A stretch of DNA of 64,000 nucleotides from Christensenellaceae bacterium (GCA_017523755.1 JAFWWA010000038.1:1-64000); one strand, 5' to 3'; positions 1-64,000 are shown, counted from the first letter of the stretch. Notes: generated from the sequence alone by a model not told the origin. Translations and numbers: made by a program.

Positions 1-981
1 ATATTTCTCGGAAGGATTTCTGACATTATAGGGAAAAAGAAGGTACTGATAATATCTATTGCGATGTACTCACTCGGATGCTTCATCGCGGGCTTCTCGA
101 AGTCGCTCATAGTATGTGAGATCGGCATCTTTCTCATGGGAGGAGGCAACGCCAGCGCGAACGGAGTTTTCTCGGCGGCGATATCAGACGCATATCCCGA
201 AAACGCATCTAGATATATATCGTTCACGGCTATGTGTGTTTCGGGATTCAACATGATAGTTTCACTCGTATCGAGCATCATGGGAAGCAGTTTCCCTGAC
301 TGGAGGACCATGTTCCTCTTTGCCGGATGCTTCATACTTATTCCGCTTATACTTACACTGCTTGCAAGGATAGAGAGAAAGGACACTGATCTTAAGGCTG
401 CAGAGGGGATAGGTGAGCTTATAAAAGCTTTGAGGAACCCAGCCCTGATCCTTATCTGCCTTGCTACAGTGCTCGTCAGTGCCATGTGCATGGTATATCC
501 TTCATATGCTGAGGGCTTTTTCAAGGACGTCATGAATGCTCCCGGTCTCGCGCGGGTCATAGTTTTCGTGCACAGCTTTCTGTCGTTTGCCTCCAATACG
601 GTATTCGGGATAATAAAGCATAGAGAAGAAACGAAACTCAGGATCTGTGCTTTAGGGGGAGGTATATTCCTCATACTTGAGATACTGCAGAGCAATGAGA
701 TAGTTGCGGTGGCCTTTGGCGTCTTATTCTCTTTCGTACAGGCGGCTGCATTTCCGATGTGTATATCCATCGCTGCCAAGACAGACCCTGCAAATTCGGG
801 GACAGCAACGAGCCTTGCGCTTGTATCGAACAACCTCGGATCGGCGCTTGGTTCATATGTGACAGGTGCTGTAGCTGATCTCTGGGATCTGAGGGGAGGA
901 TATCTTTTCATAGCTGTTTGCGGGATTCTCTCAGGCCTTACAGTCTTCATCATGGAAAGATATAAGAGAAAGAAAACGTAA
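1..981 (+). CDS. MFS transporter, 5'-truncated by window edge
   Basis: The reading frame is open from base 1, so the start lies upstream; 326 codons are visible. The first residues, GRISDIIGKKK, match the loop 2-3 signature of the major facilitator superfamily (GRxSDxxGxK). About ten hydrophobic segments follow, which suits a 12-TM transporter missing its first two helices. A central charged stretch (RIERKDTDLK, then the GELIKALRN region) looks like the cytoplasmic loop between TM6 and TM7. It ends in a basic tail (MERYKRKKT). The substrate cannot be told from sequence; the drug/sugar efflux-type MFS_1 fold is the safest label. It is a proton-coupled inner-membrane carrier by family. No clear terminator follows before the next ORF. 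Confidence 0.85.
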   Translation: MFLGRISDIIGKKKVLIISIAMYSLGCFIAGFSKSLIVCEIGIFLMGGGNASANGVFSAAISDAYPENASRYISFTAMCVSGFNMIVSLVSSIMGSSFPDWRTMFLFAGCFILIPLILTLLARIERKDTDLKAAEGIGELIKALRNPALILICLATVLVSAMCMVYPSYAEGFFKDVMNAPGLARVIVFVHSFLSFASNTVFGIIKHREETKLRICALGGGIFLILEILQSNEIVAVAFGVLFSFVQAAAFPMCISIAAKTDPANSGTATSLALVSNNLGSALGSYVTGAVADLWDLRGGYLFIAVCGILSGLTVFIMERYKRKKT

Positions 982-1126
982 GCATAGAGTAAACTGTCTG
1001 GCTATTGTACCACCAAAAGAAGGACTTTATTTCAGTGCTGTATGAGCTGAAGAATGCGGACTATCTGCAATAATTGAATTAAGATTGGCTAATCGTAATA
1101 GTCTTAACTATGAAGGACATGGCGTT

Positions 1127-1651
1127 TTGGAAATAAAGCTTGTTGACAGTAATAACTTCACCCGAGATTCGCTGAAAGGCTTTCGGAGGTACCAGGAAGT
1201 AAAAAATGTGTACCGCCTGCAGGATGGGAATCTGACACTGGTTTACAATCCCTTCACTGAAGATTGGGATGCTGCGCGTCTTATCGAAAAAGCTGAAGAG
1301 ATTCTCAGCGGGCGCTATGTAACATATTGTGCTTATGAAGGAAATCACGTGGTTGGTGAAATAATGCTGATCCCCAAGCCGAATAAAGGTCGGCTCATCA
1401 TTGACAGCTTCCATGTTTCTAAGGATTACCGCCATCGTGGCATAGGCAGAGCTTTGTTTGAAACCGCCAGACAGGAAGCCTTAAAGAGGGGAGCTCATGC
1501 TTTATATGCATCATGCTGTTCTTCTGAGGAAACGATAAACTTCTATTTCGCCATGGGGTTCCGTCTCAGTTCTGAACCTATTCCTTTCCTTGCTGAAGCA
1601 GAGCCTTATGATCTGCAGATGGAATGTTTGATTATCCGGGATATGCTATGA
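1127..1651 (+). CDS. GNAT family N-acetyltransferase
   Basis: A 174-residue protein if started at TTG 1127, which has a GAAGGA ribosome site nine bases upstream; an earlier in-frame TTG at 1085 lacks one. Motif A of the GNAT fold is clear: the beta-strand/turn DSFHVSKDYRHRGIGRAL carries the RxxGIG acetyl-CoA pyrophosphate loop, followed by helix FETARQEALKRGAHALYAS and the NFYFAMGF motif B. The acceptor substrate is unknown. Codon use is unlike most of the window: Arg is CGT, CGC, CGG and CGA rather than AGG/AGA, pointing to separate ancestry. It heads a patch of small ORFs (to 2238) that may be decaying. Confidence 0.8.
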   Translation: MEIKLVDSNNFTRDSLKGFRRYQEVKNVYRLQDGNLTLVYNPFTEDWDAARLIEKAEEILSGRYVTYCAYEGNHVVGEIMLIPKPNKGRLIIDSFHVSKDYRHRGIGRALFETARQEALKRGAHALYASCCSSEETINFYFAMGFRLSSEPIPFLAEAEPYDLQMECLIIRDML

Positions 1652-1657
1652 GCTGCC

Positions 1658-1771
1658 GTGATTTACGGGATTGACGAAGACGATGCTGTCTTTGTCGACA
1701 GTATCTGGGTAAAGGAACGGTATCGCAGGAAGGTACAGTACTGCAAATCCCTGTCTTTAGCGATGTTGTGA
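1658..1771 (+). pseudogene. Short ORF, possible gene remnant
   Basis: A 37-codon GTG-initiated ORF (IYGIDEDDAVFVDSIWVKER and on) lies seven bases after the GNAT stop. The protein-like composition and CG-type arginine codons match the flanking ORFs, so it may be a remnant of a larger gene or the end of a broken one. I recognise no family and see no ribosome site. Confidence 0.25.
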
Positions 1772-1777
1772 AATTTA

Positions 1778-2080
1778 TTGGGAAAAACAGTGATAGTATC
1801 CGAAGAATACAAAAGACTGATCTTTTATAGTGAACTTCCGGAACGTTTTAGAGCGGGAGATTTCGGCCTGTTTGAAGATGAAATATCGACCCTGAGGGCC
1901 TTTGTAGACAGCTTTTATGTTTCTGTTGAAGATAACGGATGTGTGACTTTAGAGGATTTCACTGAATTCATGGATTTTCTGGCTGTGATCCGGGATGCCG
2001 ACAGCGATGCAGTCAAGAACATTATAGCGGAGGTGTTCATGAAGAGTGCTGAGATCAGGAACAAGCTGTCAAAACAGTGA
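1778..2080 (+). CDS. Small hypothetical protein, 100 aa
   Basis: TTG-initiated ORF encoding an acidic, probably helical protein with no TM segment or cysteine. The repeated Phe/Asp/Glu pattern (ELPERFRAGDFGLFEDEISTL, then LEDFTEFMDFLAVIRDADSD) suggests a small helical cytosolic domain, but I do not recognise a family. No convincing ribosome site precedes TTG 1778, and the ORF may be the C-terminal part of a decayed gene. It lies in the same atypical-codon patch as the GNAT gene. Confidence 0.45.
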   Translation: MGKTVIVSEEYKRLIFYSELPERFRAGDFGLFEDEISTLRAFVDSFYVSVEDNGCVTLEDFTEFMDFLAVIRDADSDAVKNIIAEVFMKSAEIRNKLSKQ

Positions 2081-2115
2081 TCAATGGGCGCTAAGTGTAT
2101 TAACGATGAAAAACC

Positions 2116-2238
2116 ATGAGATATAAGGTTGGATTGCACAGGCATAATCCCGATTTCAGGAAACGATTGTCTGACAGTTCCGATAAACTCCCGTTAGCCG
2201 ATATGTTCCTTTTTGAACATTCTGCGGACAGGTACTAA
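2116..2238 (+). CDS. Small ORF, 40 aa, uncertain
   Basis: ATG-initiated 40-residue ORF beginning MRYKVGLHRHNPDF and ending EHSADRY. It is too short to assign and could be a remnant, but it ends just before the terminator at 2246-2290, which fits a last gene of a transcript. No homologue recognised. Confidence 0.25.
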   Translation: MRYKVGLHRHNPDFRKRLSDSSDKLPLADMFLFEHSADRY

Positions 2239-2245
2239 GTACAGT

Positions 2246-2290
2246 AAAAAGGATCGCATGCATCATTTAAATGGGCATGCGATCCTTTTG
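2246..2290. terminator. Bidirectional rho-independent terminator
   Basis: Near-perfect hairpin: AAAAGGATCGCATGC (from 2247) pairs with GCATGCGATCCTTTT (2275-2289) across a 13-base A/T-rich loop. The A-run on one side and T-run on the other let it serve the convergent plus-strand patch and the minus-strand gene at 2303. Confidence 0.9.
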
Positions 2291-2302
2291 CAGTATAAGA
2301 GT

Positions 2303-2958
2303 TTATGCTTCTTCGAGCATTTTCACGGATCTTCCGAGATATCTGAAATAAATGAAGAATACGGCAATATCTATGACCGCTGAGACGAGCCCTATAGCGG
2401 CAGCCGTGATGACAGCGGTCCTGTTCCCTTCAAATATCGTCGATATGGCCTTAGCTGCTATAGCCGGTATCTGGCCTATGAGTATAAGGGTTATCAATTT
2501 GCTGCCTTTTTCAGACATTGCATCATTTTCAAGCTTCTTTGCAAGTGCGATTATGCCCTCAATGACATATATCATGACGAACAGCATCGCTATGTCGGAG
2601 ATAACTGATAATATTCCCGATACCGTTGTGTTTGAAGCAAGGATACTGGAGAGCGTAGATGAGACTATCCCTGTCAGTGTGAATATGAGTGCTCGGCCAA
2701 AAAGCGGCTCATCTTTCCTTGCGGATATGATACCTGAAAGGTTCATGATGAACGCAATGATCGCAAGGATGCCGGCAATGATGATAAGCACGAATGCAGC
2801 TACTGCTTCGGTACCTATGCTTTTATCGGCTGCTGTATCATCCACCTGTGCCGTTATAATCAGTATCGTAGAAACAAACATCAGTACTGCGGTGATAGGG
2901 CAAGCAGCTGGCTTCTGTGTATCTTCTTTAAGCCTTTTAAGACGTTTGGGAAATTCAT
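2303..2958 (-). pseudogene. Four-TM membrane protein, frameshifted near its N-terminus
   Basis: The longest intact ORF starts at ATG 2881 (192 aa) and has about four hydrophobic segments and an acidic C-tail. That ATG has no ribosome site. A proper start exists at ATG 2958, preceded by AAAGGAG, encoding MNFPNVLKGLKKIHRSQLLAL before running into TGA. Adding one base in the GCCCT tract at 2897-2901 joins the two frames as ...LLALITAVLMFVSTILII, a natural amphipathic head plus TM1. So this is a 218-codon membrane protein with a one-base deletion, either a real lesion or an assembly error. No family or function recognised; some TM segments resemble generic four-helix conserved membrane proteins. 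Confidence 0.7.
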
Positions 2959-3053
2959 TTCTTTTCTCCTTTAAATACTGTTATTACACGGTCCTTATAT
3001 TGACAGAACAGCTATTACCGTCCAGCCCCGTATTGTGAAAGAGATCCTAAGGT

Positions 3054-4892
3054 CTACCGTATATTCTTATAGAGCGGGCCGTATGTCATGCATGCACGGT
3101 AATCCTGGCCTTCCTTGTCCATACCGAATGCGTTCCATGACGCAGGACGGAAGATCTTCTCTTCAGGTACATTGTGCATGCATACAGGTATCCTGAGCAT
3201 CGAGCACATCGTTATAAGGTCCGCACCTATATGTCCGTAGGATATAGCACCGTGGTTTGCTCCCCAGTTGTTCATGACATCGTATGCGTCGTTGAAAGGA
3301 GTGCCTTTGATGCCGCTGCATCTCGGGGTGAACCATGTGCATGGCCATGTGGGATTCGTTCTCTCCATAAGGGTATCCGTGACTTCTTCCGGAAGATGTA
3401 CTGTCCATCCCTCGGCTATCTGGAGGACAGGCCCCAGTCCTTTTACGAGATTGAGACGTATCATGGTGACTGGCATCTCTGCGCGTGTCACGAAGTGGCT
3501 TGAGAAGCCGCCTCCGCGGAAGCTGTCGAAGGTAGCTTCGCACCAGGTCGTGGCATCCGTCATCTTCTTTATATCTTCCTCAGTGACATCGAACCACTGC
3601 TTCATTACAGGTTCGCCGTTCTCGTCCCTGCATTCGCCGCATCCGTCAAGGCAGGCTGCGCCTGAGTTCAGAAGATGTATGATGCCGCCGTTTTCCTTTG
3701 CTTTTCCTTCAAGATCATATCCTGTTGCTTTTTTCACAGCTTCCGGAGACCAGAAGGTCCTGACATCCGCGAATATCTGGGCGCGGTTTGTAAGGAGCTC
3801 CATGAACAGCATCCCGAGCCCGTTCAAAACGTCGTTTTCCGTAGCAAATACCATAGGCTCCTTTTTGCCGGTGAAATCGAATGAGGAGTTGAGTATCGAC
3901 TCAGGATAGTCGCAGTTAGGCCAATGGTCAGTCCACTGTCTCTGTCCCTGGAATCCCGCAGCGATGGCATTATGACCTGCCATCTCTTCGATGAATTCGG
4001 GCGGAAGATCCGGATTGCCCTGCATAAGGTCCTTTATTATGCAGTACATCTTGATCGTGAATTCCCACTGTTTCTCTTTCTCTTCGGGAGTGAACTGTAT
4101 CTTTCTTTCCTCTCCCATGAATGGAACGGAGACGGGGTTTACGTCACGGCCTTCCCTGCAGTGTTCCTTTGTCCACTTAAGAGCGGCTTCATACTGCTCT
4201 TTATTGTAGATGCCTTCCTCCATCCTTCTTAAGATCTCGACCTCATCGACAGACTCGACCCTGAGTCCCAGGTATTCCTCCATGAAGTCCTGATCGATTA
4301 TCGATCCGCCGATGCCCATCGTTACAGATCCTATCTGGAGATAGCTCTTGCCGCGCATGGTGGCTACGGCGATGGCAGCACGTCCGAATCTTAGCAGCTT
4401 TTCCTTTACGTCGTCGGGGATGTCCGTGACCTTATCGGCTTCCTGTACTTCATGTCCGTATATGCCGAAAGCGGGCAGGCCTTTCTGAGCGTGGGTAGCG
4501 AGCACAGATGCCAGATATACAGCTCCCGGCCTTTCTGTTCCGTTGAAGCCCCAGACCCCCTTTATGGTCATCGGGTCCATGTCCATGGTCTCGGACCCGT
4601 AACACCAGCAGGGCGTGACTGAGAGCGTCACGGCTACGCCTTCCTTTTTGAATTTTTCCGCGCAGGCTGCTGATTCCGGGACTCTTCCAATGGAAGTATC
4701 AGCTATTACGACTCTTACGGGATCTCCGTTTGAATATCTGAGGTTTTTCTCGAACAGCTCCTTTGCAGCGTTGGCCATTGCCATGACCTGATCTTCAAGC
4801 CCTTCCCTTAATCGCATCGGACCTCTTCGTCCGTCAACTATAGGACGTATGCCGATAGCGGGATAATCACCTATATACCGGTTCCTTGACAT
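3054..4892 (-). CDS. fucI: L-fucose isomerase
   Basis: Encodes 612 residues, close to the roughly 590-residue family norm. It converts L-fucose to L-fuculose (also D-arabinose to D-ribulose), using Mn2+. Matches to E. coli FucI run the full length: [63 protein letters not shown] (with metal-binding Glu and Asp), VLQIAEGW and [17 protein letters not shown] (metal-binding His). Start ATG 4892 is chosen because AGGAGG lies just upstream (RC of 4898-4905); a longer frame to 4973 has no such site. No fucK, fucA or permease is adjacent; the MFS at 1-981 is separated by other genes. A palindrome overlaps the promoter (see operator entry). Confidence 0.97.
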
Positions 4893-4941
4893 TTGAAATT
4901 CCTCCTGTGGGATAGTCTTTATGTGTGTGTAATTGTATTTC

Positions 4942-4960
4942 TGATACTGATATCGTATCA
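4942..4960 (-). promoter_or_regulatory. Candidate operator overlapping fucI promoter
   Basis: TGATAC-N7-GTATCA inverted repeat. On the minus strand, -35 TTGAGT (4975-4980) and -10 TACGAT (4952-4957) are spaced by 17 bases, so the palindrome covers the -10. A sugar-responsive LacI/GntR-type repressor would fit, but none is encoded nearby. Confidence 0.5.
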
Positions 4961-5075
4961 TCACAGAGCTCAAAACTCAATCGTCAATAAACGTCAGGAT
5001 GCTGTATTTAGCATGACCGGGCGTTATGGTATATAATTATTTCAATAATGATCAGGCAGGAGCCGTTAAGGTGGT

Positions 5076-5546
5076 ATGGTGAAGATACTTTTTTTATGCT
5101 GGGGCAACATATGCAGGAGCCCCATGGCTGAATTCATATTCAATGATATGGCAAATAAGCGCGGAGCCGATGATCGTTTTCACGCTGATTCAGCGGCGGT
5201 GAGCAGTGAGGAGATTATAAACGGAGTGGGAAATCCCGTATATCCTCCGGCAAGGAAAATACTTAATGAGCACGGTATTTCCTGCGGGGAAAAGAGGGCG
5301 GTTATGATGAGAAAAGAGGATTACGGTAAATACGACCGTCTTATCTGCATGGACAGGAAGAATATAAGGACAGCCTTAAGGATACTCGGATCCGACCCGG
5401 ATCATAAGCTGAGCCTTCTTTTGGATCATACTGAAAGAAGAGGAGAAGAAGTGGCCGACCCCTGGTATACAGGCGATTTTAAGGAAGCCTGGGATGATAT
5501 ATATGAAGGGTGCGAAGGCCTTTTAGACCTGCTGATGTCTGAATGA
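5076..5546 (+). CDS. Low-molecular-weight protein tyrosine phosphatase
   Basis: A 156-residue cytosolic phosphatase of the arsenate reductase/LMW-PTP fold. The P-loop CWGNICRSP at residues 8-16 gives the C(x)5R(S) nucleophile motif, and the general acid Asp sits in DPWYTG near residue 128, the usual distance. Ribosome site AAGGTGG/AGGAG lies upstream of ATG 5076. Family members dephosphorylate protein Tyr or Arg; the target here is unknown. A -10 TATAAT (5032-5037) lies upstream. The gene stands alone between fucI and a strong terminator, transcribed away from fucI. Confidence 0.93.
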   Translation: MVKILFLCWGNICRSPMAEFIFNDMANKRGADDRFHADSAAVSSEEIINGVGNPVYPPARKILNEHGISCGEKRAVMMRKEDYGKYDRLICMDRKNIRTALRILGSDPDHKLSLLLDHTERRGEEVADPWYTGDFKEAWDDIYEGCEGLLDLLMSE

Positions 5547-5560
5547 TAGGCAGGCGTTCA

Positions 5561-5602
5561 ACAATAAAAAGATCACAGACTGATCTGTGATCTTTTTATT
5601 GT
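5561..5602. terminator. Bidirectional terminator after LMW-PTP
   Basis: Eighteen-base arms ACAATAAAAAGATCACAG / CTGTGATCTTTTTATTGT around a six-base loop; serves the phosphatase gene and the convergent SDR gene. A near-copy recurs at 6545-6576. Confidence 0.92.
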
Positions 5603-5638
5603 CCCTTTACATGATTCTGAGCTGTACGCCTCTGATGA

Positions 5639-6415
5639 TCAGATACAGGTATATCCACCGTCTATAGGAAGCGCGACACCGGTAACATAGGACGAATTAG
5701 GTGATGCAAGGAATACGACTGCTGTATCAAGTTCGCCCTCTCTGCCGTAACGCTCCATGGGAATGGTCGTTTTTGCATACTGCTGGAAAAAATCACTGTT
5801 AAGAGTTTCTTCTGTGAGAGGTGTGTAGAAATAGCCAGGGCAGATAGAATTGACCGTGATCCCGTAAGTAGCCCATTCGGCTGCAAGAGCTCTTGTAAGG
5901 TTGACTACTCCGCCTTTTGCTGCGTGATAAGGAGCTGATCCGGCAACTTTATTTCCTACCAGACCGTACATGGAAGCTATGTTTATGATGCGGCCGTATT
6001 TTGCAGGTATCATTGCCTGATTGGCGACAGCACGGGCAAACTTGAATGTACCGAAAAGATCGACGTCAAATTCCCTCTGGAACTGCTCGTCGGTGATATT
6101 CTCAGCATGGGCAACAGCGCCTGTACCCGCGTTATTGACAAGGATGTCGACTCTGCCGAAGCGTTCTATAACCTTACTAACGCATTCTTCGACCTGCTCT
6201 GTATCAGTTATATTACAGCGCAGAGCCATAGTCTCAACACCGTACTTTTCCTTGATATCTCTGCAGACCTCGTCAAGGAGTTCCTTGCGGCGGGCGACCG
6301 CGACTATTTTGCAGCCCTGATTTGCAAGTGCGTGTGCCATCTGGACACCAAGACCGGTAGAGCAGCCTGTTACTATCGCAACATTGCCGGTGATTTCAAA
6401 GATTCTGGTAAACAT
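5639..6415 (-). CDS. SDR family NAD(P)-dependent oxidoreductase
   Basis: A 258-residue classical short-chain dehydrogenase. Visible landmarks in order: cofactor loop TGCSTGLG (about residues 16-23), VARR after beta-2 (suggesting NADPH), NNAG (about 93-96), catalytic Ser in NIASMYG, YHAAK catalytic Tyr/Lys, and the PG motif CPGYFYTPLT. The overall pattern is closest to gluconate 5-dehydrogenase and sugar-alcohol SDRs, but the substrate is a guess. Start ATG 6415 follows AAAGGAA. It is monocistronic: terminators lie on both sides, and its own promoter and palindrome are upstream. Confidence 0.9.
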   Translation of the reverse strand: MFTRIFEITGNVAIVTGCSTGLGVQMAHALANQGCKIVAVARRKELLDEVCRDIKEKYGVETMALRCNITDTEQVEECVSKVIERFGRVDILVNNAGTGAVAHAENITDEQFQREFDVDLFGTFKFARAVANQAMIPAKYGRIINIASMYGLVGNKVAGSAPYHAAKGGVVNLTRALAAEWATYGITVNSICPGYFYTPLTEETLNSDFFQQYAKTTIPMERYGREGELDTAVVFLASPNSSYVTGVALPIDGGYTCI

Positions 6416-6440
6416 GTTCGTATTCCTTTACTTTAATAGT

Positions 6441-6468
6441 CAGTACATCAGTACTGTCTGAAATTATA
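6441..6468 (-). promoter_or_regulatory. SDR promoter with palindromic operator
   Basis: On the minus strand an extended -10 TGGTATAAT (TATAAT at 6463-6468) is followed at about +1 by the palindrome CAGTAC-ATCA-GTACTG (6441-6456). The position suits repression by an unknown dimeric regulator. Confidence 0.5.
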
Positions 6469-6544
6469 CCATGAAATACATATAATTTGTGATGAATTCA
6501 GACCCGGCGATGTCAGATTATTGTGGCAGGAATAAGAGATCATG

Positions 6545-6576
6545 AAAAAGATCACAAAATGATCTGTGATCTTTTA
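6545..6576. terminator. Terminator after sulfatase maturase
   Basis: AAAAGATCACA ... TGTGATCTTTT hairpin ending transcription of the minus-strand operon that finishes at 6574. It is almost the same sequence as the terminator at 5561-5602. Confidence 0.88.
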
Positions 6577-7746
6577 TCTGTTTTTATACTTATCAAGCAG
6601 CTCGTGCATGATCCTTTCGGGGGCGGCTCCCTCTCTGTTCCTGTTCACCATGTAGGAAAGGGGAGGGACAGCGTGATCGAAGAATCTTCTTAATCCGCTG
6701 CAGAGAAGATAATGTCCGGGTTCTCCTCTCGGGGAAACTGCAGTTCTGTCCTTTAAACATCCTCCTCTGCAGAATCTCAGATATCTGCACGACCGGCAGC
6801 ATCCTGTGAGCCCTTTCTTTTTCAGACTGCCGAAGCTTAGCTGAGCTTCTGAATCCACCGCATCCTTAAGGGAGTCTGTAAGAACATTGCCAAGCCTGTG
6901 CTCTTTGTCCACGAAATGGTCACAGGAATAGATGCCGCCGTCCTTTTCCACTACGAGGACCCTTCCGCATACCGGCATCATGGTGCAGAGAGACGCCGTG
7001 CCGCCCATGAGGACTCTTATGATCTCCATGAAAAACTGTACCTGCGTCCGGCCCATGTCTTCATACAGCCACTCGTCGAACACTTCTGTAAGGAAATCAC
7101 CGTACATATCGGGAGTGACGGAGTCTTCAGTCAGTGTTCCGTCAGGCATATACCTCACTATAGGTATGAACTGCATCCAGCCTGTGCCCATATCCCTTAA
7201 AGCTCTGTAGGTCTCCCTGGCTTTCCCCGCAGTCATACTTGTAACCGTGCACAGGAGATCGGGCCTGATACCGATGTCCATGAGCTTTTTTACCGTATTC
7301 CTTGCATTATCCCATGTAGGAAGACCTCTTGTATCTTTCCTGAAGGTATCGTGTACCTCTTTTGTACCGTCAATGCTGAGCCCGATATCGAAATGCTCAT
7401 CTTTAATGAACTTAAGCCATTCGTCGTCAAGGTCCTGCCCGTTCGTCTGAAGATTGTTCCAGACCTCCTGACCAGGTCTTAAGTACTTCTTCTGGAGCTC
7501 CACGGCGCGCTTAAAGAATGAGAGCGATGCAAGGGTAGGCTCGCCGCCGTGCCATGTGAAAGAGCATACATTCCCCGGGCACGTGGTCATGTATGAGCGT
7601 ATATATGCTTCGAGCACCTCGTCTGACATCCTGCCCTGAGCTCCGCCTTCAGTATTATGAAGATAATAGCAGTAGCTGCAGTTCATGTTGCAGGACGATC
7701 CGACGGGCTTTGCCATCACGGCAAAAGGAAGTCCGGCGTTTGGCAT
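6574..7746 (-). CDS. Anaerobic sulfatase-maturating enzyme (radical SAM/SPASM)
   Basis: With ATG 7746 the protein has 390 residues, the normal size for anSME; the frame stays open to 7893 but that extension overlaps the upstream hydrolase gene and reads as non-homologous. The N-terminal CNMNCSYCYY motif (CxxxCxxC) binds the S-adenosylmethionine 4Fe-4S cluster; HGGEPTL and LQTNGQDLD follow as in the family; the C-terminal SPASM cysteines appear as YSCDHFV and CCRSCRYLRFCRGGC, carrying two auxiliary clusters. By family it oxidises a Cys or Ser in sulfatases to formylglycine. No sulfatase lies in the window. It sits 16 bases after the hydrolase gene, so is co-transcribed. Confidence 0.92.
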   Translation of the reverse strand: MPNAGLPFAVMAKPVGSSCNMNCSYCYYLHNTEGGAQGRMSDEVLEAYIRSYMTTCPGNVCSFTWHGGEPTLASLSFFKRAVELQKKYLRPGQEVWNNLQTNGQDLDDEWLKFIKDEHFDIGLSIDGTKEVHDTFRKDTRGLPTWDNARNTVKKLMDIGIRPDLLCTVTSMTAGKARETYRALRDMGTGWMQFIPIVRYMPDGTLTEDSVTPDMYGDFLTEVFDEWLYEDMGRTQVQFFMEIIRVLMGGTASLCTMMPVCGRVLVVEKDGGIYSCDHFVDKEHRLGNVLTDSLKDAVDSEAQLSFGSLKKKGLTGCCRSCRYLRFCRGGCLKDRTAVSPRGEPGHYLLCSGLRRFFDHAVPPLSYMVNRNREGAAPERIMHELLDKYKNR

Positions 7747-7762
7747 CGGCGTTACCGTCCCG

Positions 7763-8530
7763 TTACGGTTTAAGATTCTTTTCGAAGAAGGCAAAGGCCT
7801 TCTCCCATGAGTCCATCGCCTGCTGCTGCCTGTACATCGGCGTATGATAGTACCATATCCCGTGGCCTGCGCCTTCATAGCGGTGGAATTCATAATCCTT
7901 GCCGAATTTTTTCAGTTCTTCCTCAAGCTTATCTACATCGTCCGCGGTCGGATTCCTGTCCTCATTGCCGAATATCCCCAGAAGAGGGCACTGCAGGTTT
8001 TCCGTATACTCGACCGGAGCTACGGGTCTTGCCGGCGTAGCGCTCTCGGGAGGAGCTACGACACTGCCTCCCCAGCAGTCTACCGCAGCATCGAAGCCTT
8101 CGACCGTGCAGGCTGCGAGGAACGAATGCCTGCCTCCAGAGCACATCCCTATTACTCCGACCTTTCCGTTTGAGTTAGCCTGGTTCTTCAGGAATGAGAG
8201 CGCTCCCTCACAGTCGCCCATGACGCTCCCGTCAGGGACACCGCCCTGGTCTCTTGCCATCTGTGATACTTCCGTAGGAGTACCGTGACCTATCCGGCAG
8301 TATATGTCCGGTGAAAGTACGGCATAGCCGTGCTGTGTGAATCTTCTTGCAGCTTCCCTCGTGAATTCATCCCATCCGGGCATATGGGGTATCATTACTA
8401 TCCCGGGGAAAGGTCCCTGCCCCAGAGGGCGGGAATAATACGCATGTATAGGATCACCGTTGTATCCTGGTATGACGACTGTCTCGGCTATCATTCCTTC
8501 ATAGCTGTCTGTCTTAAGATCGTTCCACAT
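7763..8530 (-). CDS. Dienelactone hydrolase family protein
   Basis: A 255-residue alpha/beta hydrolase. ATG 8530 is preferred because AGGAGG ends eight bases upstream; GTG 8539 would overlap that site. The nucleophile elbow is GMCSGG, with cysteine as in dienelactone hydrolase (GxCxGG); the Asp is in GNEDRNP and the His in GAGHGI. The family cleaves carboxylic esters and lactones; the context (sugar isomerase upstream, sulfatase maturase downstream) hints at a sugar-lactone or esterified-glycan substrate, but this is inference. An unusual CW-GG and proline-rich insertion (VVAPPESATPARPVAPVE) follows the elbow. Confidence 0.88.
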   Translation of the reverse strand: MWNDLKTDSYEGMIAETVVIPGYNGDPIHAYYSRPLGQGPFPGIVMIPHMPGWDEFTREAARRFTQHGYAVLSPDIYCRIGHGTPTEVSQMARDQGGVPDGSVMGDCEGALSFLKNQANSNGKVGVIGMCSGGRHSFLAACTVEGFDAAVDCWGGSVVAPPESATPARPVAPVEYTENLQCPLLGIFGNEDRNPTADDVDKLEEELKKFGKDYEFHRYEGAGHGIWYYHTPMYRQQQAMDSWEKAFAFFEKNLKP

Positions 8531-8566
8531 ATACAACACCTCCTGCTGTAATGATCTTCTTTATAT

Positions 8567-9391
8567 TCAGATGCCTTTTACGGCATCCTTCAGTACCGAT
8601 ATGTCTTCCTTTAAGAGCTCAAAAGCGTTATGATTTATTTTCCTCATCTCTTCCTCCGCGTATTTGTTCTCAAGTATGAGCCATCCTTCGTACTTATTTT
8701 CTTTAAGGACAGCTATCATGTCTTTAAACCCGGAGGTCCCTGTGCCGAGTATCCTTGAGGCGTTTTTGCCTGGGACACCGTCCTTTATGTGCATCTGGGA
8801 CGTGTAATACGGATAGAGCTCCCTTAAGCACTTAAGTCCGTCATAGCCAGCTACAGCATGATGGTTGCAGGTATCGAAGAAAAGACTGAAATTGCTGCGG
8901 TCCACCATCTCGATAAGGACTTTCTGTTCCTCGACAGTGTTGGGATTCTCGCACGCGATATTTATACCTTTTTCTCCTGCAAGATCGCAGAAGTATCTGT
9001 AACGTCTTACCGTGTTTATAAGGTCCTCCTCGGTCCTTATAAGGCTAGGCCCGAAATTGGCGAAGAACACCAGCCCTATGCCCATACGGGAAGCGGCGTC
9101 GATGGCTCCTTTTCCGATCTTGTCGAAGAGCTCGTCTTCCCACGATCCTCTTCTTGCGTGGAAGGGAAGGGTATCTCCGTCGCTCACGCCGATATTCGGG
9201 TATTCGATCATATACCTCTGCTGCGCGTCGAGGTAAAGGTCCTGGAGCTCTGTCATTGAGAGCGGATTTCCCTGCTGCCAGGGCCCGAACTCGATCGACA
9301 TGCCGTCAAGGCCGTATCTCTTTACTGTCTCCGGCACGAATGCTCCGCCTCCGGGGACACAGAAGTTGCATATACCGAGCTTTACGTCCAT
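8567..9391 (-). CDS. Sugar phosphate isomerase/epimerase family TIM-barrel protein
   Basis: A 274-residue protein of the xylose-isomerase-like TIM barrel (AP endonuclease 2) superfamily. Likely metal ligands are the Glu in IACENPN, Asp/His in FFDTCNHH, His in SQMHIKDG and Glu in LILENKY, spaced as in IolE/IolI and hexulose-phosphate epimerases. Ribosome site AGGAGAG precedes ATG 9391. It is the first gene of a minus-strand run with the hydrolase and the sulfatase maturase, with 36- and 16-base gaps. The exact substrate is not determinable; a keto-sugar or sugar acid is likely. Confidence 0.85.
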   Translation of the reverse strand: MDVKLGICNFCVPGGGAFVPETVKRYGLDGMSIEFGPWQQGNPLSMTELQDLYLDAQQRYMIEYPNIGVSDGDTLPFHARRGSWEDELFDKIGKGAIDAASRMGIGLVFFANFGPSLIRTEEDLINTVRRYRYFCDLAGEKGINIACENPNTVEEQKVLIEMVDRSNFSLFFDTCNHHAVAGYDGLKCLRELYPYYTSQMHIKDGVPGKNASRILGTGTSGFKDMIAVLKENKYEGWLILENKYAEEEMRKINHNAFELLKEDISVLKDAVKGI

Positions 9392-9542
9392 ATCATCTCT
9401 CCTGTACTTATGCCTGATATAAGGGATACTGATATTTTACCATATATCGAAGCTCAGGCATATCAAAACGGGGCCCCGCACTTGAGGTTTTTTCCCCGTG
9501 ATGATATCATCGCATGTAGAGCATTCTTTAGGAGGCAGTAAG

Positions 9543-10277
9543 ATGTCCGAAAAATCATCTGTTTCATTTTTAAAGCAGAAGCCCATCGACCTTGTAAAGC
9601 AGTTCATATGCTATATCGGCGGGCTCCTCATACTTACCGTAGGTCTCAATCTCTCGAAGCTGTCGGGTCTGGGGATCTCTCCCGTGAGCTCGATACCAAG
9701 AGCGTGTGAGATAATATGGGGACTGACGCTCGGCACGACCAGCATGATAGTTTATGCGGTCCTGGTGCTGCTCCAGTTCATACTTTTGAGGAAGAGATTC
9801 AGGGTGATCAATATACTCGGGATAGTGGTCACGTTCCTGTTTTCATGGATGATCGACCTTACCGGTTCCGATCCCAGGGCTTTCGGACATCTCATGGCCG
9901 GACTTCCCGTTGCGGGGAGCTATCCCGTGAAGCTGGTCTATCTTGTCATAAGCATATTCCTTATAGCTCTTGGCGTATTCCTCTATACGTCAGCGCACTG
10001 GATACCGATGCCGGCTGAGGGGCTTGCAGAAGCGCTCTCAAATGTCACCGGAAAGGCTTTCGGTGACTGCAAGACCATGCTCGACTGCTCGCTCATAGCG
10101 ATAGCCCTCATACTCCAGCTCGTTTTCCTTGGAGGCTTCGATTCATTTAAGGATCCTTCGACTACGGTCGTAAGAGAGGGTACCATAATAAGCGCCGTGT
10201 GCGTCGGCCAGGTAGTGAAATTCTTCAATAAAAAGCTGGGACAGAAGCTCCAGGGCCTTCTTCATTCAAAAAAATAA
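9543..10277 (+). CDS. YczE/YyaS/YitT-family (DUF6198-like) membrane protein
   Basis: A 244-residue protein from ATG 9543 (AGGAGG nine bases upstream; an earlier in-frame ATG at 9498 has none). Five to six hydrophobic helices are visible, with the family-type GLNLSKLSGLGISPVSSIP segment after TM1 and a short basic C-tail. The family is conserved in Firmicutes without a settled function; some members are suspected to be transporters or regulators. It is followed 17 bases later by tldD, so it probably shares a transcript with the TldD/TldE pair. Confidence 0.8.
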   Translation: MSEKSSVSFLKQKPIDLVKQFICYIGGLLILTVGLNLSKLSGLGISPVSSIPRACEIIWGLTLGTTSMIVYAVLVLLQFILLRKRFRVINILGIVVTFLFSWMIDLTGSDPRAFGHLMAGLPVAGSYPVKLVYLVISIFLIALGVFLYTSAHWIPMPAEGLAEALSNVTGKAFGDCKTMLDCSLIAIALILQLVFLGGFDSFKDPSTTVVREGTIISAVCVGQVVKFFNKKLGQKLQGLLHSKK

Positions 10278-10294
10278 ACTGAAAGGAAATACAG

Positions 10295-11683
10295 ATGTTA
10301 AGCAGGGAACAACTTGAAAAGTATCTTGCGCTGTGCATGTCCTCGGAAGCGGATTTCGCCGAGATCTATGAGGAGAATGAGGTCAGCGAAACGATATCGA
10401 TGCTGAGCGGCAAGGTGGAGAACGTCAATACCGTAGTCGTCTCTGGCATAGGCATAAGACTGTATAAGGACGTACAGTCCGTTTACGCTTATTCGAACGA
10501 GAGCGACGAGGCGTCGGTCATCCCGCTCATAAACGACCTTAAGGGAGCGATAGGCAGGAGCGATAAGGAAGCGTCCGTCAAGCTTGAAAGAGTCGAATAT
10601 GAGAACAGGCATCCGGTAGAGATAGATTTCGAGAAGACTCCTCTTAGTGAGAAGACCGATCTTCTAAAGAGGGCAAACGATGCTGCCTTCGCTTCCGATG
10701 ACAGGATAGTCAAGGTACAGACGACGCTCCTCAACGTAAAGCAGGACGTGCAGATATCCAATTCCAACGGAAGGCTCATTTCGGATACGAGGGTCAGGAC
10801 GAGGCTCATGGCGACGGCGTATGCCGATGAGAACGGAAATCTCCAGAGCGGCTCGGACAGACCCGGAGCAGGAAAAGGCCTCGAGTACTACAGGGAATAT
10901 ACTCCGGAGCAGGTGGGAAGGGAAGCTGCAAGGACGGCTCTCGTGAACCTCATCGCAAAGGACTGCCCCTCGGGACAGATGACGGTCATCATAGACAACG
11001 CCTTCGGCGGTGTCATATTCCACGAAGCCTGCGGGCATGCTCTTGAAGCCACTTCGGTGAGCAAGAACCAGTCCGTCTTCACCGGAAAGCTCGGTCAGCA
11101 GATAGCTAACACATGCGTATCCGCCGTCGACGACGGGACAATAAAGAACGCGTGGGGCTCCGAAAATATCGACGACGAAGGGAACTTCCAGAAGAGGAGA
11201 GTCTTAATAAAGGACGGTATACTCACTTCCTACATGATCGATACATTGAACGGCAGGAGGATGGGCATGGAGTCGACCTCCAGCTCAAGGAGACAGTCCT
11301 ACAAGTTCGAGCCTACTTCAAGGATGTCGAACACGTTCATCCTCGAGGGCGACGCGAAGTTCGAGGAGCTATTTGAGGGAGTGGAGAAGGGCCTCTACGC
11401 AAAGAAGATGGGCGGAGGCAGTGTAAATCCTCAGACCGGCGAATTCAACTTCGCGGTACAGGAAGGCTATATGATCGAGAATGGGAAGATCACGTATCCA
11501 GTCAAGGGAGCGGCTCTCATCGGCAACGGCAAGGACATACTCTTCAATATCGACAGGGTATGCTCCAACCTTGAACGCGGCCAGGGGATGTGCGGCTCTA
11601 TGAGCGGTTCGATACCTACAGACGTAGGCCAGCCGGCTATAAGGGTAACGAACATAACTGTCGGAGGAACTGCAAATGAATAA
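10295..11683 (+). CDS. tldD: TldD metalloprotease subunit
   Basis: A 462-residue protein of the TldD/PmbA (TldE) superfamily. The HEACGH sequence (about residue 248) is the HExxxH zinc site of TldD; upstream DNAFGGVIFHEACGHA and the C-terminal VGQPAIRVTN region match the catalytic subunit. In E. coli the TldD/TldE heterodimer trims unfolded peptides, removes the microcin B17 leader and degrades the CcdA antitoxin. Here no RiPP precursor or CcdAB gene lies nearby. Ribosome site AAAGGAAA precedes ATG 10295, and the stop overlaps the start of the next gene by eight bases. Confidence 0.94.
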   Translation: MLSREQLEKYLALCMSSEADFAEIYEENEVSETISMLSGKVENVNTVVVSGIGIRLYKDVQSVYAYSNESDEASVIPLINDLKGAIGRSDKEASVKLERVEYENRHPVEIDFEKTPLSEKTDLLKRANDAAFASDDRIVKVQTTLLNVKQDVQISNSNGRLISDTRVRTRLMATAYADENGNLQSGSDRPGAGKGLEYYREYTPEQVGREAARTALVNLIAKDCPSGQMTVIIDNAFGGVIFHEACGHALEATSVSKNQSVFTGKLGQQIANTCVSAVDDGTIKNAWGSENIDDEGNFQKRRVLIKDGILTSYMIDTLNGRRMGMESTSSSRRQSYKFEPTSRMSNTFILEGDAKFEELFEGVEKGLYAKKMGGGSVNPQTGEFNFAVQEGYMIENGKITYPVKGAALIGNGKDILFNIDRVCSNLERGQGMCGSMSGSIPTDVGQPAIRVTNITVGGTANE

Positions 11684-13001
11684 GGAAAAATGGATCGCGT
11701 ACGCGCTTGAAAAAGGCTTTGAGAGCTTTGAGATATATCAGGACATTTCCGAAGAGAGGACTATAAGCTGGTTCGGCGGACAGATGGACACTTTCGTGAC
11801 GAGCCATGTGAGAGGGACCTCTTTAAGGGGACTGATCGGCGGCAAGATGGCTATCATGGCTACCGAGAACGACAGCGACAGCCTGATGGAAGATCTGATA
11901 GGAAAGATGATCCAGCAGGCTTCTGCCATAACTTCCGAGGACAAGGGGATAATAAGGAAGCCTGAGAAAACGGACGAGATATCCGCGAACAGAGTTTTCA
12001 TAAGGCCCGAGAGCGAAGACATAAAGGAAGCCCTTGCTGACATAGAAAAGAGGATCATGGACTTTGACAAGAGAGTCCTCCAGGTCAGCTTCATGGAATG
12101 GAACGAGACCACTGAAAGACGCGAGATCACAAACTCGTACGGCATGGACGTAAAAGACGGGGAAAAGATCCAGGTCATGGTGGCCGGAGTCGTCGTAGGG
12201 GACGGCAGTGAGGTGAAGGACAGCTATGAGTTCGATCTCGTGGAAGATCTGTCAAAGTTCGACAGGGATGCTTTCGTAAAGGAGCTTTGCGAAAAAGCGC
12301 TGAACAAGCTCGGGGCCACCAGCCTTGAGAGCGGGACATACAAGGTCATTATGGAAAAAGGCGCTATGTCGTCTCTCTTCAGCGCCTTCTCACAGATGTT
12401 CTCAGGCGAGCTCATAGGGAAAGGCCTGTCGCCGCTCAACGATAAGATCGGTACAAAGATATTCTCGGATAAGATAACCGTGATCGACGATCCGAGGAAC
12501 ACGGAGGCCGTAGAGCTTGCGAACTATGACGATGAAGGCTGCCCGACGTACAGGAAAACGGTAGTGGATGCCGGCGTATTTAAGACGATGCTCCATAATT
12601 CAAAGAGCGCTTTAAGGCTCGGGACAGAGAGCACCGGAAACGGATTCAAATCAGGATATGCTTCGGATGTTAACGTCATGCCCAAAAACATGTATATCGT
12701 TAAGGGAGAGAAGAGCCTCACTGAACTCGAGGAGGAGATGGGGGATGGACTTGTCATAGAGTCGCTGGCAGGACTGCATGCAGGCCTCGATTTCATCACG
12801 ACCGATTTCTCGCTTCAGTGCGCGGGTTACTTCGTAAAAGATGGGAAGCGCGACAGGAGCATCACCCTTATAACCGTCGCCTCGAACTTCCTTGAGATGA
12901 TGAAGGACGTCATCGATGTGGGGAGCGATCTCGAGTGGAAGCTCTCGAGCATAAGGACTCCGAGCATACTGTTCAATGGACTCGCGATATCGGGTGAATG
13001 A
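11676..13001 (+). CDS. TldE/PmbA partner subunit
   Basis: A 441-residue protein starting eight bases inside tldD, implying translational coupling and a 1:1 complex. It shares the TldD fold (SFEIYQDISEERTISWFGGQ near the N-terminus) but has no HExxxH, as expected for the non-catalytic partner (TldE/PmbA). Segments LSPLNDKIGTKIFSDKITVIDDP and GLHAGLDFITTDFSLQCAGY are typical of the family. Function is by complex with TldD in peptide processing. Confidence 0.93.
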   Translation: MNKEKWIAYALEKGFESFEIYQDISEERTISWFGGQMDTFVTSHVRGTSLRGLIGGKMAIMATENDSDSLMEDLIGKMIQQASAITSEDKGIIRKPEKTDEISANRVFIRPESEDIKEALADIEKRIMDFDKRVLQVSFMEWNETTERREITNSYGMDVKDGEKIQVMVAGVVVGDGSEVKDSYEFDLVEDLSKFDRDAFVKELCEKALNKLGATSLESGTYKVIMEKGAMSSLFSAFSQMFSGELIGKGLSPLNDKIGTKIFSDKITVIDDPRNTEAVELANYDDEGCPTYRKTVVDAGVFKTMLHNSKSALRLGTESTGNGFKSGYASDVNVMPKNMYIVKGEKSLTELEEEMGDGLVIESLAGLHAGLDFITTDFSLQCAGYFVKDGKRDRSITLITVASNFLEMMKDVIDVGSDLEWKLSSIRTPSILFNGLAISGE

Positions 13002-13410
13002 TAGGACTGAAAAAAGCCGGCATAAGGAGTTACTCTGTAAAGGGTGTTTTTCAAACCTTGCCGAAGAAAAAGCCTTCCCCTTGAGGGAAAGGTGCCGTTA
13101 GGCGGATGAGGTGTCAGCGCAGGCGAAACAAACCATCCGCAAAAGCTAACGCTTTTTTCGTGTCCACCTCATCAGTCAACTGCGTTGACAGCTTCCCCTC
13201 GAAGGGGAAGCCTTTTTCGTAAGGGCGCGCTTACTCACCACCTTGCGGCGGTGATCCTCCCTTTGTCGGGACGTGCTTTTGTTGTCTTAACGTTCAAAGC
13301 AGACCAGCCGAAAAGCAAAGATATTCTGTCAAAAACCAATCTTGTTTACATGATACCGAAGTATTATATTTATATCGTTCACGAATGAAAAGCTCAAAGG
13401 AGGAAATTAT
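13002..13410. other. 409-base intergenic region
   Basis: Holds the inverted-repeat element at 13063-13220, a short stretch with no recognisable feature (13221-13340), and a promoter for the next gene (-35 TTGTTT 13342-13347, 17-base spacer, -10 TATATT 13365-13370). ORFs here are short and not convincing. Confidence 0.6.
13063..13220. repeat. MITE-like inverted-repeat element
   Basis: The left end reads GAAAAAGCCTTCCCCTTGAG and on to GGCGGATGAGGTG; the right end, on the other strand, reads GAAAAAGGCTTCCCCTTCGA and on to CTGATGAGGTGG. The arms are about 55 bases, imperfect, and hold internal hairpins (CTTCCCCTCGAAGGGGAAG). There is no coding capacity. Repeats with this CTTCCCCTTGAGGGGAAG...GGCGGATGAGGTG pattern are scattered through many clostridial genomes, so a dispersed non-autonomous element is the best label. 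Confidence 0.8.
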
Positions 13411-14067
13411 ATGAAAAGCATCGTAAAAAAGATCTTGTTAGGCATCCTTGTACTTCTTGGCGTGATCGTTTTGTTTCTTATCATTCGTCTGTTTACGCTG
13501 CCTCGATTGGATCCCTCTTACGTTTATCACGATCATGAATATGATTTTATCAGCGAAAATTACGGAACAACAAGGAGCCGTTCTGAGGCAAAAGAGAAAG
13601 CAGTTGCCAGATTCTACGATGCCGTTATCTATACGCTGAAAGAGGATCCAGACGAGTTCTATTTGAGCCCGAGAGTTTTTTTAGCACATTTACCGTATAA
13701 TCTGTTGGGGCGACGCGATATGATGCAGCCGCCCACGAAAGAGAATATCGATCATATTGATATCGGTATATCGAACGGCGAGAAAACCATATGGAATACT
13801 CTGAGCCTTTCTGCGCAGAACGCCATATTGGAAGCCTACGGCAAAAGCACCATTGATCCGGAAGAATACAGGAACAGGAATATGTATTCGATCACAGAGA
13901 AATGGCAAGCAAAGGCGGATTGCGAATTATTTGATGTCAGAATATGGTTTAAAAATCCAAATGACTTATACTATAAACTAATGGTCGTCAAAAGCGGCAG
14001 CGAATACGGTCTGCTTCTTGAGGATGGAGAAACCTTAATCGAATTTGATGGCAGTTTGCTGCCGTAA
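13411..14067 (+). CDS. Hypothetical membrane-anchored protein, 218 aa
   Basis: One N-terminal TM helix (residues about 7-29, after KSIVKK) is followed by a 190-residue polar domain predicted to face outside. No lipobox and no family recognised; the mix of KSGSEYGLLLEDGETLIEF near the end suggests a beta-rich fold of the NTF2-like or DUF type, but that is speculative. A strong ribosome site AAAGGAGG precedes ATG 13411 and it has its own promoter. Arg codons CGT/CGA/CGC are frequent, unlike neighbours, and it abuts the MITE-like repeat, so recent acquisition is plausible. Confidence 0.7.
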   Translation: MKSIVKKILLGILVLLGVIVLFLIIRLFTLPRLDPSYVYHDHEYDFISENYGTTRSRSEAKEKAVARFYDAVIYTLKEDPDEFYLSPRVFLAHLPYNLLGRRDMMQPPTKENIDHIDIGISNGEKTIWNTLSLSAQNAILEAYGKSTIDPEEYRNRNMYSITEKWQAKADCELFDVRIWFKNPNDLYYKLMVVKSGSEYGLLLEDGETLIEFDGSLLP

Positions 14068-14080
14068 ATAGGTCTGAAAA

Positions 14081-14112
14081 AAGGCGCGGCTATACGAACC
14101 GCGCCTACTATT
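14081..14112 (+). terminator. Likely terminator after 13411-14067
   Basis: GGCGCGG (14083-14089) pairs with CCGCGCC (14099-14105) over a nine-base loop, preceded by an A-run; the T-tract after it is weak. Confidence 0.55.
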
Positions 14113-14245
14113 TGCCTACTATTTATTGATTGATTCATTCAGTATCCGTTAAGGAACTGAATGAAACGAGTACGTTATATTCTTAATGATTGTGATCAGT
14201 AAGTCCCCTTGACAAATCTCCGCTAACCGGCTTTTTTCATGTCTG

Positions 14246-16414
14246 TCAGTTCATGTCTGTCTTTTTAAGGTGTACGGTCTCGCTTGAAAAGCTGTTTCTC
14301 GTTCTCATAGTGAGGCCTCTGTTCATAAGCACGCTGCCTGAATATGTCCTGCCTTCACTGTCAGAGTAGGAAGCGTCAGGATCTAGTCCCTTTAAAAGGA
14401 GCCTTACAGGTGCTGTGTTTGGCGTCGTGAGGGTCCTGTAGAAGAACACCAGCGCTTCGTCCCTGTTTTCGGACACGAACATCCATGCGGCGTCGTTTCC
14501 GTCAAAGGGCGAGAGGAGCCTTATGAATCTGCCGGTGCGGGTAAGATCCCTTATCTCCTTTACCCTTGTTACGAGATCTTTTGCTTCGCTTATATCATCC
14601 TCGGAAAGGGCTGAAAGATCCAGCTCGAATCCGAAGTTCCCGGCCATCGCGACTTCCCCGCGCATCCTCATGCTGACGGTCCTTCCCGTCTGGTGATTCG
14701 GGACAGCGCTCACATGGGCTCCCATGGAGGAAGCCGGGTATGCAAGGGAAGTGCCGTACTGTATCTTAAGGCGCTCCACCGCGTCGGTATCGTCGCTTGT
14801 CCAAGTCTGCGGCATATAGAAGAGCATGCCCGGATCGAACCTTCCTCCGCCTCCGGAACATGACTCGAAGAGGATATCCGGAAACTCGGAAGTGATCTTT
14901 TCAAGGACCCTGTAAAGCCCCAGCATGTATCTGTGCTGGGTCTCCTTCCTTCTTTCAGGGATTAGAGAGCCCGAATAGTACTCTGTCATATTCCTGTTCA
15001 TATCCCACTTCACGTAACCGATACTTGCGGAGCGGAGAATTTCTGAGATCGATCCTGTGACATAGTCCTGTACCTCGGGCCTTGTGAGATCGAGTATGAG
15101 CTGATTCCTCGCTTCGTTCCTCTTCCTTCCGTCCACATGGAGGCACCAGTCGGGATGCTCACGGTAAAGCCTGCTGTCAGGAGAGACCATCTCAGGCTCG
15201 AACCAGAGCCCGAACATGAGACCCATGCCGTTTATCTTTTCAGAAATGCCTTTTATGCCTGAAGGAAGCTTGTCCCTGTTCTCTTTCCAGTCGCCGAGCG
15301 ATGAATCATCCGAGTTCCTTTTTCCGAACCATCCGTCGTCAAGGACGAACAGCTCTATTCCTATGTTCATGGCTTTTTCAGCTATATCAATGAGCTTTTG
15401 CTCGTTGAAATCGAAATAAGTGGCTTCCCAGTTGTTTATGAGCACGGGACTTGACCTGTCGCGCCATTTTCCCCTTGCGAGCCTCGTCCTGAAAAGCTCA
15501 TGATAAATGGCGGACATGCCGTTAAGGCCCGTATCCGAAAACACTAAAACGGCCTCGGGGGAAACGAAGGTCTCGCCCGGCATCAGGAGCCAGGAGAATA
15601 CGTCGGGATCCATTCCGGTCCCCATCCTTAAATGATCCTGATGATCCGATCTTACCGAGTCCATGAAGCTCCCGCTGTATATGAGGTCCATGCTGTATAC
15701 CTTTCCCGTATCCTCATCCGCGTTCCTGCTCAATACCGCGAAGAACGGGTTTTCCTCATGGCCTGAGGCACCTCTCTCTGAGGTGATCCGGTATTCCGAC
15801 TTTCCTGCGGGAGTCCTTACGAGTGAGCGCTCTCTTGCCCAGGAGCCTTTCAAATGTAATATATCGAGGTCTCCGTCCCAGAGCGGGAGTGATGCCGGCA
15901 TTATATCCTCGATAACGAGCTTTTTTTCTGAGCAGTTCCTGACTTTCAGGCTCCTCGTTATCGCGCCGCAGTTATTGAAGACCGTATATACTGCTTTGAC
16001 TTCTGCGCCTGTAAGGCTGTCTGTGAGGGTAAATTCCACCGATTCAGCTTCATCGTCGTTTTCGGTATAAATGTACGGAAGCCCTGAAAGGGGCCTTTTT
16101 CCCTTATATGTCTCAAAGGAAACGACCTTGAGCTCCGTTATATCGTCTCCGTATTCATTCCTGATCCTTAAAGCCGGCGTGCCATAGTAACCGTTCCCCG
16201 GCGTCGGTATCTCAAACGGCTTGAGCGATGCCGGCAGATCGAAGCTGGCTCCCGGCATGTAATCGTGTTCGTCATAGGTTATGTCCGCGTTATTAAGCGC
16301 AGGGCCCCAATAGAGCCCCAGGAGATCCCTTTCGCTGTCTATATGCACGACATAGCTCGTATTCCCGCCGGTCAGATGGAAAGTATCCTTTGTGCTGTTG
16401 ATCTTTACAGGCAT
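14246..16414 (-). CDS. Alpha-galactosidase, glycoside hydrolase family 36
   Basis: A 722-residue cytosolic enzyme (no signal peptide) from ATG 16414, which has GGAGG five bases upstream. It hydrolyses terminal alpha-1,6-galactose from melibiose, raffinose-type sugars or galactomannan pieces. The layout fits GH36: N-terminal beta-supersandwich (about 1-320), TIM barrel (about 320-640) and C-terminal beta domain. The barrel shows NNWEATYFDF, LDDGWFG, GLWFEPEMVS, the nucleophile in YVKWDMNR, CSGGGGRFD, and the acid/base Asp in WTSDDTDA. It stands alone; no sugar transporter adjoins it. It is divergent from the UroD-family gene. Confidence 0.96.
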   Translation of the reverse strand: MPVKINSTKDTFHLTGGNTSYVVHIDSERDLLGLYWGPALNNADITYDEHDYMPGASFDLPASLKPFEIPTPGNGYYGTPALRIRNEYGDDITELKVVSFETYKGKRPLSGLPYIYTENDDEAESVEFTLTDSLTGAEVKAVYTVFNNCGAITRSLKVRNCSEKKLVIEDIMPASLPLWDGDLDILHLKGSWARERSLVRTPAGKSEYRITSERGASGHEENPFFAVLSRNADEDTGKVYSMDLIYSGSFMDSVRSDHQDHLRMGTGMDPDVFSWLLMPGETFVSPEAVLVFSDTGLNGMSAIYHELFRTRLARGKWRDRSSPVLINNWEATYFDFNEQKLIDIAEKAMNIGIELFVLDDGWFGKRNSDDSSLGDWKENRDKLPSGIKGISEKINGMGLMFGLWFEPEMVSPDSRLYREHPDWCLHVDGRKRNEARNQLILDLTRPEVQDYVTGSISEILRSASIGYVKWDMNRNMTEYYSGSLIPERRKETQHRYMLGLYRVLEKITSEFPDILFESCSGGGGRFDPGMLFYMPQTWTSDDTDAVERLKIQYGTSLAYPASSMGAHVSAVPNHQTGRTVSMRMRGEVAMAGNFGFELDLSALSEDDISEAKDLVTRVKEIRDLTRTGRFIRLLSPFDGNDAAWMFVSENRDEALVFFYRTLTTPNTAPVRLLLKGLDPDASYSDSEGRTYSGSVLMNRGLTMRTRNSFSSETVHLKKTDMN

Positions 16415-16602
16415 AAGTACCTCCAGATGGATCATGATATCTGTTCATATCACGGATATAAAAATTATATGATAGTAATATCCTGAAATCAATGAGGCTT
16501 TCCCCGCGGTTGCCTTTTGAAGACGGAAAAGGTATATTTAAGGTATCAGCTAAGTCAACTTCATAATCATATGCTATAAATCAATATATCGGAGGATGAA
16601 TC

Positions 16603-17580
16603 ATGGATAAAAGAACACGTGTTCTAAATGCGATGAACAAAAAAGAAGTGGACCATGTGCCTGTAGGCTTCTGGTTCCATTTTGCGGGTGAAGAGGCAAA
16701 GGGGGACGCCTGCGTAAAGGCACATCTCAAGTATTACCGTGAGACAGGTCTCGATTTTGTAAAGATCATGTGCGACAGCTATTTCCCTTATCCTCTGCCC
16801 GATTGTGAAAAGGCTTCGGACCTTAAGGATATAGAGCCTCTTAAAAAGGACCATCCCTTTATAAAAGAGCAGGTCGAGCGCGCTGAGGCTATAGTTAAGG
16901 AGATAGGCAGTGAGCGCTGCGTCTTCTATAACGTGTTCTGCCCGTTCTCATCATTCAGGTTCGGGCTTGAGGCTCAGGGGAAGAGCAATGCCGATATAAT
17001 GAAGATGGTCAAGGACGATCCCATCAGCACGATGAAGGCTCTCGATGCCATAGCCGTTTCGAATACGCTCCTGTCTGAGCTCCTCATAAAGGAGGCCGGC
17101 GTGGACGGCATATACTACTGCGTGCAGAGCGGGGAAGCTGACAGGTTCACGAAAGAGGAGTATAAAAAGATTGTACGTCCTAGCGACCTGTACGTGCTCG
17201 AGCACATAAACCGCTATTCGGAGAACAACATCATCCATATGTGCGGATGGTCCGGAAACAGCAACCAGCTCGATCTCTGGCAGGACTATGACGCCAAGGT
17301 CATCAACTGGGCGGTCCATGTTGAAGGTCTGAGCTTAAACGACGGAAGGTACTTCTTTGGCGGAAAGACCTGCCTCGGCGGCTTCGAGACGCACTGGGAC
17401 GGGAAAATACAGCAGGGTATAATGTACACCGGGACGAAGGAAGAGGTCCAGAAGTATACGAGAGACCTTATACTGGATCACGGCAAGAACGGGCTCATGA
17501 TCGGCGGCGACTGTACGATCGATGCGAAGATCGACTGGGAGCGTATACGCTGGATAGTTGAGGCGGCAAGGAGCCTGTGA
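16603..17580 (+). CDS. Uroporphyrinogen decarboxylase (UroD) superfamily protein
   Basis: A 325-residue TIM-barrel protein with the start RVLNAMNKKEVDHVPVGFWFHF and end GLMIGGDCTIDAKIDWERIRWIVEA, typical of the UroD/MtaA superfamily. It lacks the RPPVWxMRQAGR heme-enzyme motif, so it is not HemE; Clostridia of this type commonly use such proteins as methyltransferases or in unknown roles. A cluster of Cys/His (HMCGWSGN, MCDSYF, CVQSGE) could bind zinc, as in MtaA-type corrinoid methyltransferases, but no corrinoid protein lies nearby. Ribosome site GGAGG precedes ATG 16603. Monocistronic, with a terminator after it. Confidence 0.82.
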   Translation: MDKRTRVLNAMNKKEVDHVPVGFWFHFAGEEAKGDACVKAHLKYYRETGLDFVKIMCDSYFPYPLPDCEKASDLKDIEPLKKDHPFIKEQVERAEAIVKEIGSERCVFYNVFCPFSSFRFGLEAQGKSNADIMKMVKDDPISTMKALDAIAVSNTLLSELLIKEAGVDGIYYCVQSGEADRFTKEEYKKIVRPSDLYVLEHINRYSENNIIHMCGWSGNSNQLDLWQDYDAKVINWAVHVEGLSLNDGRYFFGGKTCLGGFETHWDGKIQQGIMYTGTKEEVQKYTRDLILDHGKNGLMIGGDCTIDAKIDWERIRWIVEAARSL

Positions 17581-17596
17581 CCTTAAAACGGCATAT

Positions 17597-17637
17597 AAAA
17601 AAATGGCAGAGGCCTTAAGGGTCCCTGCCATTTTTTG
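17597..17637. terminator. Bidirectional terminator
   Basis: AAAAAATGGCAG (to 17609) pairs with CTGCCATTTTTT (17625-17636); serves the UroD-family gene and the convergent gene ending at 17647. Confidence 0.9.
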
Positions 17638-17646
17638 TATACAGCT

Positions 17647-19554
17647 TTATCTGATGTCAAGTATATAGGGGAGCTCCCTTACGATATCACGGTCGAGCTC
17701 GACATATCTCGAAGCCGCGTCTTCCCTGTAGTTCCTAAGGATACTGTCAGCCAGCGCTTCGGCTTCAGGCAGTTCCCCGACACTGACCATTGCCGGATGG
17801 AGGAGCATGTCGTCGTTCTTGACTCTTCTTCCGCCTGACATGAATGCCGCGGTCTCCTCCTGTTCCTTTTCCATCCTGCGCCAGCCCATCGTCCGCTGGT
17901 AGGCGTTCCATCTCAAGTGCTCAAAGTCGCCCATGAGCATCAGGTTCCCGCTGTTTTCAAGCCATTTGCTTATTGCCTCTTTCCCTGCATTTGCGTCATT
18001 TAGCACATGCCTTATATACGCGAGCTTGAATTCCATGGCGAGAGCTTCGTTTAAGGATGAATCGAAATTGACGTATGAATAGAAGCCGGTATCCTCAAGG
18101 ACTTTTTCCTGCTCGGAAGGGCTCCTGTCTTTTATCCCTTCGTAAGATCCTGCAAGATAAGTGATATGGACCCTCTTTGCAGCGTCCTCCAGCTCCGGAT
18201 GCGTCAGCCTTCCTATATCGAATATCTCCTTCATATCTCCGAAGAAGTATATGCCGTTTCTTTCTCTGAAAGAAGCCCTTAAGGCTGCCGACCTGATCCT
18301 TACGGCCATCCTGGGATATTCCATCCCGCTGTTCCTACCGCCATAGATCCTCATCAGCCTCATTGCGGTCATATAGTTCATCTCGTCGTTCTTAAGCGCG
18401 ACTGTGATAAGGTCAGGGTTTTTAACTGCTTCAGTGATATCTTCGAGCCCGCTCCCTGTTACATCCGCATCGTAGAACACTATATCGTAGTTCCTTAACG
18501 GATCGTGGTCGTTTAGGAAGTAGCGGTCAATAGGAAGATTAAGGAGTTCTGGACAGGAGGCCTTGAGCCTTGAGGCGATGCTCCTTATATCCCTGTCTAT
18601 GACGTGGATGGTCGAGCATGAACCGGGTTCTATCATGAGCGGGACCGCGAATCTTAAGATCTCAAGCCCGAGGCGCCCCGCTCCGATGATCATGATCTCC
18701 TTATGTTCCTTTCCCGTAAGGACGTTTGTATTCTCCCTTAAGAGCTCAACCGCAAGCGACGCATTCTCGTCAAGAGGCCTTAAGTCGACTTTTTCCCCGA
18801 ACCTGCTGTCGATGTCCCTTATGAGGTCAAGCGAGTTCCTTGAAGCCAGATACCGTACGGTGACGTTCCCTTTTTCATATCTCCTGCTGCTTATCAGCGA
18901 TGAGCAAAGAGCTGAGAGGGTACTGAGATTCTTATCCGCGTCGTCATTTATGACATAGAAGACATATCTTCTGTTCCTTCTTAAATTCTTTTTGTCTATG
19001 CCGCCTTTCTGCAGGAATGAGCCTATCCTCGTGATCCTTGTAAAAAGATCGTTGTCCTGGTCGGTTGGCGTGTCGGCAAAGGTTATCATGTCCCTCGGTG
19101 AAGATGAATGTATGCTCTCGGCGATCACCGCCGTCTTCTCGTTAAGTCCTGAGAAGACGTGCTCCTGTCTGCTGCCGCACTGGAGTATACGCTCAATGAT
19201 ATTCCTTGAGAAGCTTATAAGGAATACGGAAGCGGTCACGGGGCCTGCTATGTAGAGAAGATAGAGCAGGCTTGCCGATACGGCACCCGTTATCGTTCCA
19301 TCGCTCAGGGCTTCCGTCACCTGGGAGTCGGCTCCCATGGCTATCGACGAAACGCCGTATCTTACGCTTTTGAAAAGGGCATAGATGATACCGTTCTCCT
19401 TCTCCATGAAATATGGAAGGACGAGCGCGGTCACAGCAAGGGAAAAGCCCGCTGTAAGTATCGCGGATCTAGCCCTGAGGCTCCCTTTCGACCTTACGGC
19501 CCTTATTATGAAAAAGATGAGTATCAGGACAGCTGCAGCAAGAAAGAAAATCAT
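17647..19554 (-). CDS. Membrane protein with tandem Rossmann/RCK-like and C-terminal RyR domains
   Basis: A 635-residue protein with three N-terminal hydrophobic helices (about 2-20, 31-50, 92-116). After them is a cytosolic region: a first nucleotide-binding-like unit (about 131-260, beginning HVFSGLNEKTAVIAESI), then a TrkA-N/RCK-type Rossmann fold with IGAGRLGLEIL (about 290-300) and the acidic strand end HVIDRD. The last 95 residues resemble the RyR domain: EHLRWNAYQRTMGW (about 545-558), LHPAMVSVGELPE (about 585-597) and ELDRDIVRELP. This resembles a ligand-gated channel or transporter built like RCK-gated potassium systems; no selectivity filter (TVGYG-type) is evident, so pore identity is open. 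A GGAG ribosome site precedes ATG 19554. Divergent from the TIR gene, 112 bases apart. Confidence 0.75.
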   Translation of the reverse strand: MIFFLAAAVLILIFFIIRAVRSKGSLRARSAILTAGFSLAVTALVLPYFMEKENGIIYALFKSVRYGVSSIAMGADSQVTEALSDGTITGAVSASLLYLLYIAGPVTASVFLISFSRNIIERILQCGSRQEHVFSGLNEKTAVIAESIHSSSPRDMITFADTPTDQDNDLFTRITRIGSFLQKGGIDKKNLRRNRRYVFYVINDDADKNLSTLSALCSSLISSRRYEKGNVTVRYLASRNSLDLIRDIDSRFGEKVDLRPLDENASLAVELLRENTNVLTGKEHKEIMIIGAGRLGLEILRFAVPLMIEPGSCSTIHVIDRDIRSIASRLKASCPELLNLPIDRYFLNDHDPLRNYDIVFYDADVTGSGLEDITEAVKNPDLITVALKNDEMNYMTAMRLMRIYGGRNSGMEYPRMAVRIRSAALRASFRERNGIYFFGDMKEIFDIGRLTHPELEDAAKRVHITYLAGSYEGIKDRSPSEQEKVLEDTGFYSYVNFDSSLNEALAMEFKLAYIRHVLNDANAGKEAISKWLENSGNLMLMGDFEHLRWNAYQRTMGWRRMEKEQEETAAFMSGGRRVKNDDMLLHPAMVSVGELPEAEALADSILRNYREDAASRYVELDRDIVRELPYILDIR

Positions 19555-19600
19555 ACAGGATCATCTCCGGATTTTTAGATCATGTAAATATAATAACACA

Positions 19601-19660
19601 TAGCTTACTTATTGGCTAACCGAACGTGATATAATCACCTTATAGGAAATTACGGAGGAC
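19601..19660 (+). promoter_or_regulatory. Promoter and ribosome site of the TIR gene
   Basis: Extended -10 TGATATAAT (TATAAT at 19630-19635) in the 112-base divergent region, with ribosome site CGGAGG before GTG 19667. No strong -35, as common with extended -10 promoters. The short shared region invites co-regulation with the minus-strand partner. Confidence 0.6.
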
Positions 19661-19666
19661 AGTAAC

Positions 19667-22600
19667 GTGGCTGATACCGGTAAACAGGAAAATCCGCAGA
19701 CCGAAGAAAGAAGATATAAGGCTTTTATAAGCTACAGGCACAAGCCTCTTGACAGACAGGCGGCTGAGATGATCCAGAAGAAGATCGAGAGCTTCAGGGT
19801 GCCAAAGGAATTCAGGGACAGGACCGGAGGGGACAGACTGGGCATAGTTTTCAGGGACGAGGATGAGCTTCCGGCTTCATCGAGCCTTTCTGACAGTATA
19901 ACGTACGCGCTCGACCACACGGAGTATCTCATAGTCATCTGTACGCCCGAACTTCCGCAGTCAAGATGGTGCGAGCAGGAGATAAAGTATTTCCTTGAGA
20001 CGCACAGCAGGGACAAGATAATCGCCGTGCTCGTCGACGGGGAACCTGATATATCGTTCTCACCGTATCTTCTCAACGTATACGACAGCGAGGGGAACGT
20101 GGTACGTGAGGTAGAGCCTCTTGCGGCAAATATAAAGGGACCGGATCATACCATCGATAAAAAGGCATTCAAAAAGGAGATAGTGAGGCTCTATGCCGCC
20201 CTTATCGGATGTCCTTTCGACAGCCTCTGGCAGCGTGAGCGCAGGCGCAGGACGAATACCCTCATAGGTCTCCTCTCCGGAGTCGCGGCAGTCCTTACGG
20301 TATTCCTCGCTCTTGTGATATCGAACAATATGAAGATAACGGAGAAGAACCGCGAGATAACAGAAAAGAACGATGAGATATTAAAGCAGAACGAGGAGAT
20401 AGAACAGAAGAACGACACCATAACGAAGCAGAACACCGATCTTAAACAGCGGATGTCTTCGCTTTACGTCGATCAGGGCTTCAGCCTTCTTGAGCAGTTC
20501 GATCTTAAGGGCTCGCTTAAGAATGCCATGCTCGCGTACGGCGACGGGGAAGACGGCGTATATGACTTAAGGACGGAAAAGCTGCTGACGGAGGCGCTTG
20601 GATCGTATGAATATAACGGGATAAGGAACACGGTATTCTATGAACAGTCCTCTGACATCGTGCAGATGGCTGTTTCATGTGACGGGAGCAGTATCTTCGT
20701 TCTTGACAATGAAGGAGTTATCAGATGCATCGACGCTGAAAATGCAGAGATCCTGTGGCAGGCTTCGTTCGGGAAAGGCAGCAGGGACAGGAAAGGCACC
20801 GATGTCTATGTCCCTGAAACAGGAGACAGGGTCATAGTAAAGACACTGGACCGGGTGAGGGCCTTTGACGCCAAGACTGGAGAGATGATCTGGGAGTACT
20901 ATTCCAAATTCTCCACTGGATATCCGTTCCAGCTTTTGTCTCCTGACGGCATGAGGTTTTCGCTGATCGATCTCATAGACGGGAAATATACGCTCATAAC
21001 TCTTGACGCTTATTCAGGTAAGACCGTTTCAGCCGTGACGCTTCCGAGCGGGAACTTCAGTCCCGTCGGGGCATGCTGGTATTCGGTAGGCTGCGCGTAT
21101 TCGCCCGATTCGTCGCTCATAGGCATATCGTACGAATACTTAAAAAGCAGCACAGACGATCCGTCGGATGGAGGGGCAGGGCTTAAGGAGATAGCCGAAA
21201 GCGCAGGGATGAGCGGAGACGACATAGCCGCTCTGTTCCAGAGCCTGGACGCAAATGTAGACGATCTTCTTGAACTCGGCGACAAAAGGAAAAGCACGGG
21301 AGAAGATGAAAAGGATGAATCGATATATCTGTATCTCGTGATAGACCCGGCCTCCGGTGAGATAGTAAGGAGATATCTGAAAAATGACAGGCCGAGCCCT
21401 ACAAAGATCTATTTCGGCATGACGGTCGAAAACGGCACCGGGAACATGCTGTTGACCGAATACAGCAGCATCTACGGCGGGATGATCGCGACATATATCG
21501 ACTGGGACAAAGATATTCATGAAAGAAAACTGTATAATCAGATACTCAACGAGAACGACAGCTGGTCGATGGGCATATCGGCGGTAAAGCCGCTTGCGTC
21601 AGACGATCTCCTTGTCATCTTCATGTATGATACGATGTTCATTTTCAACAGATCTGACGGAAAACTCAGGAAAAATTACAAGTTCGACGGGGATATAGTC
21701 AGCGCCTCCTTTTATGACAGGGAAAATGAGGTCGTAGATTTCTGCCTGAGCACAGGGGAAGCGTGGAGATTCGATCTTGAGCATGAGGGCACATCGGCTT
21801 ACGCAAGGGCAGTGCAGACCCATCTGTATCAGGACGGTGTTATGACGGCTGACAGCCTGAAAGACAGGGAGATATATTTTACCGTAAGGAATGAAGCGCA
21901 GGGAAAGATAATAAGGGCTGAGAAGCATTCTGATACGTCGGGAAGCGTTTTTGAAGGCAGAAGCAGGGCTGGTCTCTATATGATACCAGGGTCCGACTGT
22001 ATCATGGCCTTTGATCCGGGAGATGAGGATACGGTGGTCACGGTCTATGACAGCAGCCTTAAGGAGATAAAAGCCTCGGATTCTTTTGAGGGCTATTATA
22101 CGAATCTGTTTGACGGAAGGCTGTGCCCTTTTGGTGAGGATGCTTTTTTATACAGCAATAAGATATTCAGATTCGGTGCTGCGGAGCCTGAGGTGCTTGA
22201 CGGCTCGCTGGATGACGGATACCTGCTGTATGATCCGGTACATTTCCGACTTGGAAACGGGGATGTCATGTCTTATACCAGCGGCTGGGTATATATCGGG
22301 GGAAGTCTATACAAGCGCTGCTGGATAAACGGGAACAGAGTCTGGCAGTCTACTATAAAAGACCTGGGCATATCCTTCCCTTACGACATAAACCGGAGCT
22401 CATCCATTATGACCCTTGTCGGTGACAGCGGACTGATCGCGGGCATAGGCTATGAGCATGTAAAGGGAAGCTCTGATATAAAGCGGGTCATAAAATGCTT
22501 TGATCCGTATGGCATAGCTCTCTATACCGCTGATATGCCGTTTGAATCTGATGACGGGCTTATCTGCGCGATGGGGAGGACTGAGCCTCTGTTCCTGGCA

Positions 22601-23095
22601 TATGACGGCGAAGGGAAGCTTTATGTCATGGATCTTAAGAGCGGGAGCTTGTCCGTCATAGGGCCTGACAGCATGCTCGAGAACACCGCAGCCGTCTGTT
22701 TCAGTCAGGATGACGCATATATCTGCGCACTCTCCGGGTCCGGAAAGCTTTCCGTCATAAGGGCAGCGGACGGCGAGATCGTATACAGCGGCTATCCCGG
22801 GATAAGCAAGCTTCCCGAGAATGAGCGCATAGAGGCAGATGTCATAGATGAAGGAAAGCGTCTCTGTGTCAAGATCCCCAATGTATCAGGAGATAATGCC
22901 AGATCCGACTGGTTCATGTTCGATACTTCTACATGGGACATCGTGCAGCATACCATCGACGTGCTAATGTTCAATGCCAAAAACAGGATGCTCTATATAG
23001 AAAGGGATTATACGCATACGGTCGCGTGCAGGGTACATACCTTAAATGATCTTCTTGAAGAAGCCCGAGGATATATAGAGGAAGTGGAAAGATAG
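19667..23095 (+). CDS. TIR-transmembrane-coiled-coil-beta-propeller protein
   Basis: 1142 residues. TIR domain at about 15-150: RRYKAFISYRHKPLD at its start, FRDEDELPASSSL, and SRWCEQEIKYFLE holding the Glu (about 105) that is catalytic in NADase TIRs. A basic patch RERRRR (about 191-196) precedes a single TM helix (199-219), then six clean heptads (ITEKNRE ITEKNDE ILKQNEE IEQKNDT and two more, to about 267). The remaining 850 residues are repeated beta-blades of the PQQ/WD40 type (for example CIDAENAEILWQASFG and AFDAKTGEMIWEYYS). The basic flank puts TIR inside and the propeller outside by the positive-inside rule, so it reads as a one-pass receptor. It uses GTG with CGGAGG upstream. No nuclease or SAVED/STALD domain seen. 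Confidence 0.85.
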   Translation: MADTGKQENPQTEERRYKAFISYRHKPLDRQAAEMIQKKIESFRVPKEFRDRTGGDRLGIVFRDEDELPASSSLSDSITYALDHTEYLIVICTPELPQSRWCEQEIKYFLETHSRDKIIAVLVDGEPDISFSPYLLNVYDSEGNVVREVEPLAANIKGPDHTIDKKAFKKEIVRLYAALIGCPFDSLWQRERRRRTNTLIGLLSGVAAVLTVFLALVISNNMKITEKNREITEKNDEILKQNEEIEQKNDTITKQNTDLKQRMSSLYVDQGFSLLEQFDLKGSLKNAMLAYGDGEDGVYDLRTEKLLTEALGSYEYNGIRNTVFYEQSSDIVQMAVSCDGSSIFVLDNEGVIRCIDAENAEILWQASFGKGSRDRKGTDVYVPETGDRVIVKTLDRVRAFDAKTGEMIWEYYSKFSTGYPFQLLSPDGMRFSLIDLIDGKYTLITLDAYSGKTVSAVTLPSGNFSPVGACWYSVGCAYSPDSSLIGISYEYLKSSTDDPSDGGAGLKEIAESAGMSGDDIAALFQSLDANVDDLLELGDKRKSTGEDEKDESIYLYLVIDPASGEIVRRYLKNDRPSPTKIYFGMTVENGTGNMLLTEYSSIYGGMIATYIDWDKDIHERKLYNQILNENDSWSMGISAVKPLASDDLLVIFMYDTMFIFNRSDGKLRKNYKFDGDIVSASFYDRENEVVDFCLSTGEAWRFDLEHEGTSAYARAVQTHLYQDGVMTADSLKDREIYFTVRNEAQGKIIRAEKHSDTSGSVFEGRSRAGLYMIPGSDCIMAFDPGDEDTVVTVYDSSLKEIKASDSFEGYYTNLFDGRLCPFGEDAFLYSNKIFRFGAAEPEVLDGSLDDGYLLYDPVHFRLGNGDVMSYTSGWVYIGGSLYKRCWINGNRVWQSTIKDLGISFPYDINRSSSIMTLVGDSGLIAGIGYEHVKGSSDIKRVIKCFDPYGIALYTADMPFESDDGLICAMGRTEPLFLAYDGEGKLYVMDLKSGSLSVIGPDSMLENTAAVCFSQDDAYICALSGSGKLSVIRAADGEIVYSGYPGISKLPENERIEADVIDEGKRLCVKIPNVSGDNARSDWFMFDTSTWDIVQHTIDVLMFNAKNRMLYIERDYTHTVACRVHTLNDLLEEARGYIEEVER

Positions 23096-23132
23096 AGAAG
23101 GAAAGCTGCCATAAGTCATTTTACGGTATAAA

Positions 23133-23178
23133 GCAAAACGCTTCCCGTATCATATCGTGATGCGGAAAGCGTTTTTTG
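23133..23178. terminator. Bidirectional terminator after TIR gene
   Basis: AAAACGCTTCCCGTATCA (23135-23152) pairs with TGATGCGGAAAGCGTTTT (23158-23176); serves the TIR gene and the convergent LexA-like gene. Confidence 0.88.
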
Positions 23179-23188
23179 TTACGGCGGT

Positions 23189-23404
23189 TCATACGGGGAT
23201 TATCGAGCGCGATCTTCCTTCAGGTATCCTTATCCATCCCTTTTCGGCCATGGAGTGTATGTGTTTGTGTACGGTGGACACCGAATAAAGGCCTACGCCC
23301 TCGGCTATCTCCCTCATGCTGGGGGAACAGCTGTTGTCCGCTCTGTATCTTAAAAGAAAATCATATATATCCTTTTCTCTTCTCGTAAGATGGGATCTTT
23401 CCAT
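23189..23404 (-). CDS. LexA DNA-binding-domain-only protein, 71 aa
   Basis: The whole protein is the LexA-type winged helix: LTRREKDIYDFLLRYRADN, SPSMREIAEGVGLYSVSTVHKHIHSMAEKGWI (helix-turn-helix), then IRIPEGRSRSI of the wing. No linker, cleavage site or S24 peptidase domain follows, so it stops where a full LexA (about 200 residues) would begin its C-terminal half. It is not a visible truncation: the stop is clean and a terminator follows. AGGAGGTG precedes ATG 23404, just after the XRE-S24 stop, so the two are co-expressed. It could bind the GAACATTTGTTC box 790 bases upstream. Confidence 0.85.
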   Translation of the reverse strand: MERSHLTRREKDIYDFLLRYRADNSCSPSMREIAEGVGLYSVSTVHKHIHSMAEKGWIRIPEGRSRSIIPV

Positions 23405-23415
23405 ACAGACACCTC

Positions 23416-24114
23416 CTATGATGAATGGTAAACGACCTTGCCGAATATCCTGGCACTGTCGTAGCTGTTTATCCTTATCGGGGGATACTTGCTGTTGTGG
23501 GACAGGAGCAGTATACCTTCGTCGGTCACGCTGTATTCCTTTACATACGCGTCGCCGTTGAGATAGAAGACGCCTATGTCTCCGTTTTCAAGGGTATCCT
23601 GCATATGTACCCATATGGAGCCTCCGTCGGTAAGAGTGGGCTCCATGCTCGTGCCGTTGACGTGAAGGCCGAAATCTATGCCGCCGGGAGCGCCGTCGGG
23701 AACGGGAGCCATCTCATAGCTGTCGCTGTCAAGGAAATCGCCTGTGCCGGCTGATGCCGCCAAATCGTAGAATCTTACGAGCCTCAGAGGCGTCATGTCC
23801 GCCTTCCTCGGAGCATATCTCCCGCTTTCTATAAGGAGCTGTCTGTAATCTTCAAGCTTCATCATACCTTCGCGGTTGAGCTCGGGCATCCCTTCCTCGC
23901 CCTTCATGAACGTACCGTATACGTCCTTTACGGAATATATCCGGCAGAGAGCTATGAACTGTTCTATGCCGGGGCTGTTTATATCGTTCTCCCATCTGCT
24001 TAAGGACTGCTGGCGGACGTTTACTCCCATGTCAAGGAGCATGCGCGTCACGTCGCGCTGTTTTAATCCGCTTCTTTCCCTGAGCCTCCGGAATATGCTG
24101 CCGTAATTTTTCAT
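23416..24114 (-). CDS. XRE-family repressor with S24 (LexA-like) autoprotease domain
   Basis: A 232-residue protein: XRE helix-turn-helix (about 5-62, with QQSLSRWENDINSPG), linker, then peptidase S24. The predicted self-cleavage pair is Ala122-Gly123 (LAASAGTGDF), nucleophile Ser156 (NGTSMEPT) and general base Lys192 (AYVKEY); the 34- and 36-residue spacings match LexA/CI-type self-cleaving repressors, so RecA-stimulated inactivation is likely. Ribosome site GGAAGG lies nine bases before ATG 24114. It is divergent from the polymerase operon across a region with an SOS box, and probably represses it. Co-transcribed with the LexA-DBD gene downstream. Confidence 0.9.
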   Translation of the reverse strand: MKNYGSIFRRLRERSGLKQRDVTRMLLDMGVNVRQQSLSRWENDINSPGIEQFIALCRIYSVKDVYGTFMKGEEGMPELNREGMMKLEDYRQLLIESGRYAPRKADMTPLRLVRFYDLAASAGTGDFLDSDSYEMAPVPDGAPGGIDFGLHVNGTSMEPTLTDGGSIWVHMQDTLENGDIGVFYLNGDAYVKEYSVTDEGILLLSHNSKYPPIRINSYDSARIFGKVVYHSS

Positions 24115-24190
24115 GATCGATATCCTTCCTTTTTATCTATCATGATTATATATCCGCTGATATATAAAATCAACAAAAATATCCAAAATA

Positions 24191-24202
24191 GAACATTTGT
24201 TC
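24191..24202. promoter_or_regulatory. SOS box GAACATTTGTTC with polymerase promoter
   Basis: Perfect GAAC-N4-GTTC palindrome, the Firmicutes LexA (Din) box, in the divergent region. Just downstream a promoter reads toward the polymerase: -35 TTGTTT (24205-24210), 17 bases, -10 AATAAT (24228-24233). The box adjoins the -35 and also lies upstream of the XRE-S24 gene. Confidence 0.85.
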
Positions 24203-24291
24203 GCTTGTTTTGTGTTCTGATGCGTGTAATAATGAGACTGCGCGATATGGAGACGCTTTACAGGACATAACAGGACAGAGGAGGTGCGGAC

Positions 24292-25575
24292 GTGAAAAAA
24301 AGGACATACCTTTGCATAGACATGAAGAGCTTTTACGCGTCCGTCGAATGCGCGGAAAGAGATCTTAACCCGTTCGAGACGAATCTCGTCGTATCGGACG
24401 TCACAAGAGGGAAGAACGCGCTCTGCCTTGCCATAAGCCCGAAAATGAAGGCTCTGGGCATAAAGAACCGCTGCAGGATCTCGGACATACCTGCCGTTGT
24501 GGAATATATAGCCGCAAAGCCCAGGATGCAGCTCTATGTCGATTATGCCGCGGATATCTATCAGATCTATCTCGACTATTTTTCAAGCAGCGATATATAC
24601 GTCTATTCGATCGATGAGAGCTTCATCGACGTGACGGATTACCTGTCACTGTATGAAACGGACGGTATAGGGCTTGCGAAGACGCTCATGAACGAGATAG
24701 CCTTAAGGCTCATGATCCCGTCGACCGCGGGAGTGGGCACGAATCTGTATCTCGCGAAGGTCGCCCTTGACATAACGGCGAAACACGCGGGGGATCATAT
24801 AGGATATCTGGACGAGGAGAGCTACAGAAGGGAGCTGTGGGACCACCGCCCCATAACCGACTTCTGGCAGATAGCGAGGGGCACCGCGGGAAGGCTCATG
24901 AGATACGGCATAACGACGATGAGGGGCGTGGCGAACGCACCTGAGGATTTCCTTTACGGGATATTCGGGATAAACGCGGAGCTGCTGATAGACCACGCCT
25001 GGGGAAGGGAGCCCTGTCTCATATCCGACATAAAGAACTACAGGAGCAGGACCCGGTCGGTATCCTTCTCACAGATACTGCCCAGGGACTACAGCTTCGA
25101 CGGGGCCAGGACCGTTATGAACGAGATGATATATAACGGCTGCCTCGAGATGATGAGAAGACATGTCATCACGAAGAACATATGGATAGGAGTCGGCTAC
25201 TCGGGATTTGACGGAGCGATGTCGAAGGGATCCGTAAGGATAGGGAACGCGTCCTCGCTGTATTCCAAGATATCGGGACCGGTGCTGTCGCTGTATGACA
25301 GGACGGCCGTAAGGGATTCTAAGATAAGGCGGCTCGCCATAAGCTTCAACAACGTGTGTGACGAGAACTGCGGGGGCTATGATCTCTTTACCGACTGGCA
25401 CAGCGCCGACAGGGAGAAGGCAAGAGAGAAGGCTGCGCTCGAGATCGCGGAGAAGTTCGGGAAGAATGCGCTCTTAAGAGGCACGAACTATCTTGAAGGA
25501 GCCACGCAGAGGGAACGCAACGGAATGATAGGAGGACACAGAGCCGGCTATGATGATGAGAGAAGAAAGGGCTAA
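24292..25575 (+). CDS. Y-family (UmuC/UvrX-like) translesion DNA polymerase
   Basis: 427 residues, GTG start with AGGAGG eight bases upstream. Palm/finger motifs are CIDMKSFYASVECAERD (metal Asp, about residue 10), YVYSIDESFIDVTDY (metal Asp/Glu, about 105) and AGVGTNLYLAKVALD. A little-finger-like C-terminal domain follows. The sequence and its partner gene YolD-like match the UvrX/UmuC-type polymerases of Firmicutes rather than DinB. Function: error-prone bypass of damaged DNA. It overlaps the next gene by 26 bases, so it heads a tightly coupled SOS operon (24292-27082). Confidence 0.92.
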   Translation: MKKRTYLCIDMKSFYASVECAERDLNPFETNLVVSDVTRGKNALCLAISPKMKALGIKNRCRISDIPAVVEYIAAKPRMQLYVDYAADIYQIYLDYFSSSDIYVYSIDESFIDVTDYLSLYETDGIGLAKTLMNEIALRLMIPSTAGVGTNLYLAKVALDITAKHAGDHIGYLDEESYRRELWDHRPITDFWQIARGTAGRLMRYGITTMRGVANAPEDFLYGIFGINAELLIDHAWGREPCLISDIKNYRSRTRSVSFSQILPRDYSFDGARTVMNEMIYNGCLEMMRRHVITKNIWIGVGYSGFDGAMSKGSVRIGNASSLYSKISGPVLSLYDRTAVRDSKIRRLAISFNNVCDENCGGYDLFTDWHSADREKAREKAALEIAEKFGKNALLRGTNYLEGATQRERNGMIGGHRAGYDDERRKG

Positions 25576-25909
25576 GCAGTTCATGGCCTTCGACGCCATG
25601 AAGGGCCTTTCCGAAGCCTTAAGGGACAGGGAAGAGAGGCATTCGAGAGTCGACAGGCGCGAGCTCACGGATGAGGAGAAGAAGGACAACAACGACGTTA
25701 TAGCCCACGCCGAAAAGGGCATGGGCATGAGGATAAGATATTACAGGGACTTTCATGAGAGGGAAAGGAGCGGGATCATAACGAAGATAGAGGCGGAGAA
25801 AAGATATCTGATGCTCGACGATGAGAAGATACTGTTCACGGATATCTATCATATGGAGATCACCGAGCCCGCACCGAGGCACAGCGAAGAGGAGGACGCC
25901 CGGCACTGA
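25550..25909 (+). CDS. YolD-like protein
   Basis: 119 residues. The start MREERAKQFMAFDAMKGLSEALRDREERHS matches the YolD-like family, which in B. subtilis and its phages sits beside UvrX-type polymerases and is suspected to be a UmuD-like accessory. The C-terminal half carries GIITKIEAEKRYLMLDDEKI and IYHMEI, a beta-rich region that matches the family. It begins 26 bases inside the polymerase gene (ATG 25550), implying coupling, and ends one base before the next start. Confidence 0.82.
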   Translation: MMMREERAKQFMAFDAMKGLSEALRDREERHSRVDRRELTDEEKKDNNDVIAHAEKGMGMRIRYYRDFHERERSGIITKIEAEKRYLMLDDEKILFTDIYHMEITEPAPRHSEEEDARH

Positions 25910-26146
25910 ATGGAAAACGACCGCATAGAGATAAAAGTAAGGCAGGGCCGCTTTAAAAGGCCGGAACAGGTCATCTGGAAGGACGGCAGGCGCTGGAAGA
26001 TAAAAAGGGTCCTCCATACGGCAAAGAGCCCCGACATGTCATATAAGGGGACCAGGTACACGGTGCTTATGGGCGACAGCGAGAGATATATCTACAGGGA
26101 CAGGGACAGCTGGTATGTGTTAAAAGAAGGAAAGGAAAAGGATTGA
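25910..26146 (+). CDS. Small hypothetical protein of the SOS operon, 78 aa
   Basis: Starts right after the YolD-like stop (TGA-ATG) and its own stop overlaps the next TTG start. A basic, beta-rich sequence (EIKVRQGRFKRPEQVIWKDGRRWKIKRV, then GTRYTVLMGDSERYIY) with no TM or cysteines. The pattern resembles small proteins found in this same operon position in other Clostridia, but I know no function. It may bind DNA or the polymerase, given the coupling. Confidence 0.7.
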   Translation: MENDRIEIKVRQGRFKRPEQVIWKDGRRWKIKRVLHTAKSPDMSYKGTRYTVLMGDSERYIYRDRDSWYVLKEGKEKD

Positions 26147-26856
26147 AGACACTGATCTCAATGAGCGAGATAGAAGAAGTCGGGGAAGGCATGATGAACG
26201 AGTATATGAAGGGAAGAGGTCTCTGCTGCGATATAGAGGGATTCATCACCGAGCGTCTTGGCATGAGGATAGAATATGCGGATATCGCTGACAGGAACAT
26301 AATGGCGTTCATCTCCGACGGAAGATACAGGGTAGAGACCGTAAGGGGAGGAAGAAAGAAAAAGAGGATATTCAGAAAAGGTACGCTCGTGGTGAACGGT
26401 TATCTTTTAAGGAACGATATGAGCGGGCAGCGGAGGTTCACGCTGGCGCATGAGGCTGCTCATGTGCTTATAGGCAGGATGAGCGCATGCGACGCGGAGC
26501 CTGTGAGTGACAGGACTGATGATGCCGCTGACAAAGGATATGCAACGGAAAGATCGGAGTTCACGGCGATAGTAGAGAGGACCGCCGACAGGATGGCAAC
26601 AGCCCTGCTCATGCCGAAGGGAAAGATGAGGGAGCTGATAAGAAGGTACGGGACCCCTGTCATATACGGGAAAAGCACCTTCAAAAGATCCGACAAGATA
26701 AGGATACAGGAGATGGCAGATGCTCTGGGGGTCACCTTCACCGCGATGAAGCTCAGGCTTGAAGGCCTTGATATGATGGAACACAGGGATATAAGGGAGT
26801 ATATAAGAGAGGAGATGGATTTCTCTAAAGATGCGGGAAAGAGGCAGTACATATGA
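26143..26856 (+). CDS. ImmA/IrrE-type zinc metalloprotease
   Basis: 237 residues. The zinc site is HEAAHVLIGRM (HExxH at about residues 103-107), with a downstream acidic helix ERTADRMATALLMPKG supplying the third ligand, the ImmA/IrrE (DUF955) signature. ImmA-type enzymes cleave a repressor to release mobile elements; IrrE cleaves DdrO after DNA damage. Beside an S24 repressor and SOS polymerase, it probably processes a repressor of this operon, but the target is not shown. The TTG start overlaps the previous stop (TTGA), with AAGGAAAGG upstream. Its final third includes a possible helix-turn-helix (IQEMADALGVTFTAMKLRLEGL). Confidence 0.88.
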   Translation: MKTLISMSEIEEVGEGMMNEYMKGRGLCCDIEGFITERLGMRIEYADIADRNIMAFISDGRYRVETVRGGRKKKRIFRKGTLVVNGYLLRNDMSGQRRFTLAHEAAHVLIGRMSACDAEPVSDRTDDAADKGYATERSEFTAIVERTADRMATALLMPKGKMRELIRRYGTPVIYGKSTFKRSDKIRIQEMADALGVTFTAMKLRLEGLDMMEHRDIREYIREEMDFSKDAGKRQYI

Positions 26857-26908
26857 AAAAAGACGGGCCGGGACGCCCGCCAAAGAGGAAAGACCGGGAC
26901 CGGTCAGG

Positions 26909-27082
26909 ATGCATCTTAAGGCAAGGGACATAAGATGCCCTGTCTGCAGCTTCAGGATAATGACAGCCTTTGAAGATGCGGGCAGGGGACATATAAAGGT
27001 CAAATGCCAGAAATGCAAAAAGGAAACGGTGCTTGATCTCAGATATTTCAGGAAAAGAAAATGCCGGCCTCACACGGCATGA
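26909..27082 (+). CDS. Small zinc-ribbon (Com-like) protein
   Basis: 57 residues from ATG 26909, although the frame is open back to 26831 with an overlapping start. Four cysteines in two pairs, CPVCSF and CQKCKK, form a zinc ribbon as in the phage Com family of regulators. It ends the SOS operon. The true start is uncertain because two other in-frame possibilities exist and the overlap region is low-complexity and basic (RPPKRKDRDR in another frame). Confidence 0.6.
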   Translation: MHLKARDIRCPVCSFRIMTAFEDAGRGHIKVKCQKCKKETVLDLRYFRKRKCRPHTA

Positions 27083-27138
27083 TATAAGGCACTTAAGCGT
27101 GCATGCGGAGCATACTTAGATATCCCCCTAAGATGACT

Positions 27139-27205
27139 TCCGGGCGCCGCAGGGAAAGTTTGAAGTTTTACATGCTTCAGCTTTCGGCTGCGGCGCTTTT
27201 GTTTT
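27139..27205 (+). terminator. Long hairpin with T-tract before the sigma-like gene
   Basis: GCGCCGCAGGGAAAG (27144-27158) pairs with CTTTCGGCTGCGGCGC (27181-27196, one bulge) and is followed by TTTTGTTTTTT. It ends the SOS operon but lies only about 25 bases before the ribosome site at 27219, so a transcript of the next gene may have to pass it. Confidence 0.75.
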
Positions 27206-27229
27206 TTCGGGGGACGGGAAGGAGCAGAT

Positions 27230-27637
27230 TTGGAACTGATACGGATGACAAAAGAAGATTATGTGAAACAGGGGATGTCCCTTGCTGATGCCGAGAAAAT
27301 GGAAAGATACTTAAGGGACGAGATGAACAGGGACAATTGTTTTTACAGGCATGAAAAGCCGGGACTCGATAAAATGATGCTCACAGAAGATGACATCATG
27401 CTTCCTGAAACTCTCTGGGCTGAAAGCATAGAAGACGAAAGGATATACAGGGCAGTCATGTCGCTTAGCAGAAGGAACAGAAAAATGCTTTTCCTAAGAG
27501 TTATAAAAGGGCTCAAGATGAGCGAGGTCGCTTATGAGATGTCGGTTTCGAAGCAGTCAGCCAGCAACACGATGAGGAAGATACTGAAACATATGAGGGA
27601 AATATATACCGGTAGTTCGTATATCGGTGAATATTAA
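27230..27637 (+). CDS. Sigma-factor-like (region 4) protein
   Basis: 135 residues, TTG start with AAGGAG five bases upstream. The last third is a sigma-70 region 4 helix-turn-helix: RNRKMLFLRVIKGLKMSEVAYEMSVSKQSASNTMRKILKHMRE. No region 2 (-10 binding) is present, so it is a region-4-only protein like those in some phages and ICEs, or a small DNA-binding regulator. Its N-terminal 70 residues are acidic and unrecognised. It is just downstream of the SOS operon and of a terminator hairpin. Confidence 0.7.
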   Translation: MELIRMTKEDYVKQGMSLADAEKMERYLRDEMNRDNCFYRHEKPGLDKMMLTEDDIMLPETLWAESIEDERIYRAVMSLSRRNRKMLFLRVIKGLKMSEVAYEMSVSKQSASNTMRKILKHMREIYTGSSYIGEY

Positions 27638-27651
27638 TTTGATTATTTCGA

Positions 27652-27704
27652 TATAATTATACAGAATATGTTGACATACGCTGTTTATAGTGTATAATTA
27701 TACA
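27652..27704. promoter_or_regulatory. argC promoter with two ArgR-like boxes
   Basis: -35 TTGACA (27671-27676), 16 bases, -10 TATAAT (27693-27698). The -10 lies inside the palindrome TGTATAATTATACA (27691-27704); a second partial copy, TATAATTATACA, is centred 41 bases upstream (27652-27663). Such A/T palindromes fit arginine-repressor boxes of Firmicutes. Confidence 0.7.
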
Positions 27705-27753
27705 AAGATATTCGGATGTATTTTCGGATATATCAATTGGAAGGCGGTAGCGC

Positions 27754-28677
27754 ATGATAAAGGTATTCATAGACGGCAGTCAGGGAACGACAGGCCTCAG
27801 GATCCATGAAAGACTCGGGTCGAGGAAAGATATCACTCTTCAGAAGATAGGTGAAGAGGACAGAAAGGACCCAGCTGTAAGAGCCGGGATAATGGATGAT
27901 TCCGATATCGTTTTTCTCTGCCTTCCCGATGCTGCGGCAAAGGAGGCGGCGGGTCTTGTAAAGAATGACAGGACTGTCATTATCGATACCTCTACGGCAC
28001 ACAGGACGGCTGAAGGGTGGACTTACGGGTTCCCTGAGCTGTGCGGCATGAAGGAGAAGATTGCTGCTTCGAAACGTATAGCGAATCCCGGATGCCATGC
28101 TTCGGGGTATATAGCTCTCGTCAATCCCCTTGTCGAAGCCGGCCTCATAAAAAAGGATGCCCTTCTGACATGCTTCTCGCTCACCGGTTACTCGGGCGGA
28201 GGGAAGAAGATGATAGGACAGTATGAGGAGCCTGAGCTTAAGGACTCTCTTCTGGCTCCGAGACAGTACGGGCTCACGCTTACGCATAAGCATCTGCCTG
28301 AGATGGTCATGTACGGGGGACTTAGCACAGCCCCGGTGTTCTGCCCGATAGTGTCCTCGTATTATTCGGGGATGCAGGTCACGGTCAGCCTTTTTAAGGA
28401 TATGGCAAACGGCGGTATCTCGGACATTAAGGATGCCTTAAATGACTTCGCTGACGGGAAGATCATAGTTTACAGGGACGATCCCGACGAGAACGGCTTT
28501 CTTTCCGCGGGAGGGCTTTCGGGAAGCGACAGGATGGAGCTTTCGGTATACGGGAACGACGACAGGATGATACTTGTTTCAAGATTCGACAACCTCGGCA
28601 AAGGCGCTTCAGGCGCTGCCATAGAGAACATGAATATCGTGATGGGACAGGACCCGGCTTTCGGGCTTGACATATAG
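27754..28677 (+). CDS. argC: N-acetyl-gamma-glutamyl-phosphate reductase
   Basis: 307 residues, the shorter type-2 form of ArgC. The start MIKVFIDGSQGTTGLRI is the NADPH Rossmann loop, and the catalytic Cys is in IANPGCHASGYIALVNPL. It reduces N-acetylglutamyl phosphate to the semialdehyde, the third step of arginine synthesis. Ribosome site AAGGCGG precedes ATG 27754. It leads the argCJBD operon (11 bases to argJ). Confidence 0.95.
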   Translation: MIKVFIDGSQGTTGLRIHERLGSRKDITLQKIGEEDRKDPAVRAGIMDDSDIVFLCLPDAAAKEAAGLVKNDRTVIIDTSTAHRTAEGWTYGFPELCGMKEKIAASKRIANPGCHASGYIALVNPLVEAGLIKKDALLTCFSLTGYSGGGKKMIGQYEEPELKDSLLAPRQYGLTLTHKHLPEMVMYGGLSTAPVFCPIVSSYYSGMQVTVSLFKDMANGGISDIKDALNDFADGKIIVYRDDPDENGFLSAGGLSGSDRMELSVYGNDDRMILVSRFDNLGKGASGAAIENMNIVMGQDPAFGLDI

Positions 28678-28688
28678 GAGGAATATGG

Positions 28689-29903
28689 ATGAAAACGGTC
28701 TCAAAGGGAGTATGTGCAGCAAAAGGCTTTAGGGCAGGCGGAGTGCACTGCGGTATAAGGAAGAACAGAACGAAAAGAGATCTGTCGCTTATACTGAGCA
28801 GCGTGCCGGCATCCGCAGCCGCCGTATATACCAGGAACCTTGTGAAAGGCGCTCCGATCTATGTGACAAAGGAGAACCTTAAGGACGGGAAGGCCCAGGC
28901 TGTAATAATAAACAGCGGGAACGCGAATACGTGCAACGCCAACGGTATAGAGATAGCGGAAGGAATGTGCGCGCTTGTATCGGAGCATCTGGGGATAGAC
29001 AGCAGCCTCGTGGTGGTAGCTTCCACCGGTGTAATAGGACAGCCCCTCGATCTTGAGCCAATAAAGAACGGGATGCCTTCCCTTATAGACGCTGTCTCCG
29101 AAGACGGAAATATGGAAGCCGCCGAAGGGATCATGACGACGGATACCGTAGTCAAGGAAGCCGCAGTCGAGTTTGAGATCGGCGGGAAAATATGCAGGCT
29201 TGGAGGCATGGCCAAGGGCAGCGGCATGATACATCCGGACATGGCTACGATGCTGGTATTCATAACTACAGATGTTAGCATCTCACCCGAGATGCTTGAT
29301 AAAGCGCTTAAGGGCGATGTCAACGAGACCTTCAACATGCTGAGCGTCGACGGCGATACATCTACTAACGATATGGTCACAGTCCTCGCGAACGGGATGG
29401 CGGGAAATGAAACGATCGTATCAGAGGGAGACGACTTCAGCCTGTTCATGAAGGCTCTCAATTCCGTCACCGTGAGTCTGTGCAGGATGATAGCCGGCGA
29501 CGGGGAAGGGGCGACGAAGCTCCTTGAATGCAGCGTCACGGGAGCCGCCGATATAAAGACGGCAAAAACGGTCGCGAAGAGCGTAATATGTTCGAGTCTT
29601 CTTAAAGCTGCCATGTTTGGAGCCGATGCCAACTGGGGAAGGGTGCTCTGCGCCATAGGGTACAGCGGTGCCGATATCGATCCCTTAAAGGTGGATGTTT
29701 CATTCAAGAGCCCGGCAGGAGAGATAGAGGTCTGCAGAAACGGCAGCGGTGTGGATTTTTCCGAGGATGAAGCGAAGAAGATACTCCTCGAGAAGGAGAT
29801 AGAGATAAAAGTAGGCCTGAACAGCGGAAACTGTGCATCAAAGGCCTGGGGATGCGATCTTACATACGATTATGTGAAGATAAACGGGGATTACCGTACA
29901 TAG
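28689..29903 (+). CDS. argJ: Glutamate N-acetyltransferase/amino-acid acetyltransferase
   Basis: 404 residues. ArgJ self-cleaves; the site is KGSGMIHPDMATML, with cleavage before the Thr to make alpha and beta chains. It recycles acetyl groups from N-acetylornithine to glutamate, the cyclic arginine pathway. Other family marks: INSGNANTCN, STGVIGQPL, VDGDTSTNDMV, GADANWGRVLCAIGYS. Whether it is bifunctional (also uses acetyl-CoA) is not readable; argA is not seen here. GAGG lies upstream of ATG 28689. Confidence 0.95.
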   Translation: MKTVSKGVCAAKGFRAGGVHCGIRKNRTKRDLSLILSSVPASAAAVYTRNLVKGAPIYVTKENLKDGKAQAVIINSGNANTCNANGIEIAEGMCALVSEHLGIDSSLVVVASTGVIGQPLDLEPIKNGMPSLIDAVSEDGNMEAAEGIMTTDTVVKEAAVEFEIGGKICRLGGMAKGSGMIHPDMATMLVFITTDVSISPEMLDKALKGDVNETFNMLSVDGDTSTNDMVTVLANGMAGNETIVSEGDDFSLFMKALNSVTVSLCRMIAGDGEGATKLLECSVTGAADIKTAKTVAKSVICSSLLKAAMFGADANWGRVLCAIGYSGADIDPLKVDVSFKSPAGEIEVCRNGSGVDFSEDEAKKILLEKEIEIKVGLNSGNCASKAWGCDLTYDYVKINGDYRT

Positions 29904-29912
29904 GAGAAGGTT

Positions 29913-30776
29913 ATGGCAGTTTTCACGAACAGGGAGAGGGCGGACGTTCTGTGTCAGGCGCTCCCGTACATAAAAAGGTATAACGGAAAGACGGTCGTCA
30001 TAAAATACGGCGGGAATGCCATGACTGACGACATGCTCAAACAGCAGATGATGGAGGACATGGTGCTCCTATGGCTCATAGGAGTGAAGGTGGTGCTGGT
30101 CCACGGAGGAGGCCCCGAGATAAGCGACCTCATGAAGAAACTCGGCAAGAAGCCCGAATTCATAGACGGGCTGAGAGTGACCGACAAGGAGACCGTGGAT
30201 ATAGTGCAGATGGTGCTCACGGGAAAGGTGAACAAGACTCTTGTAAATCTTATCGAGATGAAGGGTGGAAAGGCTGTCGGCATATCCGGTATGGACGGGA
30301 GGCTCATCGAGGCAAAGCCCAAGGATCCGAGACTCGGATATGTGGGAGAGATAACCAAGATCAATATCGGACCTGTCACGGACCTTCTCGAAAAGGGATA
30401 TATCCCTGTGATATCGACCGTGGGATGCGACGAGGAAGGGAACACCTACAACATAAACGGGGATACTGCGGCTGCCCATATAGCGGGAGCTCTCAACGCT
30501 GAAAGGCTCATCATGATGACCGACACCGCAGGCATACTTGCAGACAAGAACGATCCCAATTCACTTATGCCCGAACTTACAGTGTCAGAGGCAAAGGGCC
30601 TGTATAAAAAAGGCATTATAGACGGGGGGATGATCCCCAAGGTCGAATGCTGCATAGAAGCCATAAAACGCGGTGTGAAGAATGTCGTCATAATGGACGG
30701 TACAGTCATGCACTCGATACTTATGGAGCTACTCACCGATGAAGGTGCGGGCACCATGATAATGGAGGATAAGTGA
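29913..30776 (+). CDS. argB: Acetylglutamate kinase
   Basis: 287 residues, usual size. The amino-acid-kinase motifs are VIKYGGNAM, VLVHGGGPEI, GLRVTDKETVDIVQMVLTGK and MTDTAGILADKNDP; phosphorylates N-acetylglutamate. The HGGGPEI loop binds ATP phosphates. Probably arginine-inhibited if hexameric (an N-terminal extension residues 1-24 is present), but this is inference. It ends four bases into argD (GTGA overlap). Confidence 0.96.
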   Translation: MAVFTNRERADVLCQALPYIKRYNGKTVVIKYGGNAMTDDMLKQQMMEDMVLLWLIGVKVVLVHGGGPEISDLMKKLGKKPEFIDGLRVTDKETVDIVQMVLTGKVNKTLVNLIEMKGGKAVGISGMDGRLIEAKPKDPRLGYVGEITKINIGPVTDLLEKGYIPVISTVGCDEEGNTYNINGDTAAAHIAGALNAERLIMMTDTAGILADKNDPNSLMPELTVSEAKGLYKKGIIDGGMIPKVECCIEAIKRGVKNVVIMDGTVMHSILMELLTDEGAGTMIMEDK

Positions 30777-31942
30777 AATTGAATACTAAGGAAAAAGACA
30801 GAAAATATATAATGCACACATATAACCGTTTCCCGATAGAGATAGTATCAGGAAAGGGCTCTCTCGTATATGATGAAAACGGAAAAGAGTATATCGATAT
30901 GGGCTCAGGGATAGGTGTCACCGCATTCGGCATAGCGGACGAGATATGGAGGGATGCGATAATAGAACAGACGTCGAAGGTCCAGCATATGTCCAATCTG
31001 TACTATACAGGCCCCTGCGCTGAACTGGCTGAGCAGCTTTGCGAAAGGACGGGACTGAAAAAAGTTTTCCTCTCGAATTCAGGCGCTGAGTCGAACGAGT
31101 GCGCGATCAAAGTCGCCAGGAAATACGCCGCGGACAAATACGGAAGCCAGAGGAATATCATCATTACACTTAACAACAGCTTCCACGGAAGGACCCTGAC
31201 AACGCTTGCAGCAACAGGACAGGAGCACTATCATGAGCTGTTCACCCCGCTGACTCCAGGATTCATAAGTGTTGACGCAGGTGATCTTGAAAGCATAAAA
31301 AACCTTGTCTCAGACGGGAATATAGCAGCTGTACTTATAGAGTGCATACAGGGCGAAGGGGGAGTCATCCCGCTTGAAAAGGGATTCGTCAAAGCTCTTT
31401 ATGATCTATGCCAGGAAAACGATGTCCTCTTCATGGTAGACGAGGTACAGACCGGCAACGGAAGGACAGGAAAGCTCTATTCATACATGAATTACGGCAT
31501 AGTTCCGGATGTGTTCTCTACTGCGAAAGGACTTGCGGGAGGGCTGCCGCTAGGAGCTACGGTGGTAGGAGAGAAGGCTGAGTCCTGCCTCGGATTCGGA
31601 GACCATGGCTCTACCTTCGGAGGTAATCCCGTGAGCTGCGCCGCTGCGCTTTCAGTTATCAACAGGATCGATGATGAACTGCTTGATTCTGTGATGGAGA
31701 AGAGCAGCTATGTGTTCGAAGCTCTGAAGGATGCCGAAGGCGTGACCGACGTCACCGGCATGGGTCTTATGATCGGGATCAAAACAAAAGCCCCTGCAGG
31801 CGAGATGGTAAAACGACTTAATGAAAAAGGAGTCCTTTGCCTTACCGCAAAGGACAAGGTGAGGCTGCTGCCTGCTCTGAACATACCTATGAAGATCCTT
31901 AAAAAGGCTGTTGAGATCATAAAAGAAACGGTCAGTGAATAA
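30773..31942 (+). CDS. argD: Acetylornithine aminotransferase
   Basis: 389 residues, PLP-dependent class III aminotransferase. The Schiff-base Lys is in FSTAKGLAGGLPLGA; other marks are SNSGAESNECAIKVAR, NSFHGRTLTTLAATGQ, VDEVQTGNGRTG. GTG start overlaps the argB stop and has GGAGG upstream. It transaminates N-acetylglutamate semialdehyde. The operon stops here: argF, argG and argH are not in the window. Confidence 0.95.
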   Translation: MKLNTKEKDRKYIMHTYNRFPIEIVSGKGSLVYDENGKEYIDMGSGIGVTAFGIADEIWRDAIIEQTSKVQHMSNLYYTGPCAELAEQLCERTGLKKVFLSNSGAESNECAIKVARKYAADKYGSQRNIIITLNNSFHGRTLTTLAATGQEHYHELFTPLTPGFISVDAGDLESIKNLVSDGNIAAVLIECIQGEGGVIPLEKGFVKALYDLCQENDVLFMVDEVQTGNGRTGKLYSYMNYGIVPDVFSTAKGLAGGLPLGATVVGEKAESCLGFGDHGSTFGGNPVSCAAALSVINRIDDELLDSVMEKSSYVFEALKDAEGVTDVTGMGLMIGIKTKAPAGEMVKRLNEKGVLCLTAKDKVRLLPALNIPMKILKKAVEIIKETVSE

Positions 31943-31965
31943 GGCTAAGATACAGAGTGACCAAT

Positions 31966-32008
31966 ACAAAAAGCAGAGGAACGATGATACAGTCCTCTGC
32001 TTTTTGTT
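31966..32008. terminator. Terminator after argD
   Basis: ACAAAAAGCAGAGGA / TCCTCTGCTTTTTGT hairpin; bidirectional, also serving the convergent flavodoxin gene. Confidence 0.9.
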
Positions 32009-32056
32009 ATGTATAGGTCCTTATGATATCTTTATCAAAAACAATTACTGATCCTC

Positions 32057-32530
32057 TTAATGTTTTTCTAATCTGTCGATGAATCCCTGACTGTCTTTTA
32101 TATAGTCGTTGTCTTTAGTCTTTATCGAGACCTGACCTGATGAGGGCTTTCCGAGGAGACTGTCCAGGGCTCTGATCTTACCCATATAATCGTTTTTGCC
32201 CATGTGGGTCACTACATAATAAACATCATCAGGCATCTTATCGCTGTATTTCTTTATAAGGGCCTTCCCTATGGCGCAGGGGCCCTCCACCCAGACGGGC
32301 ATGCCTATTATCACACGGTCATAGGATTTGAGGTCTGGAGCGCCTTTTATGGTCACTTTGCTGACGGAATTCCTGACCGTAGCAAAGCAGGCTCCCACAT
32401 ATCCAAGGAAGCCTTTCCTGTCCTTGCCGTCAGTGTACTCGGCAAGGTCGGCTCCTGTTGAGGCTGCGATGTTTTCCATTATCTCTTTAGTGATGCCGGT
32501 CCTTGTATAATATAAGCACAGTGTTTTCAT
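32057..32530 (-). CDS. Flavodoxin family protein
   Basis: 157 residues from ATG 32530 (GGAGG upstream). The FMN phosphate-binding loop is YYTRTGITKEIMENIAAS, with the second loop at MPVWVEGPCAI. The sequence carries an insertion of the flavodoxin_4/NAD(P)H-oxidoreductase type. It would carry electrons for reductive metabolism or act as a small FMN reductase-like protein. Single gene; no partner. Confidence 0.85.
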   Translation of the reverse strand: MKTLCLYYTRTGITKEIMENIAASTGADLAEYTDGKDRKGFLGYVGACFATVRNSVSKVTIKGAPDLKSYDRVIIGMPVWVEGPCAIGKALIKKYSDKMPDDVYYVVTHMGKNDYMGKIRALDSLLGKPSSGQVSIKTKDNDYIKDSQGFIDRLEKH

Positions 32531-32605
32531 ATGATCCTCCATCATTACTGTTATAGGATAGTGATTTTATTATCTGTCATTCCCTGATCTGAACGCCGTT
32601 GAGCT

Positions 32606-33331
32606 TCAGAACGGCCACGGCAGATAGGCCGAAAGAGTGGCTAATAACACAGCGGGAAGCATGTTTGCGACGCGTATGGTCTTTCCCCACACAAGGTTGA
32701 CGCCGACACAGAATATCAATACTGAACCTATAAGCGAGAGATAGGCTACTGCAAGGTCCGTCATAACAGGGGAGATCAGTTTTGCCAAAAGCGTTATTAT
32801 GCCTTCAAAGAAAAGGACGGGTATGGCGGAAAAGGCGCTTCCTTTTCCAAGTGATGAAGTCATCACGGCAACGATAATGAAGTCAAGGACGGCCTTTACT
32901 GCCAGTGTGGTGTAGTCGCCGGTGATACCGTCCTCAATAGCGCCGACCACGGCCATCGCTCCGATGCAGACAGTCAGCGACGTGGTGACGAAAGCGTTCA
33001 CGAATCCGCTGTCACCGCTGTTCCCGGTCTTCTGTTTTAGCCATTCCCCGAATCTTTCGAATCCTTTTTCTATACCTATAGCTTCGCCGATGATGGTGCC
33101 CAGAGCAAGACACAGCACTATAAGCATTGACTTCCCGCTCACGAGAGCATTCCCGTCGACTGACATCATGCCCTCAACCGCTCCTGCTATGGCTATGAAC
33201 AGAACGCTGATCCCGCAGGCCTTGTTAAGCGAGTCCTGCTGTTCTTTCTTAAAAAGCCTTCCCGCAAAGTGCCCGATCAATCCTCCGAGAATGATCGCGG
33301 CAGTATTGATGACCGTTCCCAATCCAATCAT
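32606..33331 (-). CDS. DUF554-family membrane protein
   Basis: 241 residues with six to seven TM helices. Start ATG 33331 is chosen because family members begin MIGLGTVxNTAAIIxGG and a GGGTGG site lies upstream; the longer frame to 33355 lacks one. Family mark: SLTVCIGAMAVVGAIEDGITGDYTTLAVKAVLDFI. It is a putative transporter (YdfK-like) of unknown cargo. Convergent with the gene before it; no operon partner. Confidence 0.85.
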   Translation of the reverse strand: MIGLGTVINTAAIILGGLIGHFAGRLFKKEQQDSLNKACGISVLFIAIAGAVEGMMSVDGNALVSGKSMLIVLCLALGTIIGEAIGIEKGFERFGEWLKQKTGNSGDSGFVNAFVTTSLTVCIGAMAVVGAIEDGITGDYTTLAVKAVLDFIIVAVMTSSLGKGSAFSAIPVLFFEGIITLLAKLISPVMTDLAVAYLSLIGSVLIFCVGVNLVWGKTIRVANMLPAVLLATLSAYLPWPF

Positions 33332-33527
33332 GAAGACCACCCTTGTATTGTTCATCAGGTTAATCTTACCATGATTTTATAATGGCTGCATTAAGATAGG
33401 CCGGTGATTAATTAAATTCCTGAAGACTGATGCTGCAGGATGTTTTTGTATCCTTGGTATATGTTTTTTATATATTGTCCGGTTGTGTTATTATACATAT
33501 ATAAGCGTTTATTTGGGAGAGACATTT

Positions 33528-34604
33528 ATGATAACGGGAGACGTAAGGCCCTACCTTGAAGGTAAAAAAAGCCCGGTAAAACTCGGAAAAGATGAGTTTT
33601 CCTTTTCCGTTATGTGCCTTGACCACGGGCACATCTACGGCATGACCGACGCGCTTTCAAGAGCCGGTGCAACATTAAGATACGTTTATGACAGCGATAT
33701 AAAAAAAGCGGAGGCTTTCAAAAAGGCTTTCCCTCAGGCAGTTCTTGCAAGATGCGAGGAAGAGGTCCTGTCCGATGACAAGACGCTGCTCATAGCAGGG
33801 GCAGCCGTCACGAGCAGGAGATGCGAACTCGGGATAAAGGCGATGAAGGCAGGGAAGGACTACTTTACCGACAAGGCTCCTTTCACTGAGCTTTCCCAGC
33901 TTGAAGAGGCAAGGAAGGCGATAAAGGAGACCGGCAGGAGATACATGGTCTATTATTCCGAGAGGCTGCATGCAGAGTCTGCCGTCCTTGCCGGATATAT
34001 GATAGAGCAGGGGAAGATAGGAAGGGTCCTGTCTGTAAACGGCTTCGGTCCCCACAGGTTAAGTCCGAAGGACAGACCGGAATGGTTCTTCAAAAAGAAG
34101 GAATACGGAGGCATACTCTGCGACATAGGGAGCCATCAGATCGAGCAGTATCTTTTCTTCGCCGGTGAAGATGATGCGGAGGTCGTCTCTTCAAGAGTGG
34201 CCAACTACGCTCATCCCGATTACCCCGAGCTTGAGGACTACGGCGACTGCATGATAACCGGGAAAAACGGTACCTCCAACTATTTCAGGGTCGACTGGTT
34301 CACTCCGGATGGCCTCAGGACGTGGGGCGACGGAAGGACTTTCATACTCGGTACCGAGGGATATATCGAGATACGGAAATATATAGACATAGCTCACGGC
34401 AATGTCGTCAAGGACCGTGTTTTCCTCGTAAACGGGAAAGGAGAGCAGTGCTTCGATGCCGAGGGGAAGACCGGGTTCCCGTTCTTTAACGGGTTCCTGC
34501 TCGATCTTATAAACAGGACAGAGAATGCCATGACCCAGGAGCATGCCCTTAAGGCCGCCGAGCTCTGCCTCAAGGCTGAGGCCAGCGCTGTTAACATAGG
34601 CTGA
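33528..34604 (+). CDS. Gfo/Idh/MocA family oxidoreductase
   Basis: 358 residues from ATG 33528 (GGGAGAG upstream; the frame runs to 33483 but that ATG is unsupported). The N-terminal Rossmann part is unusual: the strand VMCLDHGHIYG replaces the standard GxGxxG, followed by LRYVYDSDIKKAEAFKKAFP. Family marks are GKDYFTDKAPFTELSQLEEARKAIKETGRRYMVYYSERLH (the Lys region) and GGILCDIGSHQIEQYLFFAG. Likely an NAD(P)-dependent sugar or cyclitol dehydrogenase; substrate unknown. Single gene next to dut. Confidence 0.85.
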   Translation: MITGDVRPYLEGKKSPVKLGKDEFSFSVMCLDHGHIYGMTDALSRAGATLRYVYDSDIKKAEAFKKAFPQAVLARCEEEVLSDDKTLLIAGAAVTSRRCELGIKAMKAGKDYFTDKAPFTELSQLEEARKAIKETGRRYMVYYSERLHAESAVLAGYMIEQGKIGRVLSVNGFGPHRLSPKDRPEWFFKKKEYGGILCDIGSHQIEQYLFFAGEDDAEVVSSRVANYAHPDYPELEDYGDCMITGKNGTSNYFRVDWFTPDGLRTWGDGRTFILGTEGYIEIRKYIDIAHGNVVKDRVFLVNGKGEQCFDAEGKTGFPFFNGFLLDLINRTENAMTQEHALKAAELCLKAEASAVNIG

Positions 34605-34658
34605 ATGTGATAGAATCAGACGTACATGTAATGACAAGGATATAAGGAGAAGGATCAT

Positions 34659-35090
34659 ATGGAGAGTATAAAGGTAAAAAAACTTTTCTTGGACAGCACC
34701 ATCCCAAAAAGGGCTTCGGACGAAGCTGCGGGATATGACATATATTCGCATGATGAGGTAAGTATCAAGCCGGAAGAGACCGTCAAGGTATCTTCGGGGA
34801 TAGCCGTATCGCTGCCAAAAGGATACTTCGGGGCTGTTTTCGCGAGGAGCGGTCTTGCCTTAAAGCAGGGCCTAAGACCCGCGAACTGTGTCGGTGTCAT
34901 AGACAGCGATTACAGGGGCGAGGTGATAGTTGCCCTTCATAACGATTCGGATACTGAAAGACAGGTGACAAAAGGGGAGAGGATAGCCCAGCTCGTCATC
35001 ATCCCGTGCTTCACGCCTGAACTTGAGGAATCGGAAGATCTCGATGAGACTCACCGCGGAGAAGGCGGATTCGGCTCGACCGGGATCTGA
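34659..35090 (+). CDS. dut: dUTP diphosphatase
   Basis: 143 residues, trimeric dUTPase; hydrolyses dUTP to dUMP. All five motifs appear: AGYDIYS, ARSGLALKQGL, GVIDSDYRGE (catalytic Asp), GERIAQLVI and RGEGGFGSTG at the C-terminus. GGAG upstream of ATG 34659. 24 bases before sbcD, probably co-expressed with the repair genes. Confidence 0.97.
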   Translation: MESIKVKKLFLDSTIPKRASDEAAGYDIYSHDEVSIKPEETVKVSSGIAVSLPKGYFGAVFARSGLALKQGLRPANCVGVIDSDYRGEVIVALHNDSDTERQVTKGERIAQLVIIPCFTPELEESEDLDETHRGEGGFGSTGI

Positions 35091-35114
35091 AACACTTAAA
35101 TATAGGAGAAAGAA

Positions 35115-36251
35115 TTGAAAATAATACATCTGTCTGATCTTCATATAGGAAAGACCGTGCACGGGTTTTCGATGACGGATGATCAGAGACATATCTTTGA
35201 TGAGATACTTAAGATAATCGACAGTGAGTCGCCTGACGCTGTGATCATGGCCGGCGATATCTACGACAGGACAGTTCCTTCCGCTGAAGCTGTAAGGCTT
35301 TTCGACGGATTCCTGTACGAAGTTACAAGAAGGGATACTTCCGTATTCATAATAAGCGGTAACCATGATTCGGCTGACCGTGTCGCGTTCGGCGGCAGGC
35401 TGATGTCAAAGAGCAGAGTATACATTTCCCCGTCCTACCGCGGTGCGGAGGATCCTGTCGTCCTTCATGACGATAAGGGGGAAGTGCGTTTTTATATGCT
35501 TCCCTTCATAAAGCCTTCGCACGTAAGGGCGGCGTTTGACGAGGACGATATAGATACCTATGAGGACGCAGTAAAAAGGGCAGTTGAAAAGATGGATATC
35601 GATCAGTCCGTGAGGAACGTCCTTATAGCCCATCAGACGGTCACAGGAGCTGAAAGGAGCGAATCCGAGGATATAGCGGTAGGAGGCGTGGACTCCGTCG
35701 ACGCCCATATCTTTGACAGCTTCGATTATGTGGCTTTAGGCCATCTGCACAGACCGCAGTCTGTTCTTAAGGAAACGGTAAGATACTCAGGGTCACCTCT
35801 CAAATACTCGTTCTCAGAGGCCGATCACGACAAGTCGGTAACGGTCGTTTCATTGATGGAGAAGGGAAACACATCGGTCAGCACCGTGCCGTTAAGACCG
35901 CTAAGAGACATGCTGATCATAAGAGGCACATATATGGAGCTAACCGACAGATCCTTTTACAGGGATATTGACAGGAATGCGTATATAAAGGCAGTCCTCA
36001 CCGATGAGGACGACGTACCCGATGCGATGAGCAGGCTCAGGACCGTCTATCCGAACATCATGGCCATAGACTATGACAACTTAAGGACAAGGAGCCGGTC
36101 CTTCGTCTCTGCGGCAGAAGATACTGAAAAAAAGAGCGAGATCGATCTGTTCGATGACCTGTTCTTTACCCAGAACGGGCAGCGCATGTCACCTGAGCAG
36201 AGGGAAGCCGCGGAAGAGATCTTAAGCGAACTTAAGGAAAGGGAAAGATAA
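35115..36251 (+). CDS. sbcD: SbcD nuclease subunit (Mre11-like)
   Basis: 378 residues. Calcineurin-like phosphoesterase motifs appear in order: HLSDLHIGKTV, AGDIYDRTVP, ISGNHDSADR, VLIAHQTV and ALGHLHRPQ, supplying the two-metal site. With SbcC it cuts hairpins and covalently blocked DNA ends. A TTG start follows AGGAG; the stop shares one base with the sbcC start, so the complex is made together. Confidence 0.95.
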   Translation: MKIIHLSDLHIGKTVHGFSMTDDQRHIFDEILKIIDSESPDAVIMAGDIYDRTVPSAEAVRLFDGFLYEVTRRDTSVFIISGNHDSADRVAFGGRLMSKSRVYISPSYRGAEDPVVLHDDKGEVRFYMLPFIKPSHVRAAFDEDDIDTYEDAVKRAVEKMDIDQSVRNVLIAHQTVTGAERSESEDIAVGGVDSVDAHIFDSFDYVALGHLHRPQSVLKETVRYSGSPLKYSFSEADHDKSVTVVSLMEKGNTSVSTVPLRPLRDMLIIRGTYMELTDRSFYRDIDRNAYIKAVLTDEDDVPDAMSRLRTVYPNIMAIDYDNLRTRSRSFVSAAEDTEKKSEIDLFDDLFFTQNGQRMSPEQREAAEEILSELKERER

Positions 36252-39019
36252 TGAGGCCATTAAGACTTACGATTTCAGCTTTCGGGCCGTATGTAAGAAG
36301 AACGGTCCTCGATATGGATAAACTTGGCGTGAGCGGCCTCTATCTCATAACAGGCGATACGGGGGCCGGCAAGACGACCCTTTTTGACGCCATCACCTAC
36401 GCGCTTTACGGTGAGCCGAGCGGTACCGTAAGGGACAATACGATGTTAAGGTCCAAATATGCCGACGATGATACACCGACTGAAGTCGAGCTCGTATTCA
36501 CGCATAACGGGAAGGAATATACGGTAAGAAGGAATCCGGAATATCAGAGAAGGAAGATGAGAGGCGATGGATTCACAAGCGTTTCCGCATCAGCTGAGCT
36601 CATAATGCCGGACGGTACCGTCATCTCAAAGAGGGGCGAGGTCAATGAAGCCGTAACAGGGATAATCGGGGTGTCGAGGTCCCAGTTCTCTCAGATAGCC
36701 ATGATAGCCCAGGGGGACTTTTTAAAAGTCCTTAACGCCGACACAAGAACGAGGCAGGAGATATTCAGGAACATATTCGGCACCGGTCTCTTCAGCGATT
36801 TCCAGGATAAGCTCAAGGAGAAGACAAGGGAGCTAGGCCAGAGGCTGCAGCTGATAAACAACAGTATCTATCAGTATATCTCCCAGATCATGTCGGACGG
36901 AGAAGCAATAACTGAGGACGATCTCGGAAACGGCAGGTTTGCAACGATTGAGATATCGGCCATAACCGAGAAGCTTAAGGACCTTATCGAAAGAGACAGT
37001 AAACTTATAAAGGAAAACAGGAAGAAGTCCGCCGCCGCCGGTGAGCTCTCGCAAAGGCTCGTATCGGAGATCGGTAAAGCAGCCGAACGTGAGGAACTGC
37101 GGAAGAGCATCGAAAAAGAGACTGCCGAGCTTGAGAAGAAGCGGGAGGAACTAAGCGCAGGCGAAGCCGCGCTTAAAACAGCCGGATCGTCACTGCCCGA
37201 CGCTGAAAAGATGACGAAGGAAGCGTCTTCGTTAAGGACCATTCTGCCGCTCTACAGGGAACTCAGCGATGTTGTGATGACCAGGGAAGGGTCAGCTCAA
37301 AAACTCGTGACGGCAAAAAAAGCTCGCGCTGACCTTGAGGCTCAGATAAACGCCAGGAACACAAGGCTAGAGGAACTGAGAGCCTCAGCCAGGTCAAGGG
37401 AAAAAGCCGGTGAGGAAAAGCTGGCTCTCATAAACGAAAAGGAGACCTCTGAGGACAGAAGGAACAGATTAAGAGCGCTTTTTAAGGATCACAGGGAATG
37501 CAGGGCCCTTTTTGACGCACTTAAAAAGGCGCAGAAGGAATATGCCGAAAAGAGCCTGGATCAGGAAAGACTCAAAAAAGAGGCAGGAACACTGAGGAAG
37601 CTCTTTAATGACGAACAGGCCGGTATAATGGCAAGTTCCCTTAAGGAAGGTGAGCCCTGTCCTGTCTGCGGTTCCGTCCATCATCCGGATCTTGCCCATA
37701 TATCCAAGGAAGCACCGTCGCAGGATGAGGTGGAAAAGGCTGAGGCTGACGCCGAAAACGCACTTACGGAAGCAAATGAGAAGAGCAGGGAAGCCGGAGA
37801 GTTGAGAGCCCGCTTTGAATCGAAAAAAGAAGCTTTCATGGATGCGGTGAGCTCTCTTGTGCAGATAAGCTCTTTTGAAACAGCTGACGCAGAGATCATA
37901 AGATATGGAGAAGATGAAAAGCTGCATATAAACGAACTCGAGCAGAAGATAAAGGAAAAGGACGAGGCCATAAAGATAAGGGAAGATGCCTTAAAGGACA
38001 TTGAGGCCATGGAGAAAGAGGTCAGCAGCGCCAGGGAAAGTTTGTCTGAAAAAGCTGAAGAGATATCCTCGCTGATCTCTCTCATATCGAGTCTTGACGA
38101 TCAGATAGATACAAGAAAAAAAGGTCTTAAGTATAAGGACATGGAAGAGGCCGAAGCTGTCGCCTTAAAGCTCGAACTGGATGCGGAAAAGATAACAGCG
38201 TCTTATGAATCCGCAAGGAAGACTGCTGATGAGGCGAGGCTCAGGCTGACAGAGATATCCGCCGGGCTAATGAAGCTGAAGGCCGAGTTCGATAAGGGGA
38301 TCGATTACGATACAGGACTTCTTATTGAACAGAAAAAGAAGAACGATGAAGATATAAGTCTGATCAACTCGGAATATGATGCCGCTCTGCCCAGGCTGAC
38401 ATCAAATACAGCCCTTCTTGAGAATATCATAAAGAATTCGGAGGACCTTGCTGTGACCGAGGAACGGTTCCGTATGATGAAGACTCTGTCGGATACCGCG
38501 AACGGCTCGCTTTCAAACAAGGATAAGATCATGCTTGAGACCTATGTCCAGATGAACTATTTCGACCGGATCATAAGAAGGGCAAATGTCCATCTGATGA
38601 GCATGTCGGGCGGGAAATACGACCTCAAGAGGAGCGAGAATGCAAGGGACAACCGGTCCCAGACGGGTCTAGGGCTAAACGTCATAGACCATTACAACGG
38701 CACCGAAAGGAGCGTAAGATCCCTTTCCGGAGGTGAATCGTTTCTCGCTTCCCTTTGCCTGGCGCTTGGCCTTTCCGAGGAGATCCAGGCGTCCGCGGGA
38801 GGGATCAGCCTTGACGTGATGTTCGTCGACGAGGGCTTCGGTTCCCTTGACGAGGAGATACTTGAGCAGGCAATGAGGGCCCTCAAGAGCCTCTCGAGCG
38901 GGAACAGGCTCATAGGCATAATATCCCACGTGGAGGAGCTGAGACGGGAGATAGACAAGCAGGTCATCGTAAGGAAGGAAGCCTCGGGCGGGAGCACTGC
39001 CGAGATCGTGATACAGTAA
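36251..39019 (+). CDS. sbcC: SbcC ATPase subunit (Rad50-like)
   Basis: 922 residues, usual SMC-like layout: Walker A GDTGAGKTT (about 30-38), long coiled coil, zinc hook CPVCG (about 474-478) near the middle, coiled coil again, signature RSLSGGESFLAS (about 817-828) and Walker B MFVDEGFGSLDEE (about 857). Partner of SbcD for DNA-end processing. The ATG overlaps the sbcD stop. Confidence 0.96.
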   Translation: MRPLRLTISAFGPYVRRTVLDMDKLGVSGLYLITGDTGAGKTTLFDAITYALYGEPSGTVRDNTMLRSKYADDDTPTEVELVFTHNGKEYTVRRNPEYQRRKMRGDGFTSVSASAELIMPDGTVISKRGEVNEAVTGIIGVSRSQFSQIAMIAQGDFLKVLNADTRTRQEIFRNIFGTGLFSDFQDKLKEKTRELGQRLQLINNSIYQYISQIMSDGEAITEDDLGNGRFATIEISAITEKLKDLIERDSKLIKENRKKSAAAGELSQRLVSEIGKAAEREELRKSIEKETAELEKKREELSAGEAALKTAGSSLPDAEKMTKEASSLRTILPLYRELSDVVMTREGSAQKLVTAKKARADLEAQINARNTRLEELRASARSREKAGEEKLALINEKETSEDRRNRLRALFKDHRECRALFDALKKAQKEYAEKSLDQERLKKEAGTLRKLFNDEQAGIMASSLKEGEPCPVCGSVHHPDLAHISKEAPSQDEVEKAEADAENALTEANEKSREAGELRARFESKKEAFMDAVSSLVQISSFETADAEIIRYGEDEKLHINELEQKIKEKDEAIKIREDALKDIEAMEKEVSSARESLSEKAEEISSLISLISSLDDQIDTRKKGLKYKDMEEAEAVALKLELDAEKITASYESARKTADEARLRLTEISAGLMKLKAEFDKGIDYDTGLLIEQKKKNDEDISLINSEYDAALPRLTSNTALLENIIKNSEDLAVTEERFRMMKTLSDTANGSLSNKDKIMLETYVQMNYFDRIIRRANVHLMSMSGGKYDLKRSENARDNRSQTGLGLNVIDHYNGTERSVRSLSGGESFLASLCLALGLSEEIQASAGGISLDVMFVDEGFGSLDEEILEQAMRALKSLSSGNRLIGIISHVEELRREIDKQVIVRKEASGGSTAEIVIQ

Positions 39020-39044
39020 ATCAAAAACATTTTAAAAGTTGGGT

Positions 39045-39073
39045 TTGACTTTTTATAAGAGTCGTTGTATTAT
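39045..39073 (+). promoter_or_regulatory. tRNA-Pro promoter
   Basis: -35 TTGACT (39045-39050), 17 bases, -10 TATTAT (39068-39073), eleven bases before the tRNA. Confidence 0.75.
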
Positions 39074-39083
39074 ACAAAAGGTA

Positions 39084-39161
39084 TCTGGGTGTGGCGCAGT
39101 TTGGTAGCGTGCTTGAATGGGGTTCAAGAGGCCGGAGGTTCAAATCCTCTCACCCAGACCA
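39084..39161 (+). tRNA. tRNA-Pro(GGG), CCA encoded
   Basis: Seven-base acceptor TCTGGGT / ACCCAGA, anticodon stem CTTGA / TCAAG with loop ATGGGGT, giving anticodon GGG; T arm GGAGG-TTCAAAT-CCTCT. CCA follows the acceptor in the DNA (39159-39161). It reads CCC and CCT. The nearby proS T-box could respond to it. Confidence 0.95.
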
Positions 39162-39164
39162 CTT

Positions 39165-39206
39165 TTTTATAAAGGTGCAGAGCTGTGATGCCCTGCATCT
39201 TTTTTG
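39165..39206 (+). terminator. Terminator after tRNA
   Basis: AGGTGCAG / CTGCATCT hairpin with TTTTTTG tail, after a short T-run. Confidence 0.75.
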
Positions 39207-39270
39207 TTTGAAATAAATACCCCGGTCTGATATATTCTTGATATAAAAACGGATCGCCGGAGGCATATAA

Positions 39271-39972
39271 ATGAAGATCTCTAAACTATTGCTCATAACC
39301 ATGACTGTTGTTATTTTAGTGTCTGCTGCTTCATGCGGGACAAAGGAAGAAGCTGTTCCCGAACCTACGGAAGCAGTCACTGAAGTTCCTGAAAAGACAG
39401 ATGCTCCTGTGGCAAAAGAATCTGCAGCAGCTACTGAAGAGGCAGTGCCTTTAAAGACCGATATGCCTGAGGAAGTGGTTTCTGAGACAACAGCTCCCGA
39501 GGAGACAAAAGAGCCTGAAGAAGTGACTGAAACGGAAGCTGAAAATGAGGAAGACATCATAGTGGAATATCCGCCGCTCGATGTGCTGGATTATCTCAGC
39601 GAACCCGGTGAGGATCTTGTTTCCGAGCTTGAGGAGACGGCAGGCTATATGCAGGGCGTTACAAAGTACGATGATCCCGAATATCCGCTTGCCGCATATA
39701 AGGGCAAGGGGCTCTTCATGGGATACGACAGCGAAAAGGGCATGAAGATAATAATAAGCAAAAACGCGCCCGTAAAGGTATACCCCGTTGAGCTTAATAT
39801 GGGCATGGACGAGATAGAGGAACAGTTCAGGAACAACTTTGACGGAGGGTATGAGATCACATCCGAGGATGACGGGAAAAAGATCACGGTGACGATGGGA
39901 AAAGGGATATCCTACGTCTTCATATCCGATGATGCGGGAAAGATAGCTTCGATAGAATACACTGACAAATGA
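39271..39972 (+). CDS. Hypothetical lipoprotein
   Basis: 233 residues. Signal peptide with lipobox LVSAASC (Cys about residue 22), so predicted to be lipid-anchored outside. A Thr/Pro/Glu-rich acidic linker (about 25-100) leads to a 130-residue globular part (FMGYDSEKGMKIIISKNAPVKVYP and on). No family recognised. ATG 39271 is 110 bases after the tRNA and separated from it by a terminator. Confidence 0.8.
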   Translation: MKISKLLLITMTVVILVSAASCGTKEEAVPEPTEAVTEVPEKTDAPVAKESAAATEEAVPLKTDMPEEVVSETTAPEETKEPEEVTETEAENEEDIIVEYPPLDVLDYLSEPGEDLVSELEETAGYMQGVTKYDDPEYPLAAYKGKGLFMGYDSEKGMKIIISKNAPVKVYPVELNMGMDEIEEQFRNNFDGGYEITSEDDGKKITVTMGKGISYVFISDDAGKIASIEYTDK

Positions 39973-39988
39973 TGCCGGGGTGACATAT

Positions 39989-40963
39989 ATGACAGCTTCA
40001 AATGAGATAAGGACCGGTTACAATACACCCTTCATTTCAAACAGGGCGGACCCGTATATCGTAAGGCATACGGACGGGAATTACTATTTCACCGCGACGT
40101 CGCCTCTTTATGACAGGATAATAATAAGAAAGAGCGGAACGCTCATGGGTCTTAAGGACGCACCTGAGCATGTTATCTGGGAAAGGCATGAAAAGGGCAA
40201 CATGAGCAAGCATATATGGGCTCCCGAGCTCCATTACATAGACGGCTCATGGTATATTTATTTCGCCGCGTCGAGGGTAAGCTCGAAATGGCGCTTAAGG
40301 CCGTATATCTTTAAATGCAGGGGACAGGATCCCGTAAACGACAGATGGGACGAGATGGGGCAGATAAGGTGCGCCGACGACGATATATATTCGTTCAGGG
40401 CGTTCAGTCTCGACTCGACAGTGTTCTCCCACAGGGGAAAGCTCTATATCATCTGGGCTGAGAAGGTGAGCGTCGGCATACAGATCTCGAACCTGTATAT
40501 AGCCGAGATGGAGAGCCCCTTAAAGCTTAAGACCTGCCAGGTGCTGCTCACGACTCCCGACTATGACTGGGAGAGAAGGGATATCTGGGTCAACGAAGGA
40601 CCTGCCGTCATAAAACACGGCGGCAAGATATACGTGACCTATTCCGCAAGCGCAACAGGAGAGTGCTACTGCATGGGCATGCTCGAGATAAATGAGGACG
40701 AGGACATCCTTGACCCCAGAGCCTGGAAAAAGAGAAGGCAGCCGGTGCTTAAAAGCGATCCCGAAAAAGGCTTTTTCGGTCCCGGGCACAACAGCTTCAC
40801 TTATCTTCCCGACGGTACGCCCGTATGCGTATTCCATGCGAGGACATACAGCGAGATAGAGGGCGACCCCCTTGACGATCCCAACAGGCACTGCTTCATA
40901 ATGAAGGTAAAATGGAATAGTGACGGATCGCCGGTTTTCAGTTTTGATGATATTCTGACTTAA
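39989..40963 (+). CDS. Glycoside hydrolase family 43 enzyme
   Basis: 324 residues, five-bladed propeller, cytosolic (no signal). Start ATG 39989 has GGGGTG upstream. The GH43 catalytic acids are visible: Asp in SNRADPYIV (base), Asp in FSLDSTVF (pKa modulator), Glu in WVNEGPAVI (acid); GFFGPGHNSF near the end is also typical. Probably an alpha-L-arabinofuranosidase or exo-arabinanase type; the subfamily is not certain. It follows the lipoprotein by 16 bases, suggesting one transcript. Confidence 0.88.
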   Translation: MTASNEIRTGYNTPFISNRADPYIVRHTDGNYYFTATSPLYDRIIIRKSGTLMGLKDAPEHVIWERHEKGNMSKHIWAPELHYIDGSWYIYFAASRVSSKWRLRPYIFKCRGQDPVNDRWDEMGQIRCADDDIYSFRAFSLDSTVFSHRGKLYIIWAEKVSVGIQISNLYIAEMESPLKLKTCQVLLTTPDYDWERRDIWVNEGPAVIKHGGKIYVTYSASATGECYCMGMLEINEDEDILDPRAWKKRRQPVLKSDPEKGFFGPGHNSFTYLPDGTPVCVFHARTYSEIEGDPLDDPNRHCFIMKVKWNSDGSPVFSFDDILT

Positions 40964-41032
40964 AATTAACTTAAAATGCAATTTTGACAAATGATATATT
41001 TCAGAAAAGCGGGCACGAGCCTGTTTTTTTGT

Positions 41033-41084
41033 TTGACAACGGAAGCCGTATATATTAAACTTTAAATAGTTGCATACGCAACTA
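41033..41084 (+). promoter_or_regulatory. marR promoter with MarR operator
   Basis: -35 TTGACA (41033-41038), 17 bases, -10 TAAACT (41056-41061), then the palindrome TAGTTGC-ATAC-GCAACTA (41067-41084) at about +1. This matches MarR-type operators, so the regulator probably represses itself and the ABC genes. Confidence 0.75.
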
Positions 41085-41127
41085 ATTTTATGCCTGCGTC
41101 TTTCAGATTTAAAAAGAGGTGAAGCAT

Positions 41128-41571
41128 ATGCCTAAGATCACAAGAGACCTTAACGTCCTTGCGCGGTGTTCGGTGTATTTCAGGGGAAGATCCTTTGAGA
41201 AGATCGGGATATCCGCGAACCAGTATTCATATATACTTTCAGTCATCAACAATCCGGGGATAACCCAGGACGGACTTTCAAAGCTGCTGTTCGTAAACAA
41301 GAGCAATGCTGCAAGGCAGCTAAAGGAGCTTGAGCAGAACGGCTTCATAATAAGGAAGCAGGGGCAGGACAAGAGGGTCATGTATGTATATCCGACGGAA
41401 AAGGCAGAGGAGATAAAGCCTGAGATACTGCGTGTCTTAAGGGAATGGAACAGCCTTATAACTGAAGGGATGACCGAGGAGGAGCTTGCGCTTCTTGAGA
41501 AGATGCTGGACAGGATAACCGACAGGGCTAAAGATTATGTACAGGGAAAGGAAAGACAATGCACACCATAA
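41128..41571 (+). CDS. MarR family transcriptional regulator
   Basis: 147 residues from ATG 41128 (AGAGGTG upstream; an in-frame GTG at 41119 lacks a site). Winged helix: GITQDGLSKLLFVNKSNAARQLKELEQNGFIIRKQGQDKRVMYVYPTEK. Dimer helices flank it. The gene overlaps the first ABC gene by 13 bases, so it is the local regulator of the exporter; the ligand is unknown. Confidence 0.9.
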   Translation: MPKITRDLNVLARCSVYFRGRSFEKIGISANQYSYILSVINNPGITQDGLSKLLFVNKSNAARQLKELEQNGFIIRKQGQDKRVMYVYPTEKAEEIKPEILRVLREWNSLITEGMTEEELALLEKMLDRITDRAKDYVQGKERQCTP

Positions 41572-43265
41572 TCCGATACATAAAGCCGTATAAGACAAAG
41601 ATGATCATAGGGACGTCGATAAAGTTCATCGGCGCGATCATGGACCTTTTCATTCCTTATCTTCTTGCCCATATCATAGACAACGTGGTCCCGCTTAAAG
41701 ATCCTAAGCTCATCTTCCTCTGGGGAGGAGGGATGATCCTTTTCTCTATACTCGCGTGGGCCACGAACGTCAACGCGAACCAGAGGGCAAGCCGAATAGC
41801 GGCTGACGCCACGAGGGAGATAAGGCACGACACCTTCTCAAAGATATCGTATCTTTCAAGCAGACAGCTCGATGAATTTACCGTCCCGTCACTCGTGTCA
41901 AGGCTGACCTCGGACACATACAACATACATAGGTTCCTTGGCATGATACAGAGGATGGGCGTGAGGGCCCCGTTCCTGCTCATAGGCGGGATAATAATAA
42001 CATTCACGCTTGAGCCTGTACTTACCCTGATACAGGTCGCGATCCTTCCCGTGATATGCGTGATAGTCTACTTCGTATCCAGGAAGGGAATACCGATGTT
42101 CAACGACCTGCACAGATCGGTCGACGGTCTTGTAAGGATAGTGCAGGAGAACTGCATAGGCATAAGGGTCATAAAGGCTCTCTCAAAGACGGATTACGAG
42201 ATCGGCCATTTCAAGGACATAAACGAAGAGGTCTCGGACAAGGACGAGCACGCGACTGCGGTCATGAGCATAACCGGGCCCTGCATGAACTTTATCCTGA
42301 ACTTCGGAGTCACAATCATCCTCATAGTAGGAGCCTACAGGGTCAACGCCGGCATATCCCAGGTGGGCAAGCTCATAGCGTTCCAGACCTACGTTACGAT
42401 AATACTTAACGCTATGCTCTCGGTCACGAGGATATTCATGATGTACTCGAGGGCGTCCTCGTCCGCGGACAGGATAGGAGAGGTGCTTGCGGCAAAGGAC
42501 GGAATGCCGTTAGGCACACCTGACAGAAAGGAGACAGACAGCCATATAGAATTCGAGAACGTCTCATTCTCCTACAACAAGATCAGGAACAACATAAACG
42601 ATCTGTCCTTCAGCTTAAAGCACGGACAGACGCTCGGCATCATAGGTGCTACGGGCTCAGGTAAGTCCACGCTCATACAGCTGCTATTAAGATTCTATGA
42701 CCCGCAGAAGGGCGTGATCAGGATCAACGGCGAGGACATAAAGGGAATGGCTCCCGAAGTCCTCTACACGAAGTTCGGAATAGCCTTCCAGAACGATATA
42801 CTGCTGGCCGATACGATAAAGGAGAATATCGTCTACGGCCGTGAAGGGATCACTGATGAGAGCATTGAGAAGGCAATAGAGGCAGCCCAGGCGAAGAACT
42901 TCATAGACGAGCTCGAGGAAGGCGTGATGCACGAGCTCACGATCAAGGGTGCCAATATAAGCGGTGGACAGAAGCAGAGGGTGCTCATATCGAGAGCTCT
43001 CGCGGGAGACCCCGAGATACTCATCCTCGACGACAGCTCGAGCGCTCTTGACTATAAGACAGACGCTGCCTTAAGACAGGCTATTAACAGGGACTTCAAG
43101 GATACGACCACCATAATAGTCGCGCAGAGGATTAGTTCCATAATGAACGCTGACGATATCATCGTACTTGAGCAGGGCAATGTCGTTGGACACGGCAGGC
43201 ATGAAGATCTTATGAGGGACTGCAAAGAATACGCGGACATCTATGATCTTCAGATGGGAGGCTGA
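41559..43265 (+). CDS. ABC exporter subunit A (degenerate site)
   Basis: 568 residues: six TM helices (about 1-310) then an NBD. Walker A is GATGSGKST, Q-loop AFQNDI, signature ISGGQKQRV, Walker B ILILDDSS: the usual catalytic Glu is Asp, so this chain holds the inactive half-site as in heterodimeric MdlAB/TM287-like exporters. Exports lipids or drugs; substrate unknown. It overlaps marR by 13 bases, and the partner starts one base after its stop. Confidence 0.93.
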   Translation: MHTIIRYIKPYKTKMIIGTSIKFIGAIMDLFIPYLLAHIIDNVVPLKDPKLIFLWGGGMILFSILAWATNVNANQRASRIAADATREIRHDTFSKISYLSSRQLDEFTVPSLVSRLTSDTYNIHRFLGMIQRMGVRAPFLLIGGIIITFTLEPVLTLIQVAILPVICVIVYFVSRKGIPMFNDLHRSVDGLVRIVQENCIGIRVIKALSKTDYEIGHFKDINEEVSDKDEHATAVMSITGPCMNFILNFGVTIILIVGAYRVNAGISQVGKLIAFQTYVTIILNAMLSVTRIFMMYSRASSSADRIGEVLAAKDGMPLGTPDRKETDSHIEFENVSFSYNKIRNNINDLSFSLKHGQTLGIIGATGSGKSTLIQLLLRFYDPQKGVIRINGEDIKGMAPEVLYTKFGIAFQNDILLADTIKENIVYGREGITDESIEKAIEAAQAKNFIDELEEGVMHELTIKGANISGGQKQRVLISRALAGDPEILILDDSSSALDYKTDAALRQAINRDFKDTTTIIVAQRISSIMNADDIIVLEQGNVVGHGRHEDLMRDCKEYADIYDLQMGG

Positions 43266-43266
43266 T

Positions 43267-45045
43267 ATGGACAGATTCGACAGGGAAAGATCAAGAAGGA
43301 ACTATACGACGGGTCAGATACTTAAGAGGCTGCTTCAGTACATGGCGAAGCATAAGCTCCTAATGTTCATGGGTTTCCTTTTGACCCTCGCCAGCAACAT
43401 ATTCAACCTCGTAGGCCCCACGCTTTCCGGATATGCCGTAAACGCCATAGAGCCGGGACCCGGCAAGGTCGATTTCGATACCGTAATATTCTACTCGGTG
43501 CTCATGATAATCCTCTACGCCGTCTCATCGGTATTCCAGTACATACAGGGAAGGATAATGCAGAGGCTCTCGATGAGAGTGTCCTATGAGTTAAGGCGGG
43601 ACCTTTTCAATAAGCTGCTTACGCTTCCCGTGGGATTCTTTGACAAGACCCAGACGGGAGACATCATAAGCGTGATAAACTACGACGTCGATACCATATC
43701 GACCTCGCTCTCAACAGACCTGCTGCAGATCTCGACGAGCCTTATAACCGTCCTCGGTTCCCTTTACATGATGCTCACGATATCGCCCGTGATGGTGCTG
43801 GTATTCGTCTTCACGATACCGGTCTCGATACTGTTCACCATATACAGATCCAAGACCATGAGACCTCTCTTCCATAAGAGGAGCAGGAAGCTCGGCGAGA
43901 TGAACGGTTTCGTTGAAGAGGTGACCTCGGGACAGAAGACGACCAAGGCCTACCATCAGGAGCAGACGATGATAAGCCGTTTCGACATAAAGAACGGCGA
44001 GGCTGTCGAGGCATTCTTCATGACAGAATACTACGGGGCAAAAATGGGTCCCACGGTCAACTTCATAAACAACATCTCGCTTTCGCTCGTCAGCGTATTC
44101 GGAGCGCTGATGTACCTTAAGAATGTCATATCGCTCGGCGATCTTTCGTCCTTCGTGCTGTATTCGAGGAAGTTCTCCGGCCCTATAAACGAGGCCGCGA
44201 ATATATTCTCCGAGCTGCAGAGCGCATTCTCGGCATCCAACAGGGTGTTTACGCTCATAGACGCCGATCCCGAGACTCAGGACCGTGAAGGCGCCTATGA
44301 CCTTAAGGAGTGTGAGGGGAACGTAAAGATAGACCATGTCGACTTCAGCTATGATCCCGGCATCCCCATAATAAAGGACTTCAGCCTTGATGTTAAGAAG
44401 GGGCAGCTGATAGCCATTGTAGGCCCTACCGGGGCCGGCAAGACGACCATAGTGAACCTGCTCATGAGGTTCTACGATGTGGACAAAGGAGCGATATTTG
44501 TAGACGGCCATGACATAAGGGATCTTACAAGGAAGAGCCTCAGGCTCTCGTACTCGATGGTGCTCCAGGATACGTAGCTGTTCTACGGGACTATAAAGGA
44601 GAACATCACCTACGGCAAAGAGAACGTCACGATGGATGAGGTGGTGAATGCCTGCAAGGCGGCAAAGATACACGACTTCATAATGTCGCTGCCTAAAGGC
44701 TATGATACCGTGCTTTCCGACAACGCCGTCAATATCTCGAAGGGACAGAAGCAGCTGATAACGATAGCGAGGGCAATGCTGCTCGAGAGCAAGATGCTGA
44801 TACTCGACGAGGCGACTTCGAACGTCGATACTCAGACCGAAAGGATGATACAGGACGCCATGTACGCGCTTATGGAAGGGAAGACATGCTTCGTCATAGC
44901 TCACAGGCTCTCGACTATAAGGAACGCGGACACGATCCTCGTCATGAACCACGGGCAGATCGTTGAGCAGGGCACGCACGAGGAGCTCATGGCAGCAGGG
45001 GGCTTCTACCACGATATGTATTATTCACAGTTCGCTTCGTATTAA
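43267..45045 (+). pseudogene. ABC exporter subunit B, interrupted by in-frame TAG
   Basis: The frame is 593 codons from ATG 43267 (GGGAGG upstream), with TAG at codon 437 (44575-44577). Homologues read QDTWLFYGTI at this spot; TAG differs from Trp TGG by one base. The stop falls after Walker A (GPTGAGKTT) and the Q-loop, so the short product would lack the signature (ISKGQKQ), Walker B (LILDEATS, catalytic Glu present) and switch His (IAHRLST). No reading-frame shift: codons continue to 45045. TAG is the stop of argC, argJ and the TIR gene here, so it is not a normal sense codon. Truncated, readthrough or sequencing error are all possible; a second start at 44632 has no ribosome site. Confidence 0.88.
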
Positions 45046-45060
45046 AAAACACAGGATATA

Positions 45061-45092
45061 AGGCCGCTGCCTAACGGGACAGCGGCTTTTAT
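45061..45092 (+). terminator. Terminator after ABC operon
   Basis: GCCGCTG (45063-45069) / CAGCGGC (45080-45086) then TTTTAT. Confidence 0.85.
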
Positions 45093-45145
45093 AATGCCAG
45101 GAAACATGGAAATATGTCTAAACCCCTTATATACGGTACATGTAT

Positions 45146-45158
45146 CATGGTATAATAA
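45146..45158 (+). promoter_or_regulatory. Promoter of the TerB cassette
   Basis: Extended -10 TGGTATAAT (TATAAT 45151-45156), 32 bases before ATG 45189, with a weak -35. Single promoter for the three-gene cassette. Confidence 0.6.
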
Positions 45159-45188
45159 ACTGATAAGCAATGGTCAGGACGGGATCTT

Positions 45189-47396
45189 ATGGACATAAAG
45201 GAATTCATGCTTGAAGGAAAGGAAACAAGGAGCTTCACTCTTGGCGACAGGGAACAGCCAAAACAGGTGAGGCAGCTTTCCGATGCTGAATTTAAGGAGC
45301 TTTATCTCCATAAGGCCGTCAAATACGGTGTATGGAAAAAGATAACAGCCTTAAAAAGGGTGCTTTCATCCGAGCAGGACACCTATTCGTTCATATCCAT
45401 GCTCATCTATGAGGTGAGGACAAAAAAGAGCGAGAGCGAAGAGCTTTTAAGGACCGCGCTTGAGCTCTATTCCGTGACAGAGGACGGGACAGAGGTCAAA
45501 AAAGATGAAGAGGATGAACGCGGCACAGCGGGATTCTATGAGCATGAGACCGGGACCGAAGTTCACACCGGCGGCGAGACCATAAGGAATTTCTCGATGG
45601 ACCAGTACAGATCCATGAAGGATTTCTACAAGGAAGAGTATGTCTCATGGAGGAACAGCTTCAACAGGGGAGAGACACCGAGGGCTGAGATAAACTATAT
45701 CATGATGTATATCTTCGAGGTGCTGAACGGAAGGGACAGGAGACCTGTTGCCGAATCCGTGAGACGCCTCATCTCGGCGTACAGCGATTCGTTCCAGGGC
45801 CTTGAAGAATTCCTGAGGAGATGGGTCGACGGTAACGGAGGCGAGACCGCGCGGGGAAGAGGAACTTCGTTTACCGATAAGGCCGGCTCAAGGTTCAAGT
45901 CAAGGGAGGAGCGTTTCGTTGATGAAGCTCTGGCATACAGGGACAGGGAGGGCACAGCCTGCCCGTTCGTCCCGTACCCGCAGAGGACTCTTTCCTTCAG
46001 CCTTCTCTCAGATGAAAGACTAAACTATTATCTGTACTTCAGGAGCGAGGCCAGAAAAGGCTCGTTTATAAGATCCGACACGGGATACGTGCTCCTTTAC
46101 GCAAACGAGATAATAAACAATATAGGGACAGAACCCGGGGAGGGAGCGGACATGCTCATATCTCTCTTCGGAAACTATAAGGACAGCATTCCCGCCGTGA
46201 GGGAGGAGCTGCCTGGCTGGATAATCGACTATCTGACTTATTACGGCGTTGAAAGGGATATAAGGGAGATCTGTCTTAACACAAAGGGAGCGTATTTCGG
46301 GTCCAGATACGAGAAGATGCTCAATTACATGCTGAGGCAGAAGCCGCTCATCGTGAGCTATGACATGCTGCAGATCATGTCAGACTACTATCCCGACCAG
46401 AACAGATTCTACGAAGGCCATGAGGAGCTGTTCAACAGATTCATTCCCGAGGCTTTTTCCCTCATCGACTCCTTCATGAGAAGGGACGGAGGCCAGGGCA
46501 TATACGACCGCTTCCTCTTAAAGAGGAGCTACAGGATATCGAGGTTTTTCGACCATGCCCTTTTCCTCAGGACAAAGGACGCGAAGGATACGGGATATAT
46601 ATATAACTTTACAAGCAACCTCAGCATGAGGGAGTTCGTAACGGGATTCTTCAGGACCGTGGAGAACGCCTTAAGGGATGCGGCGGGGGAAAAGTCGAAG
46701 CTCAGAAACGTGAAGTTCGACCCTGAGATGAAAAGACTCATTGAGAGCTATATCTCCCGCGAGATGAAGAAGGATGAGCCTCATGAGGAAGAGGAGAAGA
46801 CCGACATAGTGATCGACGGAAGCAGGCTGAAGAAGGCCATGGCCGACGCGGAAAGGACCGTCGAGATGTTAAGTACCGACGGGCCTGCGGAGCTTCCCGG
46901 TCAGGATGAGAAGCAGCTTGCCATCATAGACTGCTTAGTGATGAACGGCGGAAGGGCTGACGAGAAAAGCTTAAGGGACGTCGATCCCGACTATATCCTC
47001 GCCATCGACAGCATAAACATGAGGTCTCTCATGGAGAACGACAGGATCCTTATAAACGACAATGAAGGGACCTTCACGATGGATGCCGAGCTCATGAAGA
47101 GATATGAGAAGAAAGTAGCGCCGTCGGGAAAAGTATCAAAAGAATATACGGAAAAGCCAAACGAGGGCGGACAGGATGTCTTTGATGCCATTGAGAAGGC
47201 GTTCATCAGCGCCGCGCTTGATGAGGATGAGGAGGAAATGAACAGGATCGCGCTGGAAAACGGCACGATGCCTGAGCTTATGGAAGAGGTCATAAACGAA
47301 AAGGCGCTTGACTCTTTCGGCGATATACTGCTTGAGGGCGGCTCTGTCATAGAGGATTACAGAGAAACGGCTCTTGAGATAACAGGAGGTAACTGA
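45189..47396 (+). CDS. TerB-N/TerB-C domain protein
   Basis: 735 residues, cytosolic. The TerB-N region (about 130-230) is marked by KDFYKEEYVSWRNSFNRGETP, YIMMYIFEVLNG and LEEFLRRWVD; the last 140 residues look like TerB-C (DEKQLAIIDCLV, ILAIDSINMRSLMENDRIL). The first 90 residues appear to hold a related helical unit (LYLHKAVKYGVWKKI). TerB-fold proteins bind metal and are linked to tellurite-type stress systems and DNA-processing operons. It stands two bases before the ATPase gene, so it is a partner. Clean start ATG 45189. Confidence 0.78.
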   Translation: MDIKEFMLEGKETRSFTLGDREQPKQVRQLSDAEFKELYLHKAVKYGVWKKITALKRVLSSEQDTYSFISMLIYEVRTKKSESEELLRTALELYSVTEDGTEVKKDEEDERGTAGFYEHETGTEVHTGGETIRNFSMDQYRSMKDFYKEEYVSWRNSFNRGETPRAEINYIMMYIFEVLNGRDRRPVAESVRRLISAYSDSFQGLEEFLRRWVDGNGGETARGRGTSFTDKAGSRFKSREERFVDEALAYRDREGTACPFVPYPQRTLSFSLLSDERLNYYLYFRSEARKGSFIRSDTGYVLLYANEIINNIGTEPGEGADMLISLFGNYKDSIPAVREELPGWIIDYLTYYGVERDIREICLNTKGAYFGSRYEKMLNYMLRQKPLIVSYDMLQIMSDYYPDQNRFYEGHEELFNRFIPEAFSLIDSFMRRDGGQGIYDRFLLKRSYRISRFFDHALFLRTKDAKDTGYIYNFTSNLSMREFVTGFFRTVENALRDAAGEKSKLRNVKFDPEMKRLIESYISREMKKDEPHEEEEKTDIVIDGSRLKKAMADAERTVEMLSTDGPAELPGQDEKQLAIIDCLVMNGGRADEKSLRDVDPDYILAIDSINMRSLMENDRILINDNEGTFTMDAELMKRYEKKVAPSGKVSKEYTEKPNEGGQDVFDAIEKAFISAALDEDEEEMNRIALENGTMPELMEEVINEKALDSFGDILLEGGSVIEDYRETALEITGGN

Positions 47397-47398
47397 CA

Positions 47399-48706
47399 GT
47401 GGCTATACCTAAAAGGATATCTACGACGCTTATAAATTCGCTTTCGAGCGGAGTTGTCCCGAGGACGGGGCTCGAGCATATAACGGTTGGACGGAAGGCA
47501 GAGATAGAAGCGCTGGTCTCGGATCTTGACAATATAAGCGAGGGGGCCGGGGGATTCAGGCTCATAACGGGAAGGTACGGCAGCGGCAAGAGCTTCCTCC
47601 TCCAGACCATAAGGAATTATGCTCTTGACAGAGGATTCATAACCGCGGACGCAGACCTGACTCCCGAAAGAAGGCTGACGGGATCGAAGGGCCAGGGGCT
47701 TGCCACATACAGGGAGCTCATGATCAACTTCGCCGCTAAGACGAGACCTGACGGCGGCGCTCTTGAGCTGATACTTCAGAAATGGATCGCGGGCTTAAGG
47801 AAGGATGTCAAGGACAGGAATCCCGATGCTGACGAATATACACTTGACAGCCTTGTAAGCGAGTCCATAAAAAAGACTTCTTCCGAGATGGTGGAACTGG
47901 TGCACGGCTTTGACTTTTCGAGGGTCATGGTAGCCTACTGGGAAGCCTTCAGGAATAACGACGCTGAGACAAGGCATGCCGCCTTAAGATGGTTAAGGGG
48001 CGAATTCAATACGAAAACGGAAGCGAAGAGATATCTTCCCACCGATTCGGTAATAAACGACGACACATGGTACGACTTCATAAAGCTCTGGGCGAGCTTC
48101 GTGTCAAAGATAGGGTACAAGGGGCTCGTCGTGTTCATAGACGAGTGCGTCAATCTTTACAAGATCCCGAACTCACAGTCTAGGAACGCTAACTACGAGA
48201 AGATACTATCGATATTCAACGATACCATGCAGGGGAAGGCGGATCACCTGTACTTCCTCATGGGCGGTACCCCGCAGTTCGTTGAGGACGAGAGGAGAGG
48301 CTTATTCAGCTATGATGCGTTAAGGAGCCGGCTGCTTCCCGGAAAGTATTCGGGGGAGGGCTTAAGGAACCTTGCTGCTCCTGTAATAAAGCTGACACAG
48401 CTGACGGACGAGGAGATGTTCCTGCTTCTAAAGAAGCTGACCCTGATACACGCCGGTCATTACGGATATGAGCCTTCGGTGTCGGATGAGGATATGATAG
48501 CTTTTCTTGAGAGCGCTCTTGGAAGAGTAGGAGCAAGGACGCTCCTTACTCCAAGAGAGATAATAAGGGACTACCTTGACGCACTCGATCTTTTAAGACA
48601 GAATCCGGGCGTTAAGTTCAAAGACGTGATAGGTACGACGATGGAAAAGGAACCTTTAAGTTCCAAGGATGATGTAGACGATTTTCTTATGGGGTTTGAG
48701 ATCTGA
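47399..48706 (+). CDS. BrxD-like P-loop ATPase (DUF2791 family)
   Basis: 435 residues. GTG 47399 follows AGGAGG. Walker A GRYGSGKSFLLQT (about 58-66), Walker B GLVVFIDECVNL (about 235-245), sensor-like FLMGGTPQFVEDERRG. The opening segment ISTTLINSLSSGVVPRTGLEHITVGRKAEIEAL matches BREX-type BrxD ATP-binding proteins. In type 2 BREX BrxD accompanies helicase BrxHI; the phage-modification genes pglX and pglZ are not near here. Likely a clamp or loader for the helicase that starts two bases after its stop. Confidence 0.85.
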   Translation: MAIPKRISTTLINSLSSGVVPRTGLEHITVGRKAEIEALVSDLDNISEGAGGFRLITGRYGSGKSFLLQTIRNYALDRGFITADADLTPERRLTGSKGQGLATYRELMINFAAKTRPDGGALELILQKWIAGLRKDVKDRNPDADEYTLDSLVSESIKKTSSEMVELVHGFDFSRVMVAYWEAFRNNDAETRHAALRWLRGEFNTKTEAKRYLPTDSVINDDTWYDFIKLWASFVSKIGYKGLVVFIDECVNLYKIPNSQSRNANYEKILSIFNDTMQGKADHLYFLMGGTPQFVEDERRGLFSYDALRSRLLPGKYSGEGLRNLAAPVIKLTQLTDEEMFLLLKKLTLIHAGHYGYEPSVSDEDMIAFLESALGRVGARTLLTPREIIRDYLDALDLLRQNPGVKFKDVIGTTMEKEPLSSKDDVDDFLMGFEI

Positions 48707-48708
48707 AA

Positions 48709-50886
48709 ATGGAAAAGACAAGCAGCAGCGTATTTGACAGGCTCGCGCCTTTCATACAGGAATATATCTACAGGAAGGGCTGGTCCGAGTTAAGGGAAGT
48801 GCAGGTTGAGGCGGCAAGGACGCTTTTTGAGACCGACCATCATCTTCTGCTTGCTTCGGGGACAGCAAGCGGAAAGACGGAGGCGGCGTTTTTCCCCGCG
48901 CTTACGGAGCTTTACAACGATCCGCCGACAAGCATAGGCATCTTATACATTGGGCCTCTGAAGGCGCTTATAAACGACCAGTTCGAAAGACTTGAGGAGC
49001 TGCTCGAGGACGCCCACATAAAGGTGACGCACTGGCACGGTGACGCGCCCCAGTCTAAAAAGACCGCTCTTGTAAGGGATCCCTCGGGAGTGCTTCAGAT
49101 AACGCCCGAGTCTCTTGAGAGCATGCTCATGAACAAGACCAACGCCATAGTGAAGATGTTCCATGACTTAAGGTACATCATCATAGACGAGGTGCATGCC
49201 TTTATGGGCAGGGACCGCGGTAACCAGCTCATATGTGACATAAACAGGATAGAGAAGATGGCGGGCGTGCAGCCTGTAAGGATAGGGCTCTCCGCAACTC
49301 TCAAGGATTACGAGAACGCGGCCGAATGGCTAAGAGGCGGCTCTGACAGGGCCGTCGACGTGAACGATCTCGATATTAAAAGATCGCTCAGGCTCGCGGT
49401 CGAGCATTTCTCCATACCTGACGCCAAAAATGAGGTGCAGACCGAACAGGAGGCACAGGCCAAGGCTTCATACAACGGGTTCATATATGACTCGGTTCAT
49501 AACAAGAAGTGCATAATCTTCACGAACAGCAGGGACTCCGCCGAGGAGGTCATAAGGGACATGAGGACCATCGCTGCAAAAAGGGGCGACAGGGACATCT
49601 TCTACGTCCATCACGGCAGCATCTCATCAGCTTTAAGGGAGGAAGCGGAGTTTGCCTTAAGGGAAGGCCCAGGGCCCGCGGTATCAGCCGCCACGCTGAC
49701 TCTTGAGCTGGGCATAGACATAGGAGGTATGGACAGGATCGTCCAGATAGGGGCGCCTTATTCCTGCTCGAGCTTCGTACAGAGGCTCGGAAGATCGGGA
49801 AGGAGGGGCAATCCTTCCGAGATGATATTCGTAGGAGCCGAGACATTTGACGATACGGCCCCGCTGCCGGCAAAGATACCTTGGACGCTGTTAAGGGCAA
49901 TAGCTGTCATAGAGCTTTATCTCAAGGAAAAATGGATCGAACCGGTGTACAACAAAAAGATGCCTTTGGGCCTTCTGTACCATCAGACGATGAGCATACT
50001 CAAGAGCCATACGAGCCTCGACAGGGATGAGCTTGCCTATGAGGTGCTGTCGCTTCCTCCTTTTAATGAGATCGAGCTCGAGGATTACGAGACCTTCCTT
50101 GATCACCTAATATATACGGGCCACATCGAAACAATGGATGAGGGCGACCTTATTATAGGAGAGACCGGGGAAAGGATCATAAGGAATTACCACTTCTACG
50201 CCATGTTCGAGGATGAGGAGGAATATTCGGTATTCGCGGGCACGGAAGAGCTCGGCAGCATAACGGAGATACCTCCCGCAGGATACGCGATGACGCTTGC
50301 GGGAAGGTCATGGAGGATACTTGAGGTCGACCATAAGCATAAGACCATACAGGTCGAGGAGATAAAGGGCTTCTCCGATACGCTATGGACCGGAGGGTTC
50401 GGAGACATCGATCCGAGGATATTAAAGAAGATGAAGGAAGTACTTGAAGGGAACGAGGAATATCCCTATTTAAGGCCGAATGCCGCGCTCAGGCTCAAAA
50501 AGGCGAGGAGACTCGCCCATGAGAGCGGGATGTTAAAAAGCCCTGTCATAGCCGCCGGCGGTGATACGATGTTCATAATACCCTGGATAGGCAGCAAGCA
50601 GTTCAGGACTCTTGACAGAGCGTTAAAATACATGTTGAGAGGGGATCTGAAGCTGAGGCATCTTATCCCTACCGAGCCTTATTACTTCAGCGTGGCGGGA
50701 GAGGTCTCTCCTGACACCCTTCTTGATGCCATCAAGTTCACCGCTAAAGGGGAATACGATCCCTTTCTGCTCTTAGGAAAAGACGAGGCTCCGCTCAACG
50801 GAAAGAACGATGAATTCGCTCCCGATGAGCTTCTGAGGAAAGCCTTCATAAAGGACGGGATCGACCTTGATTTCAAGGATATTTAA
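48709..50886 (+). CDS. Lhr/BrxHI-like DEAD/DEAH helicase
   Basis: 725 residues, SF2 helicase. Motifs: LLASGTASGKTEAAFFPAL (I), IIDEVHAFMGRDRG (II, DEVH), GLSATL (III), FTNSRDSAEEVI (IV) and QRLGRSGRRG (VI). No nuclease domain; the C-terminal 300 residues have a winged-helix and beta segment as in Lhr. It is the third gene of the cassette (two bases after the ATPase). Likely role: unwinding or remodelling nucleic acid in a defence or DNA-repair complex. Confidence 0.9.
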   Translation: MEKTSSSVFDRLAPFIQEYIYRKGWSELREVQVEAARTLFETDHHLLLASGTASGKTEAAFFPALTELYNDPPTSIGILYIGPLKALINDQFERLEELLEDAHIKVTHWHGDAPQSKKTALVRDPSGVLQITPESLESMLMNKTNAIVKMFHDLRYIIIDEVHAFMGRDRGNQLICDINRIEKMAGVQPVRIGLSATLKDYENAAEWLRGGSDRAVDVNDLDIKRSLRLAVEHFSIPDAKNEVQTEQEAQAKASYNGFIYDSVHNKKCIIFTNSRDSAEEVIRDMRTIAAKRGDRDIFYVHHGSISSALREEAEFALREGPGPAVSAATLTLELGIDIGGMDRIVQIGAPYSCSSFVQRLGRSGRRGNPSEMIFVGAETFDDTAPLPAKIPWTLLRAIAVIELYLKEKWIEPVYNKKMPLGLLYHQTMSILKSHTSLDRDELAYEVLSLPPFNEIELEDYETFLDHLIYTGHIETMDEGDLIIGETGERIIRNYHFYAMFEDEEEYSVFAGTEELGSITEIPPAGYAMTLAGRSWRILEVDHKHKTIQVEEIKGFSDTLWTGGFGDIDPRILKKMKEVLEGNEEYPYLRPNAALRLKKARRLAHESGMLKSPVIAAGGDTMFIIPWIGSKQFRTLDRALKYMLRGDLKLRHLIPTEPYYFSVAGEVSPDTLLDAIKFTAKGEYDPFLLLGKDEAPLNGKNDEFAPDELLRKAFIKDGIDLDFKDI

Positions 50887-50927
50887 ACAGCTTATTGTTA
50901 AAAAACAGTACATAATTTGTTTGTAAA

Positions 50928-50958
50928 ATCTTAAACAAAAAGTTATAGAATAGTAGCA
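50928..50958 (+). promoter_or_regulatory. Promoter of the HtrA gene
   Basis: -35 TTGTAA (near 50920-50925), 17 bases, -10 TATAGAAT, about 70 bases before ATG 51014; A/T-rich. Positions are approximate. Confidence 0.5.
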
Positions 50959-51013
50959 AATGAGAAGAGATTAAAAGGAATCGAAATATATCTGTTTTGG
51001 AAAGGATGATATT

Positions 51014-52333
51014 ATGAACGGTTCAAGAAATGCTGGAAGAAAATTCCTGGTTGCAGCTGCGGCAGTTATAGTGCTGGTGCTCATAGTTGCTGGAGTGACG
51101 AGGTTCGCTTCGAACTATACGAGATACAAGGATGCCTATGAACAGGCAGAGATCACTGATGCAGGGGAAAAAGCTGAAGACCAGACCGATAAGACAGAGG
51201 ATAAGATTGAGATAAGAGGTTCCACCTCGGACAGCAGTCAGTCTGATTCCGCAAAGGATAAGATCAGCGAGAATATCGAAGCCTCGATCAATAAGGATGA
51301 CAAGAGCAGCAGGCTCCTTGAGATTCTTACACAGCCAGGCGAAGGCGAGATGACGCCTGAGGAGGCAGCTGAAAAAGTAACGCCTTCAATAGTCTGCATA
51401 CAGAATTATCAGACTGTGACACAGTATATCACTGACGGCGGATACAATTTCGGAGGATTCAGCTTCGGCGGACGCAGAAGGGAAAACGGCTCTTCTATAC
51501 AGCTTGCGGCTGAAGGCAGCGGCATCATCGTCTCCAAGGACGGTTACATAGCCACGAACGCGCATGTCATCGAAGGCGCAGAGCTCGTTAAGGTGGTTCT
51601 GAGCAACGGCGATATATATCAGGCTGAGATAATAGGCTCCGATACTGATACGGACCTGGCACTTCTGAAGATAAAAGCTACTGAACTTCCCGCGGCTACG
51701 ATAGGCGATTCCTCGGCGATGAAGGTCGGGCAGTTCGTGCTGGCGATAGGAAATCCGGGCGGCAGCATGTATTCGAATTCCGTAACGTTCGGCATAGTTT
51801 CAGCTGTTCACAGAGAGCTGGACTATATCGGTCAGGGATATACGCTTGACATGATACAGACCGATGCCGCTATAAACCCCGGAAACAGCGGCGGTGCCCT
51901 TATAAACCTCAAGGGAGAGGTCGTTGGGATCTGCTCGATGAAATATGTGGATACTCAGTATGAGGGGATGGGTTTCGCTATATCAACCCAGGAAGCGATC
52001 CCGATCCTGAATGAGCTGCTCGAGAACGGACGCGTTACTTCAAGGAGCGCGCTTGGGATCACTGGCATGGCGCTCGATGAAGTATCGGCAAAGTACTATG
52101 ATCTCGTTGAGGGCATGTATGTTTCGAACGTCACCTCCGATAAGGCTGGAGACCTTGAAGCCGGAGATGTTATAATCTCGATCGACGGAAAAGAGACCAA
52201 GACGCTTCAGGATCTGAAGAGCGTACTTAAAGGAAGAAAACCCGGTGAAACGGTAGAGGTGACTTATTACCGTTCCTCTGAGAAGGCGAACAGGACTACT
52301 ACCGTCACACTTATAGCTCTCGACAGCGACTGA
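51014..52333 (+). CDS. HtrA-like membrane-anchored serine protease
   Basis: 439 residues. One N-terminal TM anchor (about 11-31) with basic cytoplasmic tip; an acidic Ser/Asp-rich linker (about 40-115) leads to a trypsin-like domain (His in TNAHVIEGAE, Asp in DTDTDLALLK, Ser in NPGNSGGALI) and a C-terminal PDZ (about 345-430, GMYVSNVTSDKAGDLEAGDVIISIDG). Works outside the membrane in protein quality control. The insert NFGGFSFGGRRRENG before the catalytic domain is Gly/Arg-rich. Single gene with its own promoter and terminator. Confidence 0.93.
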   Translation: MNGSRNAGRKFLVAAAAVIVLVLIVAGVTRFASNYTRYKDAYEQAEITDAGEKAEDQTDKTEDKIEIRGSTSDSSQSDSAKDKISENIEASINKDDKSSRLLEILTQPGEGEMTPEEAAEKVTPSIVCIQNYQTVTQYITDGGYNFGGFSFGGRRRENGSSIQLAAEGSGIIVSKDGYIATNAHVIEGAELVKVVLSNGDIYQAEIIGSDTDTDLALLKIKATELPAATIGDSSAMKVGQFVLAIGNPGGSMYSNSVTFGIVSAVHRELDYIGQGYTLDMIQTDAAINPGNSGGALINLKGEVVGICSMKYVDTQYEGMGFAISTQEAIPILNELLENGRVTSRSALGITGMALDEVSAKYYDLVEGMYVSNVTSDKAGDLEAGDVIISIDGKETKTLQDLKSVLKGRKPGETVEVTYYRSSEKANRTTTVTLIALDSD

Positions 52334-52356
52334 AGATAAGGAAATAAGGATACACA

Positions 52357-52390
52357 GGACCGGTGCATTACATGTGCTCCGGTCTTTTTG
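52357..52390 (+). terminator. Terminator after HtrA gene
   Basis: GACCGGTGCA / TGCTCCGGTC (one bulge) and TTTTT tail. Confidence 0.85.
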
Positions 52391-52475
52391 TACATATAGG
52401 AACTGTCATGTTCAATGTGAGGCAGTGTTGTGGTAAAATCAATAGTGTCGTAGATAATCATGAAAGGAACATTTT

Positions 52476-53474
52476 ATGTCAAGACCTATAATCGCAGTCA
52501 CTATAGGAGACCCTGCAGGCATCGGTCCTGAGATCGCTCTTCGGGCAGCGGCAGATCCCGAAGTGGTAAAAAGGACAAGGACCGTGCTCATTGGAAGCAT
52601 GGACGTGATAAGAAGAGCCATGGGCTTTAACAGCATGCCTTCCCTTAAGCTAAACATCGTAAGCGACCCGGGAAAAGGGCTTTACGAGCCTGGGACTGTT
52701 GACATCATCGACTGCGGCATTAAGGGCCTGTCAGAGCTTCCAGTGGGGAAGATATCAGGCGAGTGCGGCAAGGCTTCCTTCCTGTATATAAAGAAAGCGG
52801 CAGAACTTGCTCTTGAGGGAAAAACGGACGCTGTAGCGACTGCTCCCATAAACAAGGAATCCCTAAAGGCGGGAGGAGTGCCGTATATAGGGCATACCGA
52901 GATACTTGAAGGGCTGTCTCATTCGAAGGACCCGGTAACTCTTTTTGAGGTGAACGGGCTAAGGGTATTCTTCCTTTCAAGACATATCCCGCTTTTTGAG
53001 GCGTGCAGGTTCGTCACGAAGGACAATATAAAAAACGCGGTAAGAAGATCGAAGGCTGTGCTCGATAAGCTGGGGATCATAGGAGGGACCATGGCTGTGG
53101 CTGGACTCAATCCCCATAGCGGTGAACATGGCCTTTTCGGAGATGAGGAAGTAAGGGAAATAATGCCCGCGGTAGAGGAACTGAAAAATGAGGGCATCGC
53201 CGTTGAAGGGCCTGTGAGCGCGGACTCCGTATTCCATCTGGCGCTTAAGGGAAGATACAACAGCGTACTGTCGCTTTACCATGATCAGGGTCATATAGCG
53301 ACGAAGACACTCGATTTTGAAAGGACCATATCGGTAACAGGCGGACTGCCGTTCTTAAGGACATCCGTCGATCACGGCACGGCGTTCGACATAGCGGGAA
53401 AAGGTATCGCAAGTGAGACGAGCATGAAGGAAGCCATATTCATAGCGGCCAAATATGCTCCGTTCTACAGATAA
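52476..53474 (+). CDS. PdxA-like 4-phospho-hydroxy acid dehydrogenase
   Basis: 332 residues. PdxA family: VTIGDPAGIGPEIALRA, GHTEILEGL (His), SGEHGLFGDEE (His) and YHDQGHIATK (His) supply the metal site; NAD-dependent. In vitamin B6 synthesis it oxidises 4-phosphohydroxythreonine; in many Clostridia the same family (PdxA2) serves D-threonate or erythronate use. No pdxJ, serC or DUF1537 kinase is nearby, so the role is undecided. GGAAC before ATG 52476; a TGGTAAAAT extended -10 lies upstream. Confidence 0.9.
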   Translation: MSRPIIAVTIGDPAGIGPEIALRAAADPEVVKRTRTVLIGSMDVIRRAMGFNSMPSLKLNIVSDPGKGLYEPGTVDIIDCGIKGLSELPVGKISGECGKASFLYIKKAAELALEGKTDAVATAPINKESLKAGGVPYIGHTEILEGLSHSKDPVTLFEVNGLRVFFLSRHIPLFEACRFVTKDNIKNAVRRSKAVLDKLGIIGGTMAVAGLNPHSGEHGLFGDEEVREIMPAVEELKNEGIAVEGPVSADSVFHLALKGRYNSVLSLYHDQGHIATKTLDFERTISVTGGLPFLRTSVDHGTAFDIAGKGIASETSMKEAIFIAAKYAPFYR

Positions 53475-53505
53475 AAGGGAAAAACGTTTTAAGGAGACGG
53501 CACAT

Positions 53506-54453
53506 ATGAAGTACGGAAATATAAAAAACGTTGACAAGAAGGTCTCAAGACTCATATACGGCTGCGCCATAGGGGATTTCTTCTCGGGCGGCGATATGAG
53601 CGAGATCCTCGACGCAGTGGTAGATGCGGGGATAAATACCCTTGACACAGCGCGTATCTACCGGCTCTCTGAAAAATCGGTAGGAGACTGGATGGAGAAG
53701 AGGGGAAACAGGGACGACCTGGTCATCCTGACAAAATGCGCCCATCCTCTTGAGGACGGGATAAAGAGGGTAAACAGGAAAGAGATACTTGATGACTTCA
53801 GGGTCTCGACCGGATACCTTAAGACAGGATATATAGATATATACATGATGCACAGAGACGATCCTGACTGCGATCTAAGAGACGTCATGGAGACTCTTTC
53901 GGAACTGCATGAAGCTGGAAAGATAGGCGCTATAGGTGCTTCGAACTGGACCTCCGACAGGATAGAGAAGGCAAACGAGACGGCATATAAGTACGGCCTT
54001 ACCGAGATCACCGTGTCGAGCCCGCATTTAAGCGCCGTTGACCAGGTGAGAGACCCCTGGGCAGGCGGCGTGGTAACTATCACCGGTGAAAAGAACAGGT
54101 ATCAGAGAGAATGGTACAGGGAGACGAAATTCCCTCTCATAGCTTACTCGAGCCTTGCCCACGGTTTCCTGTCGGGAAGGGTGACTGATGAGGAGAGCGC
54201 TAAAAGACTGCTCGATGAGTCAGCTGTCACTGGCTATGACTGCCCTGAGAACTATATCAAGCTTAAAAGGATAAGGGAAGTCGCGGAGAACAGGGGCAGC
54301 ACCGTAGCTCTTGTATCAATGGCGTGGCTCTTCCATCAGGACATGGACGTGTATGCAGCTGTGAGTTCCCTTAACCCGGCAAGGATAAGAGAAAACGTCA
54401 AGGCTCTCGATATGGAGCTGACGAAAGAAGAACTGGAATATATTGAAGGCTGA
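53506..54453 (+). CDS. Aldo/keto reductase
   Basis: 315 residues from ATG 53506 (AAGGAG upstream; the frame is open to 53455 within pdxA but unsupported). Catalytic set: Asp in LDTARIYRLS, Tyr in the same segment, Lys in LTKCAHP, His in MMHRDDPD, and the GASNWTSDRI phosphate loop. NADPH-dependent reduction of an aldehyde or ketone; substrate unknown. 31 bases after pdxA, so probably co-transcribed. Some members (YdhF-like) resemble it. Confidence 0.9.
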   Translation: MKYGNIKNVDKKVSRLIYGCAIGDFFSGGDMSEILDAVVDAGINTLDTARIYRLSEKSVGDWMEKRGNRDDLVILTKCAHPLEDGIKRVNRKEILDDFRVSTGYLKTGYIDIYMMHRDDPDCDLRDVMETLSELHEAGKIGAIGASNWTSDRIEKANETAYKYGLTEITVSSPHLSAVDQVRDPWAGGVVTITGEKNRYQREWYRETKFPLIAYSSLAHGFLSGRVTDEESAKRLLDESAVTGYDCPENYIKLKRIREVAENRGSTVALVSMAWLFHQDMDVYAAVSSLNPARIRENVKALDMELTKEELEYIEG

Positions 54454-54487
54454 TGCCTTATAACTGATCATAAAGGAGAGGATATTT

Positions 54488-55708
54488 ATGAATACTGTAG
54501 ACAGGTTTTTAAAGTATGTTAAGTACGATACCAACTCGCTTCCGAACATAGATAAGGTCCCGAGCACGGAGAAACAGTTCGATCTGGCAAGGGAACTTGC
54601 AAAAGAGCTCAGGGAGATGGGAGCAGAGGACGTTATCTTAAGCGAATACTGCTATGTTTACGCTACTATACCAGCTACTACAAAGAAGCAGGTCCCTACG
54701 GTAGGTTTCATCGCACATATGGATACGATACCTGAGATATCGGGCAAAGATGTCAAGGCAAGGATCGTAAAGGATTATGACGGAAACGATATCCTCTTAA
54801 ATGAGGAAAAGGATATATGGATGACTGTCTCCCAGTTCCCGTTTTTAAAGGACTATAAGGGAGAGGATCTTGTGGTCACCGACGGGACGACGCTTTTGGG
54901 CGCGGACGACAAGGCCGGAGTCGCCGAGATAATGGCGATGGCCGAGTATCTTTTAGATCATCCCGAGATAGAGCACGGAACGATAAAGATAGGTTTCACG
55001 CCCGATGAGGAAGTAGGACACGGGCCCAACGAGTTCGACGTGGATGGGTTCGGAGCTGATTTCGCATATACCATGGACGGAGGCCCGATAGGCAGCCTCA
55101 ACTATGAGACATTCAACGCAGCCTCGGCTGTCGTGAAGATCAAGGGACTAAGCGTGCATCCCGGCTCCGCAAAGGACCAGATGAGAAATGCCGCCCTTAT
55201 AGCGACAGAGTTCAACGCGCTCCTTCCCGCAAACGAGATACCCGCACATACGGAAGGCTATGAAGGCTTCTATCACCTTACTTCGATAAAGGGCGGTATA
55301 GAAGAAGCAGAGCTCGAGTATATAATTAGAGACCATGATATGGAGAAATTCGAGAAGAGGAAGGAGACCATGAGGATGGCCTGCGACCTTATAAACTTCA
55401 GATACGGCGAAGGCACCTGCACGGCTGAGATCGAAGACAGCTACTATAACATGAAAGAAAAGATCCTCCCCAGGTTCGAGATAGTGGAGAAGGTAGTGAG
55501 CGTATTTAAGAAGATGGGAATCGAGCCCAAGATCGAGCCTGTCAGAGGCGGTACAGACGGGTCAAGGCTCTCGTTCATGGGACTTCCGTGCCCGAACCTC
55601 TGTGCCGGAGGAGCAAACGGTCACGGCCGTTTCGAATTCGCTTCGGCAACACAGATGGAGAAGATCACTGAGTTCATGATCGAGCTCATTAAAAGCTTCT
55701 GCGAATAA
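54488..55708 (+). CDS. pepT: Peptidase T
   Basis: 406 residues, M20 family tripeptidase. Zinc ligands and motifs: FIAHMDTIPE, TTLLGADDKAGVAEIM, FTPDEEVGHGP, and VRGGTDGSRLSFMGLP. GGAG before ATG 54488. It completes peptide breakdown to amino acids in the cytosol. Followed by a hairpin. Confidence 0.95.
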   Translation: MNTVDRFLKYVKYDTNSLPNIDKVPSTEKQFDLARELAKELREMGAEDVILSEYCYVYATIPATTKKQVPTVGFIAHMDTIPEISGKDVKARIVKDYDGNDILLNEEKDIWMTVSQFPFLKDYKGEDLVVTDGTTLLGADDKAGVAEIMAMAEYLLDHPEIEHGTIKIGFTPDEEVGHGPNEFDVDGFGADFAYTMDGGPIGSLNYETFNAASAVVKIKGLSVHPGSAKDQMRNAALIATEFNALLPANEIPAHTEGYEGFYHLTSIKGGIEEAELEYIIRDHDMEKFEKRKETMRMACDLINFRYGEGTCTAEIEDSYYNMKEKILPRFEIVEKVVSVFKKMGIEPKIEPVRGGTDGSRLSFMGLPCPNLCAGGANGHGRFEFASATQMEKITEFMIELIKSFCE

Positions 55709-55719
55709 GCATTAAGTTA

Positions 55720-55759
55720 CAGCTCTTCCTGCAGTTTTATGCGGGAGGAGCTTTTTTTG
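55720..55759 (+). terminator. Terminator after pepT
   Basis: AGCTCTTCCTGC / GCGGGAGGAGCT (two G-T pairs) then TTTTTTT. Confidence 0.85.
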
Positions 55760-55769
55760 TAAAAAGCTG

Positions 55770-55845
55770 TTGACAGAGACATATGAGTAGTCTATCATAT
55801 GAATGAAGATAAATATGAATGATTGTTCACATGAACAAGCACTCA
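55770..55845 (+). promoter_or_regulatory. ArsR-type promoter and 14-2-14 operator
   Basis: -35 TTGACA (55770-55775), 17 bases, -10 TATCAT (55793-55798). An inverted repeat covers 55816-55845: half TGAATGATTGTTCA, two-base centre, half TGAACAAGCACTCA; twelve of fourteen positions match. That is the classic SmtB/CadC operator form, so the regulator likely represses its own operon. Confidence 0.8.
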
Positions 55846-55868
55846 GATATATGTGAGGAACGGATACG

Positions 55869-56213
55869 ATGAACCACGACCACGATACTATACTTAAGAC
55901 CGTCAGGGACGAGCTTCCTACGGATGAGCTCATTTCCGATCTTGCTGACCTTTTCAAGCTTTTCGGGGATACTACGAGGGCTAAGATACTTTTTGCTCTT
56001 TTTGAATCTGAAATGTGTGTATGCGCCATCGCTGAGCTTCTGGGGATGACTCAGTCTGCGATCTCGCATCAGCTTAAGATACTCAAGAATGCGAATCTGG
56101 TCGGCAACAGAAGGGAAGGCAAAACGATATTCTATTTCCTTTCCGACGAGCATGTACATACCATCATAGCCCAGGGTTTTGACCATCTTATAGAAGAAAG
56201 AAAAACCAGATAA
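55869..56213 (+). CDS. ArsR/SmtB family metal-sensing repressor
   Basis: 114 residues, winged helix with LGMTQSAISHQLKILKNANLV as recognition region. EMCVCAIA resembles the alpha-3 thiol site ELCVC of CadC. The C-terminal helix DEHVHTIIAQGFDHLIEE has D-x-H-x10-H-x2-E, matching the alpha-5 zinc site of SmtB. So it likely senses Zn/Cd/Pb. ATG 55869 follows GAGGAA. First gene of the P-type ATPase operon. Confidence 0.92.
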   Translation: MNHDHDTILKTVRDELPTDELISDLADLFKLFGDTTRAKILFALFESEMCVCAIAELLGMTQSAISHQLKILKNANLVGNRREGKTIFYFLSDEHVHTIIAQGFDHLIEERKTR

Positions 56214-56224
56214 GGAGAAACGAG

Positions 56225-56437
56225 ATGAAAAAGAATCTGAAGATCGAAGTGGACTGCGCAAACTGCGCGAGAAAGGTCGAGGAAGCTGTAGCGAAGATTG
56301 ACGGAGTCAACAGCGTAAGAGTCAATTTCATCACACAGAGGATAACGCTTGACCTTACTGACGGCGATCAGGACAGGATCATGAAGGACATCAGAGCTGC
56401 TGCAAAACGTGTCGAGCCCGACTGCGTTATAGGCTGA
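56225..56437 (+). CDS. Stand-alone heavy-metal-associated (HMA) domain protein
   Basis: 70 residues: the whole protein is one HMA fold, with [15 protein letters not shown] (CxxC metal site at about 11-14). It precedes the ATPase by five bases, where ZntA-type ATPases often carry this domain fused to the N-terminus; here the ATPase has none. It probably hands metal to the ATPase. AAGGAG upstream. Confidence 0.9.
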
Positions 56438-56442
56438 CAGGC

Positions 56443-58269
56443 ATGAACGCAAAACAGAAAAAGACCCTTATAAGGATAATATCGGCTGTAGCTCTTGCTG
56501 TATGCTCGGCCATCATAAAGAAAGACATAATAAAGCTCATCCTGCTTATCGTCTCTTATCTCATAGCCGGATACGACGTTATCATATCGGCAGTGAAGGA
56601 TATCATAAACGGTCAGCTCCTAAACGAAAAGTTCCTGATGACCGTAGCGACGATAGGTGCTTTTGCCATAAATGAGAGGACAGAGGCCTGCGCTGTCATG
56701 ATATTCTATCAGATCGGTGAGCTTTTCCAGAGCATAGCGGTAGGAAAGAGCAGAAGATCCATTAGCGAGCTGATGGACCTTACCTCGGACACGGTCAATG
56801 TCATACGCGACGGCACAGAGATGACCGTAAACCCTTATGAGGTGGAGATCGGTGAGACGATAGTAGTAAGGCCAGGGGAAAAGATCCCGATAGACGGCCT
56901 GATAACAGAAGGCGAGACAGAGGTCGATACCTCATCCCTTACCGGCGAGAGCCTTCCCGCGGTAAAACGCGTCAGCGACAGGGCTGTCAGCGGATCGGTC
57001 AACATCTCAGGAGTAATAAAGATAAGGACTGAGAAGCCGTATGACGAGTCAACAGCTTCAAGGATAGCCGAGCTCGTAGGCAGCTCGCTTGACAAAAAGG
57101 CAAGGATAGACGATTTCGTAACGAGATTCGCTTCGGTATATACACCGATAGTGGTCGGAGGCGCGTTGCTCCTTGTCCTGATCCCCGTGATCTTCTTTAA
57201 CGGGGAGATCGGTGTATGGGTAAGAAGAGCGCTCTCATTCCTGGTAGTGTCCTGTCCGTGCGCGCTCGTCGTCTCGGTACCGCTCTCATTCTTCGGAGGA
57301 GTGGGAAAAGCATCGAGGAACGGAATACTTGTAAAGGGTTCCGGATATATGGAGATGCTGTCAAAGATCGATACGGTGGTGTTTGACAAGACAGGCACCC
57401 TGACGAAAGGAAGCTTCGCGGTCGATGCCGTACACTCGGACGCTCTTTCCGAAGCTGAACTTCTTGATATCACGGCTCTTGCGGAATCATATTCGAACCA
57501 TCCTGTAGCGCTGTCGGTATTAAAGGCGCATAAAGGGCATATCCATAAGGAACGGGTCGGTCACGTGACCGAGATCCCGGGCAAAGGGCTTAAGGCTGAG
57601 ATAGACGGCGAAGAGTATTACGTAGGCAATCCTTCGCTTATGGACAGCATAGGTGCTGACTGGAAGCCTTGCCATCTGTCAGGGACGGCAGTCCATGTAT
57701 CAAAAGGCAGTTCGTATCTCGGACATATAATAGTGAACGATGAGATCAAGGATGAGGCAGAGAAAGCTGTTGCAGAGCTTAAGGATAAGGGCATAAGGAA
57801 GACAGTACTTTTGACCGGTGACAGGAAAGACATAGCTGAGAAGACCGCAGGCGCCATAGGCATAGACTCGTATGAAGCCGAGCTCCTTCCCGAAGACAAG
57901 GTCACTGCTGTTGAGAAGCTTCTTGTTGATGGAAACAGGACGGCATTCTGCGGTGACGGGATAAATGACGCTCCTGTACTCGCCAGGGCAGACCTGGGGA
58001 TAGCCATGGGAGGTATGGGAAGCGATGCCGCTATAGAGGCTGCTGATATAGTCCTTATGGATGACGACCTGCTTAAGATCCCCAAGGCTATTGAGATAGC
58101 TAAAAAGACGATGAGGATCGTCTATGAAAATATCATCCTGGCCATAGCTGTCAAGATCGTTATACTTATACTGAGCGCGCTCGGAGTTACCGGCATGTGG
58201 ATCGCAGTGTTCGGCGACGTAGGCGTACTCATACTTGCAGTCATAAACTCCATGAGATCCCTTATATGA
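56443..58269 (+). CDS. Zn/Cd/Pb P-type (P1B) ATPase
   Basis: 608 residues, cytoplasmic-membrane exporter. Eight TM helices; transport motif [11 protein letters not shown] (CPC), phosphorylation [12 protein letters not shown]-binding SNHPVALSV (HP locus), and [19 protein letters not shown]. The N-terminus starts directly with the first TM pair and lacks an HMA, which is encoded separately upstream. By CPC context and the regulator type it most likely exports Zn or Cd. Confidence 0.94.
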
Positions 58270-58287
58270 CAAGCTGATATTAGGATC

Positions 58288-58325
58288 AAAAAGGCCCCGG
58301 TCCCTGATGCGGAACGGGGTCTTCT
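58288..58325. terminator. Bidirectional terminator
   Basis: GGCCCCG / CGGGGTC stem between the ATPase gene and convergent proS; G-T pair present. Confidence 0.7.
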
Positions 58326-58341
58326 GCGTATAAGGCCTTTG

Positions 58342-60081
58342 TCAGATGCTGTCTGCTATGTCGTTGATCTCTTTTTTCATCTCGGCTATGAGATCTATGA
58401 TCTCTCTTAGGGCCGTCTCCTTAGGTACCTTCATCTGTATCGTCTTATCCCTGGAGTTGATCTCAACAATACCGTCCTTGAGATTCCTGGGGCTGACGAT
58501 GACCCTTATCGGTATGCCTAAAAGGTCTGCATCGGAGAACATGGCGCCGGCTCTGATGTTTCTGTCGTCATACATCACTTCCACACCTTTGTTCTCAAGT
58601 TCCTTATAGAGAGCGTCGGCAAATCCGTGTGCTTCTTCATCGTCGGAACGCACGCAGCAGATATGCACTTCCCAGGGAGCTATCGTGATAGGCCAGATAG
58701 GACCGTAGTCGTCATGACGGGCCTCGCAGACTGAAGCTGCGAGCCTGCCTACTCCTATTCCGTAGCATCCCATTATGGGGTAGTGGGCATTGCCTTCGCT
58801 GTCATAGTAGGTCATGTTCATTGCCTTTGAGTACTTGGTGCCCAGCTGGAAGATGTTTCCGACCTCGATGCCTCTTTTTACGGTGATCGTCTTTTTCCCG
58901 CAGACAGGACATATACCGCCTTCGGTTATCTTTGCCACATCATTGTACTCGACCTTGCCGAGATCCCTCTCGATGTTGAATCCGGTATAGTGGTAATCTG
59001 CCTCATTTGCCCCGCAGATGAGGTTTTCAGCTCCCTTAAGGGAGCTGTCGAATATGACCGTAAGGCTGCTGTCAAGCCCCATGGGGCCTATGAAACCGGC
59101 TGCTATGCCGCTGTCAGGCGTGACTTCGCCCGGATGTACTGCCTCACCTAAGAGATTGGTGAGTTTTGTCTCATTGACCTCGAAGTCACCTCTAAGGAAT
59201 ACGATGACATATTCGTCGGTCATGTTTTTCTGATAAACGACTGCCTTGCAGGTATCCTCCTGTGACTTGCCGAGGAAAGCGCTAACTTCCTCGATCGTTT
59301 TCTGGTCGGGAGTATGGACCTTCTTAAGCTCTTCAAGCTCGCCTTTGCTTTCATTGATGACTATATTGTCGGCTGCTTCCATATTTGCCCTGTAGTCGCA
59401 TTCGGTACAGATGGCTATGCTGTCCTCTCCGATAGGAGTCAGGAGCATGTATTCGTGAGACACGCTGCCGCCCATCATACCGGAGTCGCTCTTTACGGTT
59501 ATGACTTCGGGAACGCCGGCTCTTGCGAATATCTTCTGATACGCCTTATAGCACTCCATATAGTATTTCTCAAGATCCTCCTGGGATGTATGGAATGAAT
59601 AGGCATCCTTCATCGTGAATTCGCGTACACGGATAAGACCTGCCCTTGGACGCGCCTCATCGCGGAACTTGGTCTGTATCTGATAGATCATGAAAGGATA
59701 TTTCGTGTAGCTCTGCCCGTATTCGCGTACCAGCTGTACGGCCGCTTCCTCATGCGTCATTCCGAGAACGAGACCGCTGCCGTTCCTGTCAGTGAACCTC
59801 ATGAGCTCTTTTCCGACGCTCATGTACCTGCCGGATTCCTCCCAGAGGGAAGCGGGCATGACTACCGGGAACAGGACTTCCTGCCCGTCGATGGCATCCA
59901 TCTCTTTCCTTATGATGTCCTCGATCTTCTTGGAGATCCTTTTTAATGGAGCATACTGTGAGAATACGCCGTTCGTGACATACTTCATATATCCGCCGCG
60001 CAGCATGAGCGCATGGCTGTCGACTACGGCATCTGAAGGCCGCTCCTTGAATCTTTCTCCGACTAATCTGTCGATCTTCAT
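58342..60081 (-). CDS. proS: Prolyl-tRNA synthetase
   Basis: 579 residues, bacterial-type ProRS. Class II motifs: VLFPVVMPASLWEESGR (motif 1 region), TKFRDEARPRAGLIRVREFTMKDAYSFH (motif 2) and MGCYGIGVGR (motif 3). The insertion domain (about 220-400) holds editing of misacylated Ala-tRNA. Start ATG 60081 follows GAGAGG. Controlled by a T-box leader; charges tRNA-Pro. Confidence 0.96.
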   Translation of the reverse strand: MKIDRLVGERFKERPSDAVVDSHALMLRGGYMKYVTNGVFSQYAPLKRISKKIEDIIRKEMDAIDGQEVLFPVVMPASLWEESGRYMSVGKELMRFTDRNGSGLVLGMTHEEAAVQLVREYGQSYTKYPFMIYQIQTKFRDEARPRAGLIRVREFTMKDAYSFHTSQEDLEKYYMECYKAYQKIFARAGVPEVITVKSDSGMMGGSVSHEYMLLTPIGEDSIAICTECDYRANMEAADNIVINESKGELEELKKVHTPDQKTIEEVSAFLGKSQEDTCKAVVYQKNMTDEYVIVFLRGDFEVNETKLTNLLGEAVHPGEVTPDSGIAAGFIGPMGLDSSLTVIFDSSLKGAENLICGANEADYHYTGFNIERDLGKVEYNDVAKITEGGICPVCGKKTITVKRGIEVGNIFQLGTKYSKAMNMTYYDSEGNAHYPIMGCYGIGVGRLAASVCEARHDDYGPIWPITIAPWEVHICCVRSDDEEAHGFADALYKELENKGVEVMYDDRNIRAGAMFSDADLLGIPIRVIVSPRNLKDGIVEINSRDKTIQMKVPKETALREIIDLIAEMKKEINDIADSI

Positions 60082-60102
60082 AATCTACCTCTCAAAACAA
60101 AA

Positions 60103-60352
60103 ATAAAAAGCCCTTTTACAATAAAAGGGCGAATCGTCCGCGGTGCCACCTTTTTTCAGAAAAGGATCTTTGAGAAGCTTTTCTGCACTTGACATAAATG
60201 ATAACCGTGTTTGACGGCAGACACCCGTGCAGCATGTGCGGGGAAGCGGGTTCACCGGGAGCGGCGAAAGCTTGCACCGAACGCTTTCTCTCTTGAGCCG
60301 CCTTATACCGGATACTGTTCATCCCGGATGTCTGAAAACAAGATTTTCAACA
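60103..60352 (-). promoter_or_regulatory. T-box leader of proS
   Basis: On the minus strand a promoter (-35 TTGACA 60381-60386, 17 bases, -10 TAATTT 60358-60363) is followed by a stem I with the GATGAACAGTA region, apical loop CGGTGCAAG and a specifier region GTGAACCCGC that holds CCC/CCG proline codons, then the T-box AGGTGGCACCGCGG (60138-60151) and a terminator CGCCCTTTTA... / ...TAAAAGGGC with T-run (60105-60131). Uncharged tRNA-Pro would allow transcription into proS. The exact codon register in the specifier is not fixed. Confidence 0.92.
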
Positions 60353-60445
60353 ATGTAAAATTACCACAGGGCCGGTATGTTGTCAAGTAAGGGAAATACG
60401 GCTGAAAACTGCTTTTAACACGTATAAGGGCATGGTTTAAGCTCG

Positions 60446-60495
60446 GTAAACGTGATACATAAATGTTTACTGTTTTGCGCTGTTTGTTGTATAAT
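60446..60495 (+). promoter_or_regulatory. iorAB promoter with inverted repeat
   Basis: -35 TTTACT (60466-60471), 18 bases, -10 TATAAT (60490-60495). GTAAAC (60446-60451) and GTTTAC (60465-60470) form an inverted repeat with a 13-base spacer touching the -35, a candidate operator of unknown owner. Confidence 0.5.
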
Positions 60496-60551
60496 TTATT
60501 ATGTATAGGTGTGTGCCTGTATAATTAAACAAATGATTTTTGGAGATCAAG

Positions 60552-62276
60552 ATGAAAAAGATAATGCTCGGAAACGAGGCATTTGCACAGGGAGCATATG
60601 AGGCAGGAGTCGGCTTCATATCGTCATATCCCGGAACGCCAAGCACTGAGATCAGCGAATATGCCGCTGGTTTTGATGAGATAGACGTACAGTGGGCTCC
60701 CAACGAGAAAGTCGCTCTTGAATCCGCTGTCGGCGCGTCGGTCGCGGGCATGAGATCCATGAGCTGCATGAAGCATGTGGGACTCAACGTAGCAGCCGAT
60801 CCGCTTTTCACTTCGTCATACATAGGCGTGAATGCCGGGCTCGTCGTCATAGTTGCGGATGATCCCGGATGCTATTCAAGCCAGAATGAACAGGATTCAA
60901 GATACTATGCCATGGCTGCAGGGATCCCCATGCTCGAGCCTTCGGACAGCACTGAAGCCAGGGATTTCGTCATACGCGCGTTTGAGCTTTCCGAAAAATA
61001 TGATACTCCCGTCATCATAAGGTCCAATACCAGGCTCGGTCACTCAAGAGGCCTTGTCGAAGCCGGAACGAGAAAAGAAGTGCCGCTTTTCGAATACAAA
61101 AAGGAAATGGCAAAAAGAGTCATGATGCCGGCTATGGCAGTCAATGCCCACAAGGTCCTTGAAAAGAGGATAAATACCATAAAAGAGGACAGCTCGTCCT
61201 TTGATATCAACAGGATAGAATACGCGGACAGAAAGATCGGCATAATAACTTCCGGCGTTGCTTACCAGTATGTGAAGGAAGCTGTTCCGGATGCGAGCGT
61301 TCTAAAGCTCGGCATGGTATATCCGCTTCCTGAAAAACTGATCCGTGAATTCGCCTCTTCTGTCGAAAAGCTGTATATAGTCGAGGAGCTCGAGCCGATA
61401 ATAGAAAATGCCGTTAAGGCGATGGGTATCGGCGCTGTCGGAAAGGAGATCCTCACCATACAGGGCGAATACAGCACGAATCTTCTAAAGAAGGCGTTCG
61501 GTACAGGCAAAGTTGAATTTACCGGCTCCGGCGACATACCTCAGAGGCCTCCTATCATGTGCCCCGGATGTCCTCACAGGGGAGTATATTATGTCCTTAG
61601 CAAAAACAGATATACCGTAACGGGAGATATAGGATGCTATACCTTAGGAGCGCTTGCTCCGCTCTCATCGGTCGATACTTGTCTTTGCATGGGAGCATCG
61701 ATATCAATGGCCGGAGGCATGGAGAAGGCCAGAGGCAAGGAGTTCGCGAGAAAGCTCGTTGCCGTTATAGGCGACTCGACATTCCTGCACTCGGGGATGA
61801 CCGGCCTCCTCAACCTCGTTTACAACGGTTCCACGGCTACGGTAATGATCCTCGACAATTCGACCACGGGCATGACAGGGCATCAGGACAACCCTGCGAC
61901 AGGTAAGGATGCAAAAGGGAATCCCGCTCCCGCGGTAGACCTTGAGACTCTTGTAAGGGCTATAGGTGTCAAACGCGTAAGGACGGTAGATCCCTTCGAT
62001 CTTGAAGGTATGGAAAAAGCGGTAAAGGAAGAGACTGCCAAAGAGGAGCTCTCAGTCATAATCTCCAGGCATCCATGTGCCCTTATAGACAGGACCAGGA
62101 AGAATAAATACGCATCTTCCGAAAAGTGCAGGAACTGCGGTATGTGCATGAAGCTGGGCTGCCCTGCGATAACAAGGACCGAGAAAGGCGTCGTAATAGA
62201 TCAGTCGATGTGCCAGGGCTGCGGTCTCTGCAGCAAGGTATGTCCTTTTGGCGCGATAGGCGAGGTGGAGAGATGA
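60552..62276 (+). CDS. iorA: Indolepyruvate:ferredoxin oxidoreductase, alpha subunit
   Basis: 574 residues from ATG 60552 (GGAG upstream). It oxidatively decarboxylates aryl pyruvates to aryl-acetyl-CoA with reduction of ferredoxin. Pyruvate-binding domain SYPGTPSTEISEY, TPP domain GDIGCYTLGALAPLSSVDTC and GDSTFLHSGMTGLLN, C-terminal ferredoxin with CRNCGMCMKLGCPAI and CQGCGLCSKVCPFGAI (two 4Fe-4S). The stop overlaps iorB (ATGA). Confidence 0.95.
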   Translation: MKKIMLGNEAFAQGAYEAGVGFISSYPGTPSTEISEYAAGFDEIDVQWAPNEKVALESAVGASVAGMRSMSCMKHVGLNVAADPLFTSSYIGVNAGLVVIVADDPGCYSSQNEQDSRYYAMAAGIPMLEPSDSTEARDFVIRAFELSEKYDTPVIIRSNTRLGHSRGLVEAGTRKEVPLFEYKKEMAKRVMMPAMAVNAHKVLEKRINTIKEDSSSFDINRIEYADRKIGIITSGVAYQYVKEAVPDASVLKLGMVYPLPEKLIREFASSVEKLYIVEELEPIIENAVKAMGIGAVGKEILTIQGEYSTNLLKKAFGTGKVEFTGSGDIPQRPPIMCPGCPHRGVYYVLSKNRYTVTGDIGCYTLGALAPLSSVDTCLCMGASISMAGGMEKARGKEFARKLVAVIGDSTFLHSGMTGLLNLVYNGSTATVMILDNSTTGMTGHQDNPATGKDAKGNPAPAVDLETLVRAIGVKRVRTVDPFDLEGMEKAVKEETAKEELSVIISRHPCALIDRTRKNKYASSEKCRNCGMCMKLGCPAITRTEKGVVIDQSMCQGCGLCSKVCPFGAIGEVER

Positions 62277-62845
62277 AGACAGATATCCTTATAGCCGGTG
62301 TCGGCGGGCAGGGAACGCTGCTTGCGAGCGTGCTCCTTGGAGATATAGCGATAACTGAAGGAAAAGAAGTAAAGCTTTCCGAAGTGCACGGCATGGCTCA
62401 GAGAGGCGGCAGTGTGGTCACGCATGTCCGCATAAGCGACGGTCCCATAGCTTCCCCGGTGATAGACAACGGACAGGCCGATATACTTCTTTCATTCGAG
62501 ATGCTTGAGGCGTTAAGATCGCTTCCGTTCCTTAAAAAGGACGGGATGATATTCGTCAATGAGCAGAAGATAATGCCCATGCCCGTTATAACGGGAGCGA
62601 GATCATATCCTGAGGATATAAGGGAAAGACTGGAACAGGGCACTAAGAACATCAAATACATTGACGCGGCATCACTCGCAAGAGAAGCCGGCAACATGAG
62701 GACGATAAACACGGTAATGCTCGGCGCTCTGTCAGGTTCGATGGATACCCCGGTCGATACATGGCTCAAAGCCATTGAAAAATGCGTGAAGCCGGCCTTC
62801 GTCGATGTGAACAAGAAAGCATTCATGCTTGGCAGGAACATATAG
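62273..62845 (+). CDS. iorB: Indolepyruvate:ferredoxin oxidoreductase, beta subunit
   Basis: 190 residues from ATG 62273, overlapping iorA by four bases. ILIAGVGGQGTLLASVLLG and EVHGMAQRGGSVVTHVRI mark the gamma-domain fold of 2-oxoacid oxidoreductases. It pairs with IorA. Longer upstream frame to 62126 lies within iorA and is not used. Confidence 0.93.
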   Translation: MKTDILIAGVGGQGTLLASVLLGDIAITEGKEVKLSEVHGMAQRGGSVVTHVRISDGPIASPVIDNGQADILLSFEMLEALRSLPFLKKDGMIFVNEQKIMPMPVITGARSYPEDIRERLEQGTKNIKYIDAASLAREAGNMRTINTVMLGALSGSMDTPVDTWLKAIEKCVKPAFVDVNKKAFMLGRNI

Positions 62846-62922
62846 GGCAGACCGGTGTCTGCTCCGTCTCATCCGTGTGATGTGACATGGTATCAACTGA
62901 CTTATGACAGGAGGATATGGAT

Positions 62923-63336
62923 ATGGTAAGACAGCTTTCGATTTTTCTTGAGAACAAGGTAGGCATGCTGAAAGAGTTTGCTGAGATCATGCGTATCCAC
63001 GGATTTAAGACAAAAGGTGTCTCTATCGCAGACACGACGGATTTCGGGATCTTAAGGCTCATCGTGGATGATCCCGACAAGGCTGTTGAGACCTTCAGGG
63101 CTAACGGATTTACCGCAAGCCTTGCCAAGGTAGTAGCTTTCAGAGTGAAGGATAACAGCGATTACGGGAAGATATTCGGCCTGTTCGCAGAAAACGGCAT
63201 CAGCATCGAATATATGTATACCATCTCAGGCAAGGACAATATCATAGTCCTGAGAGTCGACGATATCAGTAAGGCTGACTGCATACTGAAGGATAAAGAG
63301 ATCAGTTCTCTTGAAGAAAGCGAGATTTGGGGATAA
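62923..63336 (+). CDS. Two-ACT-domain protein of the ior operon
   Basis: 137 residues from ATG 62923, which is eight bases after AGGAGG; the ATG at 62917 is too close. Two ACT repeats: QLSIFLENKVGMLKEFAEIMR and VAFRVKDNSDYGKIFGLFAEN. Such proteins often follow iorAB and may sense an amino acid (aromatic). Role in regulation is inferred. Confidence 0.88.
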   Translation: MVRQLSIFLENKVGMLKEFAEIMRIHGFKTKGVSIADTTDFGILRLIVDDPDKAVETFRANGFTASLAKVVAFRVKDNSDYGKIFGLFAENGISIEYMYTISGKDNIIVLRVDDISKADCILKDKEISSLEESEIWG

Positions 63337-63338
63337 AA

Positions 63339-64000
63339 ATGCTTAGACATACTTATCAGAAGATCGATTTGGGAGCTGTAAGGCATAATATAGAAGAGCT
63401 TGGCAGATTTGCTCCGGGGAAAATGAGGATGGCCATCGTCAAGGCTGACGCCTACGGGCACGGTGCCCTTGAGACTGCGAAAACGGCCATAAAAGCCGGC
63501 GCGGACTGGCTCGGAGTCGCGACTCCCGAGGAAGCTGAAGAGCTCGCCGGCCTTAAAAAGCCTATCCTGATACTTTCTCCTATAGGAGAGGAAGCCACAA
63601 AAGATGCGGTCGATCTGGGTATAAGCATGTGCGTATTCACGGATGAACAGATCGAGACCGTGAAGAAAGCTGTAAAAGCCACCGGAAAAAAAGCAAAGAT
63701 ACACATCAAATGCGATACCGGTATGGGACGCATAGGCATAAGGAGCGAAGATGAGCTTAACGGTATCCTTGACAGGATAGACGGGGATATCATCCTTGAA
63801 GGCATGTTCACGCATTTCGCGACTGCCGATGAGCCGGATCTCACATATGCCGAAAAACAGCTTGGACAGTTCAGAAAATACGTTGCTTTAGTAAAATCAA
63901 GAGGCTTCAGCCCGATAGTGCATGCCGCAAACAGCGCCGCGATATTCTCGCTCGACTGCAGTGATTTCGATATGGTGAGGATGGGAATAGCCATGTACGG
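63339..64000 (+). CDS. alr: Alanine racemase, 3'-truncated by window edge
   Basis: 220 codons visible. Start ATG 63339 is two bases after the ACT stop; the start HTYQKIDLGAVRHNIEEL and the PLP Lys in MAIVKADAYGHGA (about residue 37) identify it, with CDTGMGRIGI following. It supplies D-Ala for peptidoglycan. No strong ribosome site, so coupling to the ACT gene is likely. Confidence 0.93.
   Translation, partial: MLRHTYQKIDLGAVRHNIEELGRFAPGKMRMAIVKADAYGHGALETAKTAIKAGADWLGVATPEEAEELAGLKKPILILSPIGEEATKDAVDLGISMCVFTDEQIETVKKAVKATGKKAKIHIKCDTGMGRIGIRSEDELNGILDRIDGDIILEGMFTHFATADEPDLTYAEKQLGQFRKYVALVKSRGFSPIVHAANSAAIFSLDCSDFDMVRMGIAMY

Follow-up and report, generated by a model that had tools for sequence, protein, structure and literature searches.

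Whether cyclic ADP-ribose (cADPR) acts directly on ryanodine receptors is a long-standing question. For bacteria, RyR domains were reportedly predicted to be nucleotide sensors by Burroughs et al. in 2015, in an in-silico account that is said to have grouped TIR, SLOG and RyR domains in conflict systems. Among the described systems in which a TIR protein is combined with an effector, Thoeris has, besides other effectors, caspase-type ones. The ThsA effectors of Thoeris dealt with in PMC11204291 are of the SIR2-SLOG or the macro-domain type. The animal ryanodine receptor channel has been implicated in modulation by cADPR (via PMC13232231), and RyR-domain proteins of phages bind the TIR-made isomers 2'cADPR and 3'cADPR with nanomolar affinity through four residues, H75, W78, H100 and D117 (RyDEP numbering), of which H75 and D117 are the catalytic residues of RyDEP; of eight phage homologues assayed, six bound and none cleaved the ligand, despite conservation of these residues (PMC13232231, May 2026).

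We analysed a window of 64,000 nucleotides from a Christensenellaceae bacterium (GCA_017523755.1 JAFWWA010000038.1:1-64000), in which a TIR gene and a gene encoding a RyR-domain membrane protein (P0001) lie side by side. The two reading frames are divergent, 112 bp apart and located where the original prediction had placed them. Their features are as follows (positions in the window):

17647..19554, minus strand: RyR-RCK membrane protein P0001, 635 aa, proposed nucleotide-gated channel effector
19171..19554, minus strand: membrane part, residues 1-128, with TM helices 2-21, 26-52 and 88-127 (AlphaFold2)
19336..19389, minus strand: pore-helix-like helix 56-73 between TM2 and TM3, without TVGYG (AlphaFold2)
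18730..19167, minus strand: first RCK/TrkA-like Rossmann domain, residues 130-275 (AlphaFold2 and structure matches)
18199..18705, minus strand: second RCK/TrkA-like Rossmann domain, residues about 284-452, with an intact GxGxxG-like loop (GAGRLG)
17650..18192, minus strand: C-terminal helical RyR module, residues about 455-635, RyR core about 543-605
17908..17919, minus strand: H546-x-R-W549, predicted ligand motif (RyDEP H75, W78)
17797..17799, minus strand: H586 (RyDEP H100 position)
17746..17748, minus strand: D603 (RyDEP D117 position)
19555..19666, no strand: divergent intergenic region, 112 bp
19667..23095, plus strand: TIR - TM - coiled coil - beta-propeller protein, 1142 aa, GTG start
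19697..20236, plus strand: TIR domain, residues about 11-190 (Pfam)
19979..19981, plus strand: predicted catalytic glutamate E105 in SRWCEQE (alignment)
20252..20320, plus strand: single TM helix, with RERRRR just before it (sequence)
20645..23092, plus strand: PQQ/WD40-like beta-propeller, putative sensor region (Pfam)

The arrangement is reminiscent of Thoeris in that a TIR protein is found beside an effector expected to respond to a TIR-made ADP-ribose signal, and the TIR of the window exceeds the Pfam cut-offs of ThsB_TIR (PF08937; 27.5 bits, cut-off 21.2) and of TIR_2 (36.1 bits, cut-off 28), next to PQQ/propeller matches. The glutamate of the WCEQE motif, which the TIR had been said to retain, is residue E105; in the alignment it falls on the glutamate of the TIRs linked to related effectors. 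In contrast to Thoeris, however, the effector is a membrane RCK-RyR protein and the TIR is fused to a TM helix and a propeller; none of the known Thoeris effector domains (SIR2-SLOG, macro-TM, ThcA, caspase) was found in P0001 or its family, and neither NCBIfam (June 2026) nor PADLOC (2023) holds a model that fits the effector. A literature search that did not extend to the TIR survey of Yirmiya et al. 2025 found no paper describing TIR proteins with RyR/RCK channels. We place the pair among the TIR nucleotide-signalling systems, as a Thoeris-like arrangement whose effector differs, and not in a new category. The RERRRR stretch preceding the TM helix suggests a topology with the TIR inside and the propeller outside, and we propose that the TIR protein is both the sensor and an NAD-cleaving signal synthase.

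The AlphaFold2 model of P0001, calculated with the family alignment, has a mean pLDDT of 88.9 and contains the three TM helices that had been predicted, followed by tandem RCK domains; the TrkA/RCK-like Rossmann fold was also correctly foreseen, except that there are two such domains and not one. In the model, helix 56-73 looks like a re-entrant, pore-loop-like segment, and the TM1-TM2 loop is basic, which points to a cytosolic C-terminal half. The PDB structures closest to the model are the gating rings of CASTOR (E 1.3e-4) and DMI1, after which the Slo2 and Slo1 channels rank (Slo2.2, E 3e-3). With CASTOR/DMI1, Slo and RCK-gated channels in general, P0001 thus shares the succession of TM helices and tandem RCK domains, but it differs from them in an extra N-terminal TM helix, in the C-terminal RyR domain and in the lack of a TVGYG selectivity filter, a motif that inspection of the sequences showed to be absent from P0001 and its homologues. 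Because this K+ filter is absent from the membrane part, ion conductance of P0001 is only putative. A BFVD fold search gave only poor glycosyltransferase-like Rossmann matches and no viral relative, a search for related loci found no relatives with P0001 as query and, with P0005 as query, no genome other than the one it comes from (a Clostridia MAG from goat omasum), and the only phmmer matches of P0001 in the PDB, to FtsZ, were weak (E about 0.05) and taken as chance. A single-sequence Pfam search with P0001 had no match either, with RyR and TrkA below their cut-offs, and the identity of the protein was therefore worked out from its relatives.

Among 30 family members, Pfam RyR matches nine and TrkA_N four, and the proteins P0008 and P0009 exceed the Pfam RyR (PF02026) cut-off. 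A profile of the family matches solved RyR structures, including animal R12 repeats, with E-values of 1e-8 to 1e-16 and also the RyR protein of Bacteroides thetaiotaomicron; with a profile of the C-terminal module the E-values are 1e-10 to 1e-21. An hhalign comparison of the C-terminal alignment with P0003, a free-standing RyR protein from a linked locus, gave E 4.5e-10, and P0001 scored higher than all of its 200 shuffles under a RyR profile built without it. The C-terminal RyR-like domain of the original prediction is thus borne out at the profile level and by the presence of the ligand residues. Foldseek with the isolated C-terminal RyR module (model pLDDT 95.5) matched no RyR structure, so that the assignment of the RyR fold depends on sequence profiles; possibly the match was missed because RyR repeats are paired in solved structures and the module has extra helices. 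Homology to the animal ryanodine receptor is confined to the RyR repeat (R12), which there is peripheral on a giant Ca2+ channel with an unrelated pore and scaffold.

As in RyDEP, the RyR part belongs to the PF02026 family and contains four ligand residues with matching spacing, although in RyDEP the domain makes up a small counter-defence protein of phages and in the window it is fused to a TIR-linked bacterial RCK membrane protein. The family residues are spaced 0, 3, 25 (longer by an insert in some sequences) and then +17, in agreement with RyDEP numbering, and the P0001 equivalents H546, W549, H586 and D603 keep this spacing except for one insert; the mapping was made by published residue numbering and the Pfam-family alignment, not with the RyDEP sequence itself. 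E545 and R548 are invariant in the 30-sequence family alignment, and H546, W549, G557 and H586 are nearly so. When 26 family sequences were compared at the ligand positions, the first histidine and the tryptophan were found in all 26, the second histidine in 24 and the aspartate in 18. The eight members without the acidic residue are all TIR-linked and retain H-x-R-W; at two TIR-linked loci (L067, L069) both the second histidine and the aspartate are gone. Since conservation within the family is highest at the RyR ligand residues, we lean towards the RyR domain and away from the RCK domains as the predicted receptor of the signal; the second RCK domain, with its GAGRLG loop, may have a role in sensing as well.

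Homologues of P0001 were detected in 8 of 101 related genomes. The family profile had about 30 long matches in 396 genomes of the order, in addition to many C-terminal-only ones, the weak ones among which (proteins of about 730 aa) were left out of the family; in the rest of the phylum the family is scarce (2 of 397 genomes besides the window, at high stringency). A TIR gene is located within 2.5 kb, and often within 20 bp, of 15 of the 29 strong homologues in the order (E 1e-50 or better, window included), compared with an expected linkage of about 1.6% per locus at a density of 1.7 TIR genes per Mb. Counted by genus, 12 of 18 in the order show the linkage, and the pairing is found in many Clostridia. 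TIR genes account for 19 of 187 neighbouring reading frames versus 2 of 294 further out (Fisher p = 8e-7). The gap between the two genes is 2-118 bp at many loci. Locus L013 has only these two genes in common with the window, in an identical divergent layout between unrelated flanks; the gap length is kept (112 bp in the window, 117 bp in L013) and the intergenic sequence is not, with no promoter conservation between the two and a promoter scan that did not rise above chance. On the evidence of these sequences, the TIR and RyR-RCK genes appear to move as a unit. Outside the order, RyR proteins are found near TIR genes at L096, L102 (where TrkA_N and RyR both exceed their Pfam cut-offs), L103 and L104, and near DUF4062 genes at L100 and L101. 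According to a report from 2026 (PMC13174449), DUF4062 is a TIR-like NADase, which suggests that the pairing of RyR proteins reaches TIR-like NADases too. About half of the strong homologues have no TIR gene within 2.5 kb, nor is one nearby at L105 or at the strong homologue L095; the effector can thus also be orphan, trans-acting or otherwise paired. The proposal of a two-gene system had been made dependent on a conserved neighbourhood, a RyR profile match and an active TIR domain, and the data spoke against it at none of these points: adjacency recurs in the order and, beyond it, in further families of the phylum, RyR profiles match, and the TIR, judged by its sequence, retains the predicted catalytic glutamate.

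Varied TIR fusions are combined with a constant RCK-RyR partner. A propeller is present on the partner TIR in the window and at L013, L065 and L066, and at other loci its place is taken by LRR (L017), NB-ARC/NACHT (L059), TPR (L019) or MORN (L014). Between the window and L013, identity is 78% for the TIR and 32% for the propeller part, and for the effector it is 50% in the RyR, 43% in the RCK and 38% in the membrane part. Such a pattern would be expected if the sensor diversified while signal and receptor stayed fixed as a pair.

We consider it probable that a nucleotide signal made by the sensor-TIR protein gates the RyR-RCK channel, likely in defence. As we infer it, the pair would work as a signalling unit made up of sensor and effector: the TIR protein would sense a stimulus via its beta-propeller and cleave NAD+, most likely to 2'cADPR or 3'cADPR or else to a related ADP-ribose product. 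The signal would bind to the H-x-R-W...H...D pocket in the RyR domain of the membrane protein, and the tandem RCK gating ring would relay it to the TM2-pore-helix-TM3 membrane part, which would then open. Opening could disturb ion balance or membrane potential and lead to growth stop or cell death, with defence against a phage or another invader as the likely role. The proposed link between ligand and receptor is plausible because phage RyR domains do bind TIR-made 2'/3'cADPR (PMC13232231). More tentatively, the locus may represent a widespread immune axis in which a cADPR isomer produced by NLR- and TLR-like TIR sensors directly opens a RyR-gated channel, an idea that we entertain without quite expecting it to hold.

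The same RyR domain could also be an off-switch that hydrolyses the TIR-made signal in the manner of RyDEP and keeps activation in check, with the RCK domains sensing the signal. The catalytic pair of RyDEP, H75/D117, does correspond to H546/D603, both of which are present in P0001, and the extra small free-standing RyR proteins at L014 and L015 would suit a buffer or hydrolase. However, eight TIR-linked members have lost the acidic residue yet keep H-x-R-W, which fits binding and not catalysis, and for this reason we regard binding as the shared function of the RyR part; in addition, conservation of the residues did not confer cleavage on any of the phage homologues, most of which bound (PMC13232231). 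We therefore find hydrolysis as the main role of the domain unlikely.

Distinctly unlikely, in our opinion, is a non-antiviral function, in which the propeller reads an extracellular or envelope cue and the RyR-RCK channel adjusts ion homeostasis, even though the RERRRR stretch predicts an outward propeller, K+ transport is normally under RCK control and the gene pair is often located among housekeeping genes (L013). The linked TIRs of relatives carry NB-ARC/NACHT or LRR domains of the kind usual in intracellular immune sensors, divergence is much faster in the sensor part than in the TIR, the distribution of the family is patchy, and a Shango defence system is encoded in the same window, all of which argues for defence. 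This presence of other defence genes in the window, together with the fairly common occurrence of TIR genes (about 1.7 per Mb), might in turn indicate that the two genes are neighbours merely through shared defence islands, with the TIR working on its own as an abortive NADase. Yet mere co-residence would hardly account for immediate adjacency with gaps of 2-118 bp, for a divergent layout kept in unrelated flanks, for linkage in 12 of 18 genera or for the position of RyR proteins next to TIRs and TIR-like NADases in further families, which makes this explanation highly improbable.

If gating of the RyR-RCK channel by a TIR-made signal is true, TIR immunity would gain an ion-channel effector class that is absent from the defence libraries and papers searched. 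The pair would then be a prokaryotic counterpart, perhaps a forerunner, of animal cADPR-RyR signalling and a compact, testable bacterial model for the link between cADPR and RyR, and it would help to explain the RyR-domain sponges and hydrolases of phages. Concrete targets for mutation are E105 in the TIR protein and H546, W549, H586 and D603 in P0001. Alongside the predictions reported for Burroughs et al., our analysis examined the pairing of an RCK channel with a TIR, the residue mapping and the sensor swapping.

RyR domains also occur in other proteins at the loci compared. At L019, L053 and L072 a related protein is encoded, a canonical Ion_trans_2 channel that combines the TVGYG filter with RyR at its C-terminus; it directly adjoins a family member at L019 and L053 and speaks for a channel architecture of the family. 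hhalign aligned the family with this K+-channel-RyR protein from the pore helix to the end of the RyR domain (E 2e-29), weakly over the pore part. The stand-alone RyR proteins next to the effector at L014 (8171-8449, 92 aa, Pfam E 1e-37) and L015 (9071-9382, 103 aa, Pfam E 6e-35) have a threonine at the RyDEP H100 position (KKETPCLVPY) and could be signal buffers or hydrolases. At L015 a TIR joined to the alpha, motor and gamma domains of FtsK (7284-9044) is encoded on one strand with the RCK-RyR protein and the stand-alone RyR protein beside it, and at L104 a single protein (7814-10408), encoded 1.6 kb from a TIR gene, unites RelA/SpoT-like, LSDAT (SLOG of TRPM) and RyR domains. Membrane proteins of about 600 aa adjoin RyR proteins at L089, L100 and L102; they match DUF4231 at L089 and weakly at L100, contain a VTGHRPGG motif at L100 and L102, and are possibly a further SLOG-type component. 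The source genome itself probably has a second TIR/RyR system: on contig C54 (L021, 8055-10957) a TIR-like protein without the catalytic glutamate and a TIR protein are encoded in the order found upstream of the RyR channel at L019, and the contig end interrupts the locus.

Within the window, the TIR gene is adjoined by a region (23416-27637) with an HTH-S24 repressor (minus strand), an IrrE/M78 peptidase, a sigma70 region-4 protein and a protein that by eye resembles a Y-family (UmuC-like) DNA polymerase, altogether like a regulatory module of the SOS response or of a mobile element. The Shango anti-phage system (45189-50886) is complete, with PADLOC matches to SngA (5e-61), SngB (2e-181) and SngC (7e-231), and its genes appear in Pfam as TerB_N/TerB_C, BrxC_BrxD and DEAD helicase.
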